DNA of 64,000 bases. Origin: Planctomycetota bacterium (GTDB taxonomy: Bacteria; Planctomycetota; Phycisphaerae; Phycisphaerales; UBA1924). The stretch lies in NCBI GenBank assembly GCA_963204725.1, contig CAUJHH010000026.1, forward strand, positions 124,001-188,000, read 5' to 3'. Numbering within the stretch: the stretch's first letter is position 1; each line of letters starts with the position of its first letter. The position numbers and the translations under genes were made by a program. Shown here one piece after another: positions 1 to 64,000 of the stretch. The notes under the pieces were generated by a model, which saw nothing but the letters and a program-made list of their open reading frames with translations, was not told where the DNA came from and did not search any database.

Positions 1-975
1 GCCGAGTACGATGCCATGAAATCGGAGGGGATCGACGAGATCGAGATCGCCCGTCGCCTCCCCGACGACCCACGCAACCACCTCCACGTATTCCCCGTCT
101 TCGGCACATACTTCTACAACTTCAACTGCTCGGCAAAGCTGGCCGACGGGCGACCGAACCCGCTCGCCGATCCACGCGTCCGTCGTGCGCTCGCGATGAT
201 GATCGATAAACGCGCGATCGCCGATGGTGTCAGACGTGTCGGAGAGCCCGTCGCGCGGACGCTCATCCCTCCCGGCTCTCTCGCCGGATACGCCTCGCCC
301 TCCGGGCTTCCCTGCATCTCCGACATGCGCACGACCGCCGATCGCGACGCGCTCATCGCCCGCGCGAGATCGCTCCTCGCGGACGCTGGCTTCCCGGATC
401 CATCGAAGATGCCAGCGGTTTCCATGCTGTTCAACAAGGACGGCGGCCATGACCTGATCGCCCAGTCCATCGCGTCCGACTGGCAGCGGTACCTCGGCCT
501 CCCGGTCTTTCTCGAGCAGAAAGAGATCAAGATCTTCCGCGAGGAACTCAAGAACAAGAACTACATGACCTCGCGCGGCGGGTGGTACGGCGATTACGGC
601 GATCCCACAACCTTCCTCGACCCGCACCGCACGGGCGACGAGAACAACGATCGCAACTACTCCAACCCGGTGTACGACGACTTGCTTCGGCGCGCGGCGG
701 CCGAGTCCGATGCGGACATCCGCGCCGCTCTGCTCTCGCGCGCCGAGTCCATGCTCGTCGATGAGGATCTGCCGGCCGTGCCTCTGTACCACTACTGCAA
801 TATCTTCCTTTTCAACGCCCACAAGATCAGCGGCATCAACTCCCATCCGCGCCAGACCCAACTCGTTTTCCTCGTAGACATCCTCGGCGATGGCAAGGGC
901 ACAGACATTCCCCTCTCCACGCCGCCCCGGTCCGGCTCCGCCGGCGATCCCGACTCTGGGGGGCTCCCGCGATGA
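1..975 (+). CDS. Peptide ABC transporter substrate-binding protein (family 5), C-terminal part
   Basis: The frame is open from the first base of the window, so the gene starts upstream. About 324 codons remain of a family that is usually 500-600 residues. The remaining part resembles the second lobe of the DppA/OppA family, which captures peptides or other small ligands outside the membrane for import. Visible family features are the RRALAMMIDKRAIA helix near the start, the SDWQRYLGLPV segment and the GWYGDYGDPTTFLDPHRTG stretch. The tail is proline/glycine-rich and ends in GGLPR. The stop codon overlaps the start of the permease gene (ATGA), so the two are translationally coupled. The family call is fairly firm; the ligand cannot be told. 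Confidence 0.88.
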   Translation, partial: AEYDAMKSEGIDEIEIARRLPDDPRNHLHVFPVFGTYFYNFNCSAKLADGRPNPLADPRVRRALAMMIDKRAIADGVRRVGEPVARTLIPPGSLAGYASPSGLPCISDMRTTADRDALIARARSLLADAGFPDPSKMPAVSMLFNKDGGHDLIAQSIASDWQRYLGLPVFLEQKEIKIFREELKNKNYMTSRGGWYGDYGDPTTFLDPHRTGDENNDRNYSNPVYDDLLRRAAAESDADIRAALLSRAESMLVDEDLPAVPLYHYCNIFLFNAHKISGINSHPRQTQLVFLVDILGDGKGTDIPLSTPPRSGSAGDPDSGGLPR

Positions 976-1979
976 CGGGCGTCATACTCCGGCGATTGGT
1001 CCAACTCCCACTGATCGTGGGCACGGTCTTCCTTCTCACCCTCGCGCTCGCGTGGGGCATCCCCGGAAACCCACTCGAGAATCCCGAGGGCCGACGCCCG
1101 CCTCCCGAGATCGCTGAGGCGATGAAGACCCAGTACAACATGGACTCGTTCTGGGACTTTGCCGCGTCGTATGTCGACCGCGCGTCCGGCGTGCGGTGGC
1201 TGAGCGGGAGGCTGACGGGAGAGCATCGGCGCCGAGACGCCGGCGCGATCGCGTCTGGACTCGCTCCACCCGAACGCTTCGTATTCGATCTCGGACCCTC
1301 GCTCCAGTACCGTGACCGCAATGTGAACGAGATCATCGCGGGCTCGCTGCCTGTCTCCGCGACCCTTGGCATCGCCGCGATCCTGATCGCGCTCGTCGTC
1401 GGACTGGGCGCGGGCGTTGTCGGCGCGCTGCGTCCCAACTCCTTCGCGGACGTCGCAACGCTTACGCTTGCACTGGTCGGCATCTCGACGCCGACCTTTG
1501 TGGCGGGCACGCTCCTGCTCCTGCTCTTTTCCGTGCTGCTCCCGATCTTTCCCGTGGCGTCTTGGGGATCGCCGCGGGACATCGTGCTCCCCGCGATCAC
1601 GCTCTCACTCCCCTTCGCGGCCTACATCGCACGCCTGACCCGTGTCGGCATGATCGAGGCCCTCTCCTCCGACTACGTACGCACCGCCCGCGCCAAGGGC
1701 CTGCCGGAGCGCACCGTGATCCTCAAGCACGCACTCAAGAACGCCTTCCTCCCCGTGCTCAGCTATCTCGGTCCCGCCACCGCCCTCGCCATGACCGGCT
1801 CCTTCGTCGTTGAGCGCGTCTTCACGGTGCCCGGACTCGGCCAGCACTTCGTCAGCGCGGTCCAGAACAAGGACCTCTTCCTCATCATGGGGATCGTCAT
1901 CGTCTTCGCGACGATGCTCATCCTCTTCAACCTCGCTGTGGATGTCCTCTATCGCTGGGTCGATCCGCGGATCGCGTGA
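972..1979 (+). CDS. Peptide ABC transporter permease, OppB/DppB type
   Basis: 335-residue inner-membrane permease of the binding-protein-dependent type, the natural partner of the preceding binding protein. The N-terminal membrane helix at about residues 10-30 runs into GIPGNP, the usual PGDP-like motif. The permease core with the EAA-type loop lies at about 220-250 (DYVRTARAKGLPERTVILKH), followed by the GSFVVERVFTVPGLG segment typical of OppB. Compared with ordinary OppB there are extra residues between the QYNMD region (about 55) and the second membrane domain (about 120). The start is ATG inside the ATGA overlap. No second permease or ATPase gene follows; the next gene is convergent only 6 bases away. 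Confidence 0.93.
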   Translation: MTGVILRRLVQLPLIVGTVFLLTLALAWGIPGNPLENPEGRRPPPEIAEAMKTQYNMDSFWDFAASYVDRASGVRWLSGRLTGEHRRRDAGAIASGLAPPERFVFDLGPSLQYRDRNVNEIIAGSLPVSATLGIAAILIALVVGLGAGVVGALRPNSFADVATLTLALVGISTPTFVAGTLLLLLFSVLLPIFPVASWGSPRDIVLPAITLSLPFAAYIARLTRVGMIEALSSDYVRTARAKGLPERTVILKHALKNAFLPVLSYLGPATALAMTGSFVVERVFTVPGLGQHFVSAVQNKDLFLIMGIVIVFATMLILFNLAVDVLYRWVDPRIA

Positions 1980-1985
1980 GCCAGT

Positions 1986-2429
1986 TCATGCGCTCTGCGT
2001 GAACGTCGCGTGATCCGGCAGATCAAAGGTGACCATGTCGCCCGGCGCGAACTGCTCCGCACGCTGACGCTCGTCGCCGATCACACACACCATGGGAAAT
2101 CCGGCATTGATGGTGATCGTGTTCGCGTGGGAATCCGTCGCGACGACGGTGCCCTGCACCCGACGGGGCCTTCCAAAGACCGGCTCCACGTACCTCCCGC
2201 CGGTTTCGACCGAGTCAACCCGCCTCGTCTTCGCACGAACAACGCCGAGTATCCGCTTCCCGACCGCGCTCGTCACCGGTGCCGTCGGAATCAGGTGTGT
2301 CTGATAGCTCGTGTTCGGGAACGACACCACGATATACCCCGGCTTGGTCAGCGTCGCCGGCACGACCTGCTCGAGCGTGCCGCGTGCGGTATCGATGGCG
2401 ACCGGCGTCGTCGGGGAGGGGTGGATCAT
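1986..2429 (-). CDS. Conserved hypothetical protein coupled to trpG
   Basis: 147 residues if translation starts at the ATG that overlaps the stop of the upstream glutamine amidotransferase gene (ATGA). The frame extends further upstream, but that part lies inside trpG. The protein has no signal peptide or membrane segment. It is rich in beta-type sequence, with a central ITINAGFPMVCVIGDERQRAEQF stretch preceded by TVVATDSHA. I do not recognise a family. Coupling to trpG/pabA suggests co-expression, but no role can be assigned. Confidence 0.7.
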   Translation of the reverse strand: MIHPSPTTPVAIDTARGTLEQVVPATLTKPGYIVVSFPNTSYQTHLIPTAPVTSAVGKRILGVVRAKTRRVDSVETGGRYVEPVFGRPRRVQGTVVATDSHANTITINAGFPMVCVIGDERQRAEQFAPGDMVTFDLPDHATFTQSA

Positions 2430-3118
2430 GCGACCAGCGTAGGCACTTTCGCATTTCGCGGGCGATCGCCCATCCGCAGGAAGTTGGCCAGAAGCCGCGG
2501 ACCCTCCATCGTCAAGAAACTCTCCGGGTGGTACTGCACGCCCTCCCAGTTCTGCTTCTCTGTCTCCTTCCACACCCGACGGATCCCCATGATGACCCTG
2601 TTCCCCGGCGCCTCGTCCCCGTCAATGGTCCAGGCGGAGACCTTCCAGCCGTCCTCGCCTGGTCGCGGCTCTTTGGGTATCGACTCAGGAACGATCACCA
2701 GCGAGTGGTACCGGGTCGCCGTGAATGGATTGGGCAAGCCCGCGTGCAGCCCCAACCCATCATGCCAGATCGGGCTCGCCTTGCCGTGCATCTGGATCCT
2801 GTGCCGTGCCACGCGCATCCCGTGCATGTCACCCATGCACTGGTGCCCGAGGCAGACCCCCATCACCGGCACACGCCCCGCAAAACGCTGCATGATCGCG
2901 CTCGAGACCCCCGCCTCCTTCGGCGTGCACGGCCCCGGCGAAACGATCACATGGCTCGGCCCCCGCCCGCCATCCAGCGCATCGGCTTCATCCGGCGTGA
3001 TCCGGTCGTTTCGCACGACCATAAGGTCACGGTCCGGCTCCAGCGTCGAGTCGAGTTCCCCCAACCGCTGGACCAAGTTCCACGTGAAACTGTCGTAGTT
3101 GTCGATGAGCAGGATCAC
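2426..3118 (-). CDS. trpG: Anthranilate/aminodeoxychorismate synthase component II (glutamine amidotransferase)
   Basis: 230-residue class I glutamine amidotransferase of the TrpG/PabA family. It provides ammonia to a chorismate-using partner in tryptophan or folate synthesis. The N-terminus LLIDNYDSFTWNL is the family hallmark. The nucleophile is C89 in MGVCLGHQ, and the His/Glu of the triad lie in the YHPESFL segment near residue 205. The likely start is GTG at 3118, because the hallmark begins one codon later. A TAGCAT hexamer ends six bases upstream and there is no Shine-Dalgarno, so the message may be leaderless. No component I gene is nearby, so TrpG and PabA cannot be told apart. Confidence 0.92.
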   Translation of the reverse strand: MILLIDNYDSFTWNLVQRLGELDSTLEPDRDLMVVRNDRITPDEADALDGGRGPSHVIVSPGPCTPKEAGVSSAIMQRFAGRVPVMGVCLGHQCMGDMHGMRVARHRIQMHGKASPIWHDGLGLHAGLPNPFTATRYHSLVIVPESIPKEPRPGEDGWKVSAWTIDGDEAPGNRVIMGIRRVWKETEKQNWEGVQYHPESFLTMEGPRLLANFLRMGDRPRNAKVPTLVA

Positions 3119-3124
3119 GGGCGG

Positions 3125-3130
3125 ATGCTA
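3125..3130 (-). promoter_or_regulatory. Candidate -10 element for trpG (leaderless start)
   Basis: TAGCAT is followed by six bases and then the GTG start. A transcript would begin at or next to the start codon. One of a set of such sites in this window; no convincing -35 was identified. Confidence 0.35.
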
Positions 3131-3168
3131 GCCGGTACGCAAGCCCCCCGGCCGAATATCACTATTGG

Positions 3169-4515
3169 TCAGTGACCGCCGGACGGCTTCTTCGCACCGT
3201 GCGCGTCCTTCGCGCCTGCCTTTGCCGCGCCTCCCTTGGCTGCCCCGCCCTTTGCCGGGGCGTGCTTCGAGATGGCGTAGCCATTCACGACGCGTGTGGC
3301 TTCGCCGCCGGAAGCACCGTGCCCAGCACCCGCCGATTTCGCATCTGGCTTCGCTCCATGACTACCCACATCAGGTGGTTCGTGAGCCGCCTTGGGCGCA
3401 TCATGCGAACCTCCCGACGCCCCCGGGTTCGAGCCGTGAGCGGCATCGTTTCCGGCTCTTGTACCCGATTCGTGGGATTCGCCATGGGGGTCGGTCGCGT
3501 GCGGATCGGCGTGCACGTCTCCGTGCGCTGAATCGATCTCGGCCCCGTGCTCTCCACCGTGGAGCCCCGAGGGAACACCGGTCGCGACCGGACCCTGCGG
3601 CGTGTGAAAGGCCGCCAGATAGATCCAGAGCGTGCTGGCAAGAAAGAACGTGTACGCCGCGAGCCATCCGATCGACTGTTGCAGCGAACGCTTGCCAACG
3701 ATCGGCATCGAGACCAGCCCGAGCGCGATCCGAGCGGGCTCCGATGCGGACTTCGCTGCACGGCGCGCGAGAGCGATTGCTTGCACGAAAATCGATGGTC
3801 CGCTCGGTTCCAGGGTTGCAGGGTTCGACTCCGCGATCTTCGTGCTGCTTGCATCGGCTCTGGTATCTGTATCGCCCGGTCGATGCCCGCCCGAACTCGC
3901 GGCCCGCTCGTCGCCTGACTTGCCGGCTGTTTCGCCGGTTGAAGCCTGTGAGACCGGAGCCGATTCAGCTGCGATCGGCGCCTCGATATCGCCCGCGAGG
4001 AGGTCATCGGTCAATGCGGCGAGCTCGGCATCAAGCGACTGGATCGATGACGCATCGTCGGCACCCGTCGGCTCTCGATCCGACGCAGCTTCCGGCTCGC
4101 CATCCGCTTCGGGCGAGGCCGCCATCGGGGGCGGAGGCACCTTTGCGTCGAGTTCGATGTCTGCGCCGGGCGCCGGCGGGATCTCAGGCTCCCGCAACGG
4201 CGCAACTTCCGAGACCGTGGCATGGAGTTCTTGCGCCTCTTTGAGCAGCGAGTCGAGCGAGTCTGCAAGCGACTCGCTGATGGCATCGGATTCTCTGGCT
4301 TGACCGGGCGCATCGAGTGCCGGATCGGCCCCGGTGATGGTCCGCGCGGCCTCGGTCTCGTGATACACCGATGATTCCGTGTCCGTCGATTGGGCCGGTG
4401 TGTCGGAACTTGCTGCGGGCGCAGGCGCGTCCGATGCGAGCGCAGCATCCGCCAGCAACTCATCGATGACTGAGTCGAGCGAGATTTCGCCGTCGTGTTC
4501 GGGTGTGTTGCTCAT
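3169..4515 (-). CDS. Single-span membrane protein with acidic N-terminus and histidine-rich tail, unknown function
   Basis: 448 residues from the ATG of MSNTPEHD. An upstream in-frame start would add six residues. Residues 1 to about 250 are acidic and Ala/Ser/Asp-rich, probably disordered. Basic segments containing ALARRAAKSA precede one membrane helix at about 285-305 (WLAAYTFFLASTLWIYLAAF). The C-terminal about 140 residues contain roughly sixteen histidines, many in GEHGAE, DVHADPHATDPHGESH-like spacing, and end in Ala/Gly/Lys repeats (AKGGAAKGGAAKAGAK). Such a tail could bind divalent metals, which is inference. No family recognised. It lies 50 bases upstream of trpG on the same strand and diverges from rsmE. 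Confidence 0.75.
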   Translation of the reverse strand: MSNTPEHDGEISLDSVIDELLADAALASDAPAPAASSDTPAQSTDTESSVYHETEAARTITGADPALDAPGQARESDAISESLADSLDSLLKEAQELHATVSEVAPLREPEIPPAPGADIELDAKVPPPPMAASPEADGEPEAASDREPTGADDASSIQSLDAELAALTDDLLAGDIEAPIAAESAPVSQASTGETAGKSGDERAASSGGHRPGDTDTRADASSTKIAESNPATLEPSGPSIFVQAIALARRAAKSASEPARIALGLVSMPIVGKRSLQQSIGWLAAYTFFLASTLWIYLAAFHTPQGPVATGVPSGLHGGEHGAEIDSAHGDVHADPHATDPHGESHESGTRAGNDAAHGSNPGASGGSHDAPKAAHEPPDVGSHGAKPDAKSAGAGHGASGGEATRVVNGYAISKHAPAKGGAAKGGAAKAGAKDAHGAKKPSGGH

Positions 4516-4650
4516 CGAGGCGCGAAGTTCCAACTCGAATCATCGGATAGGGTTGCGCGAGACTCAAGGTCCGATGGGCGTGTTCTGTCCGGATTGCGGA
4601 TTCCAGACCTACGGAGTGGAGTATCTCTGCCGTTCCATGCTTCTCGGACG

Positions 4651-4680
4651 TTCCACCTCCCTCCCACCTCAGGGTACAGT
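4651..4680 (+). promoter_or_regulatory. Candidate promoter of rsmE
   Basis: TTCCAC at 4651-4656 and TACAGT at 4675-4680 are separated by 18 bases. The start codon follows after only six bases (GCCAAC), leaving no room for a ribosome-binding site. Confidence 0.4.
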
Positions 4681-4686
4681 GCCAAC

Positions 4687-5427
4687 ATGGGTCTACACAG
4701 GGTGATGATCGAAGAACAGCCGCTCGAGGTCGGTGCCCCGATCACGATTCGTGCGGACGAGGCCCAGCACGCCGTACGCGTGAGGCGGCTCGTCGAAGGA
4801 GATTCCATCGAGATGCTCGATGGAAGGGGAGGGCTCGCGACTGCCGCCATCGAACGCATCGAACGGCTCGGGAGAGACAAGCATTGGTCGCTCACCGTTC
4901 GGATTCAGGCCGTTGATCGCATCCCGCAGAGATTCCCGACGGTCGAAGTCTGTGGCGCGACGCCCAAAGGATCTCACCTTGAGGAAATGATCGATGGACT
5001 GAGCCAGGTCGGGTGCGCCAGCTGGCGCCCGCTCGTGTGCGAGCACACGGTCGTTGAACCCCGGAAGGGAAAGCTCGACCGTCTGGAGCGCGTCACTCGG
5101 GAGAGCGCGAAGCAGTGCGGGCGCCCCTGGCTGCTCAAGATCGGCGAGCCGATTTCCTTTCAAGATGCGATCAAGACGGCTCACGACACCATCACCGTGT
5201 TGGCCCATGCAGACGGGAGGCACGCCTCCGACGCCCTTGCAGCCGACGCACGGGCCATCCGGCTACTCGTCGGCCCGGAGGGCGGCTTCAGTGAACGAGA
5301 GATCACCCTTGCGTGCGCATCGGGAATTCGCCTGGTCCGCCTTGGTCGCCATGTCATGCGAATCGAGGTTGCGGCCGTCGTCGGCGCGGCTCTGCTGGTC
5401 GAACTTGCCGAACCCCGCCATCGCTGA
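4687..5427 (+). CDS. rsmE: 16S rRNA (uracil-1498-N3)-methyltransferase
   Basis: 246 residues, the usual RsmE length. It methylates U1498 of 16S rRNA using S-adenosylmethionine. The N-terminal PUA-like domain covers about residues 1-70 (DEAQHAVRVRRLVEGD), followed by the SPOUT methyltransferase domain. Diagnostic motifs are LLVGPEGGFSEREI near residue 195 and IRLVRLGRHVMRIEVAA near the C-terminus; this segment forms part of the SAM-binding knot. The ATG at 4687 is chosen because the upstream in-frame extension is not RsmE-like and overlaps the promoter candidate. Divergent from the histidine-rich protein gene. Confidence 0.93.
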   Translation: MGLHRVMIEEQPLEVGAPITIRADEAQHAVRVRRLVEGDSIEMLDGRGGLATAAIERIERLGRDKHWSLTVRIQAVDRIPQRFPTVEVCGATPKGSHLEEMIDGLSQVGCASWRPLVCEHTVVEPRKGKLDRLERVTRESAKQCGRPWLLKIGEPISFQDAIKTAHDTITVLAHADGRHASDALAADARAIRLLVGPEGGFSEREITLACASGIRLVRLGRHVMRIEVAAVVGAALLVELAEPRHR

Positions 5428-5495
5428 GCGGGTAGGCTCTTCTACGCCTGGCACACATGCACCGCACGCTGCAAACCCGCCGATTGGAGCCCCCA

Positions 5496-6719
5496 ATGAA
5501 TCCGTCGCTCGCCCGTTGCACACTTCTCGCCGTTGCAGGATCGCTCTTCGCCGGCATTGGTCTTCACGCGGCGGCAATCGATCCTGAGCACGAAACAAGG
5601 GCGCATCGCATGTCGGCCCTTGCGATCGAGTGGTTGTGTGCCCAGCAGGATGAGAAGACCGGAGGCTGGGCGGTGTCTCCCGATAGGCCGGCCTATCCGG
5701 CGATCACCGGACTTGTTGTGAACGGCATGCTGATGGAGCCCGGCGTCGACGCCCACGACCCTGACGTTGCCCGCGCGTTGGCTTACATTCTCTCTTACGT
5801 GCAGGAGGACGGTGGCATCTACGACCGCGTGCTCCCAAACTACAACACGTCCATCTGTCTTTCTGCACTCGCTCTGGCGGAGTCAGCGGAGAGCAAGCGA
5901 GCCATCCCGGGTGCTCAGGCGTTCCTGCGTGGCCTGCAATACGGTGAGGCCGCGGACACTTCGACCCCTGCGGGGCAGGAAACCAAGGTCGTGGACAGGA
6001 ACCACCCGTTCTATGGAGGCGTTGGCTATGGATCCCATGGCCGTCCGGACAACAGCAACCTGAGTCTCATGCTCCAGGGGCTGCACGACTCTGGCGTTCG
6101 GGGCAACGACCCTGCGTTCGAGCGCGCGCTTGTCTTCCTCGCGCGCACCCAGATGCTCGACAGCATCAATGACATGCCATATGCGGATCACGCCGCGCAG
6201 GGCGGCTTTATCTATGCGACCAGTCCGGACGCCGAGAGCGTGGACAGACTCGTGGGGCAGTCGCAGGCCGGGATGATCGATGAGACGCTGGACAATGGCC
6301 AGACCCTCAGCCGCCTGCGGGCATACGGATCGATGACATATGCTGGGTTCAAGAGCTACCTCTACGCGGATCTCGCGCGCGACGATCCGCGCGTCGTAGC
6401 GGCGCACGAGTGGCTGCGCAACAACTACACGCTGGAAGAGAACCCCGGCCTTGGCACCGACGGGATGTACTACTACTTCGTGACTTTCTCTCGCGCTCTT
6501 GCCGCATGGAACGAACCGACAATCGAGGTTGTCGTCCGTACATCCGGAGACACGCGGACCGAGAAGCGCGACTGGGCGAATGACTTGATCGACCGACTGG
6601 CCGCCCTTCAGAACGGGGATGGGTCGTTCCGGAGTGTGGATGACCGGTGGATGGAGAGCGATCCGGTGCTCATTACCGCGTACTCGCTTTTGGCCCTTCA
6701 GCATGCCTGCCGAGACTGA
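5496..6719 (+). CDS. Exported prenyltransferase/squalene-cyclase-fold repeat protein
   Basis: 407 residues from the ATG preceded by GGAG (in TTGGAGCC). An N-terminal signal peptide is visible (about residues 1-26, LAVAGSLFAGIGLHAAA). The mature part has repeated alpha-barrel segments of the terpene cyclase/prenyltransferase type: WLCAQQDEKTGGWAVSP, AYILSYVQEDGGIYD, FLARTQMLDS and LAALQNGDGSFR. Similar export-targeted proteins are common in planctomycetes and are rarely characterised. The catalytic DXDD or DCTA motifs of true squalene cyclases were not seen, so an enzymatic role in hopanoid synthesis is unlikely; a binding or structural role is inference. Confidence 0.85.
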   Translation: MNPSLARCTLLAVAGSLFAGIGLHAAAIDPEHETRAHRMSALAIEWLCAQQDEKTGGWAVSPDRPAYPAITGLVVNGMLMEPGVDAHDPDVARALAYILSYVQEDGGIYDRVLPNYNTSICLSALALAESAESKRAIPGAQAFLRGLQYGEAADTSTPAGQETKVVDRNHPFYGGVGYGSHGRPDNSNLSLMLQGLHDSGVRGNDPAFERALVFLARTQMLDSINDMPYADHAAQGGFIYATSPDAESVDRLVGQSQAGMIDETLDNGQTLSRLRAYGSMTYAGFKSYLYADLARDDPRVVAAHEWLRNNYTLEENPGLGTDGMYYYFVTFSRALAAWNEPTIEVVVRTSGDTRTEKRDWANDLIDRLAALQNGDGSFRSVDDRWMESDPVLITAYSLLALQHACRD

Positions 6720-6863
6720 CACCGCAAACGCCCATGTAGCGACATCCTCCGGAGTCGCCCCTGACACCACCCGCGGCGTCGGCGGTATGCTCTTGCATTT
6801 GCGATTCACGCAACGTTAGAATGCCTACGGCACGCAGCTGACACGGTGCCGGGAGGTCTTCGC

Positions 6864-7601
6864 ATGTACCGAGTGGTTTACGTTCTGTTAGCGGTGGTTG
6901 GTGCGCTTGTATCCGGATGCACAGAGAGCGCCGAAGATCAGGTTCTGGCGCAATACAAACGAGGTGAGGAAGCGATTGCCGCGATGGATGCCGCGAATTG
7001 GCGCATGACAATGTCCACCGACAGCATCGCGTGGCTGCAGGAGGTGTTGCGACTGACTCTGGACGGCTCGCTTGCCGAGTCCAGGGCTCTCACTCCGTCG
7101 CGGATGGAACTGGTCCTCGCCCTGCGAAACCGGCTCGATCCCCCCGACATCCGCTCCATGACGTTTGACGACCTGCTTCTGTGGATGATTGACGAGGAGT
7201 TCGTCAGCGTTGATGCCGATTGGGGGATTGCTCCGCACAGCGTTTCGATCCAGGGAGACAGGGCCATCATTCAGATGGGCGAGGAGATAGAGGAACAATC
7301 GTCGCGCACGCCTCGGATGCGGATGGGCCGCCGCGGGCGTGGAGCGGTGGGCAGTCTTATCTCACTCGCCGCCAATCGGAGCAAGAAATCCGTCGAGCCC
7401 ATTGAGGGCTTCACCCTGGAATACGTCAGCATCGACGGATTCTGGTACATGGATTACACGGCACACATGGACCAGTACGACGACGAGATCAGGGAGTCTG
7501 CCAAAGAGGCGCGCGTCGCTCTTGACAAGTTCGTCTCCGAGCGTGAACGCGAGGAGACTGGCAAGCTCAAACCCACAATATGGCTCCCAGTGGGCCGATA
7601 G
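6864..7601 (+). CDS. Lipoprotein of unknown function
   Basis: 245 residues. The ATG at 6864 is preceded by GGGAGG at good spacing, favouring it over the in-frame GTG six codons upstream. The first residues form a lipoprotein signal peptide with lipobox LVSGC (Cys at about residue 19), so the product should be membrane-anchored outside the cytoplasm. The rest is charged and largely helical; there is a basic patch RMRMGRRGRGAVGS near residue 155 and a C-terminal charged helix (FVSEREREETGK). No domain recognised. It may be co-transcribed with the preceding exported repeat protein about 145 bases upstream. Confidence 0.8.
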   Translation: MYRVVYVLLAVVGALVSGCTESAEDQVLAQYKRGEEAIAAMDAANWRMTMSTDSIAWLQEVLRLTLDGSLAESRALTPSRMELVLALRNRLDPPDIRSMTFDDLLLWMIDEEFVSVDADWGIAPHSVSIQGDRAIIQMGEEIEEQSSRTPRMRMGRRGRGAVGSLISLAANRSKKSVEPIEGFTLEYVSIDGFWYMDYTAHMDQYDDEIRESAKEARVALDKFVSEREREETGKLKPTIWLPVGR

Positions 7602-7627
7602 ATCGTGGCGTTCGCGATTAGTCGGCT

Positions 7628-8785
7628 TCAGTCCGACGCCACATCCCACTCGATCGCCGCGTCGAGAGCCGCCGCGCGGCGCTCCAGCTCTTGCGCATTG
7701 GAATCAACGAGCGTGATGTGGCCAACTTTGCGGCCCGGCCTTGGCGTCTTTCCGTACATGTGTGCGTGCGCGCTGGGTATCGTCAGCAGCGACTCGCGCG
7801 AGGGCATGCGCCCGACGAGATTCCGCATGGTCGCGTTCGCTCCCTGGACACACATGTCCGCCGCACCAAGGGGCAATCCAAGCACGGCCCGAATGTGGTT
7901 TTCGAACTGGCTCGTCTGCGCTCCTTCGATCGTCCAGTGTCCGGAGTTGTGAACCCGTGGAGCCATTTCGTTCACGAGCAAGCACGGGCGAGACCCCGCA
8001 GACTCAGCGACGAAGAACTCTAGCGCCATGACTCCGACGTAGTCGAGGCGTTCAAGAACGAGCGACGCCGCACGGTGTGCCAGCGCCGCGAGTTCGGGCT
8101 CTATCGACACGATCGGCGCCGGCGCCAGCGTCGACCACAGGATGCCATGCCGATGCTCATTCTCGCAGAGCGGATAGACGACGGTCTCCCCATTGGTCGA
8201 TCTCGCGGCAACCACCGAGACCTCGGAGCGGAGCCGAACAACCTCGTCGGCGATGAGTCCGTGGCCTCTCGCGGACTCGAGAAGTTCGCCCGCGACGCGG
8301 TGCGCCTCTTCGAGTGTCCGCGCGAGCCGCTGCCCCTTTCCGTCGTAGCCCATCCGCCGGGTCTTGAAGAGAAGCGGCAGGCCGATGCGCTCGATCGCCT
8401 CGCCGATCCCTGTGCCCGAATCAACCCTCATCCAACGGGGCGTGGCGATCCCGAGCGAGGCGAAGAGCTCGCGTTCCAGAGCCCGATCCTGTGCGATCGC
8501 AAACGCTCGCGCGTGGGGACGCACCGGCGCGTGCTGCGCTGCGGCCTCGAGCGTGGACGCGGGCACATTCTCGAACTCGCACGTTACAATGTCGCACGAC
8601 GCGGCGAACCGCGCGATCGCCGCCGGATCATCGAACCGGCCGACCACGTGTTCGGCGGCGCGCGATGAGGGCGAGTCGGCCGACTCATCGAACGTGCGGA
8701 CGCGTACGGCCAGGTTGGATGCTGCCTGCGCGAGCATGAGGGCAAGCTGCCCGCCGCCCAGCACCCCGACGCATGGATCCGCCAC
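7628..8785 (-). CDS. purK: 5-(carboxyamino)imidazole ribonucleotide synthase
   Basis: 385 residues, normal for PurK. The enzyme uses ATP and bicarbonate to carboxylate aminoimidazole ribonucleotide in purine synthesis. It is an ATP-grasp protein: N-terminal VGVLGGGQLALMLAQAA, ATP-binding LLFKTRRMGYDGKGQ at about residues 135-150, and the metal/ligand region LVNEMAPRVHNSGHWTIEGAQTSQFE at about 265-290, all typical of PurK. It starts three bases after the purE stop, so it is the last gene of the cyclophilin-purE-purK operon. Confidence 0.96.
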   Translation of the reverse strand: MADPCVGVLGGGQLALMLAQAASNLAVRVRTFDESADSPSSRAAEHVVGRFDDPAAIARFAASCDIVTCEFENVPASTLEAAAQHAPVRPHARAFAIAQDRALERELFASLGIATPRWMRVDSGTGIGEAIERIGLPLLFKTRRMGYDGKGQRLARTLEEAHRVAGELLESARGHGLIADEVVRLRSEVSVVAARSTNGETVVYPLCENEHRHGILWSTLAPAPIVSIEPELAALAHRAASLVLERLDYVGVMALEFFVAESAGSRPCLLVNEMAPRVHNSGHWTIEGAQTSQFENHIRAVLGLPLGAADMCVQGANATMRNLVGRMPSRESLLTIPSAHAHMYGKTPRPGRKVGHITLVDSNAQELERRAAALDAAIEWDVASD

Positions 8786-8788
8786 GGA

Positions 8789-9349
8789 TCAGCTCCTGCT
8801 CGTTCGGCGCGCCGGTTTGGCCCGATCGATCACGCGAGCGGACATCACCTCTGCCGTCCGCGTGGCCCGGAAGGCCCTCAGCGACTCGCGGATGGTGGTG
8901 TCTTCCAGCCCGAGGATAGAAGCCGCGAGCAGGGCCGCGTTGGCGGCGCCGGCCTCACCGATCGCCAGTGTTCCAACCGGCACGCCCTTGGGCATCTGGA
9001 CTATTGAGAGCAGCGAATCCATTCCGGCGAGAGCGCTTGAACGCACGGGCACGCCGAGCACGGGAAGCACCGTCAGCGAGGCGATCATGCCCGGAAGGTG
9101 GGCTGCGCCCCCCGCACCGGCGATGATGACCCTCAGGCCATTGGACTCGGCACCCGACGCATAGGAAAAGAGCCAGTCCGGGGTGCGGTGCGCGGAGACC
9201 ACCATGCGCTCGTGCGCGATGCCGAGCGCGTCGAGGACCTCCGACGCGTGGCGCATGGTCTCCCAATCCGAGCGCGAGCCCATCACGACGCCCACAAGGG
9301 GTGCGGCATCGCGCGGCTGCGGTCGAATCGGGACGGTTCGTTTAGCCAT
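8789..9349 (-). CDS. purE: N5-carboxyaminoimidazole ribonucleotide mutase
   Basis: 186 residues. PurE moves the carboxyl group of the PurK product to give CAIR. Motifs are [14 protein letters not shown] near residue 20, the [13 protein letters not shown] segment holding the catalytic His near residue 57, and [16 protein letters not shown] near residue 80. It precedes purK by three bases. The start overlaps the end of the cyclophilin gene by 8 bases, so translation of the three genes is probably coupled. Confidence 0.96.
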
Positions 9350-10007
9350 TGCCCGCCGGAATCGCCTCTGCCTTGGTGATCTTGGTGACCTTCTGGATCA
9401 CGACCGGCGTCTGCGGCACGTTCTGCATGCCTTCCTTGATCCCAGTCGGAACCTGCTTGATCTTGGCCACGACGTCCATGCCGCCGACAACCTTGCCGAA
9501 GACCGCGTACGCCGCACCGTCTCTGGGAATATCGAGGAAGTCGTTGTCCTTGACGTTGATGAAGAACTGGCTCGTTGCGGAGTCGATGACACTCGTCCTC
9601 GCCATCGCGACCGTTCCGACCTTGTTCTTCAGCCCGTTCTGCCACTCGTTCTTGATGGGCTTGTCGGTCGCTTTCTGCTGCATGTCGGCCGTGAAGCCGC
9701 CGCCCTGGATCATGAAATCATCCATGACGCGATGGAATATCGTGCCGTCGTAGTGACCCTTGTTCACGTAGTTCATGAAGTTCTCGACCGAGATCGGGGC
9801 CTTCTCGCCGTCGAGTTCGAGCACAATGTCTCCCATGGAGGTCGTCATCTTCACGTACACAATCTTCTCCTTGGCCTCCGGCTGTGCCGGAACGGGCTGA
9901 GCTGCTGGCGGGGTCGCGGGCGGAGGCGTCTGATCCTGAGCGAACGCGCCCGTTGCGCCGAACGCGGCACAGGCAAGCATGACCGAAAGCAGGCGTCGCG
10001 TTCTCAT
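9342..10007 (-). CDS. Exported peptidyl-prolyl cis-trans isomerase, cyclophilin type
   Basis: 221 residues from the ATG preceded by AAGGGG. An N-terminal signal peptide ([20 protein letters not shown]) is followed by a proline/alanine-rich linker. The cyclophilin domain begins near residue 50: [20 protein letters not shown], catalytic [31 protein letters not shown], and [14 protein letters not shown]. It should assist protein folding outside the cytoplasm. An upstream in-frame extension of 58 residues has no such features and was rejected. First gene of the operon with purE and purK, an odd functional pairing. Confidence 0.93.
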
Positions 10008-10177
10008 TCGGTACCCCTTGACTACTTCTCGAAACTGAGGGACACGACCGATGACACGCCGGTCGCTCTCGAGCCAATGCCGGATCGGTGTCCGCCGGCA
10101 GGTGGGAATTCTATACGGATCGTCGGCTCCGTGGTTCGAGCCGGGCGGATGGCCCATTGCGGCGACCTGAGGCCGGA

Positions 10178-12190
<2,013 letters not shown>

Positions 12191-12220
12191 CTCGTGCTCC
12201 GATCGGCTGGTGAGAGGGCA

Positions 12221-12234
12221 CCCGGCGCGCCGGG
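12221..12234. repeat. 14-base perfect GC palindrome between symporter and acs
   Basis: CCCGGCGCGCCGGG is self-complementary and lies 31 bases before the acs start, between the symporter stop and acs. It may form a small hairpin in the mRNA that tunes expression of acs, or be chance in a GC-rich gap. No U-run follows. Confidence 0.35.
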
Positions 12235-12271
12235 CTTCGACACGCGAGTCTATTGGCCTCGCCGACGCACG

Positions 12272-14164
12272 TCACTCCCCGGCACGGACCGGAGGCACCT
12301 GCATCTCGTGCGCCTCTCCCGCACCACGCGGCACCCGAATCTCCTCGATCAACGCCCGGATGTGATCCGGCGGCGCGGGTGTGACCGCACTCACCGCGAT
12401 CGCCACCGCAAAGTTTATCAGCATACCGACGGATCCGATCCCCTCGGGGCTGATTCCGAGCATCCAGAACTCCTGCTTGGGCGTCCCCGGTTCCCACGCC
12501 GTCAGGAGCCCGAGGAGCCCGTTCCCCCAGTTGAACTTGAAGAGCACGATGTAGACCGCCGTGAACGTGATGCCGGTCATCATGCCGGCCACGATCCCTT
12601 CGCGCGACGCCCGCTTCGAGAAGATCCCGAGCATGATGCACGGAAAGAAGCTCGACGCAGCGAGCCCGAATGCCAGCGCAACCACCTCCGCCACGAACCC
12701 CGGGGGCCAGATCCCGAGCGCGGCCGCGCCCAGCACCCCCACCGCCGCCGCGATCCGCGCCACCCACAGCTCCTGCCCCTCTCTGATCCGCGGCATCAGC
12801 ACGCCCTTCAACAGATCATGGCTCACCGCCGACGAGATCACCATCAGCAGCCCCGCTGCGGTCGAGAACGCGGCAGCGAGCCCGCCCGCTGCGACGAGCC
12901 CCACCACCCATGCCGGCAGACCCGCAATCTGCGGATTGGCCAGGACCACGATGTCGCGATCGACGTAGAGCTCGTTCGGGCCTTGGCTCAACGCGTTCGT
13001 CACCAGACGCTCACCGGACGCGCCGCGCGTATCCCCAGCGGCAAACGCGGGCTTCCCTGCGAACACCTCGCCCTTGCGATAGTCCACCCGCCCATCGCCG
13101 TCCTTGTCCACCCAGGCCAGCAGCCCTGTCGCCTCCCACTCCTTGAACCACGCTGGAACCGCCTTGTCGTCGTCTGGCGCGCCGGACGGGTCGTATCGTG
13201 CCTGCTCGATCGCAGCGATCAGATTCGTCCGCCCGAACGCGCCGACAGCGGGCGCCGCGGTGTAGAGAACGCCGATGAAGAGCAACGCCCAGAACGCGCT
13301 CAGGCGTGCATCGCGCACCTTCGGGACGGTGTAGAATCGGATGATCACATGGGGCAGACCCGCGGTCCCCGCCATCAGCGCGAGCGTGATCGCGAATACA
13401 TCGACACGCGACTTGGATCCATCCGTGAACGCGTTGAATCCCAGCTCACGGTTGATCGCGTCGAGCTTGTCCAGCAGCCCGATCGTCTCGCCACCGGCGA
13501 TCCGGCTCCCCACTTCCCCTCCGAGATTGCCGATGAATCCGAGCTGGGGGACCACGTTCCCCGTCAGGAGCATCGCCATGAAGATCGCCGGCACCATGTA
13601 CGCGAAGATCAGCACGCAGTACTGCGCCACCTGCGTATAAGTGATCCCCTTCATGCCGCCAAGCACCGCGTACACCAGAACGATGCCGGATCCGATGATG
13701 ACTCCGAGCGTGATGTCCACCCCGAGGAACTGGCTGAACACGACCCCGACGCCGCGCATCTGCCCGGCGACGTAGGTAAAGCTGACGAAGATCGCGCACA
13801 CCACGGCGACCACGCGCGCAAACTGTGAGTAGCAGCGATCGCCGACAAAGTCCGGCACGGTGAACTTGCCGAACTTGCGGAGGTATGGCGCGAGCAGAAG
13901 CGCGAGCAGCACATACCCGCCCGTCCAGCCCATCAGGTAGACCGAGCCGTCGTATCCGGCGAACGAGATGATCCCGGCCATGGAGATGAACGACGCGGCC
14001 GACATCCAGTCGGCGCCGGTCGCCATGCCGTTGGCGATCGGGTGCACGCCGCGCCCCGCGATGTAGAACTCACTCGACGATCCCGCGCGCGACCAGATCG
14101 CGATGCCCAAATACAGCGCAAAGCTCAGCCCGACAATCACAAACGTCCACGCCTGCACGTCCAT
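12272..14164 (-). CDS. Sodium:solute symporter large subunit, probable acetate transporter
   Basis: 630 residues with many membrane helices, of the SSS family form that pairs with a small DUF4212 subunit. The family segment GTAGLPHVIIRFYTVP lies at about residues 266-281. A hydrophilic insert at about 312-410, absent from short SSS proteins, contains DKDGDGRVDYRK at 353-364, a loop resembling an EF-hand calcium site (Asp at positions 1, 3 and 5, Gly at 6, but Lys instead of Glu at 12). The gene follows the small subunit by three bases and precedes acs, which argues for acetate or a related carboxylate; the substrate is inference. Confidence 0.93.
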   Translation of the reverse strand: MDVQAWTFVIVGLSFALYLGIAIWSRAGSSSEFYIAGRGVHPIANGMATGADWMSAASFISMAGIISFAGYDGSVYLMGWTGGYVLLALLLAPYLRKFGKFTVPDFVGDRCYSQFARVVAVVCAIFVSFTYVAGQMRGVGVVFSQFLGVDITLGVIIGSGIVLVYAVLGGMKGITYTQVAQYCVLIFAYMVPAIFMAMLLTGNVVPQLGFIGNLGGEVGSRIAGGETIGLLDKLDAINRELGFNAFTDGSKSRVDVFAITLALMAGTAGLPHVIIRFYTVPKVRDARLSAFWALLFIGVLYTAAPAVGAFGRTNLIAAIEQARYDPSGAPDDDKAVPAWFKEWEATGLLAWVDKDGDGRVDYRKGEVFAGKPAFAAGDTRGASGERLVTNALSQGPNELYVDRDIVVLANPQIAGLPAWVVGLVAAGGLAAAFSTAAGLLMVISSAVSHDLLKGVLMPRIREGQELWVARIAAAVGVLGAAALGIWPPGFVAEVVALAFGLAASSFFPCIMLGIFSKRASREGIVAGMMTGITFTAVYIVLFKFNWGNGLLGLLTAWEPGTPKQEFWMLGISPEGIGSVGMLINFAVAIAVSAVTPAPPDHIRALIEEIRVPRGAGEAHEMQVPPVRAGE

Positions 14165-14167
14165 CGC

Positions 14168-14434
14168 TCATGCCTCCCGGAATCCGTAACGCCGGTCCAG
14201 GCGGTTCATGAGCACGACGTACACCAGGATCAGCACGATGAAGACATAGATCGAGCCCTGCTGCGCGAACCAGAACCCCAGCTTCGCCGACCCGATCCGG
14301 TACTGATTGAGCGCATCCACGAACAGGATGCCACACCCGTAACTCACGAGGAACCAGATGGAGAGCAGCACGCCCAGGTAGACCAGATTGGTCCGCCAGT
14401 AGGCTCGCCGCACATCCGCTTCGATCTTCGCCAT
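14168..14434 (-). CDS. Sodium:solute symporter small subunit (DUF4212)
   Basis: 88 residues with two membrane helices (YLGVLLSIWFLVSYGCGILFV and GSIYVFIVLILVYVVLMN), the usual size and layout of the small subunit that accompanies this symporter class. The motif RLDRRYGF near the C-terminus is typical. The start at ATG 14434 is set by MAKIEADVRRAYWRTN, the normal beginning of the family. A promoter-like pair lies directly upstream with only seven bases between -10 and ATG. It heads the small subunit-large subunit-acs operon. Confidence 0.92.
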   Translation of the reverse strand: MAKIEADVRRAYWRTNLVYLGVLLSIWFLVSYGCGILFVDALNQYRIGSAKLGFWFAQQGSIYVFIVLILVYVVLMNRLDRRYGFREA

Positions 14435-14441
14435 GGGCCGC

Positions 14442-14470
14442 AGCGTAGTGCGTGCGCCCTCTTCCCACAA
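14442..14470 (-). promoter_or_regulatory. Candidate promoter of the acetate module
   Basis: TTGTGG (14470-14465) and TACGCT (14447-14442) are spaced by 17 bases on the minus strand. The small-subunit ATG follows after seven bases, so the transcript would be nearly or fully leaderless. Confidence 0.5.
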
Positions 14471-14555
14471 GCGCAGGCAATGTCTGGCCCAGAAAGTGGC
14501 ACATCGGACCGTAACTCTGGGGCTTACGTTGCCGGAGGTCTGGCCCTCCTGCGAT

Positions 14556-14984
14556 CTACTCTTCGGTCTGAGGCTGTTCCTCCTGAGGCTGCTCGTCGAG
14601 CGGCTCCCAAGACACAACTCGACCGTTCCTGTCGACCAAGACTGACTTCGCCACAATCTGGCCACCAGCCGCCATCACAACCGGGTCTGCGCCGTCAATG
14701 GTAAAGCTGTAGAGCTCGCCGGATTCCAGAAACGAGACCGCGACAGGACGCAGCGCCTTGACCAGCGCAAGCCCCTGCTCTGAATAGGTCTGCGTCCCCA
14801 ACGACTCGCGGTGAACGGTGCCATCCGCAAGCGTCTGATCGATCACCACCGGCGCCGTGACCACGGGCCCCTGAACTCCGTCACTGCCCAATCCCGCCTG
14901 CTCATTGGATCGCGCGGAGTGGCAGCCTGTCATGAACTGGCTGGCGGCTGCCATTGTGACGAGAATGGCCGAGCATTTAGTCAT
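14556..14984 (-). CDS. Small lipoprotein of unknown function
   Basis: 142 residues from the ATG of MTKCSAILVTM. The N-terminus is a lipoprotein signal with lipobox FMTGC (Cys at about residue 21). The mature part is acidic, with TYSEQGLALVKALRPVAVSFLESGE in the middle, and ends in a Gln/Glu repeat tail (EQPQEEQPQTEE). No domain recognised. A clear promoter lies about 75 bases upstream. The next possible start, 12 codons upstream, would spoil the signal peptide. Confidence 0.72.
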   Translation of the reverse strand: MTKCSAILVTMAAASQFMTGCHSARSNEQAGLGSDGVQGPVVTAPVVIDQTLADGTVHRESLGTQTYSEQGLALVKALRPVAVSFLESGELYSFTIDGADPVVMAAGGQIVAKSVLVDRNGRVVSWEPLDEQPQEEQPQTEE

Positions 14985-15058
14985 GGTTCTCAATGCCTTC
15001 GCTCCTTGGAAAGGATGCATCGGCTCGACTGACCATGTGAGGGCAGTGCGCGTATGCC

Positions 15059-15086
15059 AGCATATCAGAACTTGCTCGATTCGCAA
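15059..15086 (-). promoter_or_regulatory. Promoter of the small lipoprotein gene
   Basis: TTGCGA (15086-15081) and TATGCT (15064-15059) are separated by 16 bases on the minus strand. Transcription would begin near 15052, giving a leader of about 68 bases. One of the best-looking promoters in the window. The rest of the 14985-15269 gap holds nothing I can identify. Confidence 0.6.
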
Positions 15087-15269
15087 TGAACAGACCGGCG
15101 TTCTCACCCCACCGAAGAGCGGAGACAACGAGGGGCGGGTGGCCCCGATCTCCGGCCGGTAGCACCGATCTGCCCAACCCCTTCGTGACACACTCGCATC
15201 GCGCCGCGCCACCGCGCCCGCGTGCCGATGAGACACCGCTCTGGAGAGCTGCGCGACCGAATGCCGACT

Positions 15270-17291
15270 TCAGGAGTGCGAGGCCTCGGTCGCGCTCAGC
15301 ACCTCTTCAACCGTCGTCATCCCCCGCGCCACCTTGCGGAATCCGTCGTCGCGGAGTGCGACCATGCCGCGCTCGAGGCACATCCGTCGGAACTCCGAAA
15401 CGTTCGGATTGCCCGCGATCACATCGCGGAGCTGGTCATCGACCGCCAGCAACTCATAGATACCCACGCGGCCGGCGTACCCGGTGTTGCGGCACTTCTC
15501 GCAGCCCTTCGCCATCCACGTCAGGTCCGACTCGATCCCCTGCATGGACAGGAACTCCGCGACTTCTTCCGAGGGTTGCTCCTGCACCTTGCAGTTGAGG
15601 CAGAGGCGTCGAAGCAGGCGCTGGGCAAGGACGCCGTTGATGGCAGCGCCGACCAGGAAGGGCTCCAGGCCGATGTTCACCAGCCGCGTGATCGACGAGG
15701 GCGCATCGTTCGTGTGCAGCGTGCTGAGCACCAGGTGACCGGTCAGCGAGGCTTGGACCGCGGTGCTCGCCGTCTCCAGGTCTCGGATTTCGCCCAGCAT
15801 GATCACATCGGGGTCCTGACGAAGCAGGGCCTTGAGCGCCTTCGCGAACGTCATTCCGATCTTCTCGTGCGTCTGTGTCTGCGTGATACCGTCCAGGTGA
15901 TACTCGACCGGGTCCTCCACGGTCGAGATGTTCATCTTGTTCTTGTCGAGCTGGCGCAGCGACGAGTACAGCGTTGTCGTCTTTCCCGAACCGGTCGGGC
16001 CTGTCACGAGGATGATGCCGTGGGGCGCATCGATCAGCTTCCGCCAGATCTCGAGCGTCCCCGACTCAAAGCCAAGGTCCTCGAGCTGCACGTTGATCGA
16101 TCTTGTATCCAGGATACGCATGACGGTTTTCTCGCCATACGTGTTCGGGAGCGTCGACATACGCAGATCCAGCTTCCGCCCGGAGACAGTGCATCGGATG
16201 CGACCGTCCTGGGGCACGCGCCGCTCCGCGATGTCCAGGCCCGCCATGATCTTCAGGCGGCTCGTGATCGCGGGCCCCATCGCGGCCGGCGGGTTCATCA
16301 TCTCAAAGAGCACGCCGTCGATACGAAACCGAACCTTGACCTGCTTCTCGGAGGGCTCGATGTGGATATCCGACGCGCCTTCCTTGAGCGCTGTCTGGAT
16401 GATGTAGTTCACATAGCGGATGACCGGCCCTTCGCCGGCCTGTTGCTCGAGATCGACATCGGCCGAACTCGTCTTCTCGATCGAGACGTCGGACTCCGCG
16501 ACATCGGTCAGGATCTGGTCCAGATCCGCCTGATCGTTCGCTGCGGCGCCCGCGCCCACGATCTCCATCGCCCCACGGATGTCGTAGGCCGTCACCACCA
16601 CCATCTTGACGCCGGGCACTCCCAGGCGCGCCTTCAGATCGTCGATCAGGAAGACGTCGTCGGCGTGGACAGCACCCACGACGGCACGGGCTCCCTCCAT
16701 CCGCAGTGGCAGCACCATGTGCTGCTTGCAGAACTCCGGCGTGAGGCGCTGCAACAGTTTGCCATCGAAGCCCCCGTCCAGTCCCCTCTCGACGTCGACC
16801 CGCTCGAAGGGAATTCCCTTCATGTCGGCGACGGTCTGCTGGATCGGCGCCTCGGCCGTCCCCTGTTCAAGAAGCACTTCAATCAGCGACCGTCCGGGCG
16901 ATTGGCGGATGACGTTCTGTGCAGTCGAGAGTTGCTCTGCCGTGATCACGCCCTTCGCGAGCAGCGTCTGTCCGAGATCGCCCGAGTTCGTCGAGACGAT
17001 CGCCCCGGGACCGGGCGTGTAGACGTCCGAGAGCGCGGGGCCGACCATCGACGACGGCCCTGCATCGGGTCGGGACCGGATCGATGGGTCGATGGCGAGC
17101 GTGCGATCCGCCTCTTCGGCAGTCTGGAAGACCTTCTGATTGCCAGGCATCGACGGCAGCGGGCTGAACGCCGCTTCCTCTCGATCGATCCGGTGCTGCG
17201 TCCGAGGATCACGAGGGAGCTTGCGCCGGGACTCCTCGCCCTTCTGCACACCAAGCTCGGTCAGGATGTCGTCGATGTTGTACTTTGCCAT
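15270..17291 (-). CDS. Type IV pilus / type II secretion assembly ATPase (PilB/GspE)
   Basis: 673 residues. This cytoplasmic hexameric ATPase drives assembly of pilin-like fibres. The N-terminal GspE-II/MshEN-like region spans about residues 100-245. The ATPase core has Walker A GPTGSGKTTT at 431-440, the Asp box STVEDPVEYHLDGITQ from 456, Walker B DPDVIMLGEIRD at 493-504 and His box LVLSTLHTNDA after it. A four-cysteine zinc module (CLNCK...CEKC) lies near residues 570-605, typical of PilB/GspE and not of PilT. It is the last gene of a five-gene operon. Type IVa pilus and type II secretion systems cannot be separated from this gene alone. Confidence 0.95.
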   Translation of the reverse strand: MAKYNIDDILTELGVQKGEESRRKLPRDPRTQHRIDREEAAFSPLPSMPGNQKVFQTAEEADRTLAIDPSIRSRPDAGPSSMVGPALSDVYTPGPGAIVSTNSGDLGQTLLAKGVITAEQLSTAQNVIRQSPGRSLIEVLLEQGTAEAPIQQTVADMKGIPFERVDVERGLDGGFDGKLLQRLTPEFCKQHMVLPLRMEGARAVVGAVHADDVFLIDDLKARLGVPGVKMVVVTAYDIRGAMEIVGAGAAANDQADLDQILTDVAESDVSIEKTSSADVDLEQQAGEGPVIRYVNYIIQTALKEGASDIHIEPSEKQVKVRFRIDGVLFEMMNPPAAMGPAITSRLKIMAGLDIAERRVPQDGRIRCTVSGRKLDLRMSTLPNTYGEKTVMRILDTRSINVQLEDLGFESGTLEIWRKLIDAPHGIILVTGPTGSGKTTTLYSSLRQLDKNKMNISTVEDPVEYHLDGITQTQTHEKIGMTFAKALKALLRQDPDVIMLGEIRDLETASTAVQASLTGHLVLSTLHTNDAPSSITRLVNIGLEPFLVGAAINGVLAQRLLRRLCLNCKVQEQPSEEVAEFLSMQGIESDLTWMAKGCEKCRNTGYAGRVGIYELLAVDDQLRDVIAGNPNVSEFRRMCLERGMVALRDDGFRKVARGMTTVEEVLSATEASHS

Positions 17292-17335
17292 CGCACGCCC
17301 GTTCTGTCGCTCTCAGACCACCGCAGGATCCAGAC

Positions 17336-18046
17336 TCACCGCTTCCGTGCCGCAGACTTCGCCTTCGCGCGATTCGATGGCTCGTGGCTGTCCTCCACGC
17401 TGATCGTGAACTGCTTGCCCTCGGCCTCAAGCGTTACCACGCGGCCCTCGATGTTCAGCACGACAAATCGGCCCCCGACGGTGTCGCCGATCGTGACCGT
17501 TTCCTCGTTGATGCGAGCGAGCGGCACGCGACCGCCCATGATGCTGTAGAGCTTGAGCCTCGCGAGCTCTGCTGTGATCGCGCTGTTCGCGGCCTCCAGC
17601 GCCTTTCGATCGAGCTCGGCCTGGCGTGCGGCAGCGTCCGACTCCGCCTGCATCTTCCACCCGTCGTCGGTGAGCTGCGCGGCCGACGCCGCCACACTCA
17701 ACAGACGGAACGGATTGCGACCGAGTTCCTCACCCTTGATCTGCACGGGTTGGGCGACAATCTCGAGTTCCTTGAGCACCTTGGCCGTGCGTGCGGCACC
17801 ATCGATGCCCTTCTCGACGGGCTCGTAGTCGATCTTCAGGTTCGCAAGCGACAGCTTCGGGCCCATGCCGAGATGGCGCATTCCGAAGAGGACAACACCG
17901 GCCCCGATGAGCACCACGCCAAGCACCACCGCCTGGCTCGAGACTCTCTTGGCGGGCGGCGCGGCTGGCGGAACCTGATCCGCGCCCTGCGCCGAAGACG
18001 CGAGGGACAGCATGCCGCCCATCTCGGATGTTGGCTTGTTGCTCAT
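17336..18046 (-). CDS. PilP/GspB-like inner-membrane assembly protein
   Basis: 236 residues with one membrane helix at about 37-55 (AVVLGVVLIGAGVVLFGM). The C-terminal stretch ARINEETVTIGDTVGGRFVV, followed by VVTLEAEGKQFTISV, resembles the short beta-domain of PilP, GspC and GspB proteins that contact the secretin or assembly platform. The start overlaps the pilO-like stop by one base (TGATG). Position after pilM, pilN and pilO supports the PilP assignment; the sequence match is from pattern only. The tail is basic (SNRAKAKSAARKR). Confidence 0.7.
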   Translation of the reverse strand: MSNKPTSEMGGMLSLASSAQGADQVPPAAPPAKRVSSQAVVLGVVLIGAGVVLFGMRHLGMGPKLSLANLKIDYEPVEKGIDGAARTAKVLKELEIVAQPVQIKGEELGRNPFRLLSVAASAAQLTDDGWKMQAESDAAARQAELDRKALEAANSAITAELARLKLYSIMGGRVPLARINEETVTIGDTVGGRFVVLNIEGRVVTLEAEGKQFTISVEDSHEPSNRAKAKSAARKR

Positions 18047-18579
18047 CAGTTTGTCCTCGCGTCGGTGAAGTAGATGCTCAGCGTGAACTGCGCTTTGATG
18101 TTGCCATCGGGCTCCGTCACGCGCTCGAGATTCAGATCCGGAAGCCGCGTGATGCGGGGGAGTCGCTCGAGTTCGAGCAGGAACTCGTAGAACCCGCGGA
18201 AGTCGCCGGCGGTCGTCACCTTGATCGGCTGCTCCATGTACATGGCCGCCGCGACCGGCTTGCCGCTCTCCATGGCCGGCGCACTCAGGCCCGCCTGCAC
18301 CGCGAGCTCGGAGATCTGGCGCACGATCGCGTCGACTTCCTTGCCGTCGGGCAACCGAGCCTCGGTCTTCTTGATGAGATCGGCGATCTCCTGGTTCGCT
18401 CGGATCAGGTCCGCGTTGCGTGCCGTTTCCTGACGCAGCTTGTCGAGCATCTCCTGCTTGTGCCGGATCTCCCCGCGCGCCGCGGAGATACGGCTGTTCT
18501 GCGGACCAAAGACCAGGAAGTAGGACGCCAGAGGCACCGCCACCAGCACGAGCCCCATCAGCATGTCACGGACTCGCAT
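18046..18579 (-). CDS. pilO: PilO-like pilus assembly protein
   Basis: 177 residues. An N-terminal membrane helix (MLMGLVLVAVPLASYFLVFGP) is followed by a coiled-coil (ISAARGEIRHKQEMLDKLRQET) and a ferredoxin-like periplasmic domain ending in IKAQFTLSIYFT, the standard PilO/GspM layout. It probably pairs with the PilN-like protein encoded just upstream (gap of three bases) in the inner-membrane alignment complex of a type IV pilus or secretion machine. Confidence 0.85.
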   Translation of the reverse strand: MRVRDMLMGLVLVAVPLASYFLVFGPQNSRISAARGEIRHKQEMLDKLRQETARNADLIRANQEIADLIKKTEARLPDGKEVDAIVRQISELAVQAGLSAPAMESGKPVAAAMYMEQPIKVTTAGDFRGFYEFLLELERLPRITRLPDLNLERVTEPDGNIKAQFTLSIYFTDARTN

Positions 18580-18582
18580 GGC

Positions 18583-19485
18583 TCAGTCCTCCTTCCCGGG
18601 CTGCACACCCGCCGAGATGCTCGTCGTCGAGAGTTCGGGCGCATCACCCGACCTCGTCTCTGCGTTCGATTCGGTCTGCACGGCTGCCTGGGCGCTCTCG
18701 CTGGTAGCGCCGGCTTCGATCTCGCTCTTGGCCGCGCTCCGCACGGTCGACTTCGGCGCCTCGCGAAGCTTCGCGCCGATCTCAAACTTGCGGAGTGTCA
18801 TGTCGCTCATGACTGTTTCCTTGATGTACGCCAACTCAACGGAGTCGAGCACATCGCACTGCTTGAGCGCCTGGAGATAGTCTGCGATCTGCTGGTTCTC
18901 ACCGGCTACGCCGGTCAGGACGAGCGTCGTCTCGAACTTCGGAGCCTGCAGCTTCGGGCCGGGCGGCGGCGTTGACTTGTCCGCCTTGGACTTGCTGGAT
19001 TTGGAAGACTTGGCGGACTTGCCGCTGGAACCGGAGAGCGACTTCACGCCGGCTTCTCGAGACTCGAGCGCGGGCGCAACGGTGACCCGCTTGCTCTTGA
19101 CGTCGGCCGTGAGCAGCGTGACTCCCTCGGGCATGCGCTGAACGAGTTCCGCAGCGAGCACCGATCGCGGGTTCTTCTCGACCAGCGCGGTGGTGATCTC
19201 CGCACGCTCGATCATCGATTCCCGCTGGCCCTCGAGCGACTTGAGCTGATCGATTTTCTTCGATTCCTGCTCGTACGCTGTGTTGATCGCTTTGTGCTCT
19301 TCCTCGACCGACTTCCATTGCCGGTTGGTCACAACAAACGCGGAGCCCACGCCCACCATCACCACGCCAAACAGAAACAGGCAGAGCAGATTGGCTCGCC
19401 CGTCGGCCTTGCGCGACACATAGTCCTCTGGGAGAAAGCTCGACCCAACGTCGGGCTGCTTCGGTTGTGCGAACGGATTGCTCAT
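18583..19485 (-). CDS. pilN: PilN-like pilus assembly protein with Lys/Ser insert
   Basis: 300 residues. A short cytoplasmic N-terminus with NPFAQPKQPDVGSSFLPEDYV is followed by a membrane helix (LLCLFLFGVVMVGVGSAFVV) and a coiled-coil (AINTAYEQESKKIDQLKSLEGQ), then a periplasmic domain split by a low-complexity Ser/Lys insert (SGKSAKSSKSSKSKADKS, about residues 155-175). The fold resumes with FETTLVLTGVAGENQQIADYLQALK. The C-terminal 60 residues are Ala/Ser/Glu-rich. Order pilM-pilN-pilO supports the call. The insert and tail make it longer than the usual roughly 200 residues. Confidence 0.82.
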   Translation of the reverse strand: MSNPFAQPKQPDVGSSFLPEDYVSRKADGRANLLCLFLFGVVMVGVGSAFVVTNRQWKSVEEEHKAINTAYEQESKKIDQLKSLEGQRESMIERAEITTALVEKNPRSVLAAELVQRMPEGVTLLTADVKSKRVTVAPALESREAGVKSLSGSSGKSAKSSKSSKSKADKSTPPPGPKLQAPKFETTLVLTGVAGENQQIADYLQALKQCDVLDSVELAYIKETVMSDMTLRKFEIGAKLREAPKSTVRSAAKSEIEAGATSESAQAAVQTESNAETRSGDAPELSTTSISAGVQPGKED

Positions 19486-19519
19486 CGGTCCCTCCGCCGG
19501 GCGTGCGCCCGGGACTCAC

Positions 19520-20752
19520 TCAAAGATCCGTCGGGCTCATGCAGAGCCCGAGCGGCACGGTCCAACCCGGCTGCGCTTCTTTCAGATTGATTCCCGAGGA
19601 CGGCTCCTTGCCCGTTCGCGCGACACGCGCAAGCGGATCGGCGATCTGAGCCGGCAGGCGGAGGGCTCGAGCCAGATGCTGGCAAAGGCCCGCGTGTCGA
19701 GCCTCACCCCCGATGAACACCATCCCTCCTACGCGACGACTCGGAAAGAGCGACTCGTGATAGCGGAGGCACATGGTGACCTCGTCGGTCAGGATCTCGA
19801 TCGCCTCGTTGAGCGCGGGTTCATTCGGGCCGCACGATGTGATAGTCGAGCAACCAACCTGGGAGGTCAGGCCGCTCGGGACTTCTGCGGACTCATCCGC
19901 GAACGACGCGGCCGCGCGCCCCCTCGCCCCCATGCCGGGCTCGGCAACGGTGCCCCGATCGGGCATCGCTCCAGCGCACGCGTATCGCGCCTGGTGGGCC
20001 TGCGAGAGGGTCATGTTCCGGTTCGAGACGATCGCCTCATCGAGCGCACGGCCGCCGAGGTTGATCACCCGAGCGAAGACCATCCTGTCGTCGTGCGCGA
20101 TCATCACGCGCGTGGATCCGGCCCCGATGTCGAGGTACAGCGTGGTTCTCTCTCCACTCACAACCGTTCCACGGGCCAGATCGCCGAATGCTCGGATCGT
20201 CGCCGCGAACTCGCTGTGCATCCCCACCGTCTCCAACCGGGCGCTCTTGATCGCGTCCATGAGACGAGCCACGCCCTCGCGCGGTGCAGCGATGCAGATC
20301 ACCTCGGCCTGCTTCCCACCCGTCGCGCCAACACGCTCGACATCACCCACGTCCACGGTTCGGAGCACGAGCGACGCGGGGTGGACATTCACCTGCTGGG
20401 CCAGCGTCGATGCAACCTGGAGTCCAACCGACAGCGGATCCCCCTTCGCGACACGAACGTGCTTGCAGACGGTCATACCCGAAGGAATCGCGCACACCGC
20501 TCGCTTTCCCTTGAAACCGCCCGAGCGGACAAGGCGACCCAGCGCCTCGGCTTGAAAGTCCAGCCTGCCTCGGCTGTCGTTCAGGAGTTCCTCGGGGGTG
20601 TCGATCGACGCGGCAGCGATCAGCGACGGCGGATCTCCCTTGGCAATCTGCAAGACCTTGAGGGCACCGACGCCGAAATCGATCGCGATGGGCATCCCGG
20701 CCTGCTTCATGGCACCAAAGGCTCCCATGCGTTTCATGGACTCGAACGCCAT
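19520..20752 (-). CDS. pilM: PilM-like actin-fold pilus assembly protein
   Basis: 410 residues from the ATG preceded by GGAG. This cytoplasmic actin-like ATP-binding protein docks the N-terminus of PilN. Visible motifs: PIAIDFGVGALKVLQ (phosphate 1-type) near residue 22, TLYLDIGAGSTRVMIAHDDRMVF near 210, FARVINLGGRALDEAI near 230, and GGMVFIGGEARHAGLCQHLARAL near 360. It heads the operon with pilN, pilO, the pilP-like gene and the assembly ATPase. Secretin, platform protein, retraction ATPase and pilins are absent from the window. Confidence 0.88.
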   Translation of the reverse strand: MAFESMKRMGAFGAMKQAGMPIAIDFGVGALKVLQIAKGDPPSLIAAASIDTPEELLNDSRGRLDFQAEALGRLVRSGGFKGKRAVCAIPSGMTVCKHVRVAKGDPLSVGLQVASTLAQQVNVHPASLVLRTVDVGDVERVGATGGKQAEVICIAAPREGVARLMDAIKSARLETVGMHSEFAATIRAFGDLARGTVVSGERTTLYLDIGAGSTRVMIAHDDRMVFARVINLGGRALDEAIVSNRNMTLSQAHQARYACAGAMPDRGTVAEPGMGARGRAAASFADESAEVPSGLTSQVGCSTITSCGPNEPALNEAIEILTDEVTMCLRYHESLFPSRRVGGMVFIGGEARHAGLCQHLARALRLPAQIADPLARVARTGKEPSSGINLKEAQPGWTVPLGLCMSPTDL

Positions 20753-20923
20753 CCTCTGCTCTCCAACCGCTTGTCTGGGCTCACGGGCGCATAGACCGAC
20801 CATGGCACGGCAGAGTGGGATCGGTCCCACCGGCTCTCGCATTGAGCAAGTCGTCCCACCTTGACACATGACCGGACCGAGACGCCCGTGCAATCGGCGC
20901 ACGCGTCGCGATGCGCCACTCGA

Positions 20924-21625
20924 TCAGGCCCCCTTCGGGACCAGCAGCGCGAGTGCCCGACCGATAACACGCCCAAGTGTTTCCAGCGCGTCGTTCATGA
21001 CCCAGATCTGTCGCGAGCGATCTCCCGTCGTGTTGCTCACGACCCGGACGCCCCCCCATGGGACGCCCTGTCGCAGGCAGCAGAGGGCGATCGCTGCAGT
21101 CTCCATGTCCTCGAGCCAAGCGCCGGACCGAGCCGCAATCTCGCGCGCTCGGTGATCCGTGCCCGAGCACGTCGAAACGGTGGCAACCCCGCAAGCGGGC
21201 CCGATCGATGCCAACTGCTGTCGCACCACGACACTCGACTCAAACTCGCGTCCAACCCCTTGGATTGGTGGAAACCCCAGTTCGTGGAGATCGACGAACC
21301 CGGTCTCGGCCTCGACCCCCTCGTCTGCGAACGTGGCACAACGGACCACGGCGGCACCGGCGAGCTCGACGGCACATCCCGGCAGCGCGCCAGCGATTCC
21401 AGCGCTGAGGACGACGGCGTAGTCTCGTCTCTCGGTCGCGTGCGTCACAGCTCCAGCGGCATTGGACTTCCCCACCCCGGTGATAACCAAATCGACTCCG
21501 GGCGCGATTTCCGTGGCTTCCCACATGACGGCGCCTTCGGCGGCAGGGAACTGGCCCGAGAGTGAGCCCACCTCCCGCTTTGAGGCCATCGCGAGCAATA
21601 ACCGGCTGCTGTGTGGGTTCTGCAC
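20924..21625 (-). CDS. mqnB: Futalosine hydrolase (menaquinone synthesis)
   Basis: 233 residues from the GTG at 21625, which has AGGA eight bases upstream; an in-frame TTG six codons earlier is the alternative. It belongs to the nucleoside phosphorylase/hydrolase fold: VDLVITGVGKSNAAGAV, VLSAGIAGALPG, and the base/ribose site EDMETAAIALCC. The segment CATFADEGVEAETGFVDLHELGFPP is characteristic of futalosine hydrolase, which removes hypoxanthine from futalosine in the alternative menaquinone pathway. Other 5'-methylthioadenosine nucleosidase relatives lack this segment. No other mqn gene is in the window. Confidence 0.82.
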   Translation of the reverse strand: MQNPHSSRLLLAMASKREVGSLSGQFPAAEGAVMWEATEIAPGVDLVITGVGKSNAAGAVTHATERRDYAVVLSAGIAGALPGCAVELAGAAVVRCATFADEGVEAETGFVDLHELGFPPIQGVGREFESSVVVRQQLASIGPACGVATVSTCSGTDHRAREIAARSGAWLEDMETAAIALCCLRQGVPWGGVRVVSNTTGDRSRQIWVMNDALETLGRVIGRALALLVPKGA

Positions 21626-21808
21626 TCGAAAGTTCCTGTCCAACAGCGAATCGGGTCGAATCGACGGCCATAATCAATTACATGAGGTGTTTCGAGCCAG
21701 GGCCGCTTGATGGCCGCCAGGAATGACGCGAACTTCTGGCGTTCGGGCCGGTATACGTCAGGGATGGATCGATTGGTCCGCAGGTCACTAGATGGTGGAG
21801 ATACGCGC

Positions 21809-23677
21809 ATGAAGCGGACAACCCGAATGATTCGCCGACTTCGAATCGTTGGTGCCTGTGGTGCTGGCGTGGCAATCCTCGCCGTCGCGGCACTCGCCAT
21901 GTCCGGGGTCGCTCCGGGGGCGGCCGGGCCGGCAAACAAGGATTCGAGTCTGACCTCCGATATGGCGATCGCACGGATCCAGTCTTTCGACATTTCGACG
22001 ACCGCCTCGGGCGAGCTCCAGGCCAAGAACCAGATCGAGATCCGCAGCCAGCTTGAGTCTCAGTCCACGATCACCGAAGTCGTGAACGAGGGCGTGCTGG
22101 TCAAGAAGGGTGACCTGCTGGTTCGGCTCAAGAGCGACAACATCCAGACCCAGATCGACGAGGAGATCCTCCGCGTCGAGTCGGCCCGCGCCGAGCTCGT
22201 CGCCGCCGAGAACAGCTACGAGATCCAGGTCAGCGAGAACGAATCAAAGACCAGTGCGGCGCAGCTCAAGCTCGATCTTGCACGCCTCACGCTCGAGCAG
22301 TGGAGCAAAGGCGATGTGGAGAAACAGCGCCAGCAGCTCGACCTCGCGATCGAAAAAGGCGAGCGCGACTTGGCCCGTTTGCGTGAGAAATTCGAGCGCA
22401 GCGAAGAACTTTTCGCGCAAGGGTTCCTCTCCAAGAACGAACGCGACACGGACGAGATCGCCAAGATCGAGGCCGAAGCAAACCTCAAGAAGGCCAAGCT
22501 CGAGCGTGAGATCTACTGGACCTACACACACCCCAAGGATCAGCGTTCCAAGCAGTCGGACGTCGATCAGGCCGAGGCGGAGCTCGAACGGGTCCAGCGA
22601 CAGAACGAGATCCAGCTCACCAGCCGCGACGCGGATCGGCTCAACAAGCGCCGCCAGAAGACCGTTCGTGAACAGAGGCTCGACAAGCTCCAGCAGCAGC
22701 TCGCGGCCTGTGAGATCCTCGCTCCCTCGGATGGCCTGGTCGTGTTCGCGACGAGCATCGAACGCAACCGCTGGGGCGGCGGCAACGAAGGTCCACTCCA
22801 GATCGGGCGCGAAGTTTATCCCAACATGCTCCTGATCATCCTGCCCGACACCTCGGCCATGATCGCCTCCGTGCGAGTCCACGAGTCGCTGGCAGGTAGG
22901 ATCCGTCCCGGGCAGCGCGCCAGCGTGACCATCGACGCCCTGGGCGGCCGGACCCTGCCGGGCGCCGTCGAGTCCATCGGTGTCATGGCCGAATCGGGTG
23001 GCTTCCGCGATCCGAATCTCAGGGAGTATTCCGTCCGGGTGATTCTCGACCCAAGCGACGTCATCACCGCACTCAAGCCCGCGATGCGATGCGATGCGAC
23101 CATCACGATGGGGCGCGTCGAAGACGCGCTCGCCGTGCCTCTGCAGTCCATTTTCACCGATGGTGCTGTCCGCCTCGTCTACGTCTCACGCGGCAACAAG
23201 TACGTTCGCGTTCCGGTCTCTGTCGGACGCCGATCCGACACGCTGGCGGAGATCCCCGCCGGACTGACCGATGGAACCCGGGTCCTCCTTCGCGAGCCGG
23301 CGCCGGGTGAAGTCCTGAATCTCCCCTGGGACGACGCCCAGCTCACAGCCGCCGGCTATAAGCGGGACGAGAATGGCGAGATCGTTCCGGCTGCCATGGC
23401 CTTCGCGCCGGGCATGTTCGCACCGGGCGGGGCGACTGGCGGCGCTTCTCGCGCCGGCGCGTCCAGCGGCGCGGCGGTGATCCGACGTGAAGGCGCGGGA
23501 GGCGATCGCCCACGGGCTGCGGCGACCACGAGCGACGATGACACGTCCTCCGACAGCGATTCGGATTCTGCGTCAGACGACTCCTCGACAGCCGCATCCC
23601 CTCCCCCGTCGGGCAACCGTCCGGGTGGACGAACCGGTGGTGGCGGTGGAAATCGTGGCGGCGGAAGAGGCGGCTGA
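21809..23677 (+). CDS. HlyD/membrane-fusion-type periplasmic adaptor
   Basis: 622 residues from the ATG preceded by GGTGGAG. It has an N-terminal membrane helix (about 15-35), a lipoyl-type half-domain (STITEVVNEGVLVKKGDLLVRL near residue 95) and a long coiled-coil hairpin (about 115-300, rich in EKGERDLARLREKFER). The second lipoyl half follows (CEILAPSDGLVVFA), then beta-barrel and membrane-proximal domains. The C-terminal about 100 residues are Gly/Ala/Ser/Asp-rich and end in a Gly/Arg run. Adaptors of this type link an inner-membrane exporter to an outer channel. No partner exporter gene is adjacent, so its system is unknown. Confidence 0.88.
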   Translation: MKRTTRMIRRLRIVGACGAGVAILAVAALAMSGVAPGAAGPANKDSSLTSDMAIARIQSFDISTTASGELQAKNQIEIRSQLESQSTITEVVNEGVLVKKGDLLVRLKSDNIQTQIDEEILRVESARAELVAAENSYEIQVSENESKTSAAQLKLDLARLTLEQWSKGDVEKQRQQLDLAIEKGERDLARLREKFERSEELFAQGFLSKNERDTDEIAKIEAEANLKKAKLEREIYWTYTHPKDQRSKQSDVDQAEAELERVQRQNEIQLTSRDADRLNKRRQKTVREQRLDKLQQQLAACEILAPSDGLVVFATSIERNRWGGGNEGPLQIGREVYPNMLLIILPDTSAMIASVRVHESLAGRIRPGQRASVTIDALGGRTLPGAVESIGVMAESGGFRDPNLREYSVRVILDPSDVITALKPAMRCDATITMGRVEDALAVPLQSIFTDGAVRLVYVSRGNKYVRVPVSVGRRSDTLAEIPAGLTDGTRVLLREPAPGEVLNLPWDDAQLTAAGYKRDENGEIVPAAMAFAPGMFAPGGATGGASRAGASSGAAVIRREGAGGDRPRAAATTSDDDTSSDSDSDSASDDSSTAASPPPSGNRPGGRTGGGGGNRGGGRGG

Positions 23678-23696
23678 GCCGGTGCTGAGATTCGCC

Positions 23697-24404
23697 TCAC
23701 GGCTGAAGTCGCGTTGACATCCAAGGACTACAGGCCACATCGTCGGCGCCCTTCGCGAGTTCTCGCGTCCAGGCTGCACGATCATGCACGCGACCCGGTC
23801 CCGCAACCCATAACTCCACCCGCGCCGCCCAGAGCCGGAAACCGCCCCAGTGTGGCGGACGCGGCACATGACCCTCATTCCGTTCCAACATCTCCGGCGT
23901 GATGCCGAACCGCGCCGCGGTCTCGCGCACGCGCTCGAGCATCGCGGCTCTCGACGCGATCGGGCGGCTCTGGTCGCTCGCCCAAGCCCCCAGCCGGCTC
24001 TCCAATGCACGCGATTCGTAGTAGGCGTCGCTCTCGGCCGCCGTCGCACGCTCGATCATCCCCTCGATACGCACCTGCCGATCGAGCGTATCCCAGTGCA
24101 TCACGATCGCGGCGTGCGGGTTCGCGTCGAGCGATTCTCCCTTTCGACTCTGGTAGTTCGTGAAGAACATCAACCAGCCGCGCTCGACGCTCATCCCCTT
24201 GCAAAGCACGATCCGACACTGCGGATTCCCGGCACCGTCAACGGTCGCCAGCGACATCGCGTTCGGGTTCGGCTGGACGTGGTTCGCATGTGCTTCGCGG
24301 AACCAGGTATCCACCAGCCCCATCGGGTCCGCCGGAAGAGCTTCCGGCAGCAACTCCGTGGGAGCGAATCGATCGGCGAGGTCTCGCTGGTCAAAGTTGC
24401 CCAT
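23697..24404 (-). CDS. pdxH: Pyridoxamine 5'-phosphate oxidase
   Basis: 235 residues from the ATG at 24404. PdxH uses FMN and oxygen to form pyridoxal phosphate. Motifs: NAMSLATVDGAGNPQCRIVLCKG at about residues 50-72, GWLMFFTNYQSRKGESLDANPHAAIVMHW at about 75-105, RQVRIEGMIERATAAESDAYY after it, and the C-terminal HWGGFRLWAARVELWVAGPGRVHDR. The usual C-terminal RLxP is present as STRLQP. Convergent with the HlyD-type gene, 19 bases apart. Confidence 0.95.
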   Translation of the reverse strand: MGNFDQRDLADRFAPTELLPEALPADPMGLVDTWFREAHANHVQPNPNAMSLATVDGAGNPQCRIVLCKGMSVERGWLMFFTNYQSRKGESLDANPHAAIVMHWDTLDRQVRIEGMIERATAAESDAYYESRALESRLGAWASDQSRPIASRAAMLERVRETAARFGITPEMLERNEGHVPRPPHWGGFRLWAARVELWVAGPGRVHDRAAWTRELAKGADDVACSPWMSTRLQP

Positions 24405-24409
24405 GGCAA

Positions 24410-24415
24410 ACGGTA
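24410..24415 (-). promoter_or_regulatory. Candidate -10 element of pdxH (leaderless start)
   Basis: TACCGT lies five bases before the pdxH ATG and there is no ribosome-binding site. Part of the leaderless set; the -35 region is not convincing. Confidence 0.38.
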
Positions 24416-24547
24416 CCCAGCTAGTGAGTTCCGGACCGACACCGGACGACTGCCGCACGCGTGAAGGCTGATTTCATGGTTGGGAACCTGTCGATTCATC
24501 GAAACTCCGCGTGACCGCGGCTACTTTCCGAGTAGACGGAGCGACGC

Positions 24548-26269
24548 ATGCTGGAATCACAGACAGGGCGAGGAGATCAGAGCTGGAAGGGCCGGAGGAG
24601 TCGTCCCGCGCCGATCGAGGTGCAAAAGCTCTTCGATCGGCTCCCCCCGCACTCTCCAGAGGCCGAGATGGCCCTGCTCGGGTCGATGATCCTCGATCCC
24701 AAGGTCATCGGTGAGATTCTCCTGCAGGTCAGTTCGCACGACGACTTCTACACCGAGGCCCACGGTGCGATCTTCCGCGTCATCGTCGATGTCTACGACC
24801 GGCACCAATCCGGTGACCTTGTGCAGATCGTGGAGACACTTCGAGGGGCGAATTCACTCGAAGCCGTCGGCGGGCCGGAGTACCTGATCCGCCTCGCGGA
24901 AACGGTTCCTTCCGCGGTCAACGCGACACACTACGCCCGCATCGTCGCAGACCGCGCCCGGCTCCGCAAGCTCATCGGTGCCGCCGGCCAGATCATCTAC
25001 GACGCCTATCACGCTGGCGACAGCGGACCCGACGGCACACGCGAAGTGCTTGACAAGGCCGAGTCCGCGATCTTCAACATCGCGGAGAAGAGTGAGACCA
25101 GCGACCCGCAGAAGCTCGCGGATATTCTCGAGCAGGAACTGAATCGACTCGAGCAACTCGAGGGCAAGGGGATCTCCGGCCTCGCCACCGGGTACAACGA
25201 CCTCGACGCCATGCTGTCGGGACTCCAACCGGGCGAACTCGTCATCATCGCCGCACGCCCATCCATGGGAAAGACCGCTCTCGCGCTCAACCTTGCCGAG
25301 CAGATCGCTCTCGGCGGCACGAGCGGTGCGGGCGCCCGCCCCATCAGCAAAGTCCCGGTCGCGGTCTTCTCACTCGAAATGTCCCGAGCCGCGATCGCGC
25401 AGCGGTTGCTGTCGGCGCGTTCGGGCGTCGATTCGCACAAGCTGAGAAAGGGCCACTTCACAGGCTCGGACTTCCAGCGTCTGTTCCACGCGGCGGGCGA
25501 GCTCGGCGATGCGCCGATCTTTATCGACGACACCCCGAACCTGACGGTGCTTGCCCTCCGCGCCCGCGCCAGGAGGATGGCCGCACTCCACGGCATCAAG
25601 TGTGTCATGATCGACTACCTCCAGCTCATGACCGCGCCCGGTGCCGCACGGGAGAGCCGTCAGGTCGAGGTTTCAACCATCTCGCGAGGCATCAAGGCCC
25701 TCGCCCGCGAGCTCAGCGTCCCCGTAATCTGCCTTGCTCAGCTCAACCGCGGCACAGAGATGCGCGACGGCAACAAACCGCGCATGAGCGACCTTCGCGA
25801 ATCCGGCTCGATCGAACAGGATGCCGACGTCGTGGCACTGCTCCATCGCGAGGAGTACTACCACACACAGGAAGAGGATTGGAAAGAAGCGAACCGCGAC
25901 AAGGTCGGTCTCGCCGAGCTCATCATCGCCAAGCAGCGCAACGGGCCCACAGGAATCGTGAAACTCACCTGGGACCCCTCGACGACCAGATTCAAGAACT
26001 ACTCCGGTGGATTCGATGATCGATACAACCCGCACGAGCGAGAGGTCATTGTGCGGGCCACCTCGCCCTCATCCAGACCCGCGCAGGTGCAACACACGCA
26101 ACACGACGATGGTCCGGGCGATCAGTCCCCTTTACCGCCTCGTGCGTCATTCGCACCGGGCAAGAAGCAGGGGCCACTCGAGGCGAACGATCCGCGCTGG
26201 CGTGATGGCGGCGGTCCGAACGATGAAGCACCGTTCGACGACGTGGATACCTCCGACCTTCCGATCTGA
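24548..26269 (+). CDS. dnaB: Replicative DNA helicase
   Basis: 573 residues. DnaB is the hexameric helicase of the replication fork. The N-terminal domain starts after a basic extension (PPHSPEAEMALLGSMILDP at about residue 33). The RecA-like ATPase domain carries ISGLATGYNDLDAMLSGLQPGELVIIAARPSMGKTALALN (Walker A at about residues 236-243), VAVFSLEMSR, IDDTPNLTVLALRARARRM, and Walker B-type CVMIDYLQLM. The ADVVALLHREEYY segment and the DLRESGSIEQDAD motif follow. The C-terminal about 60 residues are a polar disordered tail. GGAG lies six bases before the ATG. No intein seen. Confidence 0.96.
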   Translation: MLESQTGRGDQSWKGRRSRPAPIEVQKLFDRLPPHSPEAEMALLGSMILDPKVIGEILLQVSSHDDFYTEAHGAIFRVIVDVYDRHQSGDLVQIVETLRGANSLEAVGGPEYLIRLAETVPSAVNATHYARIVADRARLRKLIGAAGQIIYDAYHAGDSGPDGTREVLDKAESAIFNIAEKSETSDPQKLADILEQELNRLEQLEGKGISGLATGYNDLDAMLSGLQPGELVIIAARPSMGKTALALNLAEQIALGGTSGAGARPISKVPVAVFSLEMSRAAIAQRLLSARSGVDSHKLRKGHFTGSDFQRLFHAAGELGDAPIFIDDTPNLTVLALRARARRMAALHGIKCVMIDYLQLMTAPGAARESRQVEVSTISRGIKALARELSVPVICLAQLNRGTEMRDGNKPRMSDLRESGSIEQDADVVALLHREEYYHTQEEDWKEANRDKVGLAELIIAKQRNGPTGIVKLTWDPSTTRFKNYSGGFDDRYNPHEREVIVRATSPSSRPAQVQHTQHDDGPGDQSPLPPRASFAPGKKQGPLEANDPRWRDGGGPNDEAPFDDVDTSDLPI

Positions 26270-26428
26270 CACACACGAGTTCAGATGCCCGCGCTCGATC
26301 CGATCGCGTCCCGATCGCAGCGACGTCCGACCTCCAACGCGGTGATCTCAACATCGCCGGCGTTCTGCTCTGCGGTTGTAACGTCGGTTGGTTCGTAACT
26401 CGGACGAGGCACCGGGCCCCGTATCAAC

Positions 26429-26860
26429 TCAGCCCCGCCAGCCGCGCAAGATCCGTTCGACCTGTTCCATGTGTCCGGTCTCGTCGGCAACCATGTCCTC
26501 GAGTTGCACTTGCAACCCTTTCTGGCCCATCGCTTCGGCCTGGGACGCACGCTCGATATACCGCGCAACAGCGGCCCTCTCCGCCGCCAGCACCGCTTCG
26601 AGCATCCCCTTGTTGTCCGCAACCTGCGGCACATCGGAAGGCGTCACGGTCGGCGTACCGCCAAGGGCGACGATCTTGTCTGCGAGGAACTTGGCGTGCC
26701 CGGTTTCGCCGGGAATCTCTTCCTGGAAGAACTGCGAGAGTTCGTTGCGATTGGGTCCGGTGACCTTGGCCGCGTAGGTGAGATATTGGATCACTGCGGC
26801 GTATTCGGAGGCAAGATCGCCGTTCAAGAGATCGATCATTTGCTCGCGAGTCAGAGACAT
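26429..26860 (-). CDS. Ferritin-like diiron protein (bacterioferritin-like)
   Basis: 143 residues from MSLTREQM, which starts one base inside the heme oxygenase stop (TGATG) and is preceded by GGGAG. It is a four-helix ferritin-like protein. The ligand pattern of a carboxylate-bridged diiron site is complete: E19 in ASEYA, E52 and H55 in PGETGH, E94 in AAERA, E127 and H130 in DETGH. Iron storage or oxidation is the natural reading given translational coupling to heme oxygenase, which releases iron. It is not classical ferritin, and the exact subfamily is uncertain. Confidence 0.85.
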   Translation of the reverse strand: MSLTREQMIDLLNGDLASEYAAVIQYLTYAAKVTGPNRNELSQFFQEEIPGETGHAKFLADKIVALGGTPTVTPSDVPQVADNKGMLEAVLAAERAAVARYIERASQAEAMGQKGLQVQLEDMVADETGHMEQVERILRGWRG

Positions 26861-27516
26861 CAGACTCCCTTTCCCACCGATCTCCAGACCGCATCGCTGA
26901 CGTCGATCACCGCCTGGAACATCGCGGCCGCGCCCTCGACGATTCGATCCTGCTCCGGACCGGTGAACTGCTGGGCGTTGAGGGTGGACTTCCATGCCGC
27001 CCAAGTCTCCCGCTGAGCTGGGCCGTATGGATCAAGCGACTTGGTTCCTTCGGAGCCCTCAATCGCGTACATCTTTCTGATGACTCGCGCGATGAATTGG
27101 TTGCCGTTGTTCGCGCCCTCGAGCACATAATGAAGGCCCAGAGCAACCTCTGGATGTGCCGCCGAACGGTCGCGGATCAGTCCAATGACGGCCTGGGTCT
27201 CGGCCATCGGGACCACCCGTGCCGGATCCACGCCGAAGAAAGCCAGGTCCTCGCGAACAAGAGCGGCCTTGTTCTGCTCCGAGCCCCAAACCGCACGCAC
27301 GCCGTGGTGCTTCTCGGCCGCGCTCTCGATTGCCTGTTCGAGGGCGTCGTGAACGAGCAACATCTGTCCCAGGAATTCAGCATAACCCGCGCGATCCAGC
27401 TTGCCCTGAATCAACGCCGCTTGGAGCGGGGCCCGCTCCGCGCGCGTGTGCAGTTCTGCGGTCTCGGCTTTCAGACGGTCCCCGATGATCGATGCGGCTG
27501 GCGTGGCGGTCGACAT
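26860..27516 (-). CDS. Heme oxygenase (biliverdin-producing)
   Basis: 218 residues from ATG 27516, which has GAGAGG seven bases upstream; another in-frame ATG lies ten codons earlier. The fold is heme oxygenase: LKAETAELHTRAERAPLQ near residue 18 contains the proximal histidine, and ALGLHYVLEGANNGNQFIARVI near residue 130 is the distal helix with its glycine-rich bend. It opens heme to biliverdin, CO and iron. First gene of an operon with the ferritin-like gene. A perfect 7-1-7 palindrome of Fur type sits 42 bases upstream, so repression by iron is likely. Confidence 0.9.
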   Translation of the reverse strand: MSTATPAASIIGDRLKAETAELHTRAERAPLQAALIQGKLDRAGYAEFLGQMLLVHDALEQAIESAAEKHHGVRAVWGSEQNKAALVREDLAFFGVDPARVVPMAETQAVIGLIRDRSAAHPEVALGLHYVLEGANNGNQFIARVIRKMYAIEGSEGTKSLDPYGPAQRETWAAWKSTLNAQQFTGPEQDRIVEGAAAMFQAVIDVSDAVWRSVGKGV

Positions 27517-27557
27517 GAAGGCCTCTCTGAGGATTGGAGTGGTCATTCCAAAGCAAT

Positions 27558-27572
27558 TGAGACTAAGTCTCA
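27558..27572. promoter_or_regulatory. Fur-type operator upstream of heme oxygenase
   Basis: TGAGACTAAGTCTCA is a perfect inverted repeat of two 7-base arms around one base, the architecture of the 7-1-7 Fur box (TGATAATNATTATCA). It lies in the promoter region of the heme oxygenase-ferritin operon. The assignment to a Fur-family repressor is inference from format and gene function. Confidence 0.6.
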
Positions 27573-27597
27573 GATACTAGACCGTCTGCCAACGAAA

Positions 27598-27629
27598 GAG
27601 GAGTCGCGGCGATTCGGCCACGACTCCTC
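27598..27629 (-). terminator. Intrinsic terminator after the PEP-CTERM-like gene
   Basis: On the minus strand GAGGAGTCG pairs with CGACTCCTC. A G-U and three further G-C pairs lie inside, the loop is CGAATC, and TTTCGTT follows. It lies 25 bases past the stop of the secreted protein gene and separates it from heme oxygenase. Confidence 0.7.
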
Positions 27630-27653
27630 CGAGTTCACACATCACGCGGTCGA

Positions 27654-28703
27654 TCACCTGCGACGACGGGTCGCCACGAGGCCACCGATGCCAACCAACG
27701 CCAGAGTTGCAGGCGTCGGAATGACGTAGAGATCACGCGGCGAGACGCCCGATGCGAGCACGGCGAAGCCCGAGCCATCGAGGTTGATCGTGCTGATCTG
27801 TCCGAATCCGATCGAGAACTCCTGCTGCGCGAGCACCAGCCGATCGTTGAAGCGGTCGTACTCGATGCGAGTGACGTGGTCAATTCCGGAAGCGATCTCC
27901 GTGAGCGAGAATCCGCCGGTGAGGTCGACCTCGTAGACCTTGCCGGTGTCCTTGCCGGTGATGAAGATGCGCCCGGAGTCTGTGACGGCGACGCCGCGCG
28001 AGTCGAGGATGCTCTCCGCAATACCGAGGGCTCCGGTGTCGCCGAGATCTGCCAGGAGACTCATCGAGCCGCTGAGGGATCCATCGACGGAGAGGCGCCA
28101 GACCGTGGACGATGCGAGGTTGGCGCTGCCGCCGAAGGCGCCGCCATTCTGCGCAACCACCATGTAGTCGCCAGAGCCGTCACGAAGATTCGCCATCCAG
28201 ACACCGTCAAAGTACCGAGGGGGCGTGGGAGACTCCGGCTCGTTCCAGACCTGGGTGACGGTGCCATCGAGGCCGTAGGCGAGGATGCCGTCATACTCCG
28301 GATCAAGATTGTGCTCACCGGGGTTGTTCACCGAGAAGAGCACTTGGCGTGCCCCGTCCCAACGGAGCGCGATCGGATTCTGCGTGGGGTTGCCCGATGC
28401 GAGCACCGAGACGCTGGGCACCGCAGCGAAGATGTCGTCGATCTCAAAGATCTGTGCGCTGGTGTCGGTGGGAACGATCGGTCCATTTGCCACGTACCAG
28501 TGCCCATTTCCAGCGCGGGTAATGCCCGCCAGACGCACCGAAGAATCGGCGAATGAAACCAGCGTCGATACGGAGCCGCCCGAGAGCAGCTTGATCGAGT
28601 CATCGGTCTGATTTGTGAAGACGATGTCTCCGTTCGAGCCCAGCGCGGAGCTTGCCAACCCCGCGAGTGCGACGAGAGCCGTCGCGTGCTGCCACTTTCT
28701 CAT
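27654..28703 (-). CDS. Secreted protein with PEP-CTERM-like sorting tail
   Basis: 349 residues from the ATG preceded by AAGGG. It has a signal peptide (ATALVALAGLASSALGS), then a beta-propeller-like body with repeated strand patterns (GHWYVANGPIV, RQVLFSVNNPGEHNLD, SGDYMVVAQNGGAF, GRIFITGKDTGKVYEVDLTGG). The C-terminus is VIPTPATLALVGIGGLVATRRRR: a short proline motif, one membrane helix and a final arginine run. This is the layout of PEP-CTERM exosortase substrates, in the PTP variant seen in Phycisphaerae-like bacteria. Function unknown; surface sorting is inferred. Confidence 0.83.
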   Translation of the reverse strand: MRKWQHATALVALAGLASSALGSNGDIVFTNQTDDSIKLLSGGSVSTLVSFADSSVRLAGITRAGNGHWYVANGPIVPTDTSAQIFEIDDIFAAVPSVSVLASGNPTQNPIALRWDGARQVLFSVNNPGEHNLDPEYDGILAYGLDGTVTQVWNEPESPTPPRYFDGVWMANLRDGSGDYMVVAQNGGAFGGSANLASSTVWRLSVDGSLSGSMSLLADLGDTGALGIAESILDSRGVAVTDSGRIFITGKDTGKVYEVDLTGGFSLTEIASGIDHVTRIEYDRFNDRLVLAQQEFSIGFGQISTINLDGSGFAVLASGVSPRDLYVIPTPATLALVGIGGLVATRRRR

Positions 28704-29191
28704 ATGAACCCTTGCCTTTCGCGCTCGGAGGGTCCGCGGCGTGTCGCGAGCGCAACGACATCGCCTGAGGCCGGACAGACCGCGCGACGTCACAACCGTC
28801 ACGCCGGCCAGCCGGCGGTCTCATCAATCAACGCTCCGTCTTTGACATCACGCGCCGGGTCCATCGCAGCGCGATCTCGGGCCACTCCACAATCAGTCTA
28901 CCTTGCGTCGCCTCCGAATCGAGAATCGTCCGAGAAGAAAGACGTTCGCGCGTGCTTCAGACATGATCATCAACGCAGAACGCGAGCTCATCGATTCATT
29001 CGGAGCAGAGAATCGGCGGGTGCTGCGGCGGTTATAGGACGACATTTCGGCATGTCTTGCGCTGTGGAACACGGTACCGGTCACCATGGTGATACCCGCC
29101 GTAACGAACTCCGTACAAGGTGAATCTGAAAGATCCCGAGACGGAACAGTTTGCGAATGTTGTCTCGCCAACGATCACGGCTCGTCACACC
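28704..29191. other. Divergent intergenic region between secreted protein and MFS genes
   Basis: About 490 bases with no convincing gene. At 28,963-29,037 on the plus strand a 24-codon frame reads MIINAERELIDSFGAENRRV and onward to a TAG; it looks protein-like but has no clear ribosome-binding site. At 29,081-29,092 there is a 12-base perfect palindrome TCACCATGGTGA flanked by GGTACCGG and TACC, a possible operator for the transporter gene. Some of the right end would be coding if the transporter starts at the in-frame GTG at 29,120. Confidence 0.4.
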
Positions 29192-30547
29192 ATGAGCATC
29201 GCACCGATCCATCCCGAGATAGCCATCACGCCCTTCGCGGCTCAGACATCATTCCGCCTTGGTGCGGTCATCGTGTGCCACGCGGTGGTCGACTTCTTCT
29301 CCTTCCTTTTCATACCGCTGATCTCGGTGATTGAAGGGCACCTGAAACTGACCCCCGCGCAAGGCGCGATGGTGATCGCCGTCGGGTCGATCTGCTCCGG
29401 GCTGATCCAACCGACGACCGCGTGGATCTGCGATCGGTTCAACACACGACTGCCCGGTGTGCTGGGCCTCTTGTGCGCGGGGTTCGGTGCGCTGCTCGTG
29501 GGCCAGGTCCAGACGTTTGGACAGTTGCTCCTCTTGCAGGTGATCGCCTCGGCCGGTGTCGGCGCGTTCCATCCCGTGGCCGCAGCTGCCACGGGCAAAC
29601 TGGGTGGTTCGCGACGGTCGCTCGCGCTCTCGGGTTTCTATATGGCGGGGATGCTTGGCGGGATGTCAGGGAACGTGATGTTTCCTGTGTGGGTCCAGGG
29701 CGTCGGACAGGGCAACGCTGGCGTGGGTCTGCGCTCGCTTGCGTGGGCGATGATCGGGGCGGTCGTGTTCACGATCGTGCTGCAGGTGGCGATCGGCCGA
29801 CTCGATCACAAGAACCGGCGTGCACACGGCGAAGTGCCGCCGCCACACATCCCCCACCGGTGGCGCTCGGTCTGGCTGCTCTACGCGGGCAATGCCGTGC
29901 GATTCACGGTGAACTCATCGATGATGCTGTTGGTGGCTCGATGGACGGAGATGGAAGCGGTGGCCCGTGCCGGATCACTGGAATTGTCCGACTCCCTTCG
30001 CGGCCAGGCGTCAATCCACAACGGACCCCTGCAGGCAGCGATGCAACTCGGTGCCGGCGGCGCTGCGATGGTTGCCGGCGCTTTCGTTGCGCAGAAACAC
30101 GAGAGAGCGTCGCTGGTGCTTTGCCCGCTTCTGGGCGCGCTGGCGATTGCGCTCTTTCCCTTGACGCGCGGACTGGACTCGGCGACCGCATCGCTCGTCG
30201 CCGCGGGGATTGTCAGCGTGATCGTCGGGATCGGGTCGGGCGCACTGGTCCCCATGACTATCGGCATGGCGCAGCGCCTGCTCCCCGATCACACCTCGCT
30301 GGCGAGCGGGCTGATGTTGGGCGGCGCGTGGACGGTCGCGGCAATCGGTCCGCCGCTGGCTCAGTTGGCGGTCAAGCACACGGGATTCGCGAACGCGTGT
30401 CTCATGATCGGCGCTCTCACCGCCGCGTCCGGCGTGCTCGCGCTGTGGCTCAGATGCCCGGAATCAGGAGAGGGCGGCCCGGGAGGGGCCGCGTGCCCGG
30501 TGGTGGGAGGCACGCCCTTGCTCTCCCCCGAACGCGCCGACTCGTGA
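29192..30547 (+). CDS. MFS transporter, fosmidomycin-resistance-like
   Basis: 451 residues from the ATG of MSIAPIHPE; an in-frame GTG at 29,120 would add 24 polar residues. About twelve membrane helices. The first helix VIVCHAVVDFFSFLFIPLIS and the GVGAFHPVAAAATGKLGG segment near residue 120 resemble the Fsr/YfhI branch of the major facilitator superfamily, whose members export small molecules such as fosmidomycin. The second half starts near residue 220 after a basic loop (DHKNRRAHGEVPP). The substrate cannot be told. It diverges from the secreted protein gene. Confidence 0.87.
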   Translation: MSIAPIHPEIAITPFAAQTSFRLGAVIVCHAVVDFFSFLFIPLISVIEGHLKLTPAQGAMVIAVGSICSGLIQPTTAWICDRFNTRLPGVLGLLCAGFGALLVGQVQTFGQLLLLQVIASAGVGAFHPVAAAATGKLGGSRRSLALSGFYMAGMLGGMSGNVMFPVWVQGVGQGNAGVGLRSLAWAMIGAVVFTIVLQVAIGRLDHKNRRAHGEVPPPHIPHRWRSVWLLYAGNAVRFTVNSSMMLLVARWTEMEAVARAGSLELSDSLRGQASIHNGPLQAAMQLGAGGAAMVAGAFVAQKHERASLVLCPLLGALAIALFPLTRGLDSATASLVAAGIVSVIVGIGSGALVPMTIGMAQRLLPDHTSLASGLMLGGAWTVAAIGPPLAQLAVKHTGFANACLMIGALTAASGVLALWLRCPESGEGGPGGAACPVVGGTPLLSPERADS

Positions 30548-30761
30548 CGATTTGCTCGATCCACGCAACTCGGATCCACGTCGCATTTCGCGAGAATGTT
30601 CGCTTGTTTTAAGGCGAAAGCCGGCCGTGGCTCCCGAGTACGGCTTGCCGGGTCTTGCCTCCGGTTACGGAACCGTGACGACCGGATGGCCGACAGGTGT
30701 GTATCACCATGAGGTCGGAATTGCTCATTCAGAGCGTTCCACTTCACACGGAGGTCACCCG

Positions 30762-33176
30762 ATGCGGACATCCCCCACTGCCCCGGCTCACACGCCCCGC
30801 CCCTGGCCCGGTCGATCTCGTTCGCTCGCGATGGTCTCCGCCATGGCGCTCGGCGCGAGCGTGGCGTTCGGACCGGTGGCGACTGCGCAGCAGGCGACCA
30901 CGGTCGCCGAGCACATCAGCATCGTGATCCCTCAGTCACGGGTGCTGGTGCGCCCGGGGCAGGTGTCGCAGGTGGGCATCCGCGAGGTCGGTGCGAACGT
31001 CTCCATCAACGAGCAGGTCGCGACGACGACGCTCTCGATCGTGCTGGCCAATCCGTCGGGCTCACCGCAGGAGGCACAGATCATCCTCCCGGTGCCGGAT
31101 GGATCGACGGTGCGGTCGTTCGAGATGGAAGGGATGCCGAACGAAGGGCAGGCGCAGATCCTGTCACGCGAGGAGGCGCGAAGGATCTACGAGTCGATCG
31201 TGCGTTCGATGCGCGATCCGGGGCTGGTGGAGTTTGCCGGGCTCAATCTGATCAAGACGAGTGTGTTCCCGGTCGCTGCGGGGGGGACGCAGAAGATCCG
31301 AGTGACCTACGAGCAGGTGCTGGCCGCGGACGGGAACCGCGTGGACTACGTGCTGCCCCGGACCGAGTCGCTGGAGCGAACGGGCGTGGCGTGGTCGATC
31401 CGCGTCGATGTCGCGTCCAAGTCGCCGATCTCCACGTTCTACTCGCCGAGCCATGAGCTGGTGGTTGAACGGAAGAACGCGGAGTCAGCGACTGTCGCCG
31501 TGACGAGCCCGGGAGACCCCGGCAGCTTCCGGCTCTCCTACATCACCGAGACCAAACCGGGACAGGGCGTGAGCGCTTCGATGCTGGCCTATCCAGACGC
31601 GAAGGTAGCCGCAGAAGGCGGATACATGCTCCTGATCGCCGGTGTGCCCGAACTCCCGGCGGATCGTCCGACGGTCAAGCGCGAGGTCACGGTCGTGATC
31701 GATCGCTCGGGATCGATGCGGGGCGAGAAGATCGAGCAGGCGAAGTCTGCGGCTCTCCAGGTGATCGAGGCGCTGGCCGACGGCGAGATGTTCAACATCA
31801 TCGACTATTCGGACACGATCGCCGCGTTCTCCGACAAGCCTCTGGTCAAGAACGCCGAAACGATCGCGCGAGTCCGCGAGTACATCGGGAACATCCGGGC
31901 GGTTGGTGGAACGAATATCCATGACGCGCTGGTCGAGGCGCTGCGTCAGCAGCCGGTCGGTGACGCGGCGAGCACAATGCCACTCGTGCTGTTCCTGACC
32001 GATGGTCTTCCGACGGTGGGCGAGCGCCGCGAAGTGGCGATCCGCGAGGCGGCGGCCAAGGCGAACGTGCACAAGCGTCGGATATTCACGTTTGGCGTGG
32101 GTGTTGACGTGAACGCGCCGCTCCTCTCGTCTCTCGCGCAGACGTCTCGCGCCGCGAGCACATTTGTGCTGCCGAGCGAGGATGTCGAGGTCAAGGTCGG
32201 TCAGGTCTTCAAGCGGCTGTCGGGGCCGGTACTTGCCGAGCCGCGTCTGATTGTCATGGGCGACGATGGGACCAGCGCACCGGCGGGCGCGCTGCGCGAG
32301 ATCCTGCCGACGACGCTGCCGGATCTGTTCGAAGGTGACCAGTTGGTGCTGCTCAGCCAGTACACATCGAGCAAGCCGCTGCGTCTGGCGATCGAGGGAA
32401 ACTACCTCGGGAAGCCGCGCCGGTTCGAGTTCTCGTTCGCGTTCGACAGCGCATCGACGAGCAACTCGTTTGTGCCGCGCCTATGGGCCAGCCGCAAGAT
32501 CGCGATGATGATCGACTCGATCCGCCAGGCAACGGCGGACGCCGGGCTCTCAACCAGCAACAGCAGCGTGATCGCGAGCGATCCGAAGATGAAGGAGCTG
32601 GTGGAGGAGATCGTCCGCCTGTCGACAGAGTTCGGCATCCTGACCGAGTACACGTCATTCCTGGCGGCGGAGAGCGGGGCGATGGCCGGGTTGCCAGCGA
32701 GCGGATTTGAGATGGTAGATGGCGACGCTTTCCGACTCAGTCCGTCGAGCAACATCCAGTATCGATACAACATCCAGCTGCGGACAACCGAATCACTCGA
32801 GAAGCGGGCGGCGGGCGATCGCGCGGGCGCGGGCGGCGTGAACCAGTCGATCAACCTCGGGGCGCAAATCGAGCAGCGGAGACTCAACACTCGGAACGAG
32901 TATGTTGACGCCGAGCTGAACGATGTGCAGACTGCGACCATCAAGCAGGTCGCGGACCAGACGCTGTACTGCCGCGACGGTGTGTGGATGGATGCAAAGA
33001 TCCACAACATCACGGACACGCTGACATCGCGGACGATCGAGTTCGCAAGCGACGACTACTTCACGCTGGTGGCACGCCTCGCGAAGGAAGGACGTCAGGG
33101 CATGCTCGCCGAGCGCGCGGACTGCCTGATGATGGTCGACAAGGAGCTGGTTCTTGTGAAGGGGCCGGGGACGTAA
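30762..33176 (+). CDS. Exported VIT and von Willebrand factor A domain protein
   Basis: 804 residues from the ATG preceded by GGAGG. A signal peptide (about 1-43) is followed by a VIT domain (about 50-190, with EEARRIYESIVRSMRDPGLVEF) and a VWA domain from about 305. The metal-dependent adhesion site starts with DRSGS at 314-318. The C-terminal third carries no recognised domain; it includes IVRLSTEFGILTEYTSFLA, common in bacterial VIT-VWA proteins. Such proteins resemble inter-alpha-trypsin inhibitor heavy chains and are presumed to mediate metal-dependent protein contacts outside the membrane. First of five same-strand genes ending in a two-component system. Confidence 0.92.
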   Translation: MRTSPTAPAHTPRPWPGRSRSLAMVSAMALGASVAFGPVATAQQATTVAEHISIVIPQSRVLVRPGQVSQVGIREVGANVSINEQVATTTLSIVLANPSGSPQEAQIILPVPDGSTVRSFEMEGMPNEGQAQILSREEARRIYESIVRSMRDPGLVEFAGLNLIKTSVFPVAAGGTQKIRVTYEQVLAADGNRVDYVLPRTESLERTGVAWSIRVDVASKSPISTFYSPSHELVVERKNAESATVAVTSPGDPGSFRLSYITETKPGQGVSASMLAYPDAKVAAEGGYMLLIAGVPELPADRPTVKREVTVVIDRSGSMRGEKIEQAKSAALQVIEALADGEMFNIIDYSDTIAAFSDKPLVKNAETIARVREYIGNIRAVGGTNIHDALVEALRQQPVGDAASTMPLVLFLTDGLPTVGERREVAIREAAAKANVHKRRIFTFGVGVDVNAPLLSSLAQTSRAASTFVLPSEDVEVKVGQVFKRLSGPVLAEPRLIVMGDDGTSAPAGALREILPTTLPDLFEGDQLVLLSQYTSSKPLRLAIEGNYLGKPRRFEFSFAFDSASTSNSFVPRLWASRKIAMMIDSIRQATADAGLSTSNSSVIASDPKMKELVEEIVRLSTEFGILTEYTSFLAAESGAMAGLPASGFEMVDGDAFRLSPSSNIQYRYNIQLRTTESLEKRAAGDRAGAGGVNQSINLGAQIEQRRLNTRNEYVDAELNDVQTATIKQVADQTLYCRDGVWMDAKIHNITDTLTSRTIEFASDDYFTLVARLAKEGRQGMLAERADCLMMVDKELVLVKGPGT

Positions 33177-33193
33177 CAAGCAGCAGATTGCAC

Positions 33194-33212
33194 CCCGGGC
33201 GCACGGCCCGGG
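33194..33212. repeat. GC hairpin between VIT-VWA and VWA genes
   Basis: CCCGGGC, a five-base loop (GCACG) and GCCCGGG form a perfect 7-base stem in the 101-base gap. No U-run follows, so it may protect or attenuate the message rather than end it. Confidence 0.45.
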
Positions 33213-33277
33213 ATGCGGAACTCAGTGAGCGGCGGCGGATCGAATGTGGGCAGCGATATCTTTCAGGAGGTCTCACG

Positions 33278-34513
33278 ATGGCACGTCTGAATCGGAATGC
33301 GGCGTGGATGACGGTTCTTCTGGCGGGATCGGCGATGGGAGTCGGAAGCGCGGCGGGGCAGATGGCCGAGAGCGCCCCGGTCCCAACGCTCGGGGTCTCT
33401 GAGCCGCGGGCGCGCACGCGGGCCGATCCCGCGGCACCCGTCGATGCTTCATCCGAGTCGATCATCGATGTGGTGTTCGTGCTGGACACGACGGGCTCGA
33501 TGTCCGGTCTGATCGAGGGTGCGAAGCAGAAGATCTGGTCGATCGCGAACACGATCTCGACGGCGCAGCCGCGCCCGACGGTGCGAATGGGGCTGGTCGG
33601 CTACCGCGATCGGGGCGACGCGTACATCACAACGCTGACCACTCTCACGGACGACCTGGACGCGGTCTACGCGGACCTGATGAAGTTCGAGGCCGGAGGC
33701 GGGGGCGACGGGCCGGAATCGGTCAACCAGGCGCTGCTCGAGGGCGTGATGTTGCAGCCGTGGTCGGAAGATCCGATGGCACTCAAACTCATCTATCTGG
33801 TCGGCGATGCACCGCCCCACATGGACTATGAACAGGACACCAAGTATTCGGAGACGTGCTCGACCGCTGCGGCCAAGGGGATCATCGTTAACACGATCCA
33901 GTGCGGCACGTGGGGCGAAACGGCGGCGATCTGGCAGGAGATCGCTCGCCTCGCCGAGGGCGAGTACTTCGCGATCCAGCAGGACGGGGGTGTGACCGTT
34001 GTCGCCACACCGTACGACGCGGAACTCGCGGCCCTCGGCGCGAACATGGCCGCGACGGCGTGCGGCTGGGGCGACGCCTCGGAGCAGAGCATGGCAGCCG
34101 ACAAGCTGGAACTGGGGCGCGACATCGCGGCGGACGCGCCGGTTGCGGCGCAGGCCGCCCGCGCAGGGTACTTCATCTCCGCATCCGGCAAGTCCTCCGC
34201 GCTCGGGCAGAAGGAGCTGGTGGACGACGTGACGAGCGGGCGCGTCGATCTTGAGAAGATCCAGAAGGACGAGCTGCCCGAGGAGTTCCAGAATCTCACT
34301 CTTGAGGAGCAGCGAGCGAAGATCGCCGAGATCGCGACGGAGCGTGAGAAGATCCAGAAACGGATCGCCGACCTGTCCGCGCAGCGCGAGACGTACCTCA
34401 AGGATGAGCTGGCCAAGCTCGGCGCGAGCGCGAAGGACGGCTTTGATTCGAAGGTGATCGACTGCCTGCGCGAGCAGGCGGCCAAGAAGGGAATCGTCTA
34501 CAACACGAAGTGA
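33278..34513 (+). CDS. Exported von Willebrand factor A domain protein with C-terminal coiled coil
   Basis: 411 residues from the ATG preceded by AGGAGG. A signal peptide (about 1-28) is followed by a VWA domain starting IIDVVFVLDTTGSMSGLIEGAK, with the metal site DTTGS at 70-74 and later GGDGPESVNQALLEG and LIYLVGDAPPHMD, where the remaining metal ligands are expected. A C-terminal charged coiled coil (about 335-390, EEQRAKIAEIATEREKIQKRIADLSAQRETY) precedes the end. Predicted to act outside the cytoplasm with the VIT-VWA protein encoded just upstream; partnership is inference from position. Confidence 0.9.
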   Translation: MARLNRNAAWMTVLLAGSAMGVGSAAGQMAESAPVPTLGVSEPRARTRADPAAPVDASSESIIDVVFVLDTTGSMSGLIEGAKQKIWSIANTISTAQPRPTVRMGLVGYRDRGDAYITTLTTLTDDLDAVYADLMKFEAGGGGDGPESVNQALLEGVMLQPWSEDPMALKLIYLVGDAPPHMDYEQDTKYSETCSTAAAKGIIVNTIQCGTWGETAAIWQEIARLAEGEYFAIQQDGGVTVVATPYDAELAALGANMAATACGWGDASEQSMAADKLELGRDIAADAPVAAQAARAGYFISASGKSSALGQKELVDDVTSGRVDLEKIQKDELPEEFQNLTLEEQRAKIAEIATEREKIQKRIADLSAQRETYLKDELAKLGASAKDGFDSKVIDCLREQAAKKGIVYNTK

Positions 34514-34573
34514 GGGTTCAGTTGGATGCATCCGGGCCTCGCGCGATGGGGCCCGGCTTGGACTCGGGTGGGG

Positions 34574-34605
34574 TGCGTCGGTCGGTGGAGACGCGGACCG
34601 ACGCA
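34574..34605. repeat. Strong hairpin between VWA and DUF4139 genes
   Basis: TGCGTCGGTC and GACCGACGCA form a perfect 10-base stem around a 12-base loop in the 165-base gap. A second, smaller CCGGGC/GCCCGG pairing lies just upstream. No U-run follows. Possibly an attenuator or stability element. Confidence 0.5.
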
Positions 34606-34678
34606 TTGCAGAGTGGGACGTCGGCGGGACACCCGGCGTTCGCTCCTTGGACGACAAGAGAACCGAAGGGGTTGACCA

Positions 34679-36274
34679 ATGAGCACGCGCGGAAGCAACC
34701 GGTTGGGCATTGGGATGGCGGGTCCTGCGGCGTTGCTGCTGATCGCCGGGCAGGCGTCGGGAGCGATGTGGAAGGACGAGCCGACGAAGACGTCGCTGAC
34801 GATCTACAGCACATCGGCGCCGGGGGCGGTGACGCCAGCGATGTACCGGCCCGTGCCGCAATCGCTCCAGGCCTTCGCCAACGTGGATCGATACAACCCG
34901 TACCGCGGGTCCTACTACATTGCCGCGCAGGGTCTGCCGGGATACGCCGTGGTGCGACAGGACCGGACGATCAATCTGAATGATGGACTCTCGAGGATCA
35001 CATTCGGCGATGTCCCTGCGCTCCTGGATCCGACGACAGTTGTGTTCACCTCGCTCTCCGCGCCGGACGAGACGCGTGTGGTGGAACAGAACTACCAGTT
35101 CGATCTCATCAGCCAGCAGAAGATCATGGAGCGGTACGTCGGGAAAGCGGTAGTGCTCGACGGGCGTGAGGTGTCGCTCCTCTCGGCGGACGCCGGCGGC
35201 GGGATCCTGGTGCAGGACGCAGACGGCACGGTGCGCTGGCAGTCGGGCTTTGGAGCCATCTCGTTCCCAAAGCTCGCAGACGGGCTGATCACCAAGCCGA
35301 CGCTGATGTGGGATCTCTTTACGACCAAGCCGGGGGAGCATCGGACGCGCATCTCCTACCAGACCGAGGGGATCACCTGGTGGGCAGACTACAACGTGGC
35401 GTTCAGGGCGGGCAAGGACGAGAACACCGGCGTGCTGGATGTCGGCGCATGGGTGAGCATCCTGAATCAGTCTGGGGCGAACTACGAGGACGCCACACTG
35501 AAGCTGGTCGCGGGGGACGTGTATCGCGCTCCGGTGGGTGGTGAGATCTACGCCGAGACCGCCTCGCGCGGCGGCATCGCCCGGAATGCCGTCGAGCCCA
35601 CGGGATTCGAGGAGAAGTCGTTCTTTGAGTACCACCTCTACACGCTCGGGCGGCCGACGACGATCCCTCAGGCATCGACGAAGCAGGTCGAGCTTTTCGA
35701 TCCGGTGCGCGAGGTTCCGTGCGAGAAGGTGCTGGTCTACTACGGGATCGACCAGAGCTGGAGGCCGTACTGGTCGAGTCCTGCGACGGACCGCGACCTG
35801 GGTGTGCCGAGCAACACCAAAGTTGATGTGTATCTCACCTTCAAGAACGATGAGAAGAGCGGGCTGGGGATCCCCCTGCCATCGGGGCGTGTGCGTGTCT
35901 CCAAATTGGATGACGCGGACGGCGCGATGGAGTTCATTGGCGAGGACGTGATCGACCACACGGCCAAGGACGAAATGGTCCTGCTCAAGCTGGGCAGCGC
36001 ATTCGACGTCGTGGGCGAGCGCATAAGCAAAGACTTCAAGATCGACGTCTCTCAGAAGTGGATGGACGAGACGATCCAGATCAACCTGCGGAACCACAAG
36101 GCGGAGCCCGTGAAGGTAATCATTCGGGAGAGCATGTACCGATGGAACACCTGGGAGGTCGTCGAATCGTCGCTTCCGCTCGAGAAACAGGACTCGCGGA
36201 CGATCCACATCCCCGTGACGCTGAAACCGGACGAGGAGGCGGTCGTGACGTACAAGGTGCATTACACTTGGTAG
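34679..36274 (+). CDS. Exported DUF4139 domain protein
   Basis: 531 residues from the ATG preceded by GAAGGGG. A signal peptide (about 1-29, ending QASGA) is followed by a beta-rich body. The DUF4139 region is recognised from ISYQTEGITWWADYNVAF near residue 225, the SKDFKIDVSQKW segment near 450 and the C-terminal VKVIIRESMYRWNTWEVVESS, IHIPVTLKPDEEAVVTYKVHYTW. The biochemical role of the family is unknown. Its position with VIT/VWA proteins and a two-component system suggests a shared envelope function. Confidence 0.9.
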   Translation: MSTRGSNRLGIGMAGPAALLLIAGQASGAMWKDEPTKTSLTIYSTSAPGAVTPAMYRPVPQSLQAFANVDRYNPYRGSYYIAAQGLPGYAVVRQDRTINLNDGLSRITFGDVPALLDPTTVVFTSLSAPDETRVVEQNYQFDLISQQKIMERYVGKAVVLDGREVSLLSADAGGGILVQDADGTVRWQSGFGAISFPKLADGLITKPTLMWDLFTTKPGEHRTRISYQTEGITWWADYNVAFRAGKDENTGVLDVGAWVSILNQSGANYEDATLKLVAGDVYRAPVGGEIYAETASRGGIARNAVEPTGFEEKSFFEYHLYTLGRPTTIPQASTKQVELFDPVREVPCEKVLVYYGIDQSWRPYWSSPATDRDLGVPSNTKVDVYLTFKNDEKSGLGIPLPSGRVRVSKLDDADGAMEFIGEDVIDHTAKDEMVLLKLGSAFDVVGERISKDFKIDVSQKWMDETIQINLRNHKAEPVKVIIRESMYRWNTWEVVESSLPLEKQDSRTIHIPVTLKPDEEAVVTYKVHYTW

Positions 36275-36366
36275 TGGGCCCCCGTGGCCGGTTGGGATGA
36301 CGGGCTCGTGCGGCCCGCGTCGATCCGGCCTCCGCCACGGCGGTACGCCGATGCTTTGAGGTTGCC

Positions 36367-37101
36367 ATGCCACTCGCCTCCGTACTTGTCGTTGAGGATG
36401 ATGGTGCGATCCGTCGCGGGCTGGTCGATGCCCTCCGATTCGCCGGGTACGCCGTGACAGACGCTCCGGACGGGGAGCAAGGCCTCGCGACCGCGACGAC
36501 GCAGGAATTCGACATCGTGCTCCTGGACATCCTCATGCCGCGGATGGACGGGCTCACGATGCTCGCAAAGCTCCGTGAAGCGAAGCCATCGATCCCGGTG
36601 ATCTTCCTGACCGCGCGCGGCGAAGAACAAGACCGCGTAAAGGGTTTGCGCCTCGGGGCGGACGACTACGTCGTCAAGCCCTTCTCGGCGACCGAGCTCA
36701 TCGCGCGAGTGGAGGCGGTGCTGCGTCGTTCGGCCGAGCGACCCAGCAGCGTGGCAAGCCTGACGATCGCCGGGCGCGTGATCGATTTCCGCCGGCGCGA
36801 GGCCACGCTCCCCGACGGGTCGAGGGTGCAACTGGCGCAGAAGGAGGCCGAGGTGCTGGAGTACCTGGCGCAGAACGCGGGGCGCGCCATCTCTCGCGAC
36901 GAGCTGCTGCAACGAGTCTGGAAGCTCGATCCGCGCGGGATGCAGACAAGGACGGTTGACATGGCGGTTGCGAGGCTGCGCGAGCAGCTTGTGGACGACC
37001 CCAACGAGCCGAAGGTCATCGTGACCGTGCGAGCCAAGGGATACATGCTGGCTACGCCCGAGGCGGATCGACTGCTGAAGGACGAGGCCGGAACAGCGTG
37101 A
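36367..37101 (+). CDS. Response regulator, OmpR/PhoB type
   Basis: 244 residues. The receiver domain starts SVLVVEDDGAIRRGL, with the phosphoacceptor D54 in FDIVLLDILMPRMDGL, the Thr of FLTARGEE and the Lys of DDYVVKPF. A linker leads to the C-terminal winged helix (about 135-240, VQLAQKEAEVLEYLAQNAGRAISRDELLQRVWK and VDMAVARLREQL). TGAGG lies six bases before the ATG. It is translationally coupled to the kinase gene by a GTGA overlap. Targets are not evident; the upstream exported-protein genes are natural candidates. Confidence 0.94.
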   Translation: MPLASVLVVEDDGAIRRGLVDALRFAGYAVTDAPDGEQGLATATTQEFDIVLLDILMPRMDGLTMLAKLREAKPSIPVIFLTARGEEQDRVKGLRLGADDYVVKPFSATELIARVEAVLRRSAERPSSVASLTIAGRVIDFRRREATLPDGSRVQLAQKEAEVLEYLAQNAGRAISRDELLQRVWKLDPRGMQTRTVDMAVARLREQLVDDPNEPKVIVTVRAKGYMLATPEADRLLKDEAGTA

Positions 37102-39113
37102 GCAAAGCCTCTCGCATCACGCTGCTGGTCTTCCTCGCGAGCGTCGCGGCCGTGGCGGGCCTGCTCGGATACATGACGCTCCGGATGCTCGATCTGGAGC
37201 GTGAAGAACTCTACGCGAAATTCGATGCGCGCCAGCAGGAGAACCTGCGTCTGGCGCTCTGGCGTATGGACTCGGTCATCGCGCCGATCATCGCTCAGGA
37301 AGCTGCCCGCCCGTATTTCCACTACTTGTCCTACTACCCGGAACAGCGAGCGTTCACACGCGTGTGGGAGCCGGTCTTGCCGGGTGAGGTGATCGTGCCC
37401 TCGCCGCTTGTCGAAGGAACTCCACCGTACGTGCGTCTGCACTTCCAGATCGGACCGAGCGGGACCGTGTACTCACCCCAGGTGCCGCTGGGGAATGACC
37501 GGGATCTGGCCGAATCCGAGCCGGGCGGGGCGGAACGCGTGGAGCGTTACGAGCGGTCGCTCACGACATTGTCGCAGTTTGTCTCGTTCGATGGGCTTTC
37601 CGAGCGGCCCGGCAGAACGCGGGACGAGGCCGCCGATGAACGACCTCCCGGCGCCGCCAAACGCGTGCAGCGAACCGACGGACCCGATTCGAACGCCGAC
37701 GTGCTTGCGCAACGCGAGTATGGGTATCGCAAGGAAGCTGCTGAGATCGCCTCGGTGCCTGCCCCCGTCACACCTCAGACGTGGTCGAAGCCTCAGGTCG
37801 CGGAGCAAGCGGACAGTGCCCAGCAATCGAGAGCCAACGAGCGGCTCGGCGCTCCGGAGTCCAGATCGGCGATCGGCGGGGCAGACGCGGGGGACGCCGA
37901 TTCGCTCACGCTCGACGATGCAACGGGCTTGCCGCCTCCAACCGATTTGTCGACCCGGTCCACGCGAACGGGGACCGGCGCTCGCGCCGACCTCGCCCAA
38001 TCTCGTTTCATCCCGCGATGGCGGGTAAGCCCGAGCACCAAAGAGGCGGAGCTCCTTTTCTGGCGCACGGTGCGCGCGGAGAACGCATTCACACTCCAGG
38101 GCTTCTGGCTGGATTGGCCCGGGCTCCGGCACCACCTGCTGTCTCGCATCGAGGACGTGCTACCCGGCGCATCAATCGTCCCGGCCTTCGGCATCGATCC
38201 CGAGGACCACGCGGCTTCGACCCGCCTGCTTGCCTCGATCCCCGCGATGATCGTTCCACCACCGATCTCCGCACCCCCCATTCGCCTGCTCACGCCCTCC
38301 CATCTCACGCTTGCGCTGACGTGGCTCGCCACCCTCGGCGCAATAGCCGCGGTTGGAATGTCGCTCAAGGCGTCGATCTCCCTCGGCGAGCGAAGGGGCC
38401 GATTCGTGTCCGCTGTGACACACGAGCTTCGCACACCACTCACTACGTTCTGCCTGTACAGCCAGATGCTCGCCGACGGCATGGTCACGGAGGAGGGCGC
38501 CCGAGCCGAGTATCTACAGACCCTGAAGAACGAGGCAACCCGCCTGCAACGGATCGTAGAAAACGTGCTCGAGTTCGCCCGCCTCGGTCGATCGAGCGGC
38601 CCCGTTGCGCATCCGGGAGCGGTCGCGGCGACGACACCCGTGGCAACGATACTTGATCAGGCCCTGCCAACGCTCCGTATGCGAGCGCGGCAGGCGGGCA
38701 TGTCGCTCGAGGAATGTGTGCAACCCGACGCGCTCCAGGCCCGTGTTTCGATGTCGGCGGATGCGGCGTCTCGGGTCCTGCTCAATCTCGTGGACAACGC
38801 ATGCAAGTACGCCGCGGACGCTGCCGACAAGACCGTCACTTTGGACGTCGGAGTGACACAAGGGCGAGTCAGACTCACGGTGTCGGATCGCGGGCCGGGG
38901 ATCGCGATCGCGGATCGCAAGAGGGTTTTCAAGGCATTCTCGAGAGGGAAGTTGCACGAATCCAGCGCGACCCAGGGGCTGGGGCTTGGGCTCTCTCTGG
39001 CCAGAGCGATCTCACTGCAGCATGGCGGCGAACTCACCCTTGATAAAGGGAGTCGTCCTGGAGCCACGTTCACGCTGGAACTACCGCAGATCGTCGATCG
39101 ATCGGGCCTGTAG
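37098..39113 (+). CDS. Sensor histidine kinase with large extracytoplasmic region
   Basis: 671 residues, starting at the GTG that overlaps the regulator stop. Membrane helices lie at about 8-30 and 400-423. The roughly 370 residues between them include ordered ends and a polar, probably disordered middle (about 170-300). No known sensor domain is recognised. The HisKA segment SAVTHELRTPLTTF has the phosphoacceptor H442. The ATPase domain shows NLVDNACKYA (N box), VSDRGPGIA (G1) and GLGLGLSLARAISLQHGG (G2). It should phosphorylate the adjacent OmpR-type regulator. Confidence 0.94.
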   Translation: MSKASRITLLVFLASVAAVAGLLGYMTLRMLDLEREELYAKFDARQQENLRLALWRMDSVIAPIIAQEAARPYFHYLSYYPEQRAFTRVWEPVLPGEVIVPSPLVEGTPPYVRLHFQIGPSGTVYSPQVPLGNDRDLAESEPGGAERVERYERSLTTLSQFVSFDGLSERPGRTRDEAADERPPGAAKRVQRTDGPDSNADVLAQREYGYRKEAAEIASVPAPVTPQTWSKPQVAEQADSAQQSRANERLGAPESRSAIGGADAGDADSLTLDDATGLPPPTDLSTRSTRTGTGARADLAQSRFIPRWRVSPSTKEAELLFWRTVRAENAFTLQGFWLDWPGLRHHLLSRIEDVLPGASIVPAFGIDPEDHAASTRLLASIPAMIVPPPISAPPIRLLTPSHLTLALTWLATLGAIAAVGMSLKASISLGERRGRFVSAVTHELRTPLTTFCLYSQMLADGMVTEEGARAEYLQTLKNEATRLQRIVENVLEFARLGRSSGPVAHPGAVAATTPVATILDQALPTLRMRARQAGMSLEECVQPDALQARVSMSADAASRVLLNLVDNACKYAADAADKTVTLDVGVTQGRVRLTVSDRGPGIAIADRKRVFKAFSRGKLHESSATQGLGLGLSLARAISLQHGGELTLDKGSRPGATFTLELPQIVDRSGL

Positions 39114-39186
39114 AAGCCAGAGGTGAGATTCAATACCGCTCAAAATACAAATATACGAGATGCCCACAAATCTCTCGAAAAAACAC

Positions 39187-39214
39187 TTGCGGAAGCCTGC
39201 GAGGTTGATACGCT
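39187..39214 (+). promoter_or_regulatory. Strong plus-strand promoter with no protein gene downstream
   Basis: TTGCGG at 39187-39192, 16 bases, TACGCT at 39209-39214. It matches the promoter format of the lipoprotein and ruvA promoters in this window. Transcription would start near 39,221 and run toward the 3' end of ruvA, which is on the other strand. Confidence 0.55.
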
Positions 39215-39220
39215 TCACCC

Positions 39221-39360
39221 AAGTCGGGCGTGAGACACCCGATTCAGCCGAGTCATAGAGAGAGTTGACAGACCGGACGGAGACGAGAGACAAGACGGAG
39301 GGCGCGCGTTCCGGAAGGAGAGAGCCGGACGCGCAAAGACCTCTTCCCATGCGGATAGAG
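39221..39360 (+). ncRNA. Candidate structured RNA downstream of the 39,187 promoter
   Basis: The gap between the histidine kinase and ruvA has no protein gene. Downstream of the promoter, CGGG/CCCG can pair near 39,226-39,240. A strong hairpin near 39,301-39,334 pairs GCGCG and TCCGG with CCGGACGCGC across a one-base bulge, with AAGGAGAGAG in the loop. A weaker CCTCT/AGAGG hairpin follows near 39,341-39,362. No U-run terminator was found, so the 3' end is open. A loop carrying a Shine-Dalgarno-like AGGAG is notable. It could instead be an untranslated leader or antisense transcript. Confidence 0.35.
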
Positions 39361-39396
39361 GCTCGTCTTCATGGCTGCGTACTTTGGGTCTCGCCG

Positions 39397-40023
39397 TCAC
39401 CTCAGCGAGAACGCGGCCGCCACGATCGCTTCTGCCGTCGCAAGCTTGGCATCGCGCGCGATCGCCCGTTCGACGAGGCGCTCAGCCTCGGTCCGCACCT
39501 CACCGAGGGCCACAAGCGTTGCGATGGCTTCCATGGACGGGCCCGTGGCGGGCAGAGCCGCACGCGGCTTGATCTCGACCCCTTCATAGCTCACGAAAGC
39601 ATCGACCTTTCCGGTGAGTTCGGCGATGACGGTCTCGGCCATCCGCTTCCCGATCTCTGGGAGTTGCTGGAGAGCTCTGGCATCGCGCTCGGCGACTGCG
39701 CGAGCGAAGGCGCTGGGCTCGATCGCGAGCGCTTTGAGAGCCTTCCGATTACCCATGCCCTTGACCGTCGTGAGCAACTCGTAGAATCGACGGTCGTGGG
39801 CCGCGCCGAACCCGACAATCCGAGGGATGAACGACGCACCCTGCCCCTGCCCTTCGAGATACTCAAGCGTGACCAGTTCCACGTCCCGCCCGATACGTTC
39901 AATCAGGCGCTCGCCGAGATAGGCCGGAACGAGCACCTCATAGGTAAGCCCGGTTCCGGGCAGTGCGATCAGCACCCCCAGCCCCTCCACCGCTTCCAGC
40001 CGCCCGGCGATCTTCCTGATCAT
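39397..40023 (-). CDS. ruvA: Holliday junction branch migration protein RuvA
   Basis: 208 residues from MIRKIAGRLEAVEG. RuvA binds Holliday junctions and loads RuvB. The N-terminal OB domain (about 1-65) is followed by helix-hairpin-helix motifs: FYELLTTVKGMGNRKALKAL near residue 75 and LQQLPEIGKRMAETVIAEL near residue 115. The C-terminal domain (about 155-208, EAIATLVALGEVRTEAERLV) contacts RuvB. The usual N-terminal start is supported; an upstream in-frame extension overlaps the promoter. No ruvB or ruvC is adjacent. Confidence 0.94.
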   Translation of the reverse strand: MIRKIAGRLEAVEGLGVLIALPGTGLTYEVLVPAYLGERLIERIGRDVELVTLEYLEGQGQGASFIPRIVGFGAAHDRRFYELLTTVKGMGNRKALKALAIEPSAFARAVAERDARALQQLPEIGKRMAETVIAELTGKVDAFVSYEGVEIKPRAALPATGPSMEAIATLVALGEVRTEAERLVERAIARDAKLATAEAIVAAAFSLR

Positions 40024-40029
40024 GCCGCG

Positions 40030-40057
40030 AGCATAGCCAAAGCGAAGAAGGCGGCAA
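40030..40057 (-). promoter_or_regulatory. Candidate ruvA promoter (leaderless start)
   Basis: TTGCCG (40057-40052), 16 bases, TATGCT (40035-40030) on the minus strand. The ruvA ATG begins six bases after the -10, at or next to the expected start of transcription. Confidence 0.55.
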
Positions 40058-40182
40058 CTTTCGCGCGTTCGATCCCACACTCTGCACACGGGCTCGCAGG
40101 GGCTCAGCCTTCAGCCCCGACAAGCCGATAACTGCCATGGCTGTCGTACCCGCGATCGGCCTTTCAATGCGCCGGAGGCCCC

Positions 40183-41763
40183 ATGTCCACCCTGCCACGC
40201 CCCACCATTCCCGCCAGCGACATAGGCAGCGGCCGGCTCCGCCTCTCGGACTCACGGGGTACCACGGTGTCGCGTCCGCTGTTCATGGGGACCAGAGCGG
40301 CGGTTGCCGAACTCTGTGCCCAGATCGCCGCGACCCGTGACGTGCCAGCTCCCGTCGCGACGCTCGACGAGCCCGATCTGTCGACGGTGGCCCGTGCCAT
40401 CGCCGAATACAGGCCGGACGGCGTCCTGCTCGTCTGCGAGCCGGAGGAAGCCCACAGATTCGCCACCGCCGTCGCGGCATTCGAGAGCCACGCGATCCCC
40501 GTGTCACAGGTAAGGCCGTTGCGGACCGCCCTGCCTTTCGCGCTCGCAGCGCCCGAGGCCGGACCCCGGGTGTACGTTTCGCCCGGCTCGGCGTGGTCTG
40601 CGGCACGGATCGACCTTGCAAGCCTCATCAACCGCCAGCCGCTTCCTATCGACCGGACCTCTGTCTCCGGCATGCTGCGGGGCCGACGCGTGCTGATCAC
40701 CGGTGCGGGCGGCTCGATCGGCTCCGAGCTCTCTCGAATTGCGGCCACGTTCGAGCCGTCGAGCGTGATCCTGATGGAGCGATCCGAGAACGCACTCTTC
40801 GAGATCGATCGGCAGCTCGGTGCCTCATTCCAGAGCGTGCCCCGACGGGCCGTGCTGCACGATGTGGTTGATGCCGACCGAACACTGCAACTGATGCGCG
40901 ATCTGTGCCCGGACGTGGTCTTCCATGCCGCGGCCCATAAGCACGTGCCGCTGATGGAGGACCATCCCTCACACGCGGTCACAAACAATTTCTTCGGAAC
41001 CAAATCGATTGCCGATGCGGCGCTGGCTATTGGCGCCGACCGGTTCGTGCTCATCTCGTCGGACAAGGCGGTGAACCCGACCTCCGTGATGGGAGCGACC
41101 AAACGCCTCGCGGAGACATACGTGCAGGGACTGCACGGACAAACGCATGCTCGTGGGACCGGCCGAACCCGTTTCTCGATGGTGAGATTCGGAAATGTCC
41201 TCGGTTCGTCGTGCAGTGTTGTGCCGATCTGGTCCGCGCAACTTGTAGATGGCGGGCCGCTCACAGTGACGGACACCCGCATGACCAGGTACTTCATGAC
41301 GATCCATGAGGCGGCCGGCCTCGTGATCCAGGCCGCCTCAATCGACAATCCCACCGAGATCGCGCCTGTCTATGTGCTGGACATGGGAAAGCCGATCCGG
41401 ATTCTCGATCTCGCCAACCGCTTTCTCGCTGCTCACGGGTACACGCCAAGGCTCATCGACCGGGAAGGAAACCTCATCCTGGACACCGGCATGTCGAGCG
41501 ATCTGGCGCCACGAGCTGGCCAATCCATGGACATCGTGATCAGCGGAATCCGACCCGGCGAAAAGCTGCACGAGGAACTCGCTTACGCCGCTGAGAACCT
41601 GAAACCCACGGCACACGCCGGCATCGATGCATGGGCAGGCAGCCCGACGGATATCTCCCTGCCGACCCTGGTCGCCGAACTCTCCCAAGCCCGGCACTCA
41701 ACTTCGCCGGAGGCTGTGATTGCAACGATCCGCCGCCATGTCCCAGAAATGTACCGAACATAA
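40183..41763 (+). CDS. CapD/FlaA1-like polysaccharide biosynthesis nucleotide-sugar dehydratase/epimerase
   Basis: 526 residues; the ATG is preceded by GGAGG. The N-terminal about 150 residues are a soluble nucleotide-binding-like region without the four membrane helices of classical CapD. IDLASLINRQPLPID then leads into the SDR domain. NAD(P) binding is at RVLITGAGGSIGSELSRI (about 168-185); HAAAHKHVPLMEDHP and SSDKAVNPTSVMGATKRLAE follow. MxxxK (Lys) replaces the YxxxK of ordinary SDRs, as in 4,6-dehydratases that invert C5. It probably modifies UDP-GlcNAc-type sugars for surface polysaccharide or glycan synthesis. Confidence 0.9.
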   Translation: MSTLPRPTIPASDIGSGRLRLSDSRGTTVSRPLFMGTRAAVAELCAQIAATRDVPAPVATLDEPDLSTVARAIAEYRPDGVLLVCEPEEAHRFATAVAAFESHAIPVSQVRPLRTALPFALAAPEAGPRVYVSPGSAWSAARIDLASLINRQPLPIDRTSVSGMLRGRRVLITGAGGSIGSELSRIAATFEPSSVILMERSENALFEIDRQLGASFQSVPRRAVLHDVVDADRTLQLMRDLCPDVVFHAAAHKHVPLMEDHPSHAVTNNFFGTKSIADAALAIGADRFVLISSDKAVNPTSVMGATKRLAETYVQGLHGQTHARGTGRTRFSMVRFGNVLGSSCSVVPIWSAQLVDGGPLTVTDTRMTRYFMTIHEAAGLVIQAASIDNPTEIAPVYVLDMGKPIRILDLANRFLAAHGYTPRLIDREGNLILDTGMSSDLAPRAGQSMDIVISGIRPGEKLHEELAYAAENLKPTAHAGIDAWAGSPTDISLPTLVAELSQARHSTSPEAVIATIRRHVPEMYRT

Positions 41764-41795
41764 ACCGCGATGTTTGCACGGTGTTTGCTGAGTCT

Positions 41796-41804
41796 TGTGG
41801 ATAA
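41796..41804 (+). promoter_or_regulatory. Isolated DnaA-box-like 9-mer
   Basis: TGTGGATAA is the complement of the consensus DnaA box TTATCCACA. It is a single copy in the gap after the CapD-like gene, about 50 bases before a small gene and dut. One site is not an origin; it could be a regulatory DnaA site or chance. Confidence 0.3.
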
Positions 41805-41854
41805 CTTCATGCGGACGACAGGTCTGACTTGATTGCGCCTGTGCGGACCAGAGA

Positions 41855-42241
41855 ATGAGAGACTGCGGCTCGTTCGAAGCGGCGCTGAGGAACCCGGTCG
41901 TCACAATCCGAAGAATGGGTGACGAGATCCAACTCATGATGACCACTGAACGCCAACGAATGCTTCTTGAAACGGTCATGGCACGCGACGAGGCCCAGTC
42001 GTTCCTCCGTGTTCTTGAAGTCGCAAAGGTACGGTCGGAGAAGCACCTTGCAGAACTCGGCCAGCCCGACCATCTCAAGGCCGTGACCGGACGATCCGCG
42101 ATGGACAATGCCATCGCGTCGACTCGGCGCCTGATCGAAACATATGAGCGGGTCCTCTCGGAGCTCAAGGTGAGCCTTTGCGATGAGGACCTCACGCTCC
42201 TGTCGGGCGATAGTCCGGCAGCTCGGGTCTCGATCGCCTGA
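41855..42241 (+). CDS. Small helical hypothetical protein upstream of dut
   Basis: 128 residues if started at ATG 41855; an in-frame ATG at 41915 is an alternative. Predicted mostly alpha-helical and cytoplasmic, with a charged middle (RQRMLLETVMARDEAQSFLRVLEVAKVRSEKHL) and a second helix (AIASTRRLIETYERVLSELKV). No family recognised. It ends 36 bases before dut on the same strand. Open frames on the opposite strand have poor protein character. Confidence 0.55.
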   Translation: MRDCGSFEAALRNPVVTIRRMGDEIQLMMTTERQRMLLETVMARDEAQSFLRVLEVAKVRSEKHLAELGQPDHLKAVTGRSAMDNAIASTRRLIETYERVLSELKVSLCDEDLTLLSGDSPAARVSIA

Positions 42242-42263
42242 GCCCGACTCGGCCAACGGATGC

Positions 42264-42269
42264 TACCGT
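42264..42269 (+). promoter_or_regulatory. Candidate -10 element of dut (leaderless start)
   Basis: TACCGT ends eight bases before the dut ATG. No ribosome-binding site is present in between. Confidence 0.35.
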
Positions 42270-42277
42270 GGCTGACG

Positions 42278-42760
42278 ATGACCGAACCCAACCAATCCTC
42301 CAACCGGCCCTATTCCGAGCCAGTGCTACGCGTCCGGCGTCTCACGCCGGAGGCCGCGATGCCCCAGTACAAGTCTGAGCAGGCGGCAGGGCTGGACCTT
42401 GCGGCATGCTTGCCGCGCGGTCCGCTTGTCATCGAGCCCGGTTCCATCGTGAAGGTACCAACCGGGATCGCGATCGCCATCGAGCGCGGGTACGAGGGCC
42501 AGGTCCGCCCCCGATCGGGGCTGGCGTCGACGCACGGCGTCACGCTGCCCAATACGCCGGGAACGATCGATTCGGATTACAGAGGCGAGGTGCTGGTGCC
42601 GCTGATCAACCTGGGCCGCACGGCCCACACGATCGAGCACGGGGCACGCATCGCGCAGCTTGTGATCGCTCCGGTGTCGCGATCGCGACTTATCGAAGTG
42701 GACTCGCTCGACGAGACCGCAAGGGGCGCGGGCGGGTTCGGCTCGACGGGCGTGGGCTGA
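42278..42760 (+). CDS. dut: dUTP diphosphatase
   Basis: 160 residues. Hydrolyses dUTP to dUMP and pyrophosphate, keeping uracil out of DNA. All five trimeric dUTPase motifs are visible: AGLDLAA (1), PRSGLAS (2), PNTPGTIDSDYRGE (3), RIAQLVIAPV (4) and GAGGFGSTG (5, at the C-terminus). The ATG of MTEPNQSS is preferred over one six codons upstream that overlaps the promoter candidate. Confidence 0.96.
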   Translation: MTEPNQSSNRPYSEPVLRVRRLTPEAAMPQYKSEQAAGLDLAACLPRGPLVIEPGSIVKVPTGIAIAIERGYEGQVRPRSGLASTHGVTLPNTPGTIDSDYRGEVLVPLINLGRTAHTIEHGARIAQLVIAPVSRSRLIEVDSLDETARGAGGFGSTGVG

Positions 42761-42825
42761 TCAACCGCCGCGATGCGCGTGGTGCATGTTCATGCACATC
42801 GAGCATAACGCCTCGCAATCAACGC

Positions 42826-43024
42826 AAAAACAAACCAGCCCCGCCTTGCGGCGGGGCTGGCTGCTGAGGACGCATGGCCCACACGGGCCTCGCCAGGGGG
42901 CTGCTGATACCCGTGGCGAAACTGCGTCCTGGGAGGATCATTCTTCGCGTTGCACTTCGGCCCCTCTCATCAACAATGAAGTGTACGAGGACACGCGATG
43001 CACTGCCACCGATCGTCCGAGATC
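42826..43024 (-). ncRNA. Candidate small structured RNA with its own promoter and terminator
   Basis: About 199 bases on the minus strand. A promoter (TTGCAC, 16 bases, TATCTT) lies at 43,058-43,031. Inside the transcript AGGACGCA (42,930-42,923) pairs perfectly with TGCGTCCT (42,874-42,867), enclosing a second stem of CCCGTG/CACGGG type. Two near-identical 11-mers (CGCGATGCACT at 42,994-43,004 and CGCGTTGCACT at 42,946-42,956, plus-strand reading) lie upstream. The 3' end is a textbook intrinsic terminator with U-run. No known RNA family was recognised. The size is like 6S RNA but the expected 6S features were not seen. Confidence 0.5.
42835..42860 (-). terminator. Intrinsic terminator (minus strand)
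   Basis: An 11-base perfect stem CCAGCCCCGCC/GGCGGGGCTGG with a four-base loop is followed on the minus strand by TTTGTTTTTG. On the plus strand no U-run follows, so it serves minus-strand transcription. The nearest minus-strand protein gene ends almost 500 bases away. Confidence 0.8.
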
Positions 43025-43030
43025 GTCCCA

Positions 43031-43058
43031 AAGATACAGGAATTCACGCTCGGTGCAA
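43031..43058 (-). promoter_or_regulatory. Promoter of the candidate small RNA
   Basis: TTGCAC (43,058-43,053), 16 bases, TATCTT (43,036-43,031) on the minus strand. Same TTGC-16 format as other promoters in this window. Confidence 0.5.
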
Positions 43059-43354
43059 GCGATCGGAACGCCGGCGTTTCGCCTGATTCTTGCGGGTCAA
43101 CGGTCCCATATCGTCAAACGGTTCGTCCATTCGCTGCGCATTCAATCGAGAGTTGTCATCGTCACGCGACTCGCACACCCAACTCCGGTGGCGTGAAGAT
43201 GCCTTCATCTCCGCCGGCGATTCCCGAGCCTCCGAAAGGGAGTTCGCCATGCTTCCGAACGCCCCAAAGTTGGCCTTAGCTGGCCAATACTTCGGCCATC
43301 GCACCCCCCACGAATAGTTGAGAATCCGGAACGCCACCCGCGGCGCTCGTCCGT

Positions 43355-45316
43355 TCAGCTTTCGCGTTGCGCCACCGTCTGCGGGTGAGAGATCGGCTCA
43401 AGGGTCTGCATGTGGAGCAACTCCGCGTAGCGGCCTCCGGCGGCGGCGAGCGATGCGTGCGTGCCGATCTCGGCGACGCGCCCCTGATCGAGGACAACGA
43501 TGCGAGAAGCGTTGCGAATCGTCGAGAGTCGATGGGCGATCACGAACGTCGTGCGCCCCTTGAGGAGCTCCTCGAGCGATCGCTGGATGGCAAACTCAGA
43601 CTCCGAGTCGAGGTTGCTGGTCGCCTCATCAAGAATGAGAATGCGCGGATCGGCAAGGACCGCACGCGCCAGAGCGATTCGCTGCTTCTGGCCCCCCGAG
43701 AGCCGCACGCCGCGCTCGCCAATCAGCGTCTCGTATCCACCCTCGAGACGCTCGACAAACTCATGCGCGTTCGCAATGCGGGCGGCACGCTCGATCTCCT
43801 CTTGCGATGCGCCTCGCATCGCATAGGCGATGTTCTCGGCGATGGTCCCGTCGAATAGAAAGACATCCTGCTCGACGATACCGAGCAGCCTTCGATACGA
43901 CGCCACATCGATGTCGCGAAGATCCACTCCATCGAGGAGAACCGCGCCCGCGCTCGGATCGAAGAATCTCGCGATCAGATTCGTCAGCGTGGTCTTGCCC
44001 GATCCACTCGGTCCCACCAACGCGATCGTCTCTCCCGGCATCACATCGAGCGACACGCCGTCGATGACCGCCTGCTTCTGGCCGGGGTAGGCGAACGAAA
44101 CATCGCGCAGCGTGACCCTTCCGATCGCGGCACCTCGGGAGACCTGCAGCGGCCCGGCGCCCGACGCACCCACCTGCTCGAACTCACTCGGCTCTGCCAG
44201 CAGATCGAGCGTGCGTTCCAGGCCCGCGAGCTGGCTCTGCACGTTGGTCGCACTGGAAACGATGGCCTCCAGAGGCGAAAGCAGCATGAGCAAGTACGTC
44301 GAGAACATCATGAGGTCGCCGATGGTGAGGGACTGGCCGATGACGCGCGTGCCGCCATAAAGGAGCAGCGCCGCGGACGCACCGGGGATCAAGACCTGCC
44401 ACGCGATGTCGACCGCCCGCGACCACCACCAGGCCATGATCTCCTGACGTGCCATGAGGTGATTGGCGTGCGCGAACCGAGCGGACTCTCCGTGCTGCCG
44501 AGCGAAGCCCCGAACGATCCGTATGCCGCCGAAGGTCTCGGTGGCATGCGCGTCGATGGACGATCGCCCCTTCCTGATATCGAGGTAGACGGGGCGGATT
44601 CGCGCGATCCACGTTTTGTGGCTGAGCCAGACAATGGGGATCAGGAGCAAGGAACCGACGAGCAGTCTCCAGTCGACCCAAGCGAGGATCATCAAGGTGC
44701 CGGTGAGCTGCACGATGGCTCGCCATGGGTTGTAAATGAGGTTGAACAGCAGCTCGGCCGTCCCGCCCGCGTCCTCCCGGATGATGCTCGCGAGACCGCC
44801 CGACTTGAGCTGCTGGACTCGATGGAGTGGCAGGGCGATCGCATGCTGGAACGCCCGCCGCCTGAGTGACAGTTGGACGAGCTTGGTCAAACGGGTCATC
44901 TGCCAGCGGCCGACCATCCCGACGAGAATCGAAACGACGGTCACCGAGATCATGCTGACCGCTACCAGCCAGAGCAGGGCGACGCGACTCCGCGGCAGCC
45001 ACGACCAGTCGGGAAGCCCGGAAGGACCAGGGTTGTCGGTCAACACATAATCAATGACGATCTTGGTTGCCGACGGAACCAGCAAGGCAAGAACCGTCGA
45101 GACGCTGAGCGTGGCGAGCGCCAAGGCGATGACCGGCTGGCGGCCTCGGAGCAGCGCCAGGAATGCGGCGAAGAGCGACACGAAGCTCCGACGCCGACGC
45201 CGGCTCGCGCCTCGCGTCTCGGTTCCCTCCGCGAGCGGTCGTCGCCTGTCCCCATCGGGTCGGCCGAGCGACGCCCTGTAACTACGAAACTTCAGGCGGC
45301 TGTTACCCCTCGTCAT
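43355..45316 (-). CDS. ABC exporter, fused membrane and ATPase domains (MsbA-like)
   Basis: 653 residues from the ATG preceded by AAGAAGGG. A basic N-terminus of about 60 residues leads into a six-helix type I exporter domain (about 65-360). The ATPase domain has Walker A LVGPSGSGKTTLTNL, Q loop IVEQDVFLFDGT, signature LSGGQKQRIALARA and Walker B RILILDEATSNLDSES, then the H-loop FVIAHRLSTI. Homodimeric lipid, polysaccharide or drug exporters have this layout. The longer upstream open frame lacks protein character and was not used. Diverges from the dicarboxylate symporter gene. Confidence 0.93.
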   Translation of the reverse strand: MTRGNSRLKFRSYRASLGRPDGDRRRPLAEGTETRGASRRRRRSFVSLFAAFLALLRGRQPVIALALATLSVSTVLALLVPSATKIVIDYVLTDNPGPSGLPDWSWLPRSRVALLWLVAVSMISVTVVSILVGMVGRWQMTRLTKLVQLSLRRRAFQHAIALPLHRVQQLKSGGLASIIREDAGGTAELLFNLIYNPWRAIVQLTGTLMILAWVDWRLLVGSLLLIPIVWLSHKTWIARIRPVYLDIRKGRSSIDAHATETFGGIRIVRGFARQHGESARFAHANHLMARQEIMAWWWSRAVDIAWQVLIPGASAALLLYGGTRVIGQSLTIGDLMMFSTYLLMLLSPLEAIVSSATNVQSQLAGLERTLDLLAEPSEFEQVGASGAGPLQVSRGAAIGRVTLRDVSFAYPGQKQAVIDGVSLDVMPGETIALVGPSGSGKTTLTNLIARFFDPSAGAVLLDGVDLRDIDVASYRRLLGIVEQDVFLFDGTIAENIAYAMRGASQEEIERAARIANAHEFVERLEGGYETLIGERGVRLSGGQKQRIALARAVLADPRILILDEATSNLDSESEFAIQRSLEELLKGRTTFVIAHRLSTIRNASRIVVLDQGRVAEIGTHASLAAAGGRYAELLHMQTLEPISHPQTVAQRES

Positions 45317-45505
45317 CGACACCCTTCTTGTGAATCTGGTTGACCGCGACTCTCCGTCCGGGCCGGTGCGCCAAGGAGCAAGTCGATCGTAGCGCGGGCT
45401 CGCCGGACCTCCGCGACTTGTGCGCAGGGATCGTTGGACGTAGGGTGGTACAGTCTGGCCCCGCTTCGGGCGGCACCATCGAGGAACGCACGGGAGCAAC
45501 TGAAC

Positions 45506-46981
45506 ATGGCGACTCGGCGCGGACTTGCACTCCACTGGAAGATCCTGATCGGATTCGCGCTCGGTGCGCTCGCGGGTGTCGCGGTAGATCGCTTCTGGAC
45601 ACCGGGCACGTGGAGCGCGATCGGCGTGAACGATCCCTCGGCGTTCCTGTCTCCGAGAGGCAAGGAGGCGTTCGCTTCCGGAACGGGCTCGCCTGCGAAC
45701 GAGGAAGCCGGCGTTGTCGCGGGGTCCGTGCGGTTCCTGCGGAATCTGAACCTGTTTGTCGGGCAGTTCTTCTTCCAATGCCTGCGGTTCATCGCGGTGC
45801 CCGTTGTCTTCTGCTCGCTGATCGTGGGTGTATCAAGCCTGGGGGATCCCAAGCGCCTGGGACGCATCGGGCTCAAGACCTTGTTGTACTTCGCATCGAC
45901 CGGAGCGATCGCCATCACACTCGGGCTCGTGATCGCGAACGTCGTCAAGCCGGGTCAGTATGTCGACGCGGAGCGGCGGGCATCCATGACCGCCGAGTAC
46001 CAGTCCCGAGTCGCCGAGAGCGTCCAGCGGACGCTGGAGGTCCCCTCCGGATGGCAGCAGGCGATCTCGGTCATTCCCTCGAATCCGTTCGAGGCGCTCG
46101 CGACGACCCAGATGCTGCAGGTGATCTTCTTCGCGATGGCCATCGGGCTCGGGCTGACGATGATCCCGCCGGAGCGAGCCAAACCCGTGACGCTCTTCTT
46201 TGACGCTCTCACGGATGTCATCATCAAGCTGGTCGGGATCGTGATGCGGCTCGCGCCCTACGCGGTCTTCGCGCTCGTGGCGAACGCGATCTCGGGGATG
46301 GGCCTGAACGTGCTCGGCGCGCTGCTCGTCTACTCGGTAACCGTCGTTGCGGGGCTGGGGTTCATGCTCTTTGTCGTGTACCCGACGCTCCTGCGCCTCT
46401 TCGCCGGCGTCGGCTACGCGCGTTTCTTCCGCGCCATGTCACCCGCGATGCTCACCGCGTTCAGCTCGTCCTCCTCGAGCGCGACGCTGCCGGTCACCAT
46501 CCAGTGCGCCAATCGGCGGCTCGGCGTCTCGGAGCGAATCACCTCGTTCGTGTGCCCACTCGGCGCGACCGTGAATATGGACGGTACCGCGATGTACCAG
46601 GGGATCGCTGCGCTGTTCATCGCCCAGATCTACGACATCCCCCTGACGATCGGAGGACAGGTCACGATCGTGCTGACCGCGCTCCTGGCATCGATCGGCA
46701 CGCCGGGGATCCCCGGCGCAGGTGTCGTCATGCTGGTAATCGTCCTCGAGTCGGTGCGAGTGCCCGCCGAAGGAATCGCCGTGATCCTCGGCGTGGACCG
46801 CCTGCTCGACATGTTCCGGACGGTTGTCAACGTCGCGGGCGACTCCACAGCCGCAGCGTTCGTGGCGCGGACCGAGGGCGAGATTCTCACCGAGGCCGAG
46901 GTGAACGCGACTCTGGAGGCAGAGGCCGCCGAGAGCGATTCGACCCGGACCACCGGTTCCGAGCCCGGGAACGTCGACTGA
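45506..46981 (+). CDS. Dicarboxylate/amino acid:cation symporter
   Basis: 491 residues from the ATG preceded by GGGAG. It belongs to the DAACS (GltP/DctA) family: N-terminal HWKILIGFALGALAGV, a serine-rich re-entrant loop AFSSSSSSATLPVTIQCA near residue 330, and NMDGTAMYQGIAALFIAQIYDI near residue 360. VDRLLDMFRTVVNVAGDS near residue 430 holds the substrate-binding Arg/Asp region. A loop of extra residues follows the first helix (about 30-75). It imports glutamate, aspartate or C4-dicarboxylates with sodium or protons; the substrate is not resolved. Confidence 0.94.
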   Translation: MATRRGLALHWKILIGFALGALAGVAVDRFWTPGTWSAIGVNDPSAFLSPRGKEAFASGTGSPANEEAGVVAGSVRFLRNLNLFVGQFFFQCLRFIAVPVVFCSLIVGVSSLGDPKRLGRIGLKTLLYFASTGAIAITLGLVIANVVKPGQYVDAERRASMTAEYQSRVAESVQRTLEVPSGWQQAISVIPSNPFEALATTQMLQVIFFAMAIGLGLTMIPPERAKPVTLFFDALTDVIIKLVGIVMRLAPYAVFALVANAISGMGLNVLGALLVYSVTVVAGLGFMLFVVYPTLLRLFAGVGYARFFRAMSPAMLTAFSSSSSSATLPVTIQCANRRLGVSERITSFVCPLGATVNMDGTAMYQGIAALFIAQIYDIPLTIGGQVTIVLTALLASIGTPGIPGAGVVMLVIVLESVRVPAEGIAVILGVDRLLDMFRTVVNVAGDSTAAAFVARTEGEILTEAEVNATLEAEAAESDSTRTTGSEPGNVD

Positions 46982-47061
46982 TTCGCCCGGCGGCTCACGA
47001 CGCCGCGCCGAAGGACCGATGTTGGGAGGTGTTCGTGCGAACCCCCGGACGCCCTCGCGAG

Positions 47062-47067
47062 TAGAGT
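47062..47067 (+). promoter_or_regulatory. Candidate -10 element of the mannose-1-P guanylyltransferase gene
   Basis: TAGAGT ends five bases before the ATG (TTCCC between). No ribosome-binding site; part of the leaderless set. Confidence 0.35.
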
Positions 47068-47072
47068 TTCCC

Positions 47073-48197
47073 ATGCGTTATGCGATGATCATGGCCGGTG
47101 GAGCGGGGACACGCCTGTGGCCCATGAGCCGCGCGAACAACCCGAAGCAACTCCTCGATTTCATCGAGAGCCCGAGTGAGCCCGGCGTGCGCCGGTCGTT
47201 GCTCGAGTTGGCGGCCCGAAGGCTCGAAGGAATCGTCGCGCCGGAACGGCGGTATATCTGTACAGGCGAGCAGTATCGCGACGCGATCAGACAAAAACTC
47301 TCCGATTTCACCGATGAGCGAATCCTGGGAGAGCCCGTCGGTCGCGATACCGTGAACGCGGTGGGCTTCGCTGCGGCCGTGTTCCAGAAGCTGGATCCGG
47401 ACGCGGTGTTCGCCGTTCTGACGGCGGACCATCTGATCAAGCCCGACTCTGAGTTTCAGCGGTGCGTTGACGTGGGATTCCGCCTCGTCGAGGAGGACCC
47501 GACGCGATTCGTGACCTTCGCAATCAAGCCGACCTACCCCGCGACCGGGTTCGGATACGTCGAGTGCGGAGCGCCGATCCCGGACGGCGACGCGAATCTC
47601 TCTCACATGGTCGAGCGGTTTGTGGAGAAGCCCGATCTCCCCCGCGCGGCTGCATACGTGCAGAGCGGGCATTTCTACTGGAACGCGGGGATGTTCGTCT
47701 TCCACGCAGGCACATTCCTTGACTGCCTGAAGCGATTCAAGCCCGAGAGCCATGCCGGGCTCATGAAGATCCAAATGGCCTGGGGAACCAGCAACCAGCG
47801 GAGTGTGATCGACGAGGTGTACCCGACGCTGCCAAAGATCAGCGTTGATTACGCGGTGATGGAGCCGGCCAGCAAGGACCCCTCGGTCTCCATCGCGCTC
47901 GTAAAGATGGCGCTCGATTGGCTCGATGTCGGCTCGTGGCCCTCGTATGCCGAAACACTGCAGGCGGACAAATCCGGCAACCGAGTCTCCGGCCCAGCCG
48001 ATGCGGTCCTGCTCGGCGGCAAGAACAATCTGGTGGTTTCACAAGCCGGATCCGGCGATTCCCGGCACACGATCGCGATGCTGGGATGCGAGAATCTGAT
48101 CGTTGTGCACACCGAAGACGCGACGCTGATCATGCCCAGGGAAAGGGCCCAGGAATTGAAAGATCTCCATGGCCAGGTCCGGCCAGACCTCCGATGA
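47073..48197 (+). CDS. Mannose-1-phosphate guanylyltransferase
   Basis: 374 residues. It makes GDP-mannose from mannose-1-phosphate and GTP. The nucleotidyltransferase signature MAGGAGTRLWPMSR is at residues 7-20; VFAVLTADHLIKP follows near 110, FVEKPD with the catalytic-region Lys near 185, and YWNAGMFVFHAGTFLDCLKRF near 205. The length is that of the single-domain form without the isomerase half. It provides GDP-mannose for polysaccharide or glycan assembly. It ends 50 bases before ruvX on the same strand. Confidence 0.94.
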   Translation: MRYAMIMAGGAGTRLWPMSRANNPKQLLDFIESPSEPGVRRSLLELAARRLEGIVAPERRYICTGEQYRDAIRQKLSDFTDERILGEPVGRDTVNAVGFAAAVFQKLDPDAVFAVLTADHLIKPDSEFQRCVDVGFRLVEEDPTRFVTFAIKPTYPATGFGYVECGAPIPDGDANLSHMVERFVEKPDLPRAAAYVQSGHFYWNAGMFVFHAGTFLDCLKRFKPESHAGLMKIQMAWGTSNQRSVIDEVYPTLPKISVDYAVMEPASKDPSVSIALVKMALDWLDVGSWPSYAETLQADKSGNRVSGPADAVLLGGKNNLVVSQAGSGDSRHTIAMLGCENLIVVHTEDATLIMPRERAQELKDLHGQVRPDLR

Positions 48198-48233
48198 ACC
48201 GTGGCGAAAGAGGCAATCGGTGATTTCCCCCGT

Positions 48234-48239
48234 TACACT
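48234..48239 (+). promoter_or_regulatory. Candidate -10 element of ruvX (leaderless start)
   Basis: TACACT ends eight bases before the ruvX ATG (GGCGCCGC between). No ribosome-binding site. Confidence 0.38.
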
Positions 48240-48247
48240 GGCGCCGC

Positions 48248-48718
48248 ATGAGATACCTGTGTGTTGACATCGGTGAGAAGCGGACCGGGTTGGCGATCGG
48301 CGATCCGATCACCGGCCTGATCAGCCCCCTCGAGGTCGTCGAGGCCAATGTGCAGCATGAGAGCGGAGAGCTCTGGTTGCGCGAACTCTCGCGACGCGTC
48401 CACGAGCAGATCGGTGTTCGCGATGCGCTTGTCGTCGGATTGCCCCTGAACATGGACGGATCCGAAGGCCCGCAGGCGGCGCGCGTTCGGACCCTTGGCA
48501 CCCGACTCGGCGGCCGATCGGGCCATCCGGTTCACTTTCAGGATGAACGACTCTCGAGCGCCGCAGCGGACTGGCAAATGGCCGGCAGCGGTCTGACCCA
48601 CGCCGAGAAGAAGCAGCGACGCGATGCGATCGCGGCCGCAGCGATTCTGAGGGACTTCTTCGAACGGATCGCGCCAAAGCAGGCAGCCACAGACGATACG
48701 AGCGCGATGCCCGACTGA
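48248..48718 (+). CDS. ruvX: Putative Holliday junction resolvase / pre-16S rRNA nuclease (YqgF)
   Basis: 156 residues. RNase H-like fold of the YqgF family, required for 16S rRNA 5' maturation in studied bacteria and long annotated as a resolvase. Visible motifs: RYLCVDIGEKRTGLAIGDP at residues 2-20 with the first catalytic Asp, ALVVGLPLNMDGSEGPQA near residue 60, FQDERLSSAAAD near 97 with the Glu, and RDAIAAAAILRDFF near 126 with the last Asp. Convergent with murA. Confidence 0.93.
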   Translation: MRYLCVDIGEKRTGLAIGDPITGLISPLEVVEANVQHESGELWLRELSRRVHEQIGVRDALVVGLPLNMDGSEGPQAARVRTLGTRLGGRSGHPVHFQDERLSSAAADWQMAGSGLTHAEKKQRRDAIAAAAILRDFFERIAPKQAATDDTSAMPD

Positions 48719-48733
48719 ATACCCCGCCGTGAA

Positions 48734-50059
48734 TCAAGCGTCCGCGGCGGGGAGGTCCTTGTCGTCGATGCGTGTGATCCTCGCACCCACCGCGCACAGT
48801 CGATGCTCAAGCTTCTCGTAGCCCCGATCGAGGTGGTAGACGCGATGAACAATCGTCGTGCCCTGCGCCGCCATGCCGGCCAACACCAGTCCGGCCGAAG
48901 CCCTCAAGTCGCTGGCCATGACGGGCGCCCCTACCAGCTGGCGCACACCCTGAACGACCACCGTCGCGCCTTGGCGAAGCAGACGCGCCCCCATTCGGGA
49001 GAGCTCGGCGACGTGCAGGAATCGCTCGGGGAAGACTCGCTCCGTGATGATGCTGTTCCCGTCCGCGAGCGTCAGCAGTGCCATGAACTGGGCCTGCAGA
49101 TCGGTCGGAAAGCCCGGGTGGGGCTGGGTCGTGAACTCCGCGGGTTTGAGCACCCGGTCGCACGTCACGCGGCAAGAGACCCGCATCGGGTCGGCCGCGA
49201 CTCTGTGACCGAGCTCGGCGATGTGCACCCCGGCCGCAGAAAGAACCTCGCGGGCCGCCATCAGGGCGTCGAGCGGGCAGTTCTCAAGAACGAGGTCCCC
49301 GTTCGTGATCGCCGCGGCACACATGAGCGTGCCCGCCTCGATCCGATCGGGGATCACGGTGTGGTCTGCTCCCCTGAGCGCATCCACACCTTGAATCGTG
49401 ATGCGGGGTGAGCCCGCACCGGTGACCCTGGCACCCATCGAATTGAGCAGATTGGCCAGATCGACGATCTCTGGCTCGCACGCGGCGGATTCGATCACCG
49501 TTGTTCCGACCGCAAGAGTCGCCGCACTCATGACGTTGGCCGTGCCAAGCACCGTCGAGCCAAACTGGCCGCCGAGGAACATCTTGGCGCCTTGCAGACG
49601 GCCACGCGGCGCGCGGGCCACGATGTCGCCGCCGCTGAGGGTGATGTCTGCTCCGAGAGCGCGGAGGCCCCGGAGGTGGAGATCAACGGGCCGCTCACCG
49701 ATGGCGCAGCCGCCCGGCATCGAGACCTTGGCGTACCCGCGCTTGGCCAGAAGCGGACCGAGCGCAGAGATGCTGGCTCGCATCGTGCAGACGATGTCAT
49801 AGCGAGCATGGCTCTGGGTCGCATCGTGGACTTTGAGCGTAAGTACCGAGGGATCCGGAGCCGCGATGCGTTCGCACCCGAGCTCCCCGAGCAGGCGGAC
49901 CATGTTCCGAATGTCGGCCAGATCCGGTACGTCTCGGAGCGTGACCGGCTCGTCGGTGAGCAGGGCCGCGACCAGAAGCGGGAGCGCCGCATTCTTGGAA
50001 CCATTGATGCGGAGCGTGCCACTTAGGCGTCTGCCGCCCTCGATCACGAACGTGTCCAT
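48734..50059 (-). CDS. murA: UDP-N-acetylglucosamine 1-carboxyvinyltransferase
   Basis: 441 residues. It transfers enolpyruvyl to UDP-GlcNAc in the first committed step of peptidoglycan synthesis. N-terminal GTLRINGSKNAALPLLVAALL is typical. The catalytic C118 sits in KVSMPGGCAIGERPVDLHLRGL, so the protein has the fosfomycin-sensitive cysteine. LPTDLQAQF is represented by GFPTDLQAQFMALL near residue 310. The ATG is preceded by GGAGG. TATGAT at 50,120-50,115 is a likely -10. Confidence 0.96.
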   Translation of the reverse strand: MDTFVIEGGRRLSGTLRINGSKNAALPLLVAALLTDEPVTLRDVPDLADIRNMVRLLGELGCERIAAPDPSVLTLKVHDATQSHARYDIVCTMRASISALGPLLAKRGYAKVSMPGGCAIGERPVDLHLRGLRALGADITLSGGDIVARAPRGRLQGAKMFLGGQFGSTVLGTANVMSAATLAVGTTVIESAACEPEIVDLANLLNSMGARVTGAGSPRITIQGVDALRGADHTVIPDRIEAGTLMCAAAITNGDLVLENCPLDALMAAREVLSAAGVHIAELGHRVAADPMRVSCRVTCDRVLKPAEFTTQPHPGFPTDLQAQFMALLTLADGNSIITERVFPERFLHVAELSRMGARLLRQGATVVVQGVRQLVGAPVMASDLRASAGLVLAGMAAQGTTIVHRVYHLDRGYEKLEHRLCAVGARITRIDDKDLPAADA

Positions 50060-50348
50060 CGATCCTCCAGATCCGATCGGGCGTGCGGCGTCTCACCGGA
50101 CGGCACCGAGTCCGATCATACATCGGCGACCGCACGCCTCCGCGCTCGAAACGCGCGAAACACCGCCTTGCAAGCCCCGACGGGCGTCAGAACCCTCCCA
50201 GACCTCAAGGTCGCCCCTCCCTTCCTCGCTTCGTTGAAGGTTGTGGGTTGCCGTGCGGCGTCGGGTATTGCAAGTCATGGGGAGGTGGCGAGACCCAAGC
50301 GGCACGCGAAGCCGCGACTCGCCAGACACAAGCCGTTGGAGGATCCTC

Positions 50349-51278
50349 ATGAACGCCAGCCGAACCCCTCGAACCAGTCTGTCGCACGTGCTCAAGCTCG
50401 CCTCGATCGCGGGCGTCGCGCTGGCGACGCTCACCAGCCCCGCCATGGCGGATGACCCGTATTCCAACCTGGCTTCGAGCATCACCCTGACCGGCACCGT
50501 TCGCGACTTCAAGGAGCGGACCGTCTCCGGCGGCCACGCGGACTTCGAGCGCCAGCCCACCGGCGGATTCGGCCACTACATGGGGATGGTCGCCAACGAG
50601 CTGGGATCCGATCACAAGCCGGTGATGGCCTCCACGGGCTACAAGGTGACCAAGGTGTACAAGGACGCCGCCGGACGCCAGCGGATCAGCAACCGCGAGT
50701 ACATCTCTTCCAAGGCAGGAGACTCCAATGGAACGCTCAGCACCTCCGCGGGCGGCGCGCTGACTTCCTCGGATGCCTTCAACCAATGGTTCCGCGACGT
50801 GGACGGCTTGAACGTTTCGAAGCCCCTCCAGATCACGCTGAATCGCCAGCCGAACTCGAACGTCTACACGTTCGATGACAAGTCCGACTCCTTCTACACA
50901 GGACGCGGTGGCTTCTTCCCGATCAACGGTGAGCTCTTCGGCAACTCGCCGGGAAACAACAAGAACTTCCACTTCACGTACGAGCTTGGTACCCAGTTCG
51001 TGTATCAGGCGGGCGCCGGCCAGGTCTTCACCTTCACGGGTGACGACGACGTGTGGGTCTACATCGACGGCAAGCTCGTCATCGACATCGGCGGCGTCCA
51101 CTCGGCCGTCAGCCAGACGATCGAGCTCGACCGTCTCTCCTGGCTCGAGAACGGCCGCGTGTACAAGCTCAACTTCTTCTTCGCCGAGCGTCACCGCACC
51201 CAATCGAACTTCCGGATCGACACGTCGATCATGCTCCGCAACCTCGAGCAGCCCTCCGTGACCGCGCTGTACGACTGA
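50349..51278 (+). CDS. Exported fibro-slime domain protein
   Basis: 309 residues from the ATG preceded by GGAGG. A signal peptide (about 1-35, [17 protein letters not shown]) is followed by a fibro-slime domain: [14 protein letters not shown] near residue 45, HPDFE-like [26 protein letters not shown]-like [25 protein letters not shown] near 200, and the closing [25 protein letters not shown] with [12 protein letters not shown]. The domain is known from slime-mould and bacterial surface proteins and resembles PA14 carbohydrate-binding modules. No sorting tail is present, so it is probably secreted free. A palindrome lies about 130 bases downstream. Confidence 0.9.
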
Positions 51279-51411
51279 TCGCGCACGCGGCGGAGGCCGC
51301 CCCCGACGGGACGAACCACCGCACGTCCCGTCACGACCACCCGCTTGTCCCTCGATCACGACATCCGATCGAGCGGCACGCGAACGACCCACGGCTTTGT
51401 GACATCGCCGG

Positions 51412-51439
51412 CGCCCGGGACCTTAAAAGGTCCCGGGCG
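51412..51439. terminator. 28-base palindrome after the fibro-slime gene
   Basis: Two 13-base arms, CGCCCGGGACCTT and AAGGTCCCGGGCG, are separated by AA. The stem is perfect. It lies between convergent genes and probably ends transcription or blocks read-through; the plus-strand 3' flank is only mildly T-rich (TCGTTCGTTC). Confidence 0.6.
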
Positions 51440-51473
51440 TCGTTCGTTCACGATTCATTCGTCGCGTACCTGT

Positions 51474-51638
51474 TCAGGTCGGCTTGAACTCACCAAACAG
51501 CGCGATTGCTGCGAAGACGATCGCGACGCAGACAAGCCCGGCGACAATCATGGAGAGGCATCCCCTGCCGCTCTTGTACTCGGGTGACTGGGTCGGCACG
51601 GGACTCAAGTCCCGTGCCGAGTGATTCGTGGTGCTCAT
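51474..51638 (-). CDS. 54-residue single-span membrane protein
   Basis: Starts MSTTNHSARDLSPVPTQS, then a basic-Cys stretch KSGRGCLS and one membrane helix (MIVAGLVCVAIVFAAIALFG), ending in EFKPT. No family recognised and no strong ribosome-binding site. A 28-base palindrome covers codons 7-15, so initiation or early elongation could be affected by a hairpin. Convergent with the fibro-slime gene. Confidence 0.6.
   Translation of the reverse strand: MSTTNHSARDLSPVPTQSPEYKSGRGCLSMIVAGLVCVAIVFAAIALFGEFKPT
51593..51620. repeat. Second 28-base palindrome, inside the small membrane protein gene
   Basis: Arms TCGGCACGGGACT and AGTCCCGTGCCGA with a CA centre: 13-base arms and a two-base spacer, the same format as the palindrome at 51,412-51,439. 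Both share the CGGGAC core. Confidence 0.6.
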
Positions 51639-51781
51639 GGTCGGATTCACTGATGTGGAAGCGTGCGGAGCGTTCCATTTCCGATGGACACGCCGAGACA
51701 CGTTCGTTTGCGAGATGGGTGCGCACAACCGGCGGACGCCCGGATAACCGGGCTCGCCAAGTGGAATTGGTTGATGAGTGC

Positions 51782-52165
51782 TCAGGCGACCGAGATTGCC
51801 GGTGGGCCGCGCGGGGCAACCACGCTCTGCAGCCAGACGATCAGACTGCCCGGCTCGGGCCTCTGCTCGATCTGGAGCTGGCGGCGGCCATTCGTCGAGA
51901 CCCAATCGACCGGCGGCAGCACCCACTCACCCGATCCTGAGGACCCCGGCCCACGCCCATCGCCTCGTCTATCACCGACGCCCACTGGCGCGCGGCAGGT
52001 GTCCGACCGCAGGATCGCTCGTTCCCCGGGCCACGTCGCACCCGAGATCGTCGGCACCACGCGGGCATCTGGGACTGCGAGCGTGCCGGCTTCCCCAGAC
52101 CCCGATTCGAGCGTTCCCCCAGCGAGTGCGCCGAGAACGAGCAGCAGCGTGGACGCGACCGCCAT
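51782..52165 (-). CDS. Hypothetical exported or membrane-anchored protein
   Basis: 127 residues from the ATG of [21 protein letters not shown] at 52,252 could add 29 residues, including RRGAVGFL before the hydrophobic segment. The hydrophobic N-terminus (about 4-18) looks like a signal peptide or anchor. The rest is Gly/Pro/Arg-rich with [12 protein letters not shown] near the end. No family recognised and no strong ribosome-binding site, so the gene itself is only moderately supported. It diverges from ychF. Confidence 0.45.
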
Positions 52166-52357
52166 GAGAAAGCCAACCGCACCCCTGCGTACACAGAGGG
52201 GTTGCGGAATTCCCGGCCGCGAGCGCTGATTGGCCAAGTCGTGGACGATCACAGAGAGAATGCTAGCAGTCGACGGCCGGTCAAGCGGTCGGCTTGCGCG
52301 GCACCACGCCCTACACTTCCGCCCACGTCTCCGACCCCCCCCCGGGAGCAACAGAAC

Positions 52358-53464
52358 ATGGAAGCGGGCATCGTCGGGCTGCCGAACGTCGGCAAGTCCA
52401 CACTCTTCAACGCATTGACGGCCGCGGGCGCACTCGCGGCCAACTACCCCTTCGCCACGATCGAGCCGAATATCGGCGTGGTCGCGATCCCGGACCCGCG
52501 TCTGGAGATTATTCGGTCGCACATCGAGAGCCAGAAGATCGTTCCGGCGATGCTGCGATTGGTGGACATCGCCGGAATCGTGCGCGGTGCCAGCAAGGGC
52601 GAGGGCCTCGGCAACAAGTTCCTGAGCCACATCCGCGAGGTCGACGCGATCGTCCAGGTGGTGCGGTGCTTTGAGAAAGCGCCGGGCGGCGAGGAGATCA
52701 CCCACGTTGAAGGAACCGTCGATCCGATCCGCGACATCGAAACGATCGAGACCGAGCTGGTCCTGGCCGACCTCGAGACCGTTGCAAGCGCCCTCCCGAA
52801 GGCCGAACGCGGAGCACGCGGCAAGGACCCGGAATCAATCGCTCGTGTCGAAGCGCTCACCTCGCTCAAGCCCGTGCTGAACGAGGGACGGCCCGCACGA
52901 ACGATCGACTTCACGGGGAAGCCGGAACTCGTCAAGGCCGTCAAGTCGCTGGGACTCATCTCGGCAAAGCGTGTGCTCTACGTTGCAAACGTCGACGAGA
53001 GCGACCTGCACGGAACCGGGCAGATGTCGCAGCGTGTCCGCGACCACGCGGCAACGGTCGGCGCAGAAGTCGTGCCTGTGTGCGCCAAGATCGAGTCGGA
53101 GCTTTCCGAGCTCTCGCCCGAGGACAAGCTGGAGATGCTCCAGTCGCTCGGTCTGGACGAGCCCGCGCTCAACGCCGTGGCGCGAGCCGCGTACAAACTC
53201 CTGCATGTGCAGTCCTACTACACGGCAGGCCCGAAGGAGATCAGGGCCTGGACGGTGCCCGTCGGCTGCAAGGGCCCGCAGGCAGCAGGCGTCATCCACT
53301 CAGACTTCGAGCGCGGCTTCATCCGCGTTGAGGTCTACTCGGTCGACGACCTCGTCAAGCACAAGACAGAGAAAGCGATCAAGGACGCGGGAAGGCTCCG
53401 TGTCGAGGGCAAAGATTACACGATGCAGGATGGCGACGTCTGCCACTTCCTGTTCAACGTGTGA
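52358..53464 (+). CDS. ychF: Redox-regulated ATPase / ribosome-binding P-loop protein YchF
   Basis: 368 residues, the normal YchF/OLA1 length. The P-loop [14 protein letters not shown] is at residues 6-19, followed by [35 protein letters not shown] (switch II), and the NKxE-replacing ATP-specific region [11 protein letters not shown] near residue 210. The C-terminal TGS domain ends with [17 protein letters not shown]. The ATG is preceded by GGGAG, directly after a run of nine C residues. The upstream open extension is not YchF-like and was rejected. Confidence 0.96.
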
Positions 53465-53522
53465 CCCGCTCGATTCTCAGCCGCTATCAACGCCTCACAT
53501 CACAACTCCGGGAAGGCACGCG

Positions 53523-53930
53523 ATGTCTAAGCAGAACGTTGACCTGATCCGGAGCATCTACGACGCCTTCGCACGCGGCGATGTCGCGGGCGTGCTCGGT
53601 CGGATGAGCCCCGACATCGTGTGGAACGAGGCGGAAAACTACCCCTACGCCGATGGAAACCCGTATGTCGGCCCGGAGGCCGTGGCCAACGGCGTCTTCG
53701 CACGCTGTGTCGGAGATTGGGACGGATTCGCGGTCGCCGTTGAAGAGATCCTCGACGCCGGCGACACCGTCGTCGCGCTCTGCAGGTATCGCGGCACGTT
53801 CAAACGGACCGGGAAGGTCCAGAACGCCCAGGTCGTCCACCTCTGGCGCGTGTCTAATGGAAGGGTCGTGCGATTCCAGCAGTACGCCGACACGCTGCAG
53901 GTCGCACGGGTGTCCGGAATCGTTCACTGA
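53523..53930 (+). CDS. SnoaL/NTF2-like protein
   Basis: 135 residues from the ATG preceded by GGGAAGG. A cone-shaped alpha+beta fold of the SnoaL-like/ketosteroid isomerase superfamily: VDLIRSIYDAFARGDVAGVLGRMSPDIVWNEAE at the N-terminus, GPEAVANGVF in the middle, and VVHLWRVSNGRVVRFQQYADT near the end. Members range from small-molecule enzymes to binding proteins, so no reaction is assigned. It follows ychF by 58 bases. Confidence 0.87.
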   Translation: MSKQNVDLIRSIYDAFARGDVAGVLGRMSPDIVWNEAENYPYADGNPYVGPEAVANGVFARCVGDWDGFAVAVEEILDAGDTVVALCRYRGTFKRTGKVQNAQVVHLWRVSNGRVVRFQQYADTLQVARVSGIVH

Positions 53931-53946
53931 GACATACGCGACCCGT

Positions 53947-54741
53947 CTAGCTGGGCATTCTGACGTACAGCGGGACCTCGCCGAAATCGGCGAATCCGAG
54001 CCGCTTGTACACCGGATGGCCATCCTCCGAGGCCTGGAGCACGCCGACGCCATAGCCAAGTCTGCGCGCCAGCCGCAGCGGCTCCGCAGTCGCGAACGCA
54101 CCAAGCCCCTTGCCTCGCTCATCCGGAAGCGTCGCCACGCCGTAGATCCCGGCCACACCTTCGTGGAGGAATACCAGCGATGTGCACACGGGATTCCCGT
54201 CCTTGAGGATCCAGAAGTACTGCAGCGGCGCGTCAGCACGGCTGTCTCCATCGATCCCGCCCGCGAACGCAGCTCCAACGGGAAGTGGAAGCCCGTAGCC
54301 GCGTGCGAACACGTCCGACCACGCGTCCCGTTGCTCGACGGAAGCGACCCGCGCCCATTCATACCCGGTCGGCAACGCGGTTTTGGCGAGACGCTCGATG
54401 TCAACAGCCATGGCAGGCAGGCCGCCGTGACGCTCGAATCCAAGACTGCTGAGATGATTCACGACAGCATCGGGAACCGTGCCGGTGAAGAACGCGGCAG
54501 CGGGCGCGCCGCAGCCCAACAGCGGCTCGATTGCATCTTGCACGGCTTGAGGGCTGGCAAGGCCGCACACGCAGGCGAAGTTCCCGAACGGATGCGCCTC
54601 ACCCGTGACCAGACGAACGAATCGCTGATCGACCGTGACGTTCGGGCCCGGCATGATCCTGCGGAACGCAAGGTCGATATGGCCCTTGATCAGGTCGCCG
54701 ATGCCGTCGCCGATGTCGGGGATCGATTGGAATGGTCGCAC
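53947..54741 (-). CDS. GNAT-family acetyltransferase
   Basis: 264 residues from GTG 54741, which has GGAGGG six bases upstream; ATG starts further downstream would remove conserved sequence. The C-terminal half is the GNAT acetyl-CoA domain: YFWILKDGNPVCTSLVFLHEGVAGIYGVATLPDERGKGLGAFAT, with the pyrophosphate-binding RGKGLG, then LGYGVGVLQASEDGHPVYKRLGF. The N-terminal half (about 1-130) resembles a diverged second GNAT lobe. Substrate unknown. Convergent with the SnoaL-like gene. Confidence 0.85.
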   Translation of the reverse strand: MRPFQSIPDIGDGIGDLIKGHIDLAFRRIMPGPNVTVDQRFVRLVTGEAHPFGNFACVCGLASPQAVQDAIEPLLGCGAPAAAFFTGTVPDAVVNHLSSLGFERHGGLPAMAVDIERLAKTALPTGYEWARVASVEQRDAWSDVFARGYGLPLPVGAAFAGGIDGDSRADAPLQYFWILKDGNPVCTSLVFLHEGVAGIYGVATLPDERGKGLGAFATAEPLRLARRLGYGVGVLQASEDGHPVYKRLGFADFGEVPLYVRMPS

Positions 54742-54933
54742 AAGACCCTCCGTGATGCGAGAATACAAGAATAAGCGGATCGACGACCTGCCGCCAAGGA
54801 CGCCGCCCGTTTGCCGATTTCGCGCAGAGGCGCGACCGTGCAAGCAAACGGGCACGGATCGTGCGATCCATGCCCGCTGATTCAACATTCAGTTGGTCTG
54901 TCGCCCGGGATAGGCGGCGGCACGCGGCGCGCC

Positions 54934-55782
54934 TCACTCCCTGCGGGCAAAGAGCTTGTAGAGCAGGATGACGATCTCGATATAGAGCCAGATGACCGTT
55001 GAAACGATCGCGTGGCCCGCCACCCACTCGTAGTGCTTCGGGAACTTGTTCTCGACGCCGGTGAGCACACTACTGAAGACCATCGCGACATTGAGCGAGG
55101 CGACCACAACCACGAAGAGGGAGAAGCCGATGCCGACGATTCCCGAGCCATGGATATAGGGGATCGAGATCCCGAACATGCGAAGAAGCCAGCCGGCGAG
55201 ATAGACAAACATGATCCCGCCGGTCACGCCGGTGATGACCTTGGCCGCGGTCCCCCCGATACGGAGCACACCGGTGCCAGTGGCCAGCGCGAGCGCGCCG
55301 ACAACGCCAAAGGTCAGCAGGATGGCCTGGAAGATGATCCCGGATCCGAGCGAGATCGCCTGAGCGTTGGTGAGGGGACCCGTCGCGCCGACGAGTTCGG
55401 GGTTCTGTGCGATCTTCGTGCCGACCGCGACCGCGATGGCAAACGAGATGAACGCCGCCCACGCGCCGCTGCATGTCGAGAGCACCGGACCGAGGAACTT
55501 GGCCGTCTGCGGCTTGCGATTGATGAACATCGAGCCGATCCATGAGACGGCGACGAGGCCAAGCCCGAGCGGGATGCCGAGCCCCGGCGGCATGATGCCC
55601 CGCGACATCAGCGACCAGATCACGAGCGCGCCCGTACACGCGAAGGCGAGGTTGATGAAGGTCTTGCTGACCGTGCCGGAAACGGTCATGTATGCAGACG
55701 CCTCGCGCGTGACGGCTTCTCGCTGGTCCCACGTCATGGGCTGCTCGAAAGGCTTCATGGCCGGACTGCTTGCTCGCAACAT
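54934..55782 (-). CDS. Bax inhibitor-1 / YccA family membrane protein
   Basis: 282 residues from the ATG preceded by GGGAGGA. Seven membrane helices are visible, starting near residue 40 (TFINLAFACTGALVIWSLM) and ending WLYIEIVILLYKLFARRE, the usual C-terminal signature of bacterial BI-1/YccA/YetJ proteins, which may leak calcium across the membrane. The conserved IYLD-like pair of Asp residues is not obvious, so calcium-channel function is not assured. The upstream in-frame extension overlaps non-conserved sequence. Confidence 0.86.
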   Translation of the reverse strand: MLRASSPAMKPFEQPMTWDQREAVTREASAYMTVSGTVSKTFINLAFACTGALVIWSLMSRGIMPPGLGIPLGLGLVAVSWIGSMFINRKPQTAKFLGPVLSTCSGAWAAFISFAIAVAVGTKIAQNPELVGATGPLTNAQAISLGSGIIFQAILLTFGVVGALALATGTGVLRIGGTAAKVITGVTGGIMFVYLAGWLLRMFGISIPYIHGSGIVGIGFSLFVVVVASLNVAMVFSSVLTGVENKFPKHYEWVAGHAIVSTVIWLYIEIVILLYKLFARRE

Positions 55783-56083
55783 CAGAATCCTCCCTGAATG
55801 GGTGAGTCTCGCGTCACCCGCGGTATGAAGGTTATGCAGCGTACGACGGCGGTTCCGGCCGGTTCGTCTCGCCTTTGTTAGGAACACGAACCCGGACACT
55901 CCGAGAACCCCACTTCAGGCCATGAAGTCGTCCAAACGTCGTAGGAATCCACAGTATCGGCTTGCCAATCGTCTTCTGCGATGCATGCTGAACGGGTAAC
56001 GCATTCGAAGGACCGGACGCGTTCGTTTGGCCATGGTGGGCATCGGCAAGATCGGATTGAAGAACCTTGAGGCAAGGCCGCCC
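55783..56083. other. Intergenic region before a lipoprotein gene
   Basis: About 300 bases between divergent genes. An imperfect inverted repeat (GGTTCGT and ACGAACC, about 18 bases apart) lies near 55,860-55,892. Nothing else recognised; open frames here lack protein character. Confidence 0.35.
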
Positions 56084-56521
56084 ATGCGCCAGTTCCAACC
56101 GAAGAGCGGGCCACCCTTCACGTGGTGTTTGCACCTATGCCCTCGAGCACAAACGCTCTTGAGGCTTGTCGCCGTCTCCCTCATTCCCCTGTTCTTTGCC
56201 GCGTGCGGCTCGGCAGTCCCCCATAGGCGGGCCTCGCTCTCGCCTTCGGGCGCAGGAGAATCCTGGCATGCGGTGCTCCCAAGCCCTGTCGTGACCGCGT
56301 ACGACGAGATCGGGCCGCACGATCTGGCGTACTCGCGACGCGATAGCGAGCTTGCCATTCGTTCTGAGGCGACGGTCAACGGGGTTGCCGATTCGTGGCC
56401 CTCACCCGAGCGGCCATCCCTTTCGCAGACGAGACGGCTCTACCTGAACAACCGGCCAGAGACCGTGGTCTACTTCCGCGACTCCTACCAGCTTCGGACG
56501 TACAGGACCTACGCCCACTGA
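56084..56521 (+). CDS. Putative lipoprotein of unknown function
   Basis: 145 residues from the ATG of MRQFQPKSG; an in-frame ATG 19 codons upstream is possible. A long basic N-terminus leads to a hydrophobic segment LLRLVAVSLIPLFFAACG whose final AACG fits a lipobox. The mature part is polar with SRRDSELAIRSEATVNGVADSW and a C-terminal tyrosine-rich end (DSYQLRTYRTYAH). No domain recognised. Convergent with the Fur-family gene. Confidence 0.6.
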   Translation: MRQFQPKSGPPFTWCLHLCPRAQTLLRLVAVSLIPLFFAACGSAVPHRRASLSPSGAGESWHAVLPSPVVTAYDEIGPHDLAYSRRDSELAIRSEATVNGVADSWPSPERPSLSQTRRLYLNNRPETVVYFRDSYQLRTYRTYAH

Positions 56522-56589
56522 CGCGCCGCGACACCGCGAGATTCCATCGAAGTTCGCATCTCGAACGTGCGGGGCGGCCGGAGACGGCC

Positions 56590-57126
56590 TCAGACCCTCG
56601 TCGTCGCAAAGATCGTGAATCGATGGCTCTGGGGGGCGAGCCCGCGCTCGGCGCAGATGCGGTCGCGAATCGCCGCCAGCTCCGGGATCGAGATCGTCTC
56701 CACACGGTTGGTGTCGACACAGATGACCATCTCCGTCGGTTCACGCCCGTAGACGAGCTGATAGTGGGCCTGGTCGGAATCCAGCGGCACACGCTGAATG
56801 ATCCCCGCCTCGAGCATCAGCTTGAGCGTGCGATAGATCGTGGCCTTCGAGACGCGGTGCCCGCTCGATCGAAGCGTTTCGATAAGCCGTTCGGCCTCAA
56901 AGATCCCATCGATCCGCATGATCGTGTCGAGCACGCGGGCACGCTCGGGCGTGTACTTCAGACCCTCGGACTTCAGCGTGCGCCGGAAGACGGCGCACAA
57001 TGGCTCGATGATCTGGAGATTCTGAAGCGAGGAATCGATCGCATCGTCCGGTCCCCCGCTTCGTGCCGCACCGGGGATCGGCAGCCTGTTTGAACCCGAC
57101 GAATTCGGCATGGGTTTTAGGGGCAT
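56590..57126 (-). CDS. Fur-family regulator lacking canonical metal ligands
   Basis: 178 residues; the ATG at 57126 has TACCAT eight bases upstream. The winged-helix DNA-binding domain (about 50-125) is intact: LKYTPERARVLDTIMRIDGIFEAERLIETL and HRVSKATIYRTLKLMLEAGIIQRV. The dimerisation/sensing part is atypical. The HHDH-plus-CxxC stretch of Fur, Zur and PerR is replaced by YGREPTEMVICVDTN, leaving one His in AHYQ. The upstream His of the HxSA-type motif is replaced by GIFEAE. Metal sensing by the usual sites is therefore doubtful. It could be a heme, redox or apo regulator. Confidence 0.88.
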   Translation of the reverse strand: MPLKPMPNSSGSNRLPIPGAARSGGPDDAIDSSLQNLQIIEPLCAVFRRTLKSEGLKYTPERARVLDTIMRIDGIFEAERLIETLRSSGHRVSKATIYRTLKLMLEAGIIQRVPLDSDQAHYQLVYGREPTEMVICVDTNRVETISIPELAAIRDRICAERGLAPQSHRFTIFATTRV

Positions 57127-57134
57127 TCATGGGA

Positions 57135-57140
57135 ATGGTA
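57135..57140 (-). promoter_or_regulatory. Candidate -10 element of the Fur-family gene
   Basis: TACCAT ends eight bases before the ATG, with no ribosome-binding site between. The divergent membrane-protein gene starts about 50 bases away. Confidence 0.33.
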
Positions 57141-57187
57141 GCGGGTGGGTGCGTTCAATACGGGCACGTCCGCCACGATCAGCACCG

Positions 57188-59497
57188 ATGCGCAACACGA
57201 CCGAAGCCATGGACCGGCCGCAGACTCGAACCCCCTCTCCCGACCGGCGATCCGCGCTTCGCTGGGTGCTCGTCGCGCCCGCGTGCCTGCTCGGCGGCGC
57301 GCTCCTCGCAGGGATCGGCCCGAACCACGGCCCGATCGTTGGGCTTGTCGCCGTGCTTTCCGCGCTGGCAGAGGCTGGACCACTCGTGCTGGCCTACGCC
57401 CTTGCATCTGCGGGCTTCGGCCTCGCCATCGCCCGCGTCGTGCGCATGAGCGAATCCGGGAGCAGCACCGACACCGAGTCACGCTGGCTCTCGCTGGCAC
57501 TCGGGCTTGGGATCATGCTCACGCTTAGCCATCTCGGAGGCTGTGCGCTCGGCTGGCAAGGGGCCATGGGCGCGATCGCGACATACGGCCCGATCGGCGC
57601 CGGCATCCTTGCGTTTGTGGTGGTCCTCTCTCGCGGTGCATACAAACGGCGCAACGAGAGTCGCCCGCCTCGCACGCTCCCCCGTGTGCGTGTCTCCACG
57701 CTGTGCTCGTGCGTGGGCGTCGCCGTGCTCATCGTGGCGTCGTGCTCGACGCCGGGCGTGCTCTGGGGAAGCGAGTTCGGCGGCTTCGACGCCCTCTCGT
57801 ACCACCTCCAGTTGCCGCGAGAGTGGTGGGCACAGGGTCGGATCATGCCTCTCGAGCACAACGTCTACTCCTTCCTGCCTTCATACGTCGAGGCGGCTTA
57901 CACCCACTTGGGCTCTCTCGCCGGCGGCCTGCTGGCCGGCTCCGGGATGACTCTCGTCTCGTGCCAACTCATGCACGCATCGATGACGATCCTCGCCGCA
58001 GGGCTCATCGGCCGGCTCTGCCACAGCCTCGCGACCATGGCCGGACTCGATGAACGAGCGCGAAGCGCGGCGCGGATGACCGGCTGGGCCGCGACACTCG
58101 TGACACCGTGGACGATCGTCACCGGCTCCCTGGCATACAACGAGATGGGGATGATCGCCTTCGGTGCCGCCGCGATGCTCGTCGCGATGCGCCAGCAGGT
58201 GCCCATCGGTCGGCGTGCCGCACTGTGCGCGTTCTTCGTCGGCATGGCGTGCTGCTGCAAACCGACCGCGATCTTCATGATCGCTCCGGTCGTCGGTCTG
58301 ATTCTGCTCTCCCGCGCCGCGCCAGGATCCTGGTGGCGGATTGCGATCATCGGCACCGCTGTCGGGCTCGTCACACTCTCGCCCTGGCTGATCCGAAACT
58401 GGCTCCACGGAGGCAACCCAGTCTTTCCTCAACTCACAGACGTGTTCGGCACGGCGCACTGGAGCGCCGAACAGGTCGCCCGCTATTCAGCGGCCCACCA
58501 CACCGATCTGCCTCTGCTCACGCGAGCCTCGCTCCTGTTCTGGCCAGAAACGGGCGATCCTGCCCGGCCGGAAGCACTGGTTCAGCGCGGCCTTCTGCAC
58601 GATCAATTCTTCGCGTTCCTGCCGTTGGTGGCTCTCTCGCTCGGAGGCACCCTCTTCTCGCGATGGCGACGGCGCCTCTTGAAGCCGACCGCGTTGATGG
58701 CGATCGGCGGATGCCTGCAGCTCGGCGCGTGGATCACCATGACGCATCTCCAGTCCCGGTTCCTGATGCCGACGCTCCTGACCGGCATCCCGCTCATCGG
58801 ACTGGCGATGGCGATGGCGGTGAGCGAGCACACGCTGCAATCGGAGCTCCCTTCCGCAACGCAGGCGCCAGGCGCTCGCACGGATCGGCGTTCGATCCGC
58901 CTCAGGCGGCGTGCCCTGATGGGCCTGATCAACGCCGGGCTCCTAGTGCAGGCCGCGTGGCTTGTGATGCTCTTCGCCCAGCAGGGGCGCGGCAATCCGA
59001 ACGCGTACCTGCTGCTCACGCCCTCCGAGCGAACCGGCGAGGCGTTCCGTTCCGAGTACAACCACACGAGTCCCGCCGCACGACGCTCGATCGACGCGGG
59101 CCTGCCGCCCGAGGCCTATACACGCCTCACTCTCGGCCCCGATGCTGGCGTGCTGTACCTGCTCGGTGATTCGACACCTCTCTACTTTCGCGTCCCGCTC
59201 TTGTACCACACCACATACGACGCTTCACCGCTGGGGGCGTTGATGCGATCGCATCCGGACGATCCGCTCGCATGGGAATCCGGCTTGCGTCGTGCCGGCG
59301 TGAGCTACGTGCTGCTCAATCTGTCGGAGCTCGAACGCCTGCACGATCGGTCCGGCTGGTACGATCCCGCCGTGAGTCCCGGCCTGGCCAAGAACTTCCT
59401 CGATGCGCACGCGGAACTCATCCGCGTGTGGCCGGAACAGGGACGAGGACTCTATCGACTGCACAACCCCGCACCCGGCGCAGGGGACGATTCGTGA
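57188..59497 (+). CDS. Polytopic GT-C-like membrane glycosyltransferase
   Basis: 769 residues from the ATG of MRNTTEAMDRPQ. About twelve membrane helices span residues 28-580, followed by a soluble C-terminal domain of about 170 residues. The first long loop has SEFGGFDALSYHLQLPREWWAQGRI near residue 200, with the acidic residue and aromatic-His pattern of GT-C lipid-sugar-dependent transferases such as ArnT/PMT. The sugar and acceptor are unknown. It is coupled to the next membrane-protein gene by a GTGA overlap, suggesting a joint role in surface glycan work. No ribosome-binding site seen. Confidence 0.78.
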   Translation: MRNTTEAMDRPQTRTPSPDRRSALRWVLVAPACLLGGALLAGIGPNHGPIVGLVAVLSALAEAGPLVLAYALASAGFGLAIARVVRMSESGSSTDTESRWLSLALGLGIMLTLSHLGGCALGWQGAMGAIATYGPIGAGILAFVVVLSRGAYKRRNESRPPRTLPRVRVSTLCSCVGVAVLIVASCSTPGVLWGSEFGGFDALSYHLQLPREWWAQGRIMPLEHNVYSFLPSYVEAAYTHLGSLAGGLLAGSGMTLVSCQLMHASMTILAAGLIGRLCHSLATMAGLDERARSAARMTGWAATLVTPWTIVTGSLAYNEMGMIAFGAAAMLVAMRQQVPIGRRAALCAFFVGMACCCKPTAIFMIAPVVGLILLSRAAPGSWWRIAIIGTAVGLVTLSPWLIRNWLHGGNPVFPQLTDVFGTAHWSAEQVARYSAAHHTDLPLLTRASLLFWPETGDPARPEALVQRGLLHDQFFAFLPLVALSLGGTLFSRWRRRLLKPTALMAIGGCLQLGAWITMTHLQSRFLMPTLLTGIPLIGLAMAMAVSEHTLQSELPSATQAPGARTDRRSIRLRRRALMGLINAGLLVQAAWLVMLFAQQGRGNPNAYLLLTPSERTGEAFRSEYNHTSPAARRSIDAGLPPEAYTRLTLGPDAGVLYLLGDSTPLYFRVPLLYHTTYDASPLGALMRSHPDDPLAWESGLRRAGVSYVLLNLSELERLHDRSGWYDPAVSPGLAKNFLDAHAELIRVWPEQGRGLYRLHNPAPGAGDDS

Positions 59498-60618
59498 TCG
59501 ACCGCAGACCCAACGGCGCTCCCGACACGCCGCCGACCCGTTTGACCATGCGCCGCGTGGTCGTGCAGCTCGTGGGGTACGGCGTCGGGCTTGCACTCCT
59601 GGTGTGGTGCGGCTCCCGGGCGTTCTCGCCAGAGAATCGGGGCCAGCTCTCGAAGCTGGGGGAGGCGAGCGCATCGGATGTCGCGCTGCTCTGCATCCTC
59701 TCGATCGCATCGATCGTGCTCAACGGGCTGATCTTCTGGACGGCCGTCCGACCCGTGAAGCGAGTGCCCATCGACAGCGTGCTGGCGACAAACGCGATCG
59801 CCACCGTGCTCAACTACGTCCCCTTCAAGCTCAGCATGCTCTCTCGCATCCTGATCCACAACAGGCGGGACGGAGTCTCGCTGCTGACGATCGGCGGGTG
59901 GCTCGCCACGGTGATCCTGATCCTCGTCGCCACACTCGGACCGATGGTCGCGATCTCGCTGGCTCACCCGGTCGTCGACGGCGCGTGGATCGCGATGGTG
60001 GCGGGCGCAATGACGGTCGCGGCGGCGGCAATCGTGCTCGGATCTCGCCTCTGCCTGACCAAGCCGGTTCGGCGCGGCGCACGCTCGTTCGCGGGAAAGA
60101 CCCGACTCGGGCGCCGATTCCTGGCGTCGTCCATGGAGCCCCACGTGCTCGACGGGCTCCGGATGATCGCGAGCCCGCGCGCGGTCGGAGCGGGCGTCGT
60201 CCTGCGGCTCGCCGACGTCACCGCCCAGTCGGCACGCTTCGTGATCGCGGCGGGCATCCTCGGCATTGCCCTCCGCTTCGACCGGGCATTCCTGCTCGCA
60301 GCGACCTACTTTGGTATCGGCATCGTCAGCCCCTTCGGGATGCTGGGGACTCGCGAGGCCGGCGTCGCGGGGCTGGCCGACGCGCTGGACATCCCGAACC
60401 CGGCCTCCATCGCCGCGGTCGTGCTGCTCGTGAGCGCAACCGAGGCCCTCGTCACAATCGTCCTTGCCACGGTCGGCGCGATCTACCTGCGTCCGATGCG
60501 GCTCATGGTCCGGGAAGTCGCCCGCATCGCGCACGACGAGCACATCACCACGCCCGGAGCGGATCTACCCTCTGCCGATGCGCCTGGCCCTGGCACAACT
60601 CAATCCGACGGTCGGTGA
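59494..60618 (+). CDS. UPF0104/lysylphosphatidylglycerol synthetase-like membrane protein
   Basis: 374 residues, starting at GTG in the overlap with the preceding stop; AGGGGA lies nine bases upstream. Eight or more membrane helices. The stretches VLNYVPFKLSMLSRILIHNR, near residue 108, and GIGIVSPFGMLGTREAGVAGL, near residue 280, match the flippase-like domain of the UPF0104/LPG_synthase_TM family, which moves or modifies lipids. It probably works with the GT-C-like protein. The last 41 bases overlap nadE. Confidence 0.82.
   Translation: MIDRRPNGAPDTPPTRLTMRRVVVQLVGYGVGLALLVWCGSRAFSPENRGQLSKLGEASASDVALLCILSIASIVLNGLIFWTAVRPVKRVPIDSVLATNAIATVLNYVPFKLSMLSRILIHNRRDGVSLLTIGGWLATVILILVATLGPMVAISLAHPVVDGAWIAMVAGAMTVAAAAIVLGSRLCLTKPVRRGARSFAGKTRLGRRFLASSMEPHVLDGLRMIASPRAVGAGVVLRLADVTAQSARFVIAAGILGIALRFDRAFLLAATYFGIGIVSPFGMLGTREAGVAGLADALDIPNPASIAAVVLLVSATEALVTIVLATVGAIYLRPMRLMVREVARIAHDEHITTPGADLPSADAPGPGTTQSDGR
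60566..60571 (+). promoter_or_regulatory. Candidate -10 element of nadE inside the preceding gene
   Basis: TACCCT ends six bases before the nadE ATG, within the last codons of the membrane-protein gene. The nearest GGAG is 18 bases from the ATG, too far for a normal ribosome-binding site. Confidence 0.3.
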
Positions 60619-62317
60619 CATCGACGGGAACGCCCGCTTGATCGTCGATTCGATCGCTCGGGCACGCAACGCGGGCGTGGACCTCTTGGCCACCGCGGAG
60701 CTTGCGATCTGCGGCTATCCGCCCAAGGACCTCCTGCTCATGGAAGGGTTCGCTGAGGCGGCGGAACGGGCAGCGCGTGAGATCGGAGCGCGACACTCCG
60801 GCAACATGACGGTTGTCATCGGAACGCCCATCGCGCGCGGACACGGCGCGATCGCCAATGGACTTGTCATCTTTCGAGATGGCTCGCTCGTCGCCGCGTA
60901 CGACAAGCGGCTGCTGCCCACCTACGACGTCTTCGACGAGGACCGGTACTTCGAGCCGGGCACGGCTGGGTCCACGGTCGATGTTGTCGCGAGGGATTGC
61001 GGCGCGACGACTAGGGTCGGACTGGCGATCTGCGAGGATCTCTGGAAGGGACAGGACGCGGGATTCAACTCGCGATACGCGAGCACGCCCGATCCTGTCG
61101 AAGAACTCGCTCGCGCCGGCGCTCGGATCATCGTCGTCCCCTCCGCAAGCCCGTTTGTACTCGGCAAGGGGAAGCGTCATCGCGAAATCCTGACTCGCCA
61201 CGCCAAACGGCACGGGATCTTCGTCGCCAGCGTCAACCAGGTCGGAGGCAACGATGATCTGATCTTCGACGGGCACAGCGCGGTCTTCGCTCCCGATGGC
61301 TCGATCATCGCGGCGGCAAGCGGATTCCGCGACGAGCTGCTGATCTGCGATCTGCCGGCAGGAAACGCCGCGGGTCGCGCACCCGGAGTCGTCGATCCGG
61401 AGCTCACACGATCCGATGAGGCGATGCTGCTCGATGCGCTGGTGCTCGGTGTGCGAGACTACTGCGCCAAGACCGGGTTCAAGCGAGCGGTGCTGGGCGT
61501 CTCGGGAGGCATTGATTCCGCACTGGTCGCCACGATCGGCGCGCTCGCGCTCGGACGCGAGAACATCCTTGGCGTCGCCATGCCGGGACCATACTCGTCC
61601 GAGCACTCGGTCGCGGATGCTCGCGATCTCTGCACGCGGCTGGGAATCAGGTATGAGCACCTGCCGATCGCGGAATCGTTTCGGTCGTCGGCAGCGACGC
61701 TCGACGGCGTGTTCGATTCCATGGGTGCCGCACGACTCGGCGCGACGCTGCCGGACCTGACGGAAGAGAACCTCCAGTCGCGCCTGCGGGGCACGATGAT
61801 CATGGGGATCTCGAATCGCACAGGCTCCATCGTGCTCACGACGGGCAACAAGAGCGAGATGGCCGTCGGATACTGCACGCTCTACGGTGATATGAACGGC
61901 GGGCTGGCGGTGCTCTCGGATGTCACGAAGCGGCTCGTGTACGCGCTCGCTCGCCACATCAACGCCAACCATGCCCCGCTCGGGTTCGCCGCGTCGCCGA
62001 TTCCCGAGTCGAGCATCACCAAGCCGCCGAGCGCGGAGCTGCGCCCGAACCAGACCGATCAGGATTCACTGCCCTCGTACGATGACCTTGACGCGATCAT
62101 CGAGCAGTATGTGGAACGCCACGAGAGCCCGGCTCGCATCGTGCGTGAAACAGGGCTCGATGCCGCGGTGGTCGCGCGCATCGTGCGGCTGATCGACCTC
62201 TCCGAGTACAAGCGCAAGCAAGCGGCGGTCGGGCTGAAAGTCACAAGCGTTGCATTCGGATCCGGCCGTCGCTGGCCGATCGCACAACGTTGGAATCACG
62301 ATGCGACTTCACACTGA
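60578..62317 (+). CDS. nadE: Glutamine-dependent NAD+ synthetase
   Basis: 579 residues. It makes NAD from nicotinic acid adenine dinucleotide using glutamine-derived ammonia. The N-terminal glutaminase (nitrilase fold) has E41 in ATAELAICGYPP, K110 in AYDKRLLP and C152 in LAICEDLW. The synthetase domain has the PP-loop LGVSGGIDSALVATIGALAL near residue 306 and the TGNKSEMAVGYCTLYGDMNGGL segment near 425. The start is fixed by MRLALAQLNPTVGD. Convergent with the next gene, with a nine-base overlap that includes a tandem repeat. Confidence 0.96.
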   Translation: MRLALAQLNPTVGDIDGNARLIVDSIARARNAGVDLLATAELAICGYPPKDLLLMEGFAEAAERAAREIGARHSGNMTVVIGTPIARGHGAIANGLVIFRDGSLVAAYDKRLLPTYDVFDEDRYFEPGTAGSTVDVVARDCGATTRVGLAICEDLWKGQDAGFNSRYASTPDPVEELARAGARIIVVPSASPFVLGKGKRHREILTRHAKRHGIFVASVNQVGGNDDLIFDGHSAVFAPDGSIIAAASGFRDELLICDLPAGNAAGRAPGVVDPELTRSDEAMLLDALVLGVRDYCAKTGFKRAVLGVSGGIDSALVATIGALALGRENILGVAMPGPYSSEHSVADARDLCTRLGIRYEHLPIAESFRSSAATLDGVFDSMGAARLGATLPDLTEENLQSRLRGTMIMGISNRTGSIVLTTGNKSEMAVGYCTLYGDMNGGLAVLSDVTKRLVYALARHINANHAPLGFAASPIPESSITKPPSAELRPNQTDQDSLPSYDDLDAIIEQYVERHESPARIVRETGLDAAVVARIVRLIDLSEYKRKQAAVGLKVTSVAFGSGRRWPIAQRWNHDATSH

Positions 62318-62878
62318 ATGAGAGGGCGGGGAATGAGAGGGCGGGCGGTCCAAGCCCTCTTTGTCGGTCAGCACACCGTACCGACGCTCCAGCTCGTCAA
62401 GCATCTCGTCGCCCATCTCGCTGTTCAGAGCCGCGAACTCTTGCGCGTACTCCAGATCTCGGAAGTGATAGACGATCGTGCTCTGCGAGGCGTACATGCG
62501 AAAGGGCGGCGGAAAGACCCGTGTGTCCAGGATGCCGTACACCGCGTTGAAGATGATCGCGATTCCGACCACCGCCCAGATCGGCGGCATGGAGCCGTAC
62601 GCCCCGCCGATGAAGACGATCGCAAAGATCATCCCGAAGACACCGATCAGCCGCCCGATGCGCCTGACGAACGACATCACGCGGAAATCGAAGACCAGCC
62701 GCCTCCGCACCGGGGCCTTGATCAGCTTCGCCATCGCGGGCATGGTGAAGGTGAACCCGCCGAACTTGCACATGCCGATCGCACCGAGCCGGGCCTCACC
62801 GTCGGGCACGCCCCCGGAGATCACGCATCGGGGCGGGAAGAGTGGCCTTTGCTTGCGCGGGAGCGCGACGGCATACAT
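62309..62878 (-). CDS. Membrane protein of unknown function with Cys-containing N-terminus
   Basis: 189 residues. The basic N-terminus has three cysteine-flanked Gly segments (PPRCVISGGVPDGEARLGAIGMCKFGGFTF), then two membrane helices (about 75-115, IGVFGMIFAIVFIGGAYG and IWAVVGIAIIFNAVYGI). A soluble acidic C-terminal region ends in PPSHSPPSHSV, encoded by a 15-base tandem repeat. TACGCT eight bases before the ATG suggests a leaderless start. No family recognised. Confidence 0.75.
   Translation of the reverse strand: MYAVALPRKQRPLFPPRCVISGGVPDGEARLGAIGMCKFGGFTFTMPAMAKLIKAPVRRRLVFDFRVMSFVRRIGRLIGVFGMIFAIVFIGGAYGSMPPIWAVVGIAIIFNAVYGILDTRVFPPPFRMYASQSTIVYHFRDLEYAQEFAALNSEMGDEMLDELERRYGVLTDKEGLDRPPSHSPPSHSV
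62316..62345. repeat. 15-base perfect tandem duplication at the nadE stop
   Basis: GAATGAGAGGGCGGG occurs twice in direct contact. The left copy starts inside the nadE stop codon. On the minus strand the repeat encodes the duplicated PPSHS of the neighbouring protein. Confidence 0.7.
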
Positions 62879-62886
62879 CGGGGCGA

Positions 62887-62892
62887 AGCGTA
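62887..62892 (-). promoter_or_regulatory. Candidate -10 element of the 62,878 gene
   Basis: TACGCT ends eight bases before the ATG and no Shine-Dalgarno intervenes. Confidence 0.33.
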
Positions 62893-62899
62893 GGAACTC

Positions 62900-63457
62900 T
62901 CACCACGCTCCGGCGTACTCGGTGTTCGCACCGGGCGTGTCGCGGGCCGCGAGCTGGTAGAGACGGCGGCTGATCTGACGCAGATGCAGGGCGTCGTGGG
63001 CCGCCCAACTCGCCATCAGGTCCCCCGCCGGCACGGGGCCGACTTTCGGATGCACGTATGCGATCGACCAGTCCGGCATCCGGCCCGGCACGAGCATGGA
63101 TCGCAGCCACTCGATGGAACCGGCACGCTCAACCTCGAACTCCGACAGCGTCCTGGCGAGATCACGCGAGCCGTATCCGCGCAGCGTGGCAACATCGGTC
63201 AGGTCGAGCGGAGCCCAGGGACGGGCGGGATCGTCCAGCGTCGACCGCAGACGCAGGCGGAAGTCTTCACGCTCCTCGTCGAGCATGTGGCAGCAGATTT
63301 CGAGGATCGACCAGTGCTCCGGACCGGGCTTCCAGCGTGCATCATCGGCGGAGACACAGGTCGCCACGGCTCTCAGCACAGCAGGAAACCCCGCCATGCG
63401 CTCGATGATCAGCTCCAGATCGATTGTGCCGGCCTGGCTGGGTTTCTGCTCACCCAT
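62900..63457 (-). CDS. DinB-like/YfiT superfamily protein
   Basis: 185 residues; the ATG is preceded by GGGGGAGGAGG. A four-helix bundle of the DinB/YfiT metal-binding type. The candidate His ligands lie in HWSILEICCHMLDEERED, near residue 50, and AAHDALHLRQISRRLYQL, near residue 155. Members include thiol transferases and stress-induced proteins of unknown reaction. An octamer repeat array fills the gap upstream. Confidence 0.83.
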   Translation of the reverse strand: MGEQKPSQAGTIDLELIIERMAGFPAVLRAVATCVSADDARWKPGPEHWSILEICCHMLDEEREDFRLRLRSTLDDPARPWAPLDLTDVATLRGYGSRDLARTLSEFEVERAGSIEWLRSMLVPGRMPDWSIAYVHPKVGPVPAGDLMASWAAHDALHLRQISRRLYQLAARDTPGANTEYAGAW

Positions 63458-63472
63458 CGAGCGCCTCCTCCC

Positions 63473-63560
63473 CCACTACCTGACCTCGTGACTTCTTGAC
63501 TCCGTGACTTTCTGACTTCCTGGCTTTGTCACTCCGTCACCGTGTCACTCTGCCACCTCC
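63473..63560. repeat. Degenerate octamer tandem repeat, eleven units
   Basis: The gap between two minus-strand genes is built of 8-base units in register: CCACTACC, TGACCTCG, TGACTTCT, TGACTCCG, TGACTTTC, TGACTTCC, TGGCTTTG, TCACTCCG, TCACCGTG, TCACTCTG, CCACCTCC. Positions 3-4 are AC in ten of eleven units. The array begins 15 bases upstream of the DinB-like start and ends next to the stop of the upstream gene. Confidence 0.75.
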
Positions 63561-63561
63561 C

Positions 63562-64000
63562 TTAACTGCTTCCCTGCCTCATCCGGTCCAGCCCCTCGGG
63601 GAACGGGTAGTTCGGGAAGACGCCGACCTGTCCGAGGTTCCACATGGCGGGCGCGGGGTAGATGTCGCCCCGGAAGCCGGCGTGGTACATCGTCTTGAGC
63701 ACGGACTCAAACGAGGGCTCGGCACCGTCGGCATCGACAAGCCGATTCGCGCGGGCGCTCAGGAACGAGACCGTCGCCACGGGCAGGCGATCGCGTCGCT
63801 CGGCGAGCATCTTGTTGACCGTGACGAAGCCGCGAGAGAGATCGTCGAGTGTGAAGTGGTCTCGCCCGCGCGGCCGGAGCAGCGCGAGGATCAGGATCGA
63901 GTCAAGATCGAACTTGAGGACGTACGGCTCGCGGTCGTTCGCGGCGTGCACGCCAACCGACTCGTGGAACATCCTGGCGTAGCTCGTGATGCTCTTCGCG
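63562..64000 (-). CDS. Partial gene of unknown function (5' end outside window)
   Basis: The frame stays open to the window edge with protein-like sequence before the internal ATG at 63,972 (KSITSYARMFHESVG), so the start probably lies beyond 64,000. At least 145 residues. The visible part contains LKFDLDSILILALLRPRGRDHFTLDDL, VNKMLAERRDRLPVATVSFLSARANRL, and a C-terminal FRGDIYPAPAMWNLGQVGVFPNYPFPEGLDRM. The last part looks like a patatin- or NTE-type end, which is a weak impression only. No function assigned. Confidence 0.7.
   Translation of the reverse strand, partial: AKSITSYARMFHESVGVHAANDREPYVLKFDLDSILILALLRPRGRDHFTLDDLSRGFVTVNKMLAERRDRLPVATVSFLSARANRLVDADGAEPSFESVLKTMYHAGFRGDIYPAPAMWNLGQVGVFPNYPFPEGLDRMRQGSS

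Follow-up and report, generated by a model that had tools for sequence, protein, structure and literature searches.

The trans-acting small RNA (sRNA) NfeR1 of Sinorhizobium, which belongs to the alpha-r14 family, is Hfq-independent and exerts silencing by occupying the ribosome binding site; in RNAs of this type, the anti-Shine-Dalgarno motifs are C-rich and unpaired, and the stems vary around unpaired motifs that are conserved (PMC10746234). Several homologous sRNA copies per genome are found among the CcsR (cuckoo) RNAs of Rhodobacter and other alphaproteobacteria, and CcsR1-4 of Rhodobacter form a tandem cluster that is transcribed together with ccaF1, RNase E then releasing the RNAs (PMC10253847). 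The Pas sRNAs of E. coli are prophage-encoded, trace to Stx-type phages and occur in multiple copies via related prophages, and have a conserved seed, a likely Hfq-binding site and an intrinsic terminator (PMC13192938).

The RNA described here is encoded beside dut (dUTPase) in a 64,000-nucleotide stretch of DNA from a Planctomycetota bacterium, referred to below as the window, and resembles each of these systems in part. Like NfeR1, it has an unpaired C-rich anti-Shine-Dalgarno motif and a variable stem around a conserved unpaired motif, and would act in trans. However, NfeR1 has three hairpins, each with CCUCCUCCC, whereas here a single GAUCCUCCC is located at the 5' end, followed by a closed branched body, with none in the loops. 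The two also come from different phyla, and the family here has no match to any Rfam family. As with the CcsR RNAs, there are several homologous copies per genome, but these lie dispersed and carry individual promoter-like sequences and terminators. The likeness to the Pas sRNAs lies in the phage-associated multiple copies, the conserved seed and the intrinsic terminator, though the family here belongs to planctomycete elements and has a chromosomal orthologue in all four species of the genus. It is a genus-restricted, undescribed sRNA family common to the chromosome and prophage-like elements, i.e. a new family of a known kind (bacterial sRNA).

The Rfam search gave no match at gathering score in the window, in agreement with the sequence-only reading of this DNA, which could name no known family, and none in 17 loci with other copies. 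With a relaxed threshold, Caulobacter CC0196 was the candidate retrieved, but it was rejected as it scored 23.6 bits against a cut-off of 35 and the likeness was confined to the terminator hairpin.

Conserved structure of the RNA at the dut locus

An independent, structured non-coding RNA of about 199 bases had been proposed for the 233-base stretch at positions 42826-43058. When this stretch was searched with BLAST in 61 genomes, only its last ~110 bases recurred, many times, and the window copy matched 21 further copies. A dut-linked orthologue is present in each of the four species of the genus (genomes G000 to G003, G000 being the genome of the window), where the conserved block has sharp edges, starting at GATCC and ending at the terminator. 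The dut orthologues are 95-100% identical over the first 80 bases, as compared with 7-56% in the adjoining 40-base intergenic bins and mostly 60-90% in the dut coding region. A conserved island in unalignable flanks is strong evidence for selection on the RNA itself. Hence, an independent structured RNA is borne out, but not its length, as the conserved unit has only the size given in Table 1.

Table 1. Features of the RNA unit at the dut locus (positions in the window).
Feature	Position	Strand	Remarks
Conserved sRNA unit, GATCCTCCC through terminator	42829..42939	-	111 bases
Unpaired 5' tail GAUCCUCCC	42931..42939	-	candidate seed, complementary to Shine-Dalgarno
Closing stem (helix 1), AGGACGCA/UGCGUCCU	42867..42930	-	encloses two hairpins
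Variable hairpin (helix 2), UCGCCA...UGGCGA	42890..42919	-	invariant CAGCAGC in or beside the loop
Hairpin (helix 3), GGCCC-GUGU-GGGCC	42876..42889	-
Intrinsic terminator stem-loop (helix 4), then TGTTTTTG	42833..42862	-
Revised promoter candidate, GTGGCA-N18-TACACT	42980..43009	-	start near 42973; from comparison with dut orthologues

The unit consists of an unpaired 5' tail, a closed branched structure and an intrinsic terminator, and dut and the RNA stand tail to tail. The nearest minus-strand gene, that for an ABC exporter, ends at 43355. The sequence-only reading had placed its end almost 500 bases upstream; it lies ~300 bases upstream of the promoter then quoted and 415 bases upstream of the conserved RNA. 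A covariance model built from 19 distinct copies of the RNA scores the window copy, itself among the sequences of the model, at 122.9 bits over 42829-42939. The folding energy of the core (42826-42939) is -68.3 kcal/mol, as compared with -44.7 ± 3.5 in shuffled sequences (z -6.8, 0 of 200); the 5' stretch 42940-43030 is no more stable than its shuffled versions (z +0.6).

All of the sequence elements named by the sequence-only reading were found, though not every one is part of the gene. The 8-base long-range stem, AGGACGCA (42930-42923) with TGCGTCCT (42874-42867), is present and kept as the closing stem; two 11-mers, AGTGCATCGCG and AGTGCAACGCG, differ by one mismatch as reported; and the terminator was located at 42862-42833, where the U-run 3' of the stem reads TGTTTTTGCG. 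CACGGG (42915-42910) and CCCGTG (42887-42882) are likewise present, but do not hold as an inner stem, which would clash with helices 2 (TCGCCA/TGGCGA) and 3 (GGCCC/GGGCC) and is mismatched in the dut orthologues of G001 and G002. The TCGCCA/TGGCGA pairing is kept in the G002 orthologue via a compensatory change to TCGCCT/AGGCGA. A conserved protein frame is ruled out by the core lengths among the copies (111, 113, 114, 115, 116 and 117 bases), which are not confined to multiples of three, and by stop codons in several copies, consistent with the earlier failure to see a convincing one.

Covariation was assessed for four helices obtained from RNAalifold, with pairs counted on an unconstrained MAFFT alignment. 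Overall, 98% of the cells are paired. Changes on both sides were found in 36 cells, as compared with 12.7 ± 2.3 in shuffles (0 of 500 as high), and the covariation score is 0.216 against 0.095 (0 of 500). Sliding the helix partners destroys this signal, and no slid version comes close. Compensatory base changes occur in three of the four helices. In helix 1 (99.2% of cells paired), two pairs are changed on both sides and 5 of the 7 pairs of the closing stem never vary; in helix 2, three of the four modelled pairs change on both sides with pairing kept; and helix 4, the terminator, has two pairs with such changes. Helix 3 is paired in 100% of cells, with no both-side change. Double changes affect 7 pairs, against 5.2 in shuffles (38 of 500 as high), which is a mild excess. 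Given this count and the close kinship of the copies, through which the shuffle control somewhat overstates the signal, the covariation appears good but not overwhelming.

CAGCAGC is identical in all 19 distinct copies, within a stem that covaries, and a second CAGCAGC precedes the terminator. TCCTCC is present in every copy, though it also belonged to the pattern by which those copies were listed. In eight copies, with the RNA starting one base upstream, the mean unpaired probability of the tail is 0.95-0.99. The feature at the dut locus is almost certainly, on comparative grounds, a genuine, selected structured sRNA that was previously undescribed.

Copies in prophage-like elements and their distribution

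The four genomes contain 22 full copies (five in G000, four in G001, five in G002 and eight in G003). At one fixed junction in related prophage-like elements, with genes for integrase, terminase small subunit, ParB-methyltransferase and primase, lie 15 of these, the window copy not being among them. The order at this junction is an opposite-strand integrase gene, a LamG-like or dockerin-tailed gene on the strand of the RNA, the RNA, and opposite-strand genes for an MRSL protein, terminase small subunit, ParB-methyltransferase and primase. Some elements are without some of these parts or are cut by contig ends, and in some a dockerin-type gene also lies beyond the RNA. The seven chromosomal copies comprise four at dut, two at mutL, and one in G002 near a ZnuA-type (zinc-uptake) operon; no copy was found at the mutL locus of G000 and G002. 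The window copy is the most widely kept copy of the family. In an unrooted tree the dut and mutL copies group together, which leaves unsettled whether host or phage was the donor. The multicopy, prophage-shared nature of the RNA emerges only from relatives, which were not available to the sequence-only reading.

The fixed junction, with same-strand LamG/dockerin genes on one side and opposite-strand terminase, ParB-methylase and primase genes on the other in the 15 copies, would also suit a selfish or structural DNA or RNA part of the elements, serving attachment, packaging or the end of an operon, with the dut and mutL copies as leftovers. This is distinctly improbable. No element genes flank the dut copy, yet no other part of its locus is as well conserved in the four genomes, where a leftover would decay like its flanks. 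Furthermore, the structure covaries as RNA, and the copies are equipped with promoter-like sequences and terminators.

Each genome of the genus includes related prophage-like elements, several in most (L054-L062, L065-L068, L071-L073). Their cargo genes are swapped around constant parts and often encode secreted proteins ending PDxNGDTxxDxxDFLDFxxAFxQGC. A divergent relic of the RNA (38.9 bits; L073 4729-4843, G002:C63), in which the terminator and a CAGCAGC are retained, lies ~1.3 kb downstream of an intact copy in the same G002 element. Prophage copies L014, L025, L026 and L022 share a conserved block, CTCCGTTCCCTCCCAAATAGCGATCC, which is found ~85-110 bases before the RNA, after the upstream stop codon and ahead of the promoter, and its CCCTCCC resembles the RNA tail. 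A CsrA-domain protein (PF02599, 34 bits; L056 6245-6871) is encoded 1-1.7 kb upstream of one RNA copy. Several copies (L057, L058, L060, L068, L069) border genes for metal or ion transport, assigned by Pfam or by reading, namely ZnuA operons, a cation diffusion facilitator, a CysA-type transporter and an RND-like pump; this neighbourhood may be coincidental or reflect a preference at integration.

In the other 159 genomes of the taxonomic family, the model search, with stricter filters that lose weak matches, found no copy, and a search without filters at the dut loci of 22 relatives from outside the genus was likewise negative. A CAGCAGC motif scan of a 397-genome sample of the class returned, outside the genus, scattered partial matches without the rest of the pattern. 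The matches listed from a loose motif scan of 84,980 genomes were mostly due to chance, and among the sampled loci rescored with the model only those of this genus survived. None of the motif matches in IMG/VR fits the family model, and BLAST against PLSDB gave no match.

The sequence-only reading had mentioned 6S RNA as a match in size, and both are intergenic and structured. A search of the four genomes with RF00013 gave no match at gathering score, a result that is weak alone, as a divergent 6S gene could escape, and that leaves the 6S gene of these species unaccounted for. Nevertheless, it is scarcely credible that the RNA is 6S RNA, or another housekeeping RNA unrecognised through lineage divergence: it has a branched fold instead of one long rod with a central bubble, is present in four to eight copies per genome (five in G000), and is absent from the dut locus of the 22 relatives and from the rest of the family. 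Two other classes were rejected. RNAs of the CsrB/RsmY type carry many GGA in loops, and reading of the 111-base core found one GGA only, in the closing stem. For a retron or diversity-generating retroelement RNA, no RVT_1 was found in G000, which has five copies of the RNA; the relatives have one or two RVT_1 matches each, none beside the dut copies.

Probable transcription start and proposed mode of action

All 18 non-dut copies have a -10-like hexamer (TATATT, TATTAT, TATGAT, TACACT, TAGACT and similar) that starts 12-15 bases upstream of the GATCC position, exactly at -13 in 16 cases. Most prophage copies read GTGGCC-N18-TATATT, ending 7 bases before GATCC, and an A occupies position -1 in each of the 14 prophage-type sequences scored. 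Given the position of the hexamer and the A at -1, the RNA start in the non-dut copies is placed at the tail. In three of the four dut copies, the matching box lies ~35 bases further upstream, at about -46/-48, and reads TATAAT (G003), TATACT (G001) or TACACT (G000), with CTGGCA, CTGGCG and GTGGCA, respectively, as the upstream partner at 18-base spacing; no recognisable promoter box was found upstream of the G002 dut copy. The 5' end of the window RNA is thus probably close to 42973 rather than 43023, unless processing trims it back to GAUCC. Promoter assignments rest on comparison and not on score, as a consensus promoter scan of the window reported neither this candidate nor the TTGCAC/TATCTT pair of the sequence-only reading.

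That pair is present as quoted, with TTGCAC at 43058-43053 and TATCTT at 43036-43031 on the minus strand, separated by a 16-base spacer, and could drive a longer independent RNA of ~199 bases with a functional 5' half. Such an RNA is highly improbable. The hexamers are weak (7 of 12 consensus bases) and lie in a region that is unalignable and unconserved in the dut orthologues, and there is neither conservation nor excess structure upstream of GATCC.

There is an even chance that the family consists of base-pairing sRNAs, common to host and prophages, whose C-rich tail covers Shine-Dalgarno sequences. The free RNA would have ~111 bases when transcribed from the prophage and mutL copies and ~145 from the dut copy, unless trimmed to GAUCC. 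Acting in trans, it would pair via its unpaired tail with Shine-Dalgarno sequences of the GGGAGG type and keep a subset of mRNAs from being translated. Its branched body and terminator would stabilise the RNA and present the invariant CAGCAGC, perhaps to a protein. The tail and loop are common to host and prophage copies, whose targets would therefore overlap. The elements may have acquired their copies from the host, or phages may have left the chromosomal ones behind.

Possible targets were surveyed at 786 gene starts in 1.2 Mb of G003, identified by a custom gene caller so that the start codons are approximate. The tail forms 50 strong duplexes around start codons, as compared with 36 further upstream and 17 in coding sequence, and 40 permuted tails gave a median of 12 and a maximum of 40 around starts. 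This excess of anti-Shine-Dalgarno pairing is modest and would in part be seen with any C-rich tail. The best predicted target in G003, flgE, with 9-base complementarity, was not retained as a conserved target, one paired base being lost in G001 and the pattern search having yielded no flgE start in G000 or G002. With a start near 42973, the tail is largely masked in the dut copies of G000 and G002 (mean unpaired probability 0.35-0.45) and less so in those of G001 and G003 (0.72-0.95). Processing may therefore matter, since the 5' leader masks the tail in two of the four dut copies.

The CAGCAGC motifs show no excess pairing near the same 786 gene starts; hence, pairing does not explain their invariance, and they may bind a protein. 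Hfq was looked for and not found. The RNA as a whole might instead be a protein-binding one, in which the CAGCAGC loop, the second CAGCAGC and the closing stem form a site that titrates or guides a host regulator or a phage protein. This is possible though unlikely. It would account for a motif that is invariant while the surrounding stem covaries and for closing-stem pairs that never vary, though the invariance of CAGCAGC may stem from the close kinship of the copies. It fits poorly with the conserved unpaired C-rich tail and a start just before it, and the single GGA argues against a CsrB-like RNA, despite the CsrA homologue in one element.

If the RNA acts on Shine-Dalgarno sequences, a further and rather doubtful extension is that prophages captured or supplied a host regulon, with the chromosome and the elements expressing interchangeable anti-Shine-Dalgarno RNAs and, without recognisable Hfq, an unrecognised protein reading the CAGCAGC loop. 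To our knowledge, very little is known about small-RNA regulation in Planctomycetes. The covariance model and promoter definition obtained here are open to testing by RNA-seq at once, and an RNA common to the chromosome and several prophage-like elements provides a handle both on Hfq-independent regulation and on the exchange of regulators between phage and host. If the extended reading is true, phage and host would jointly set the translation of common targets in planctomycetes.
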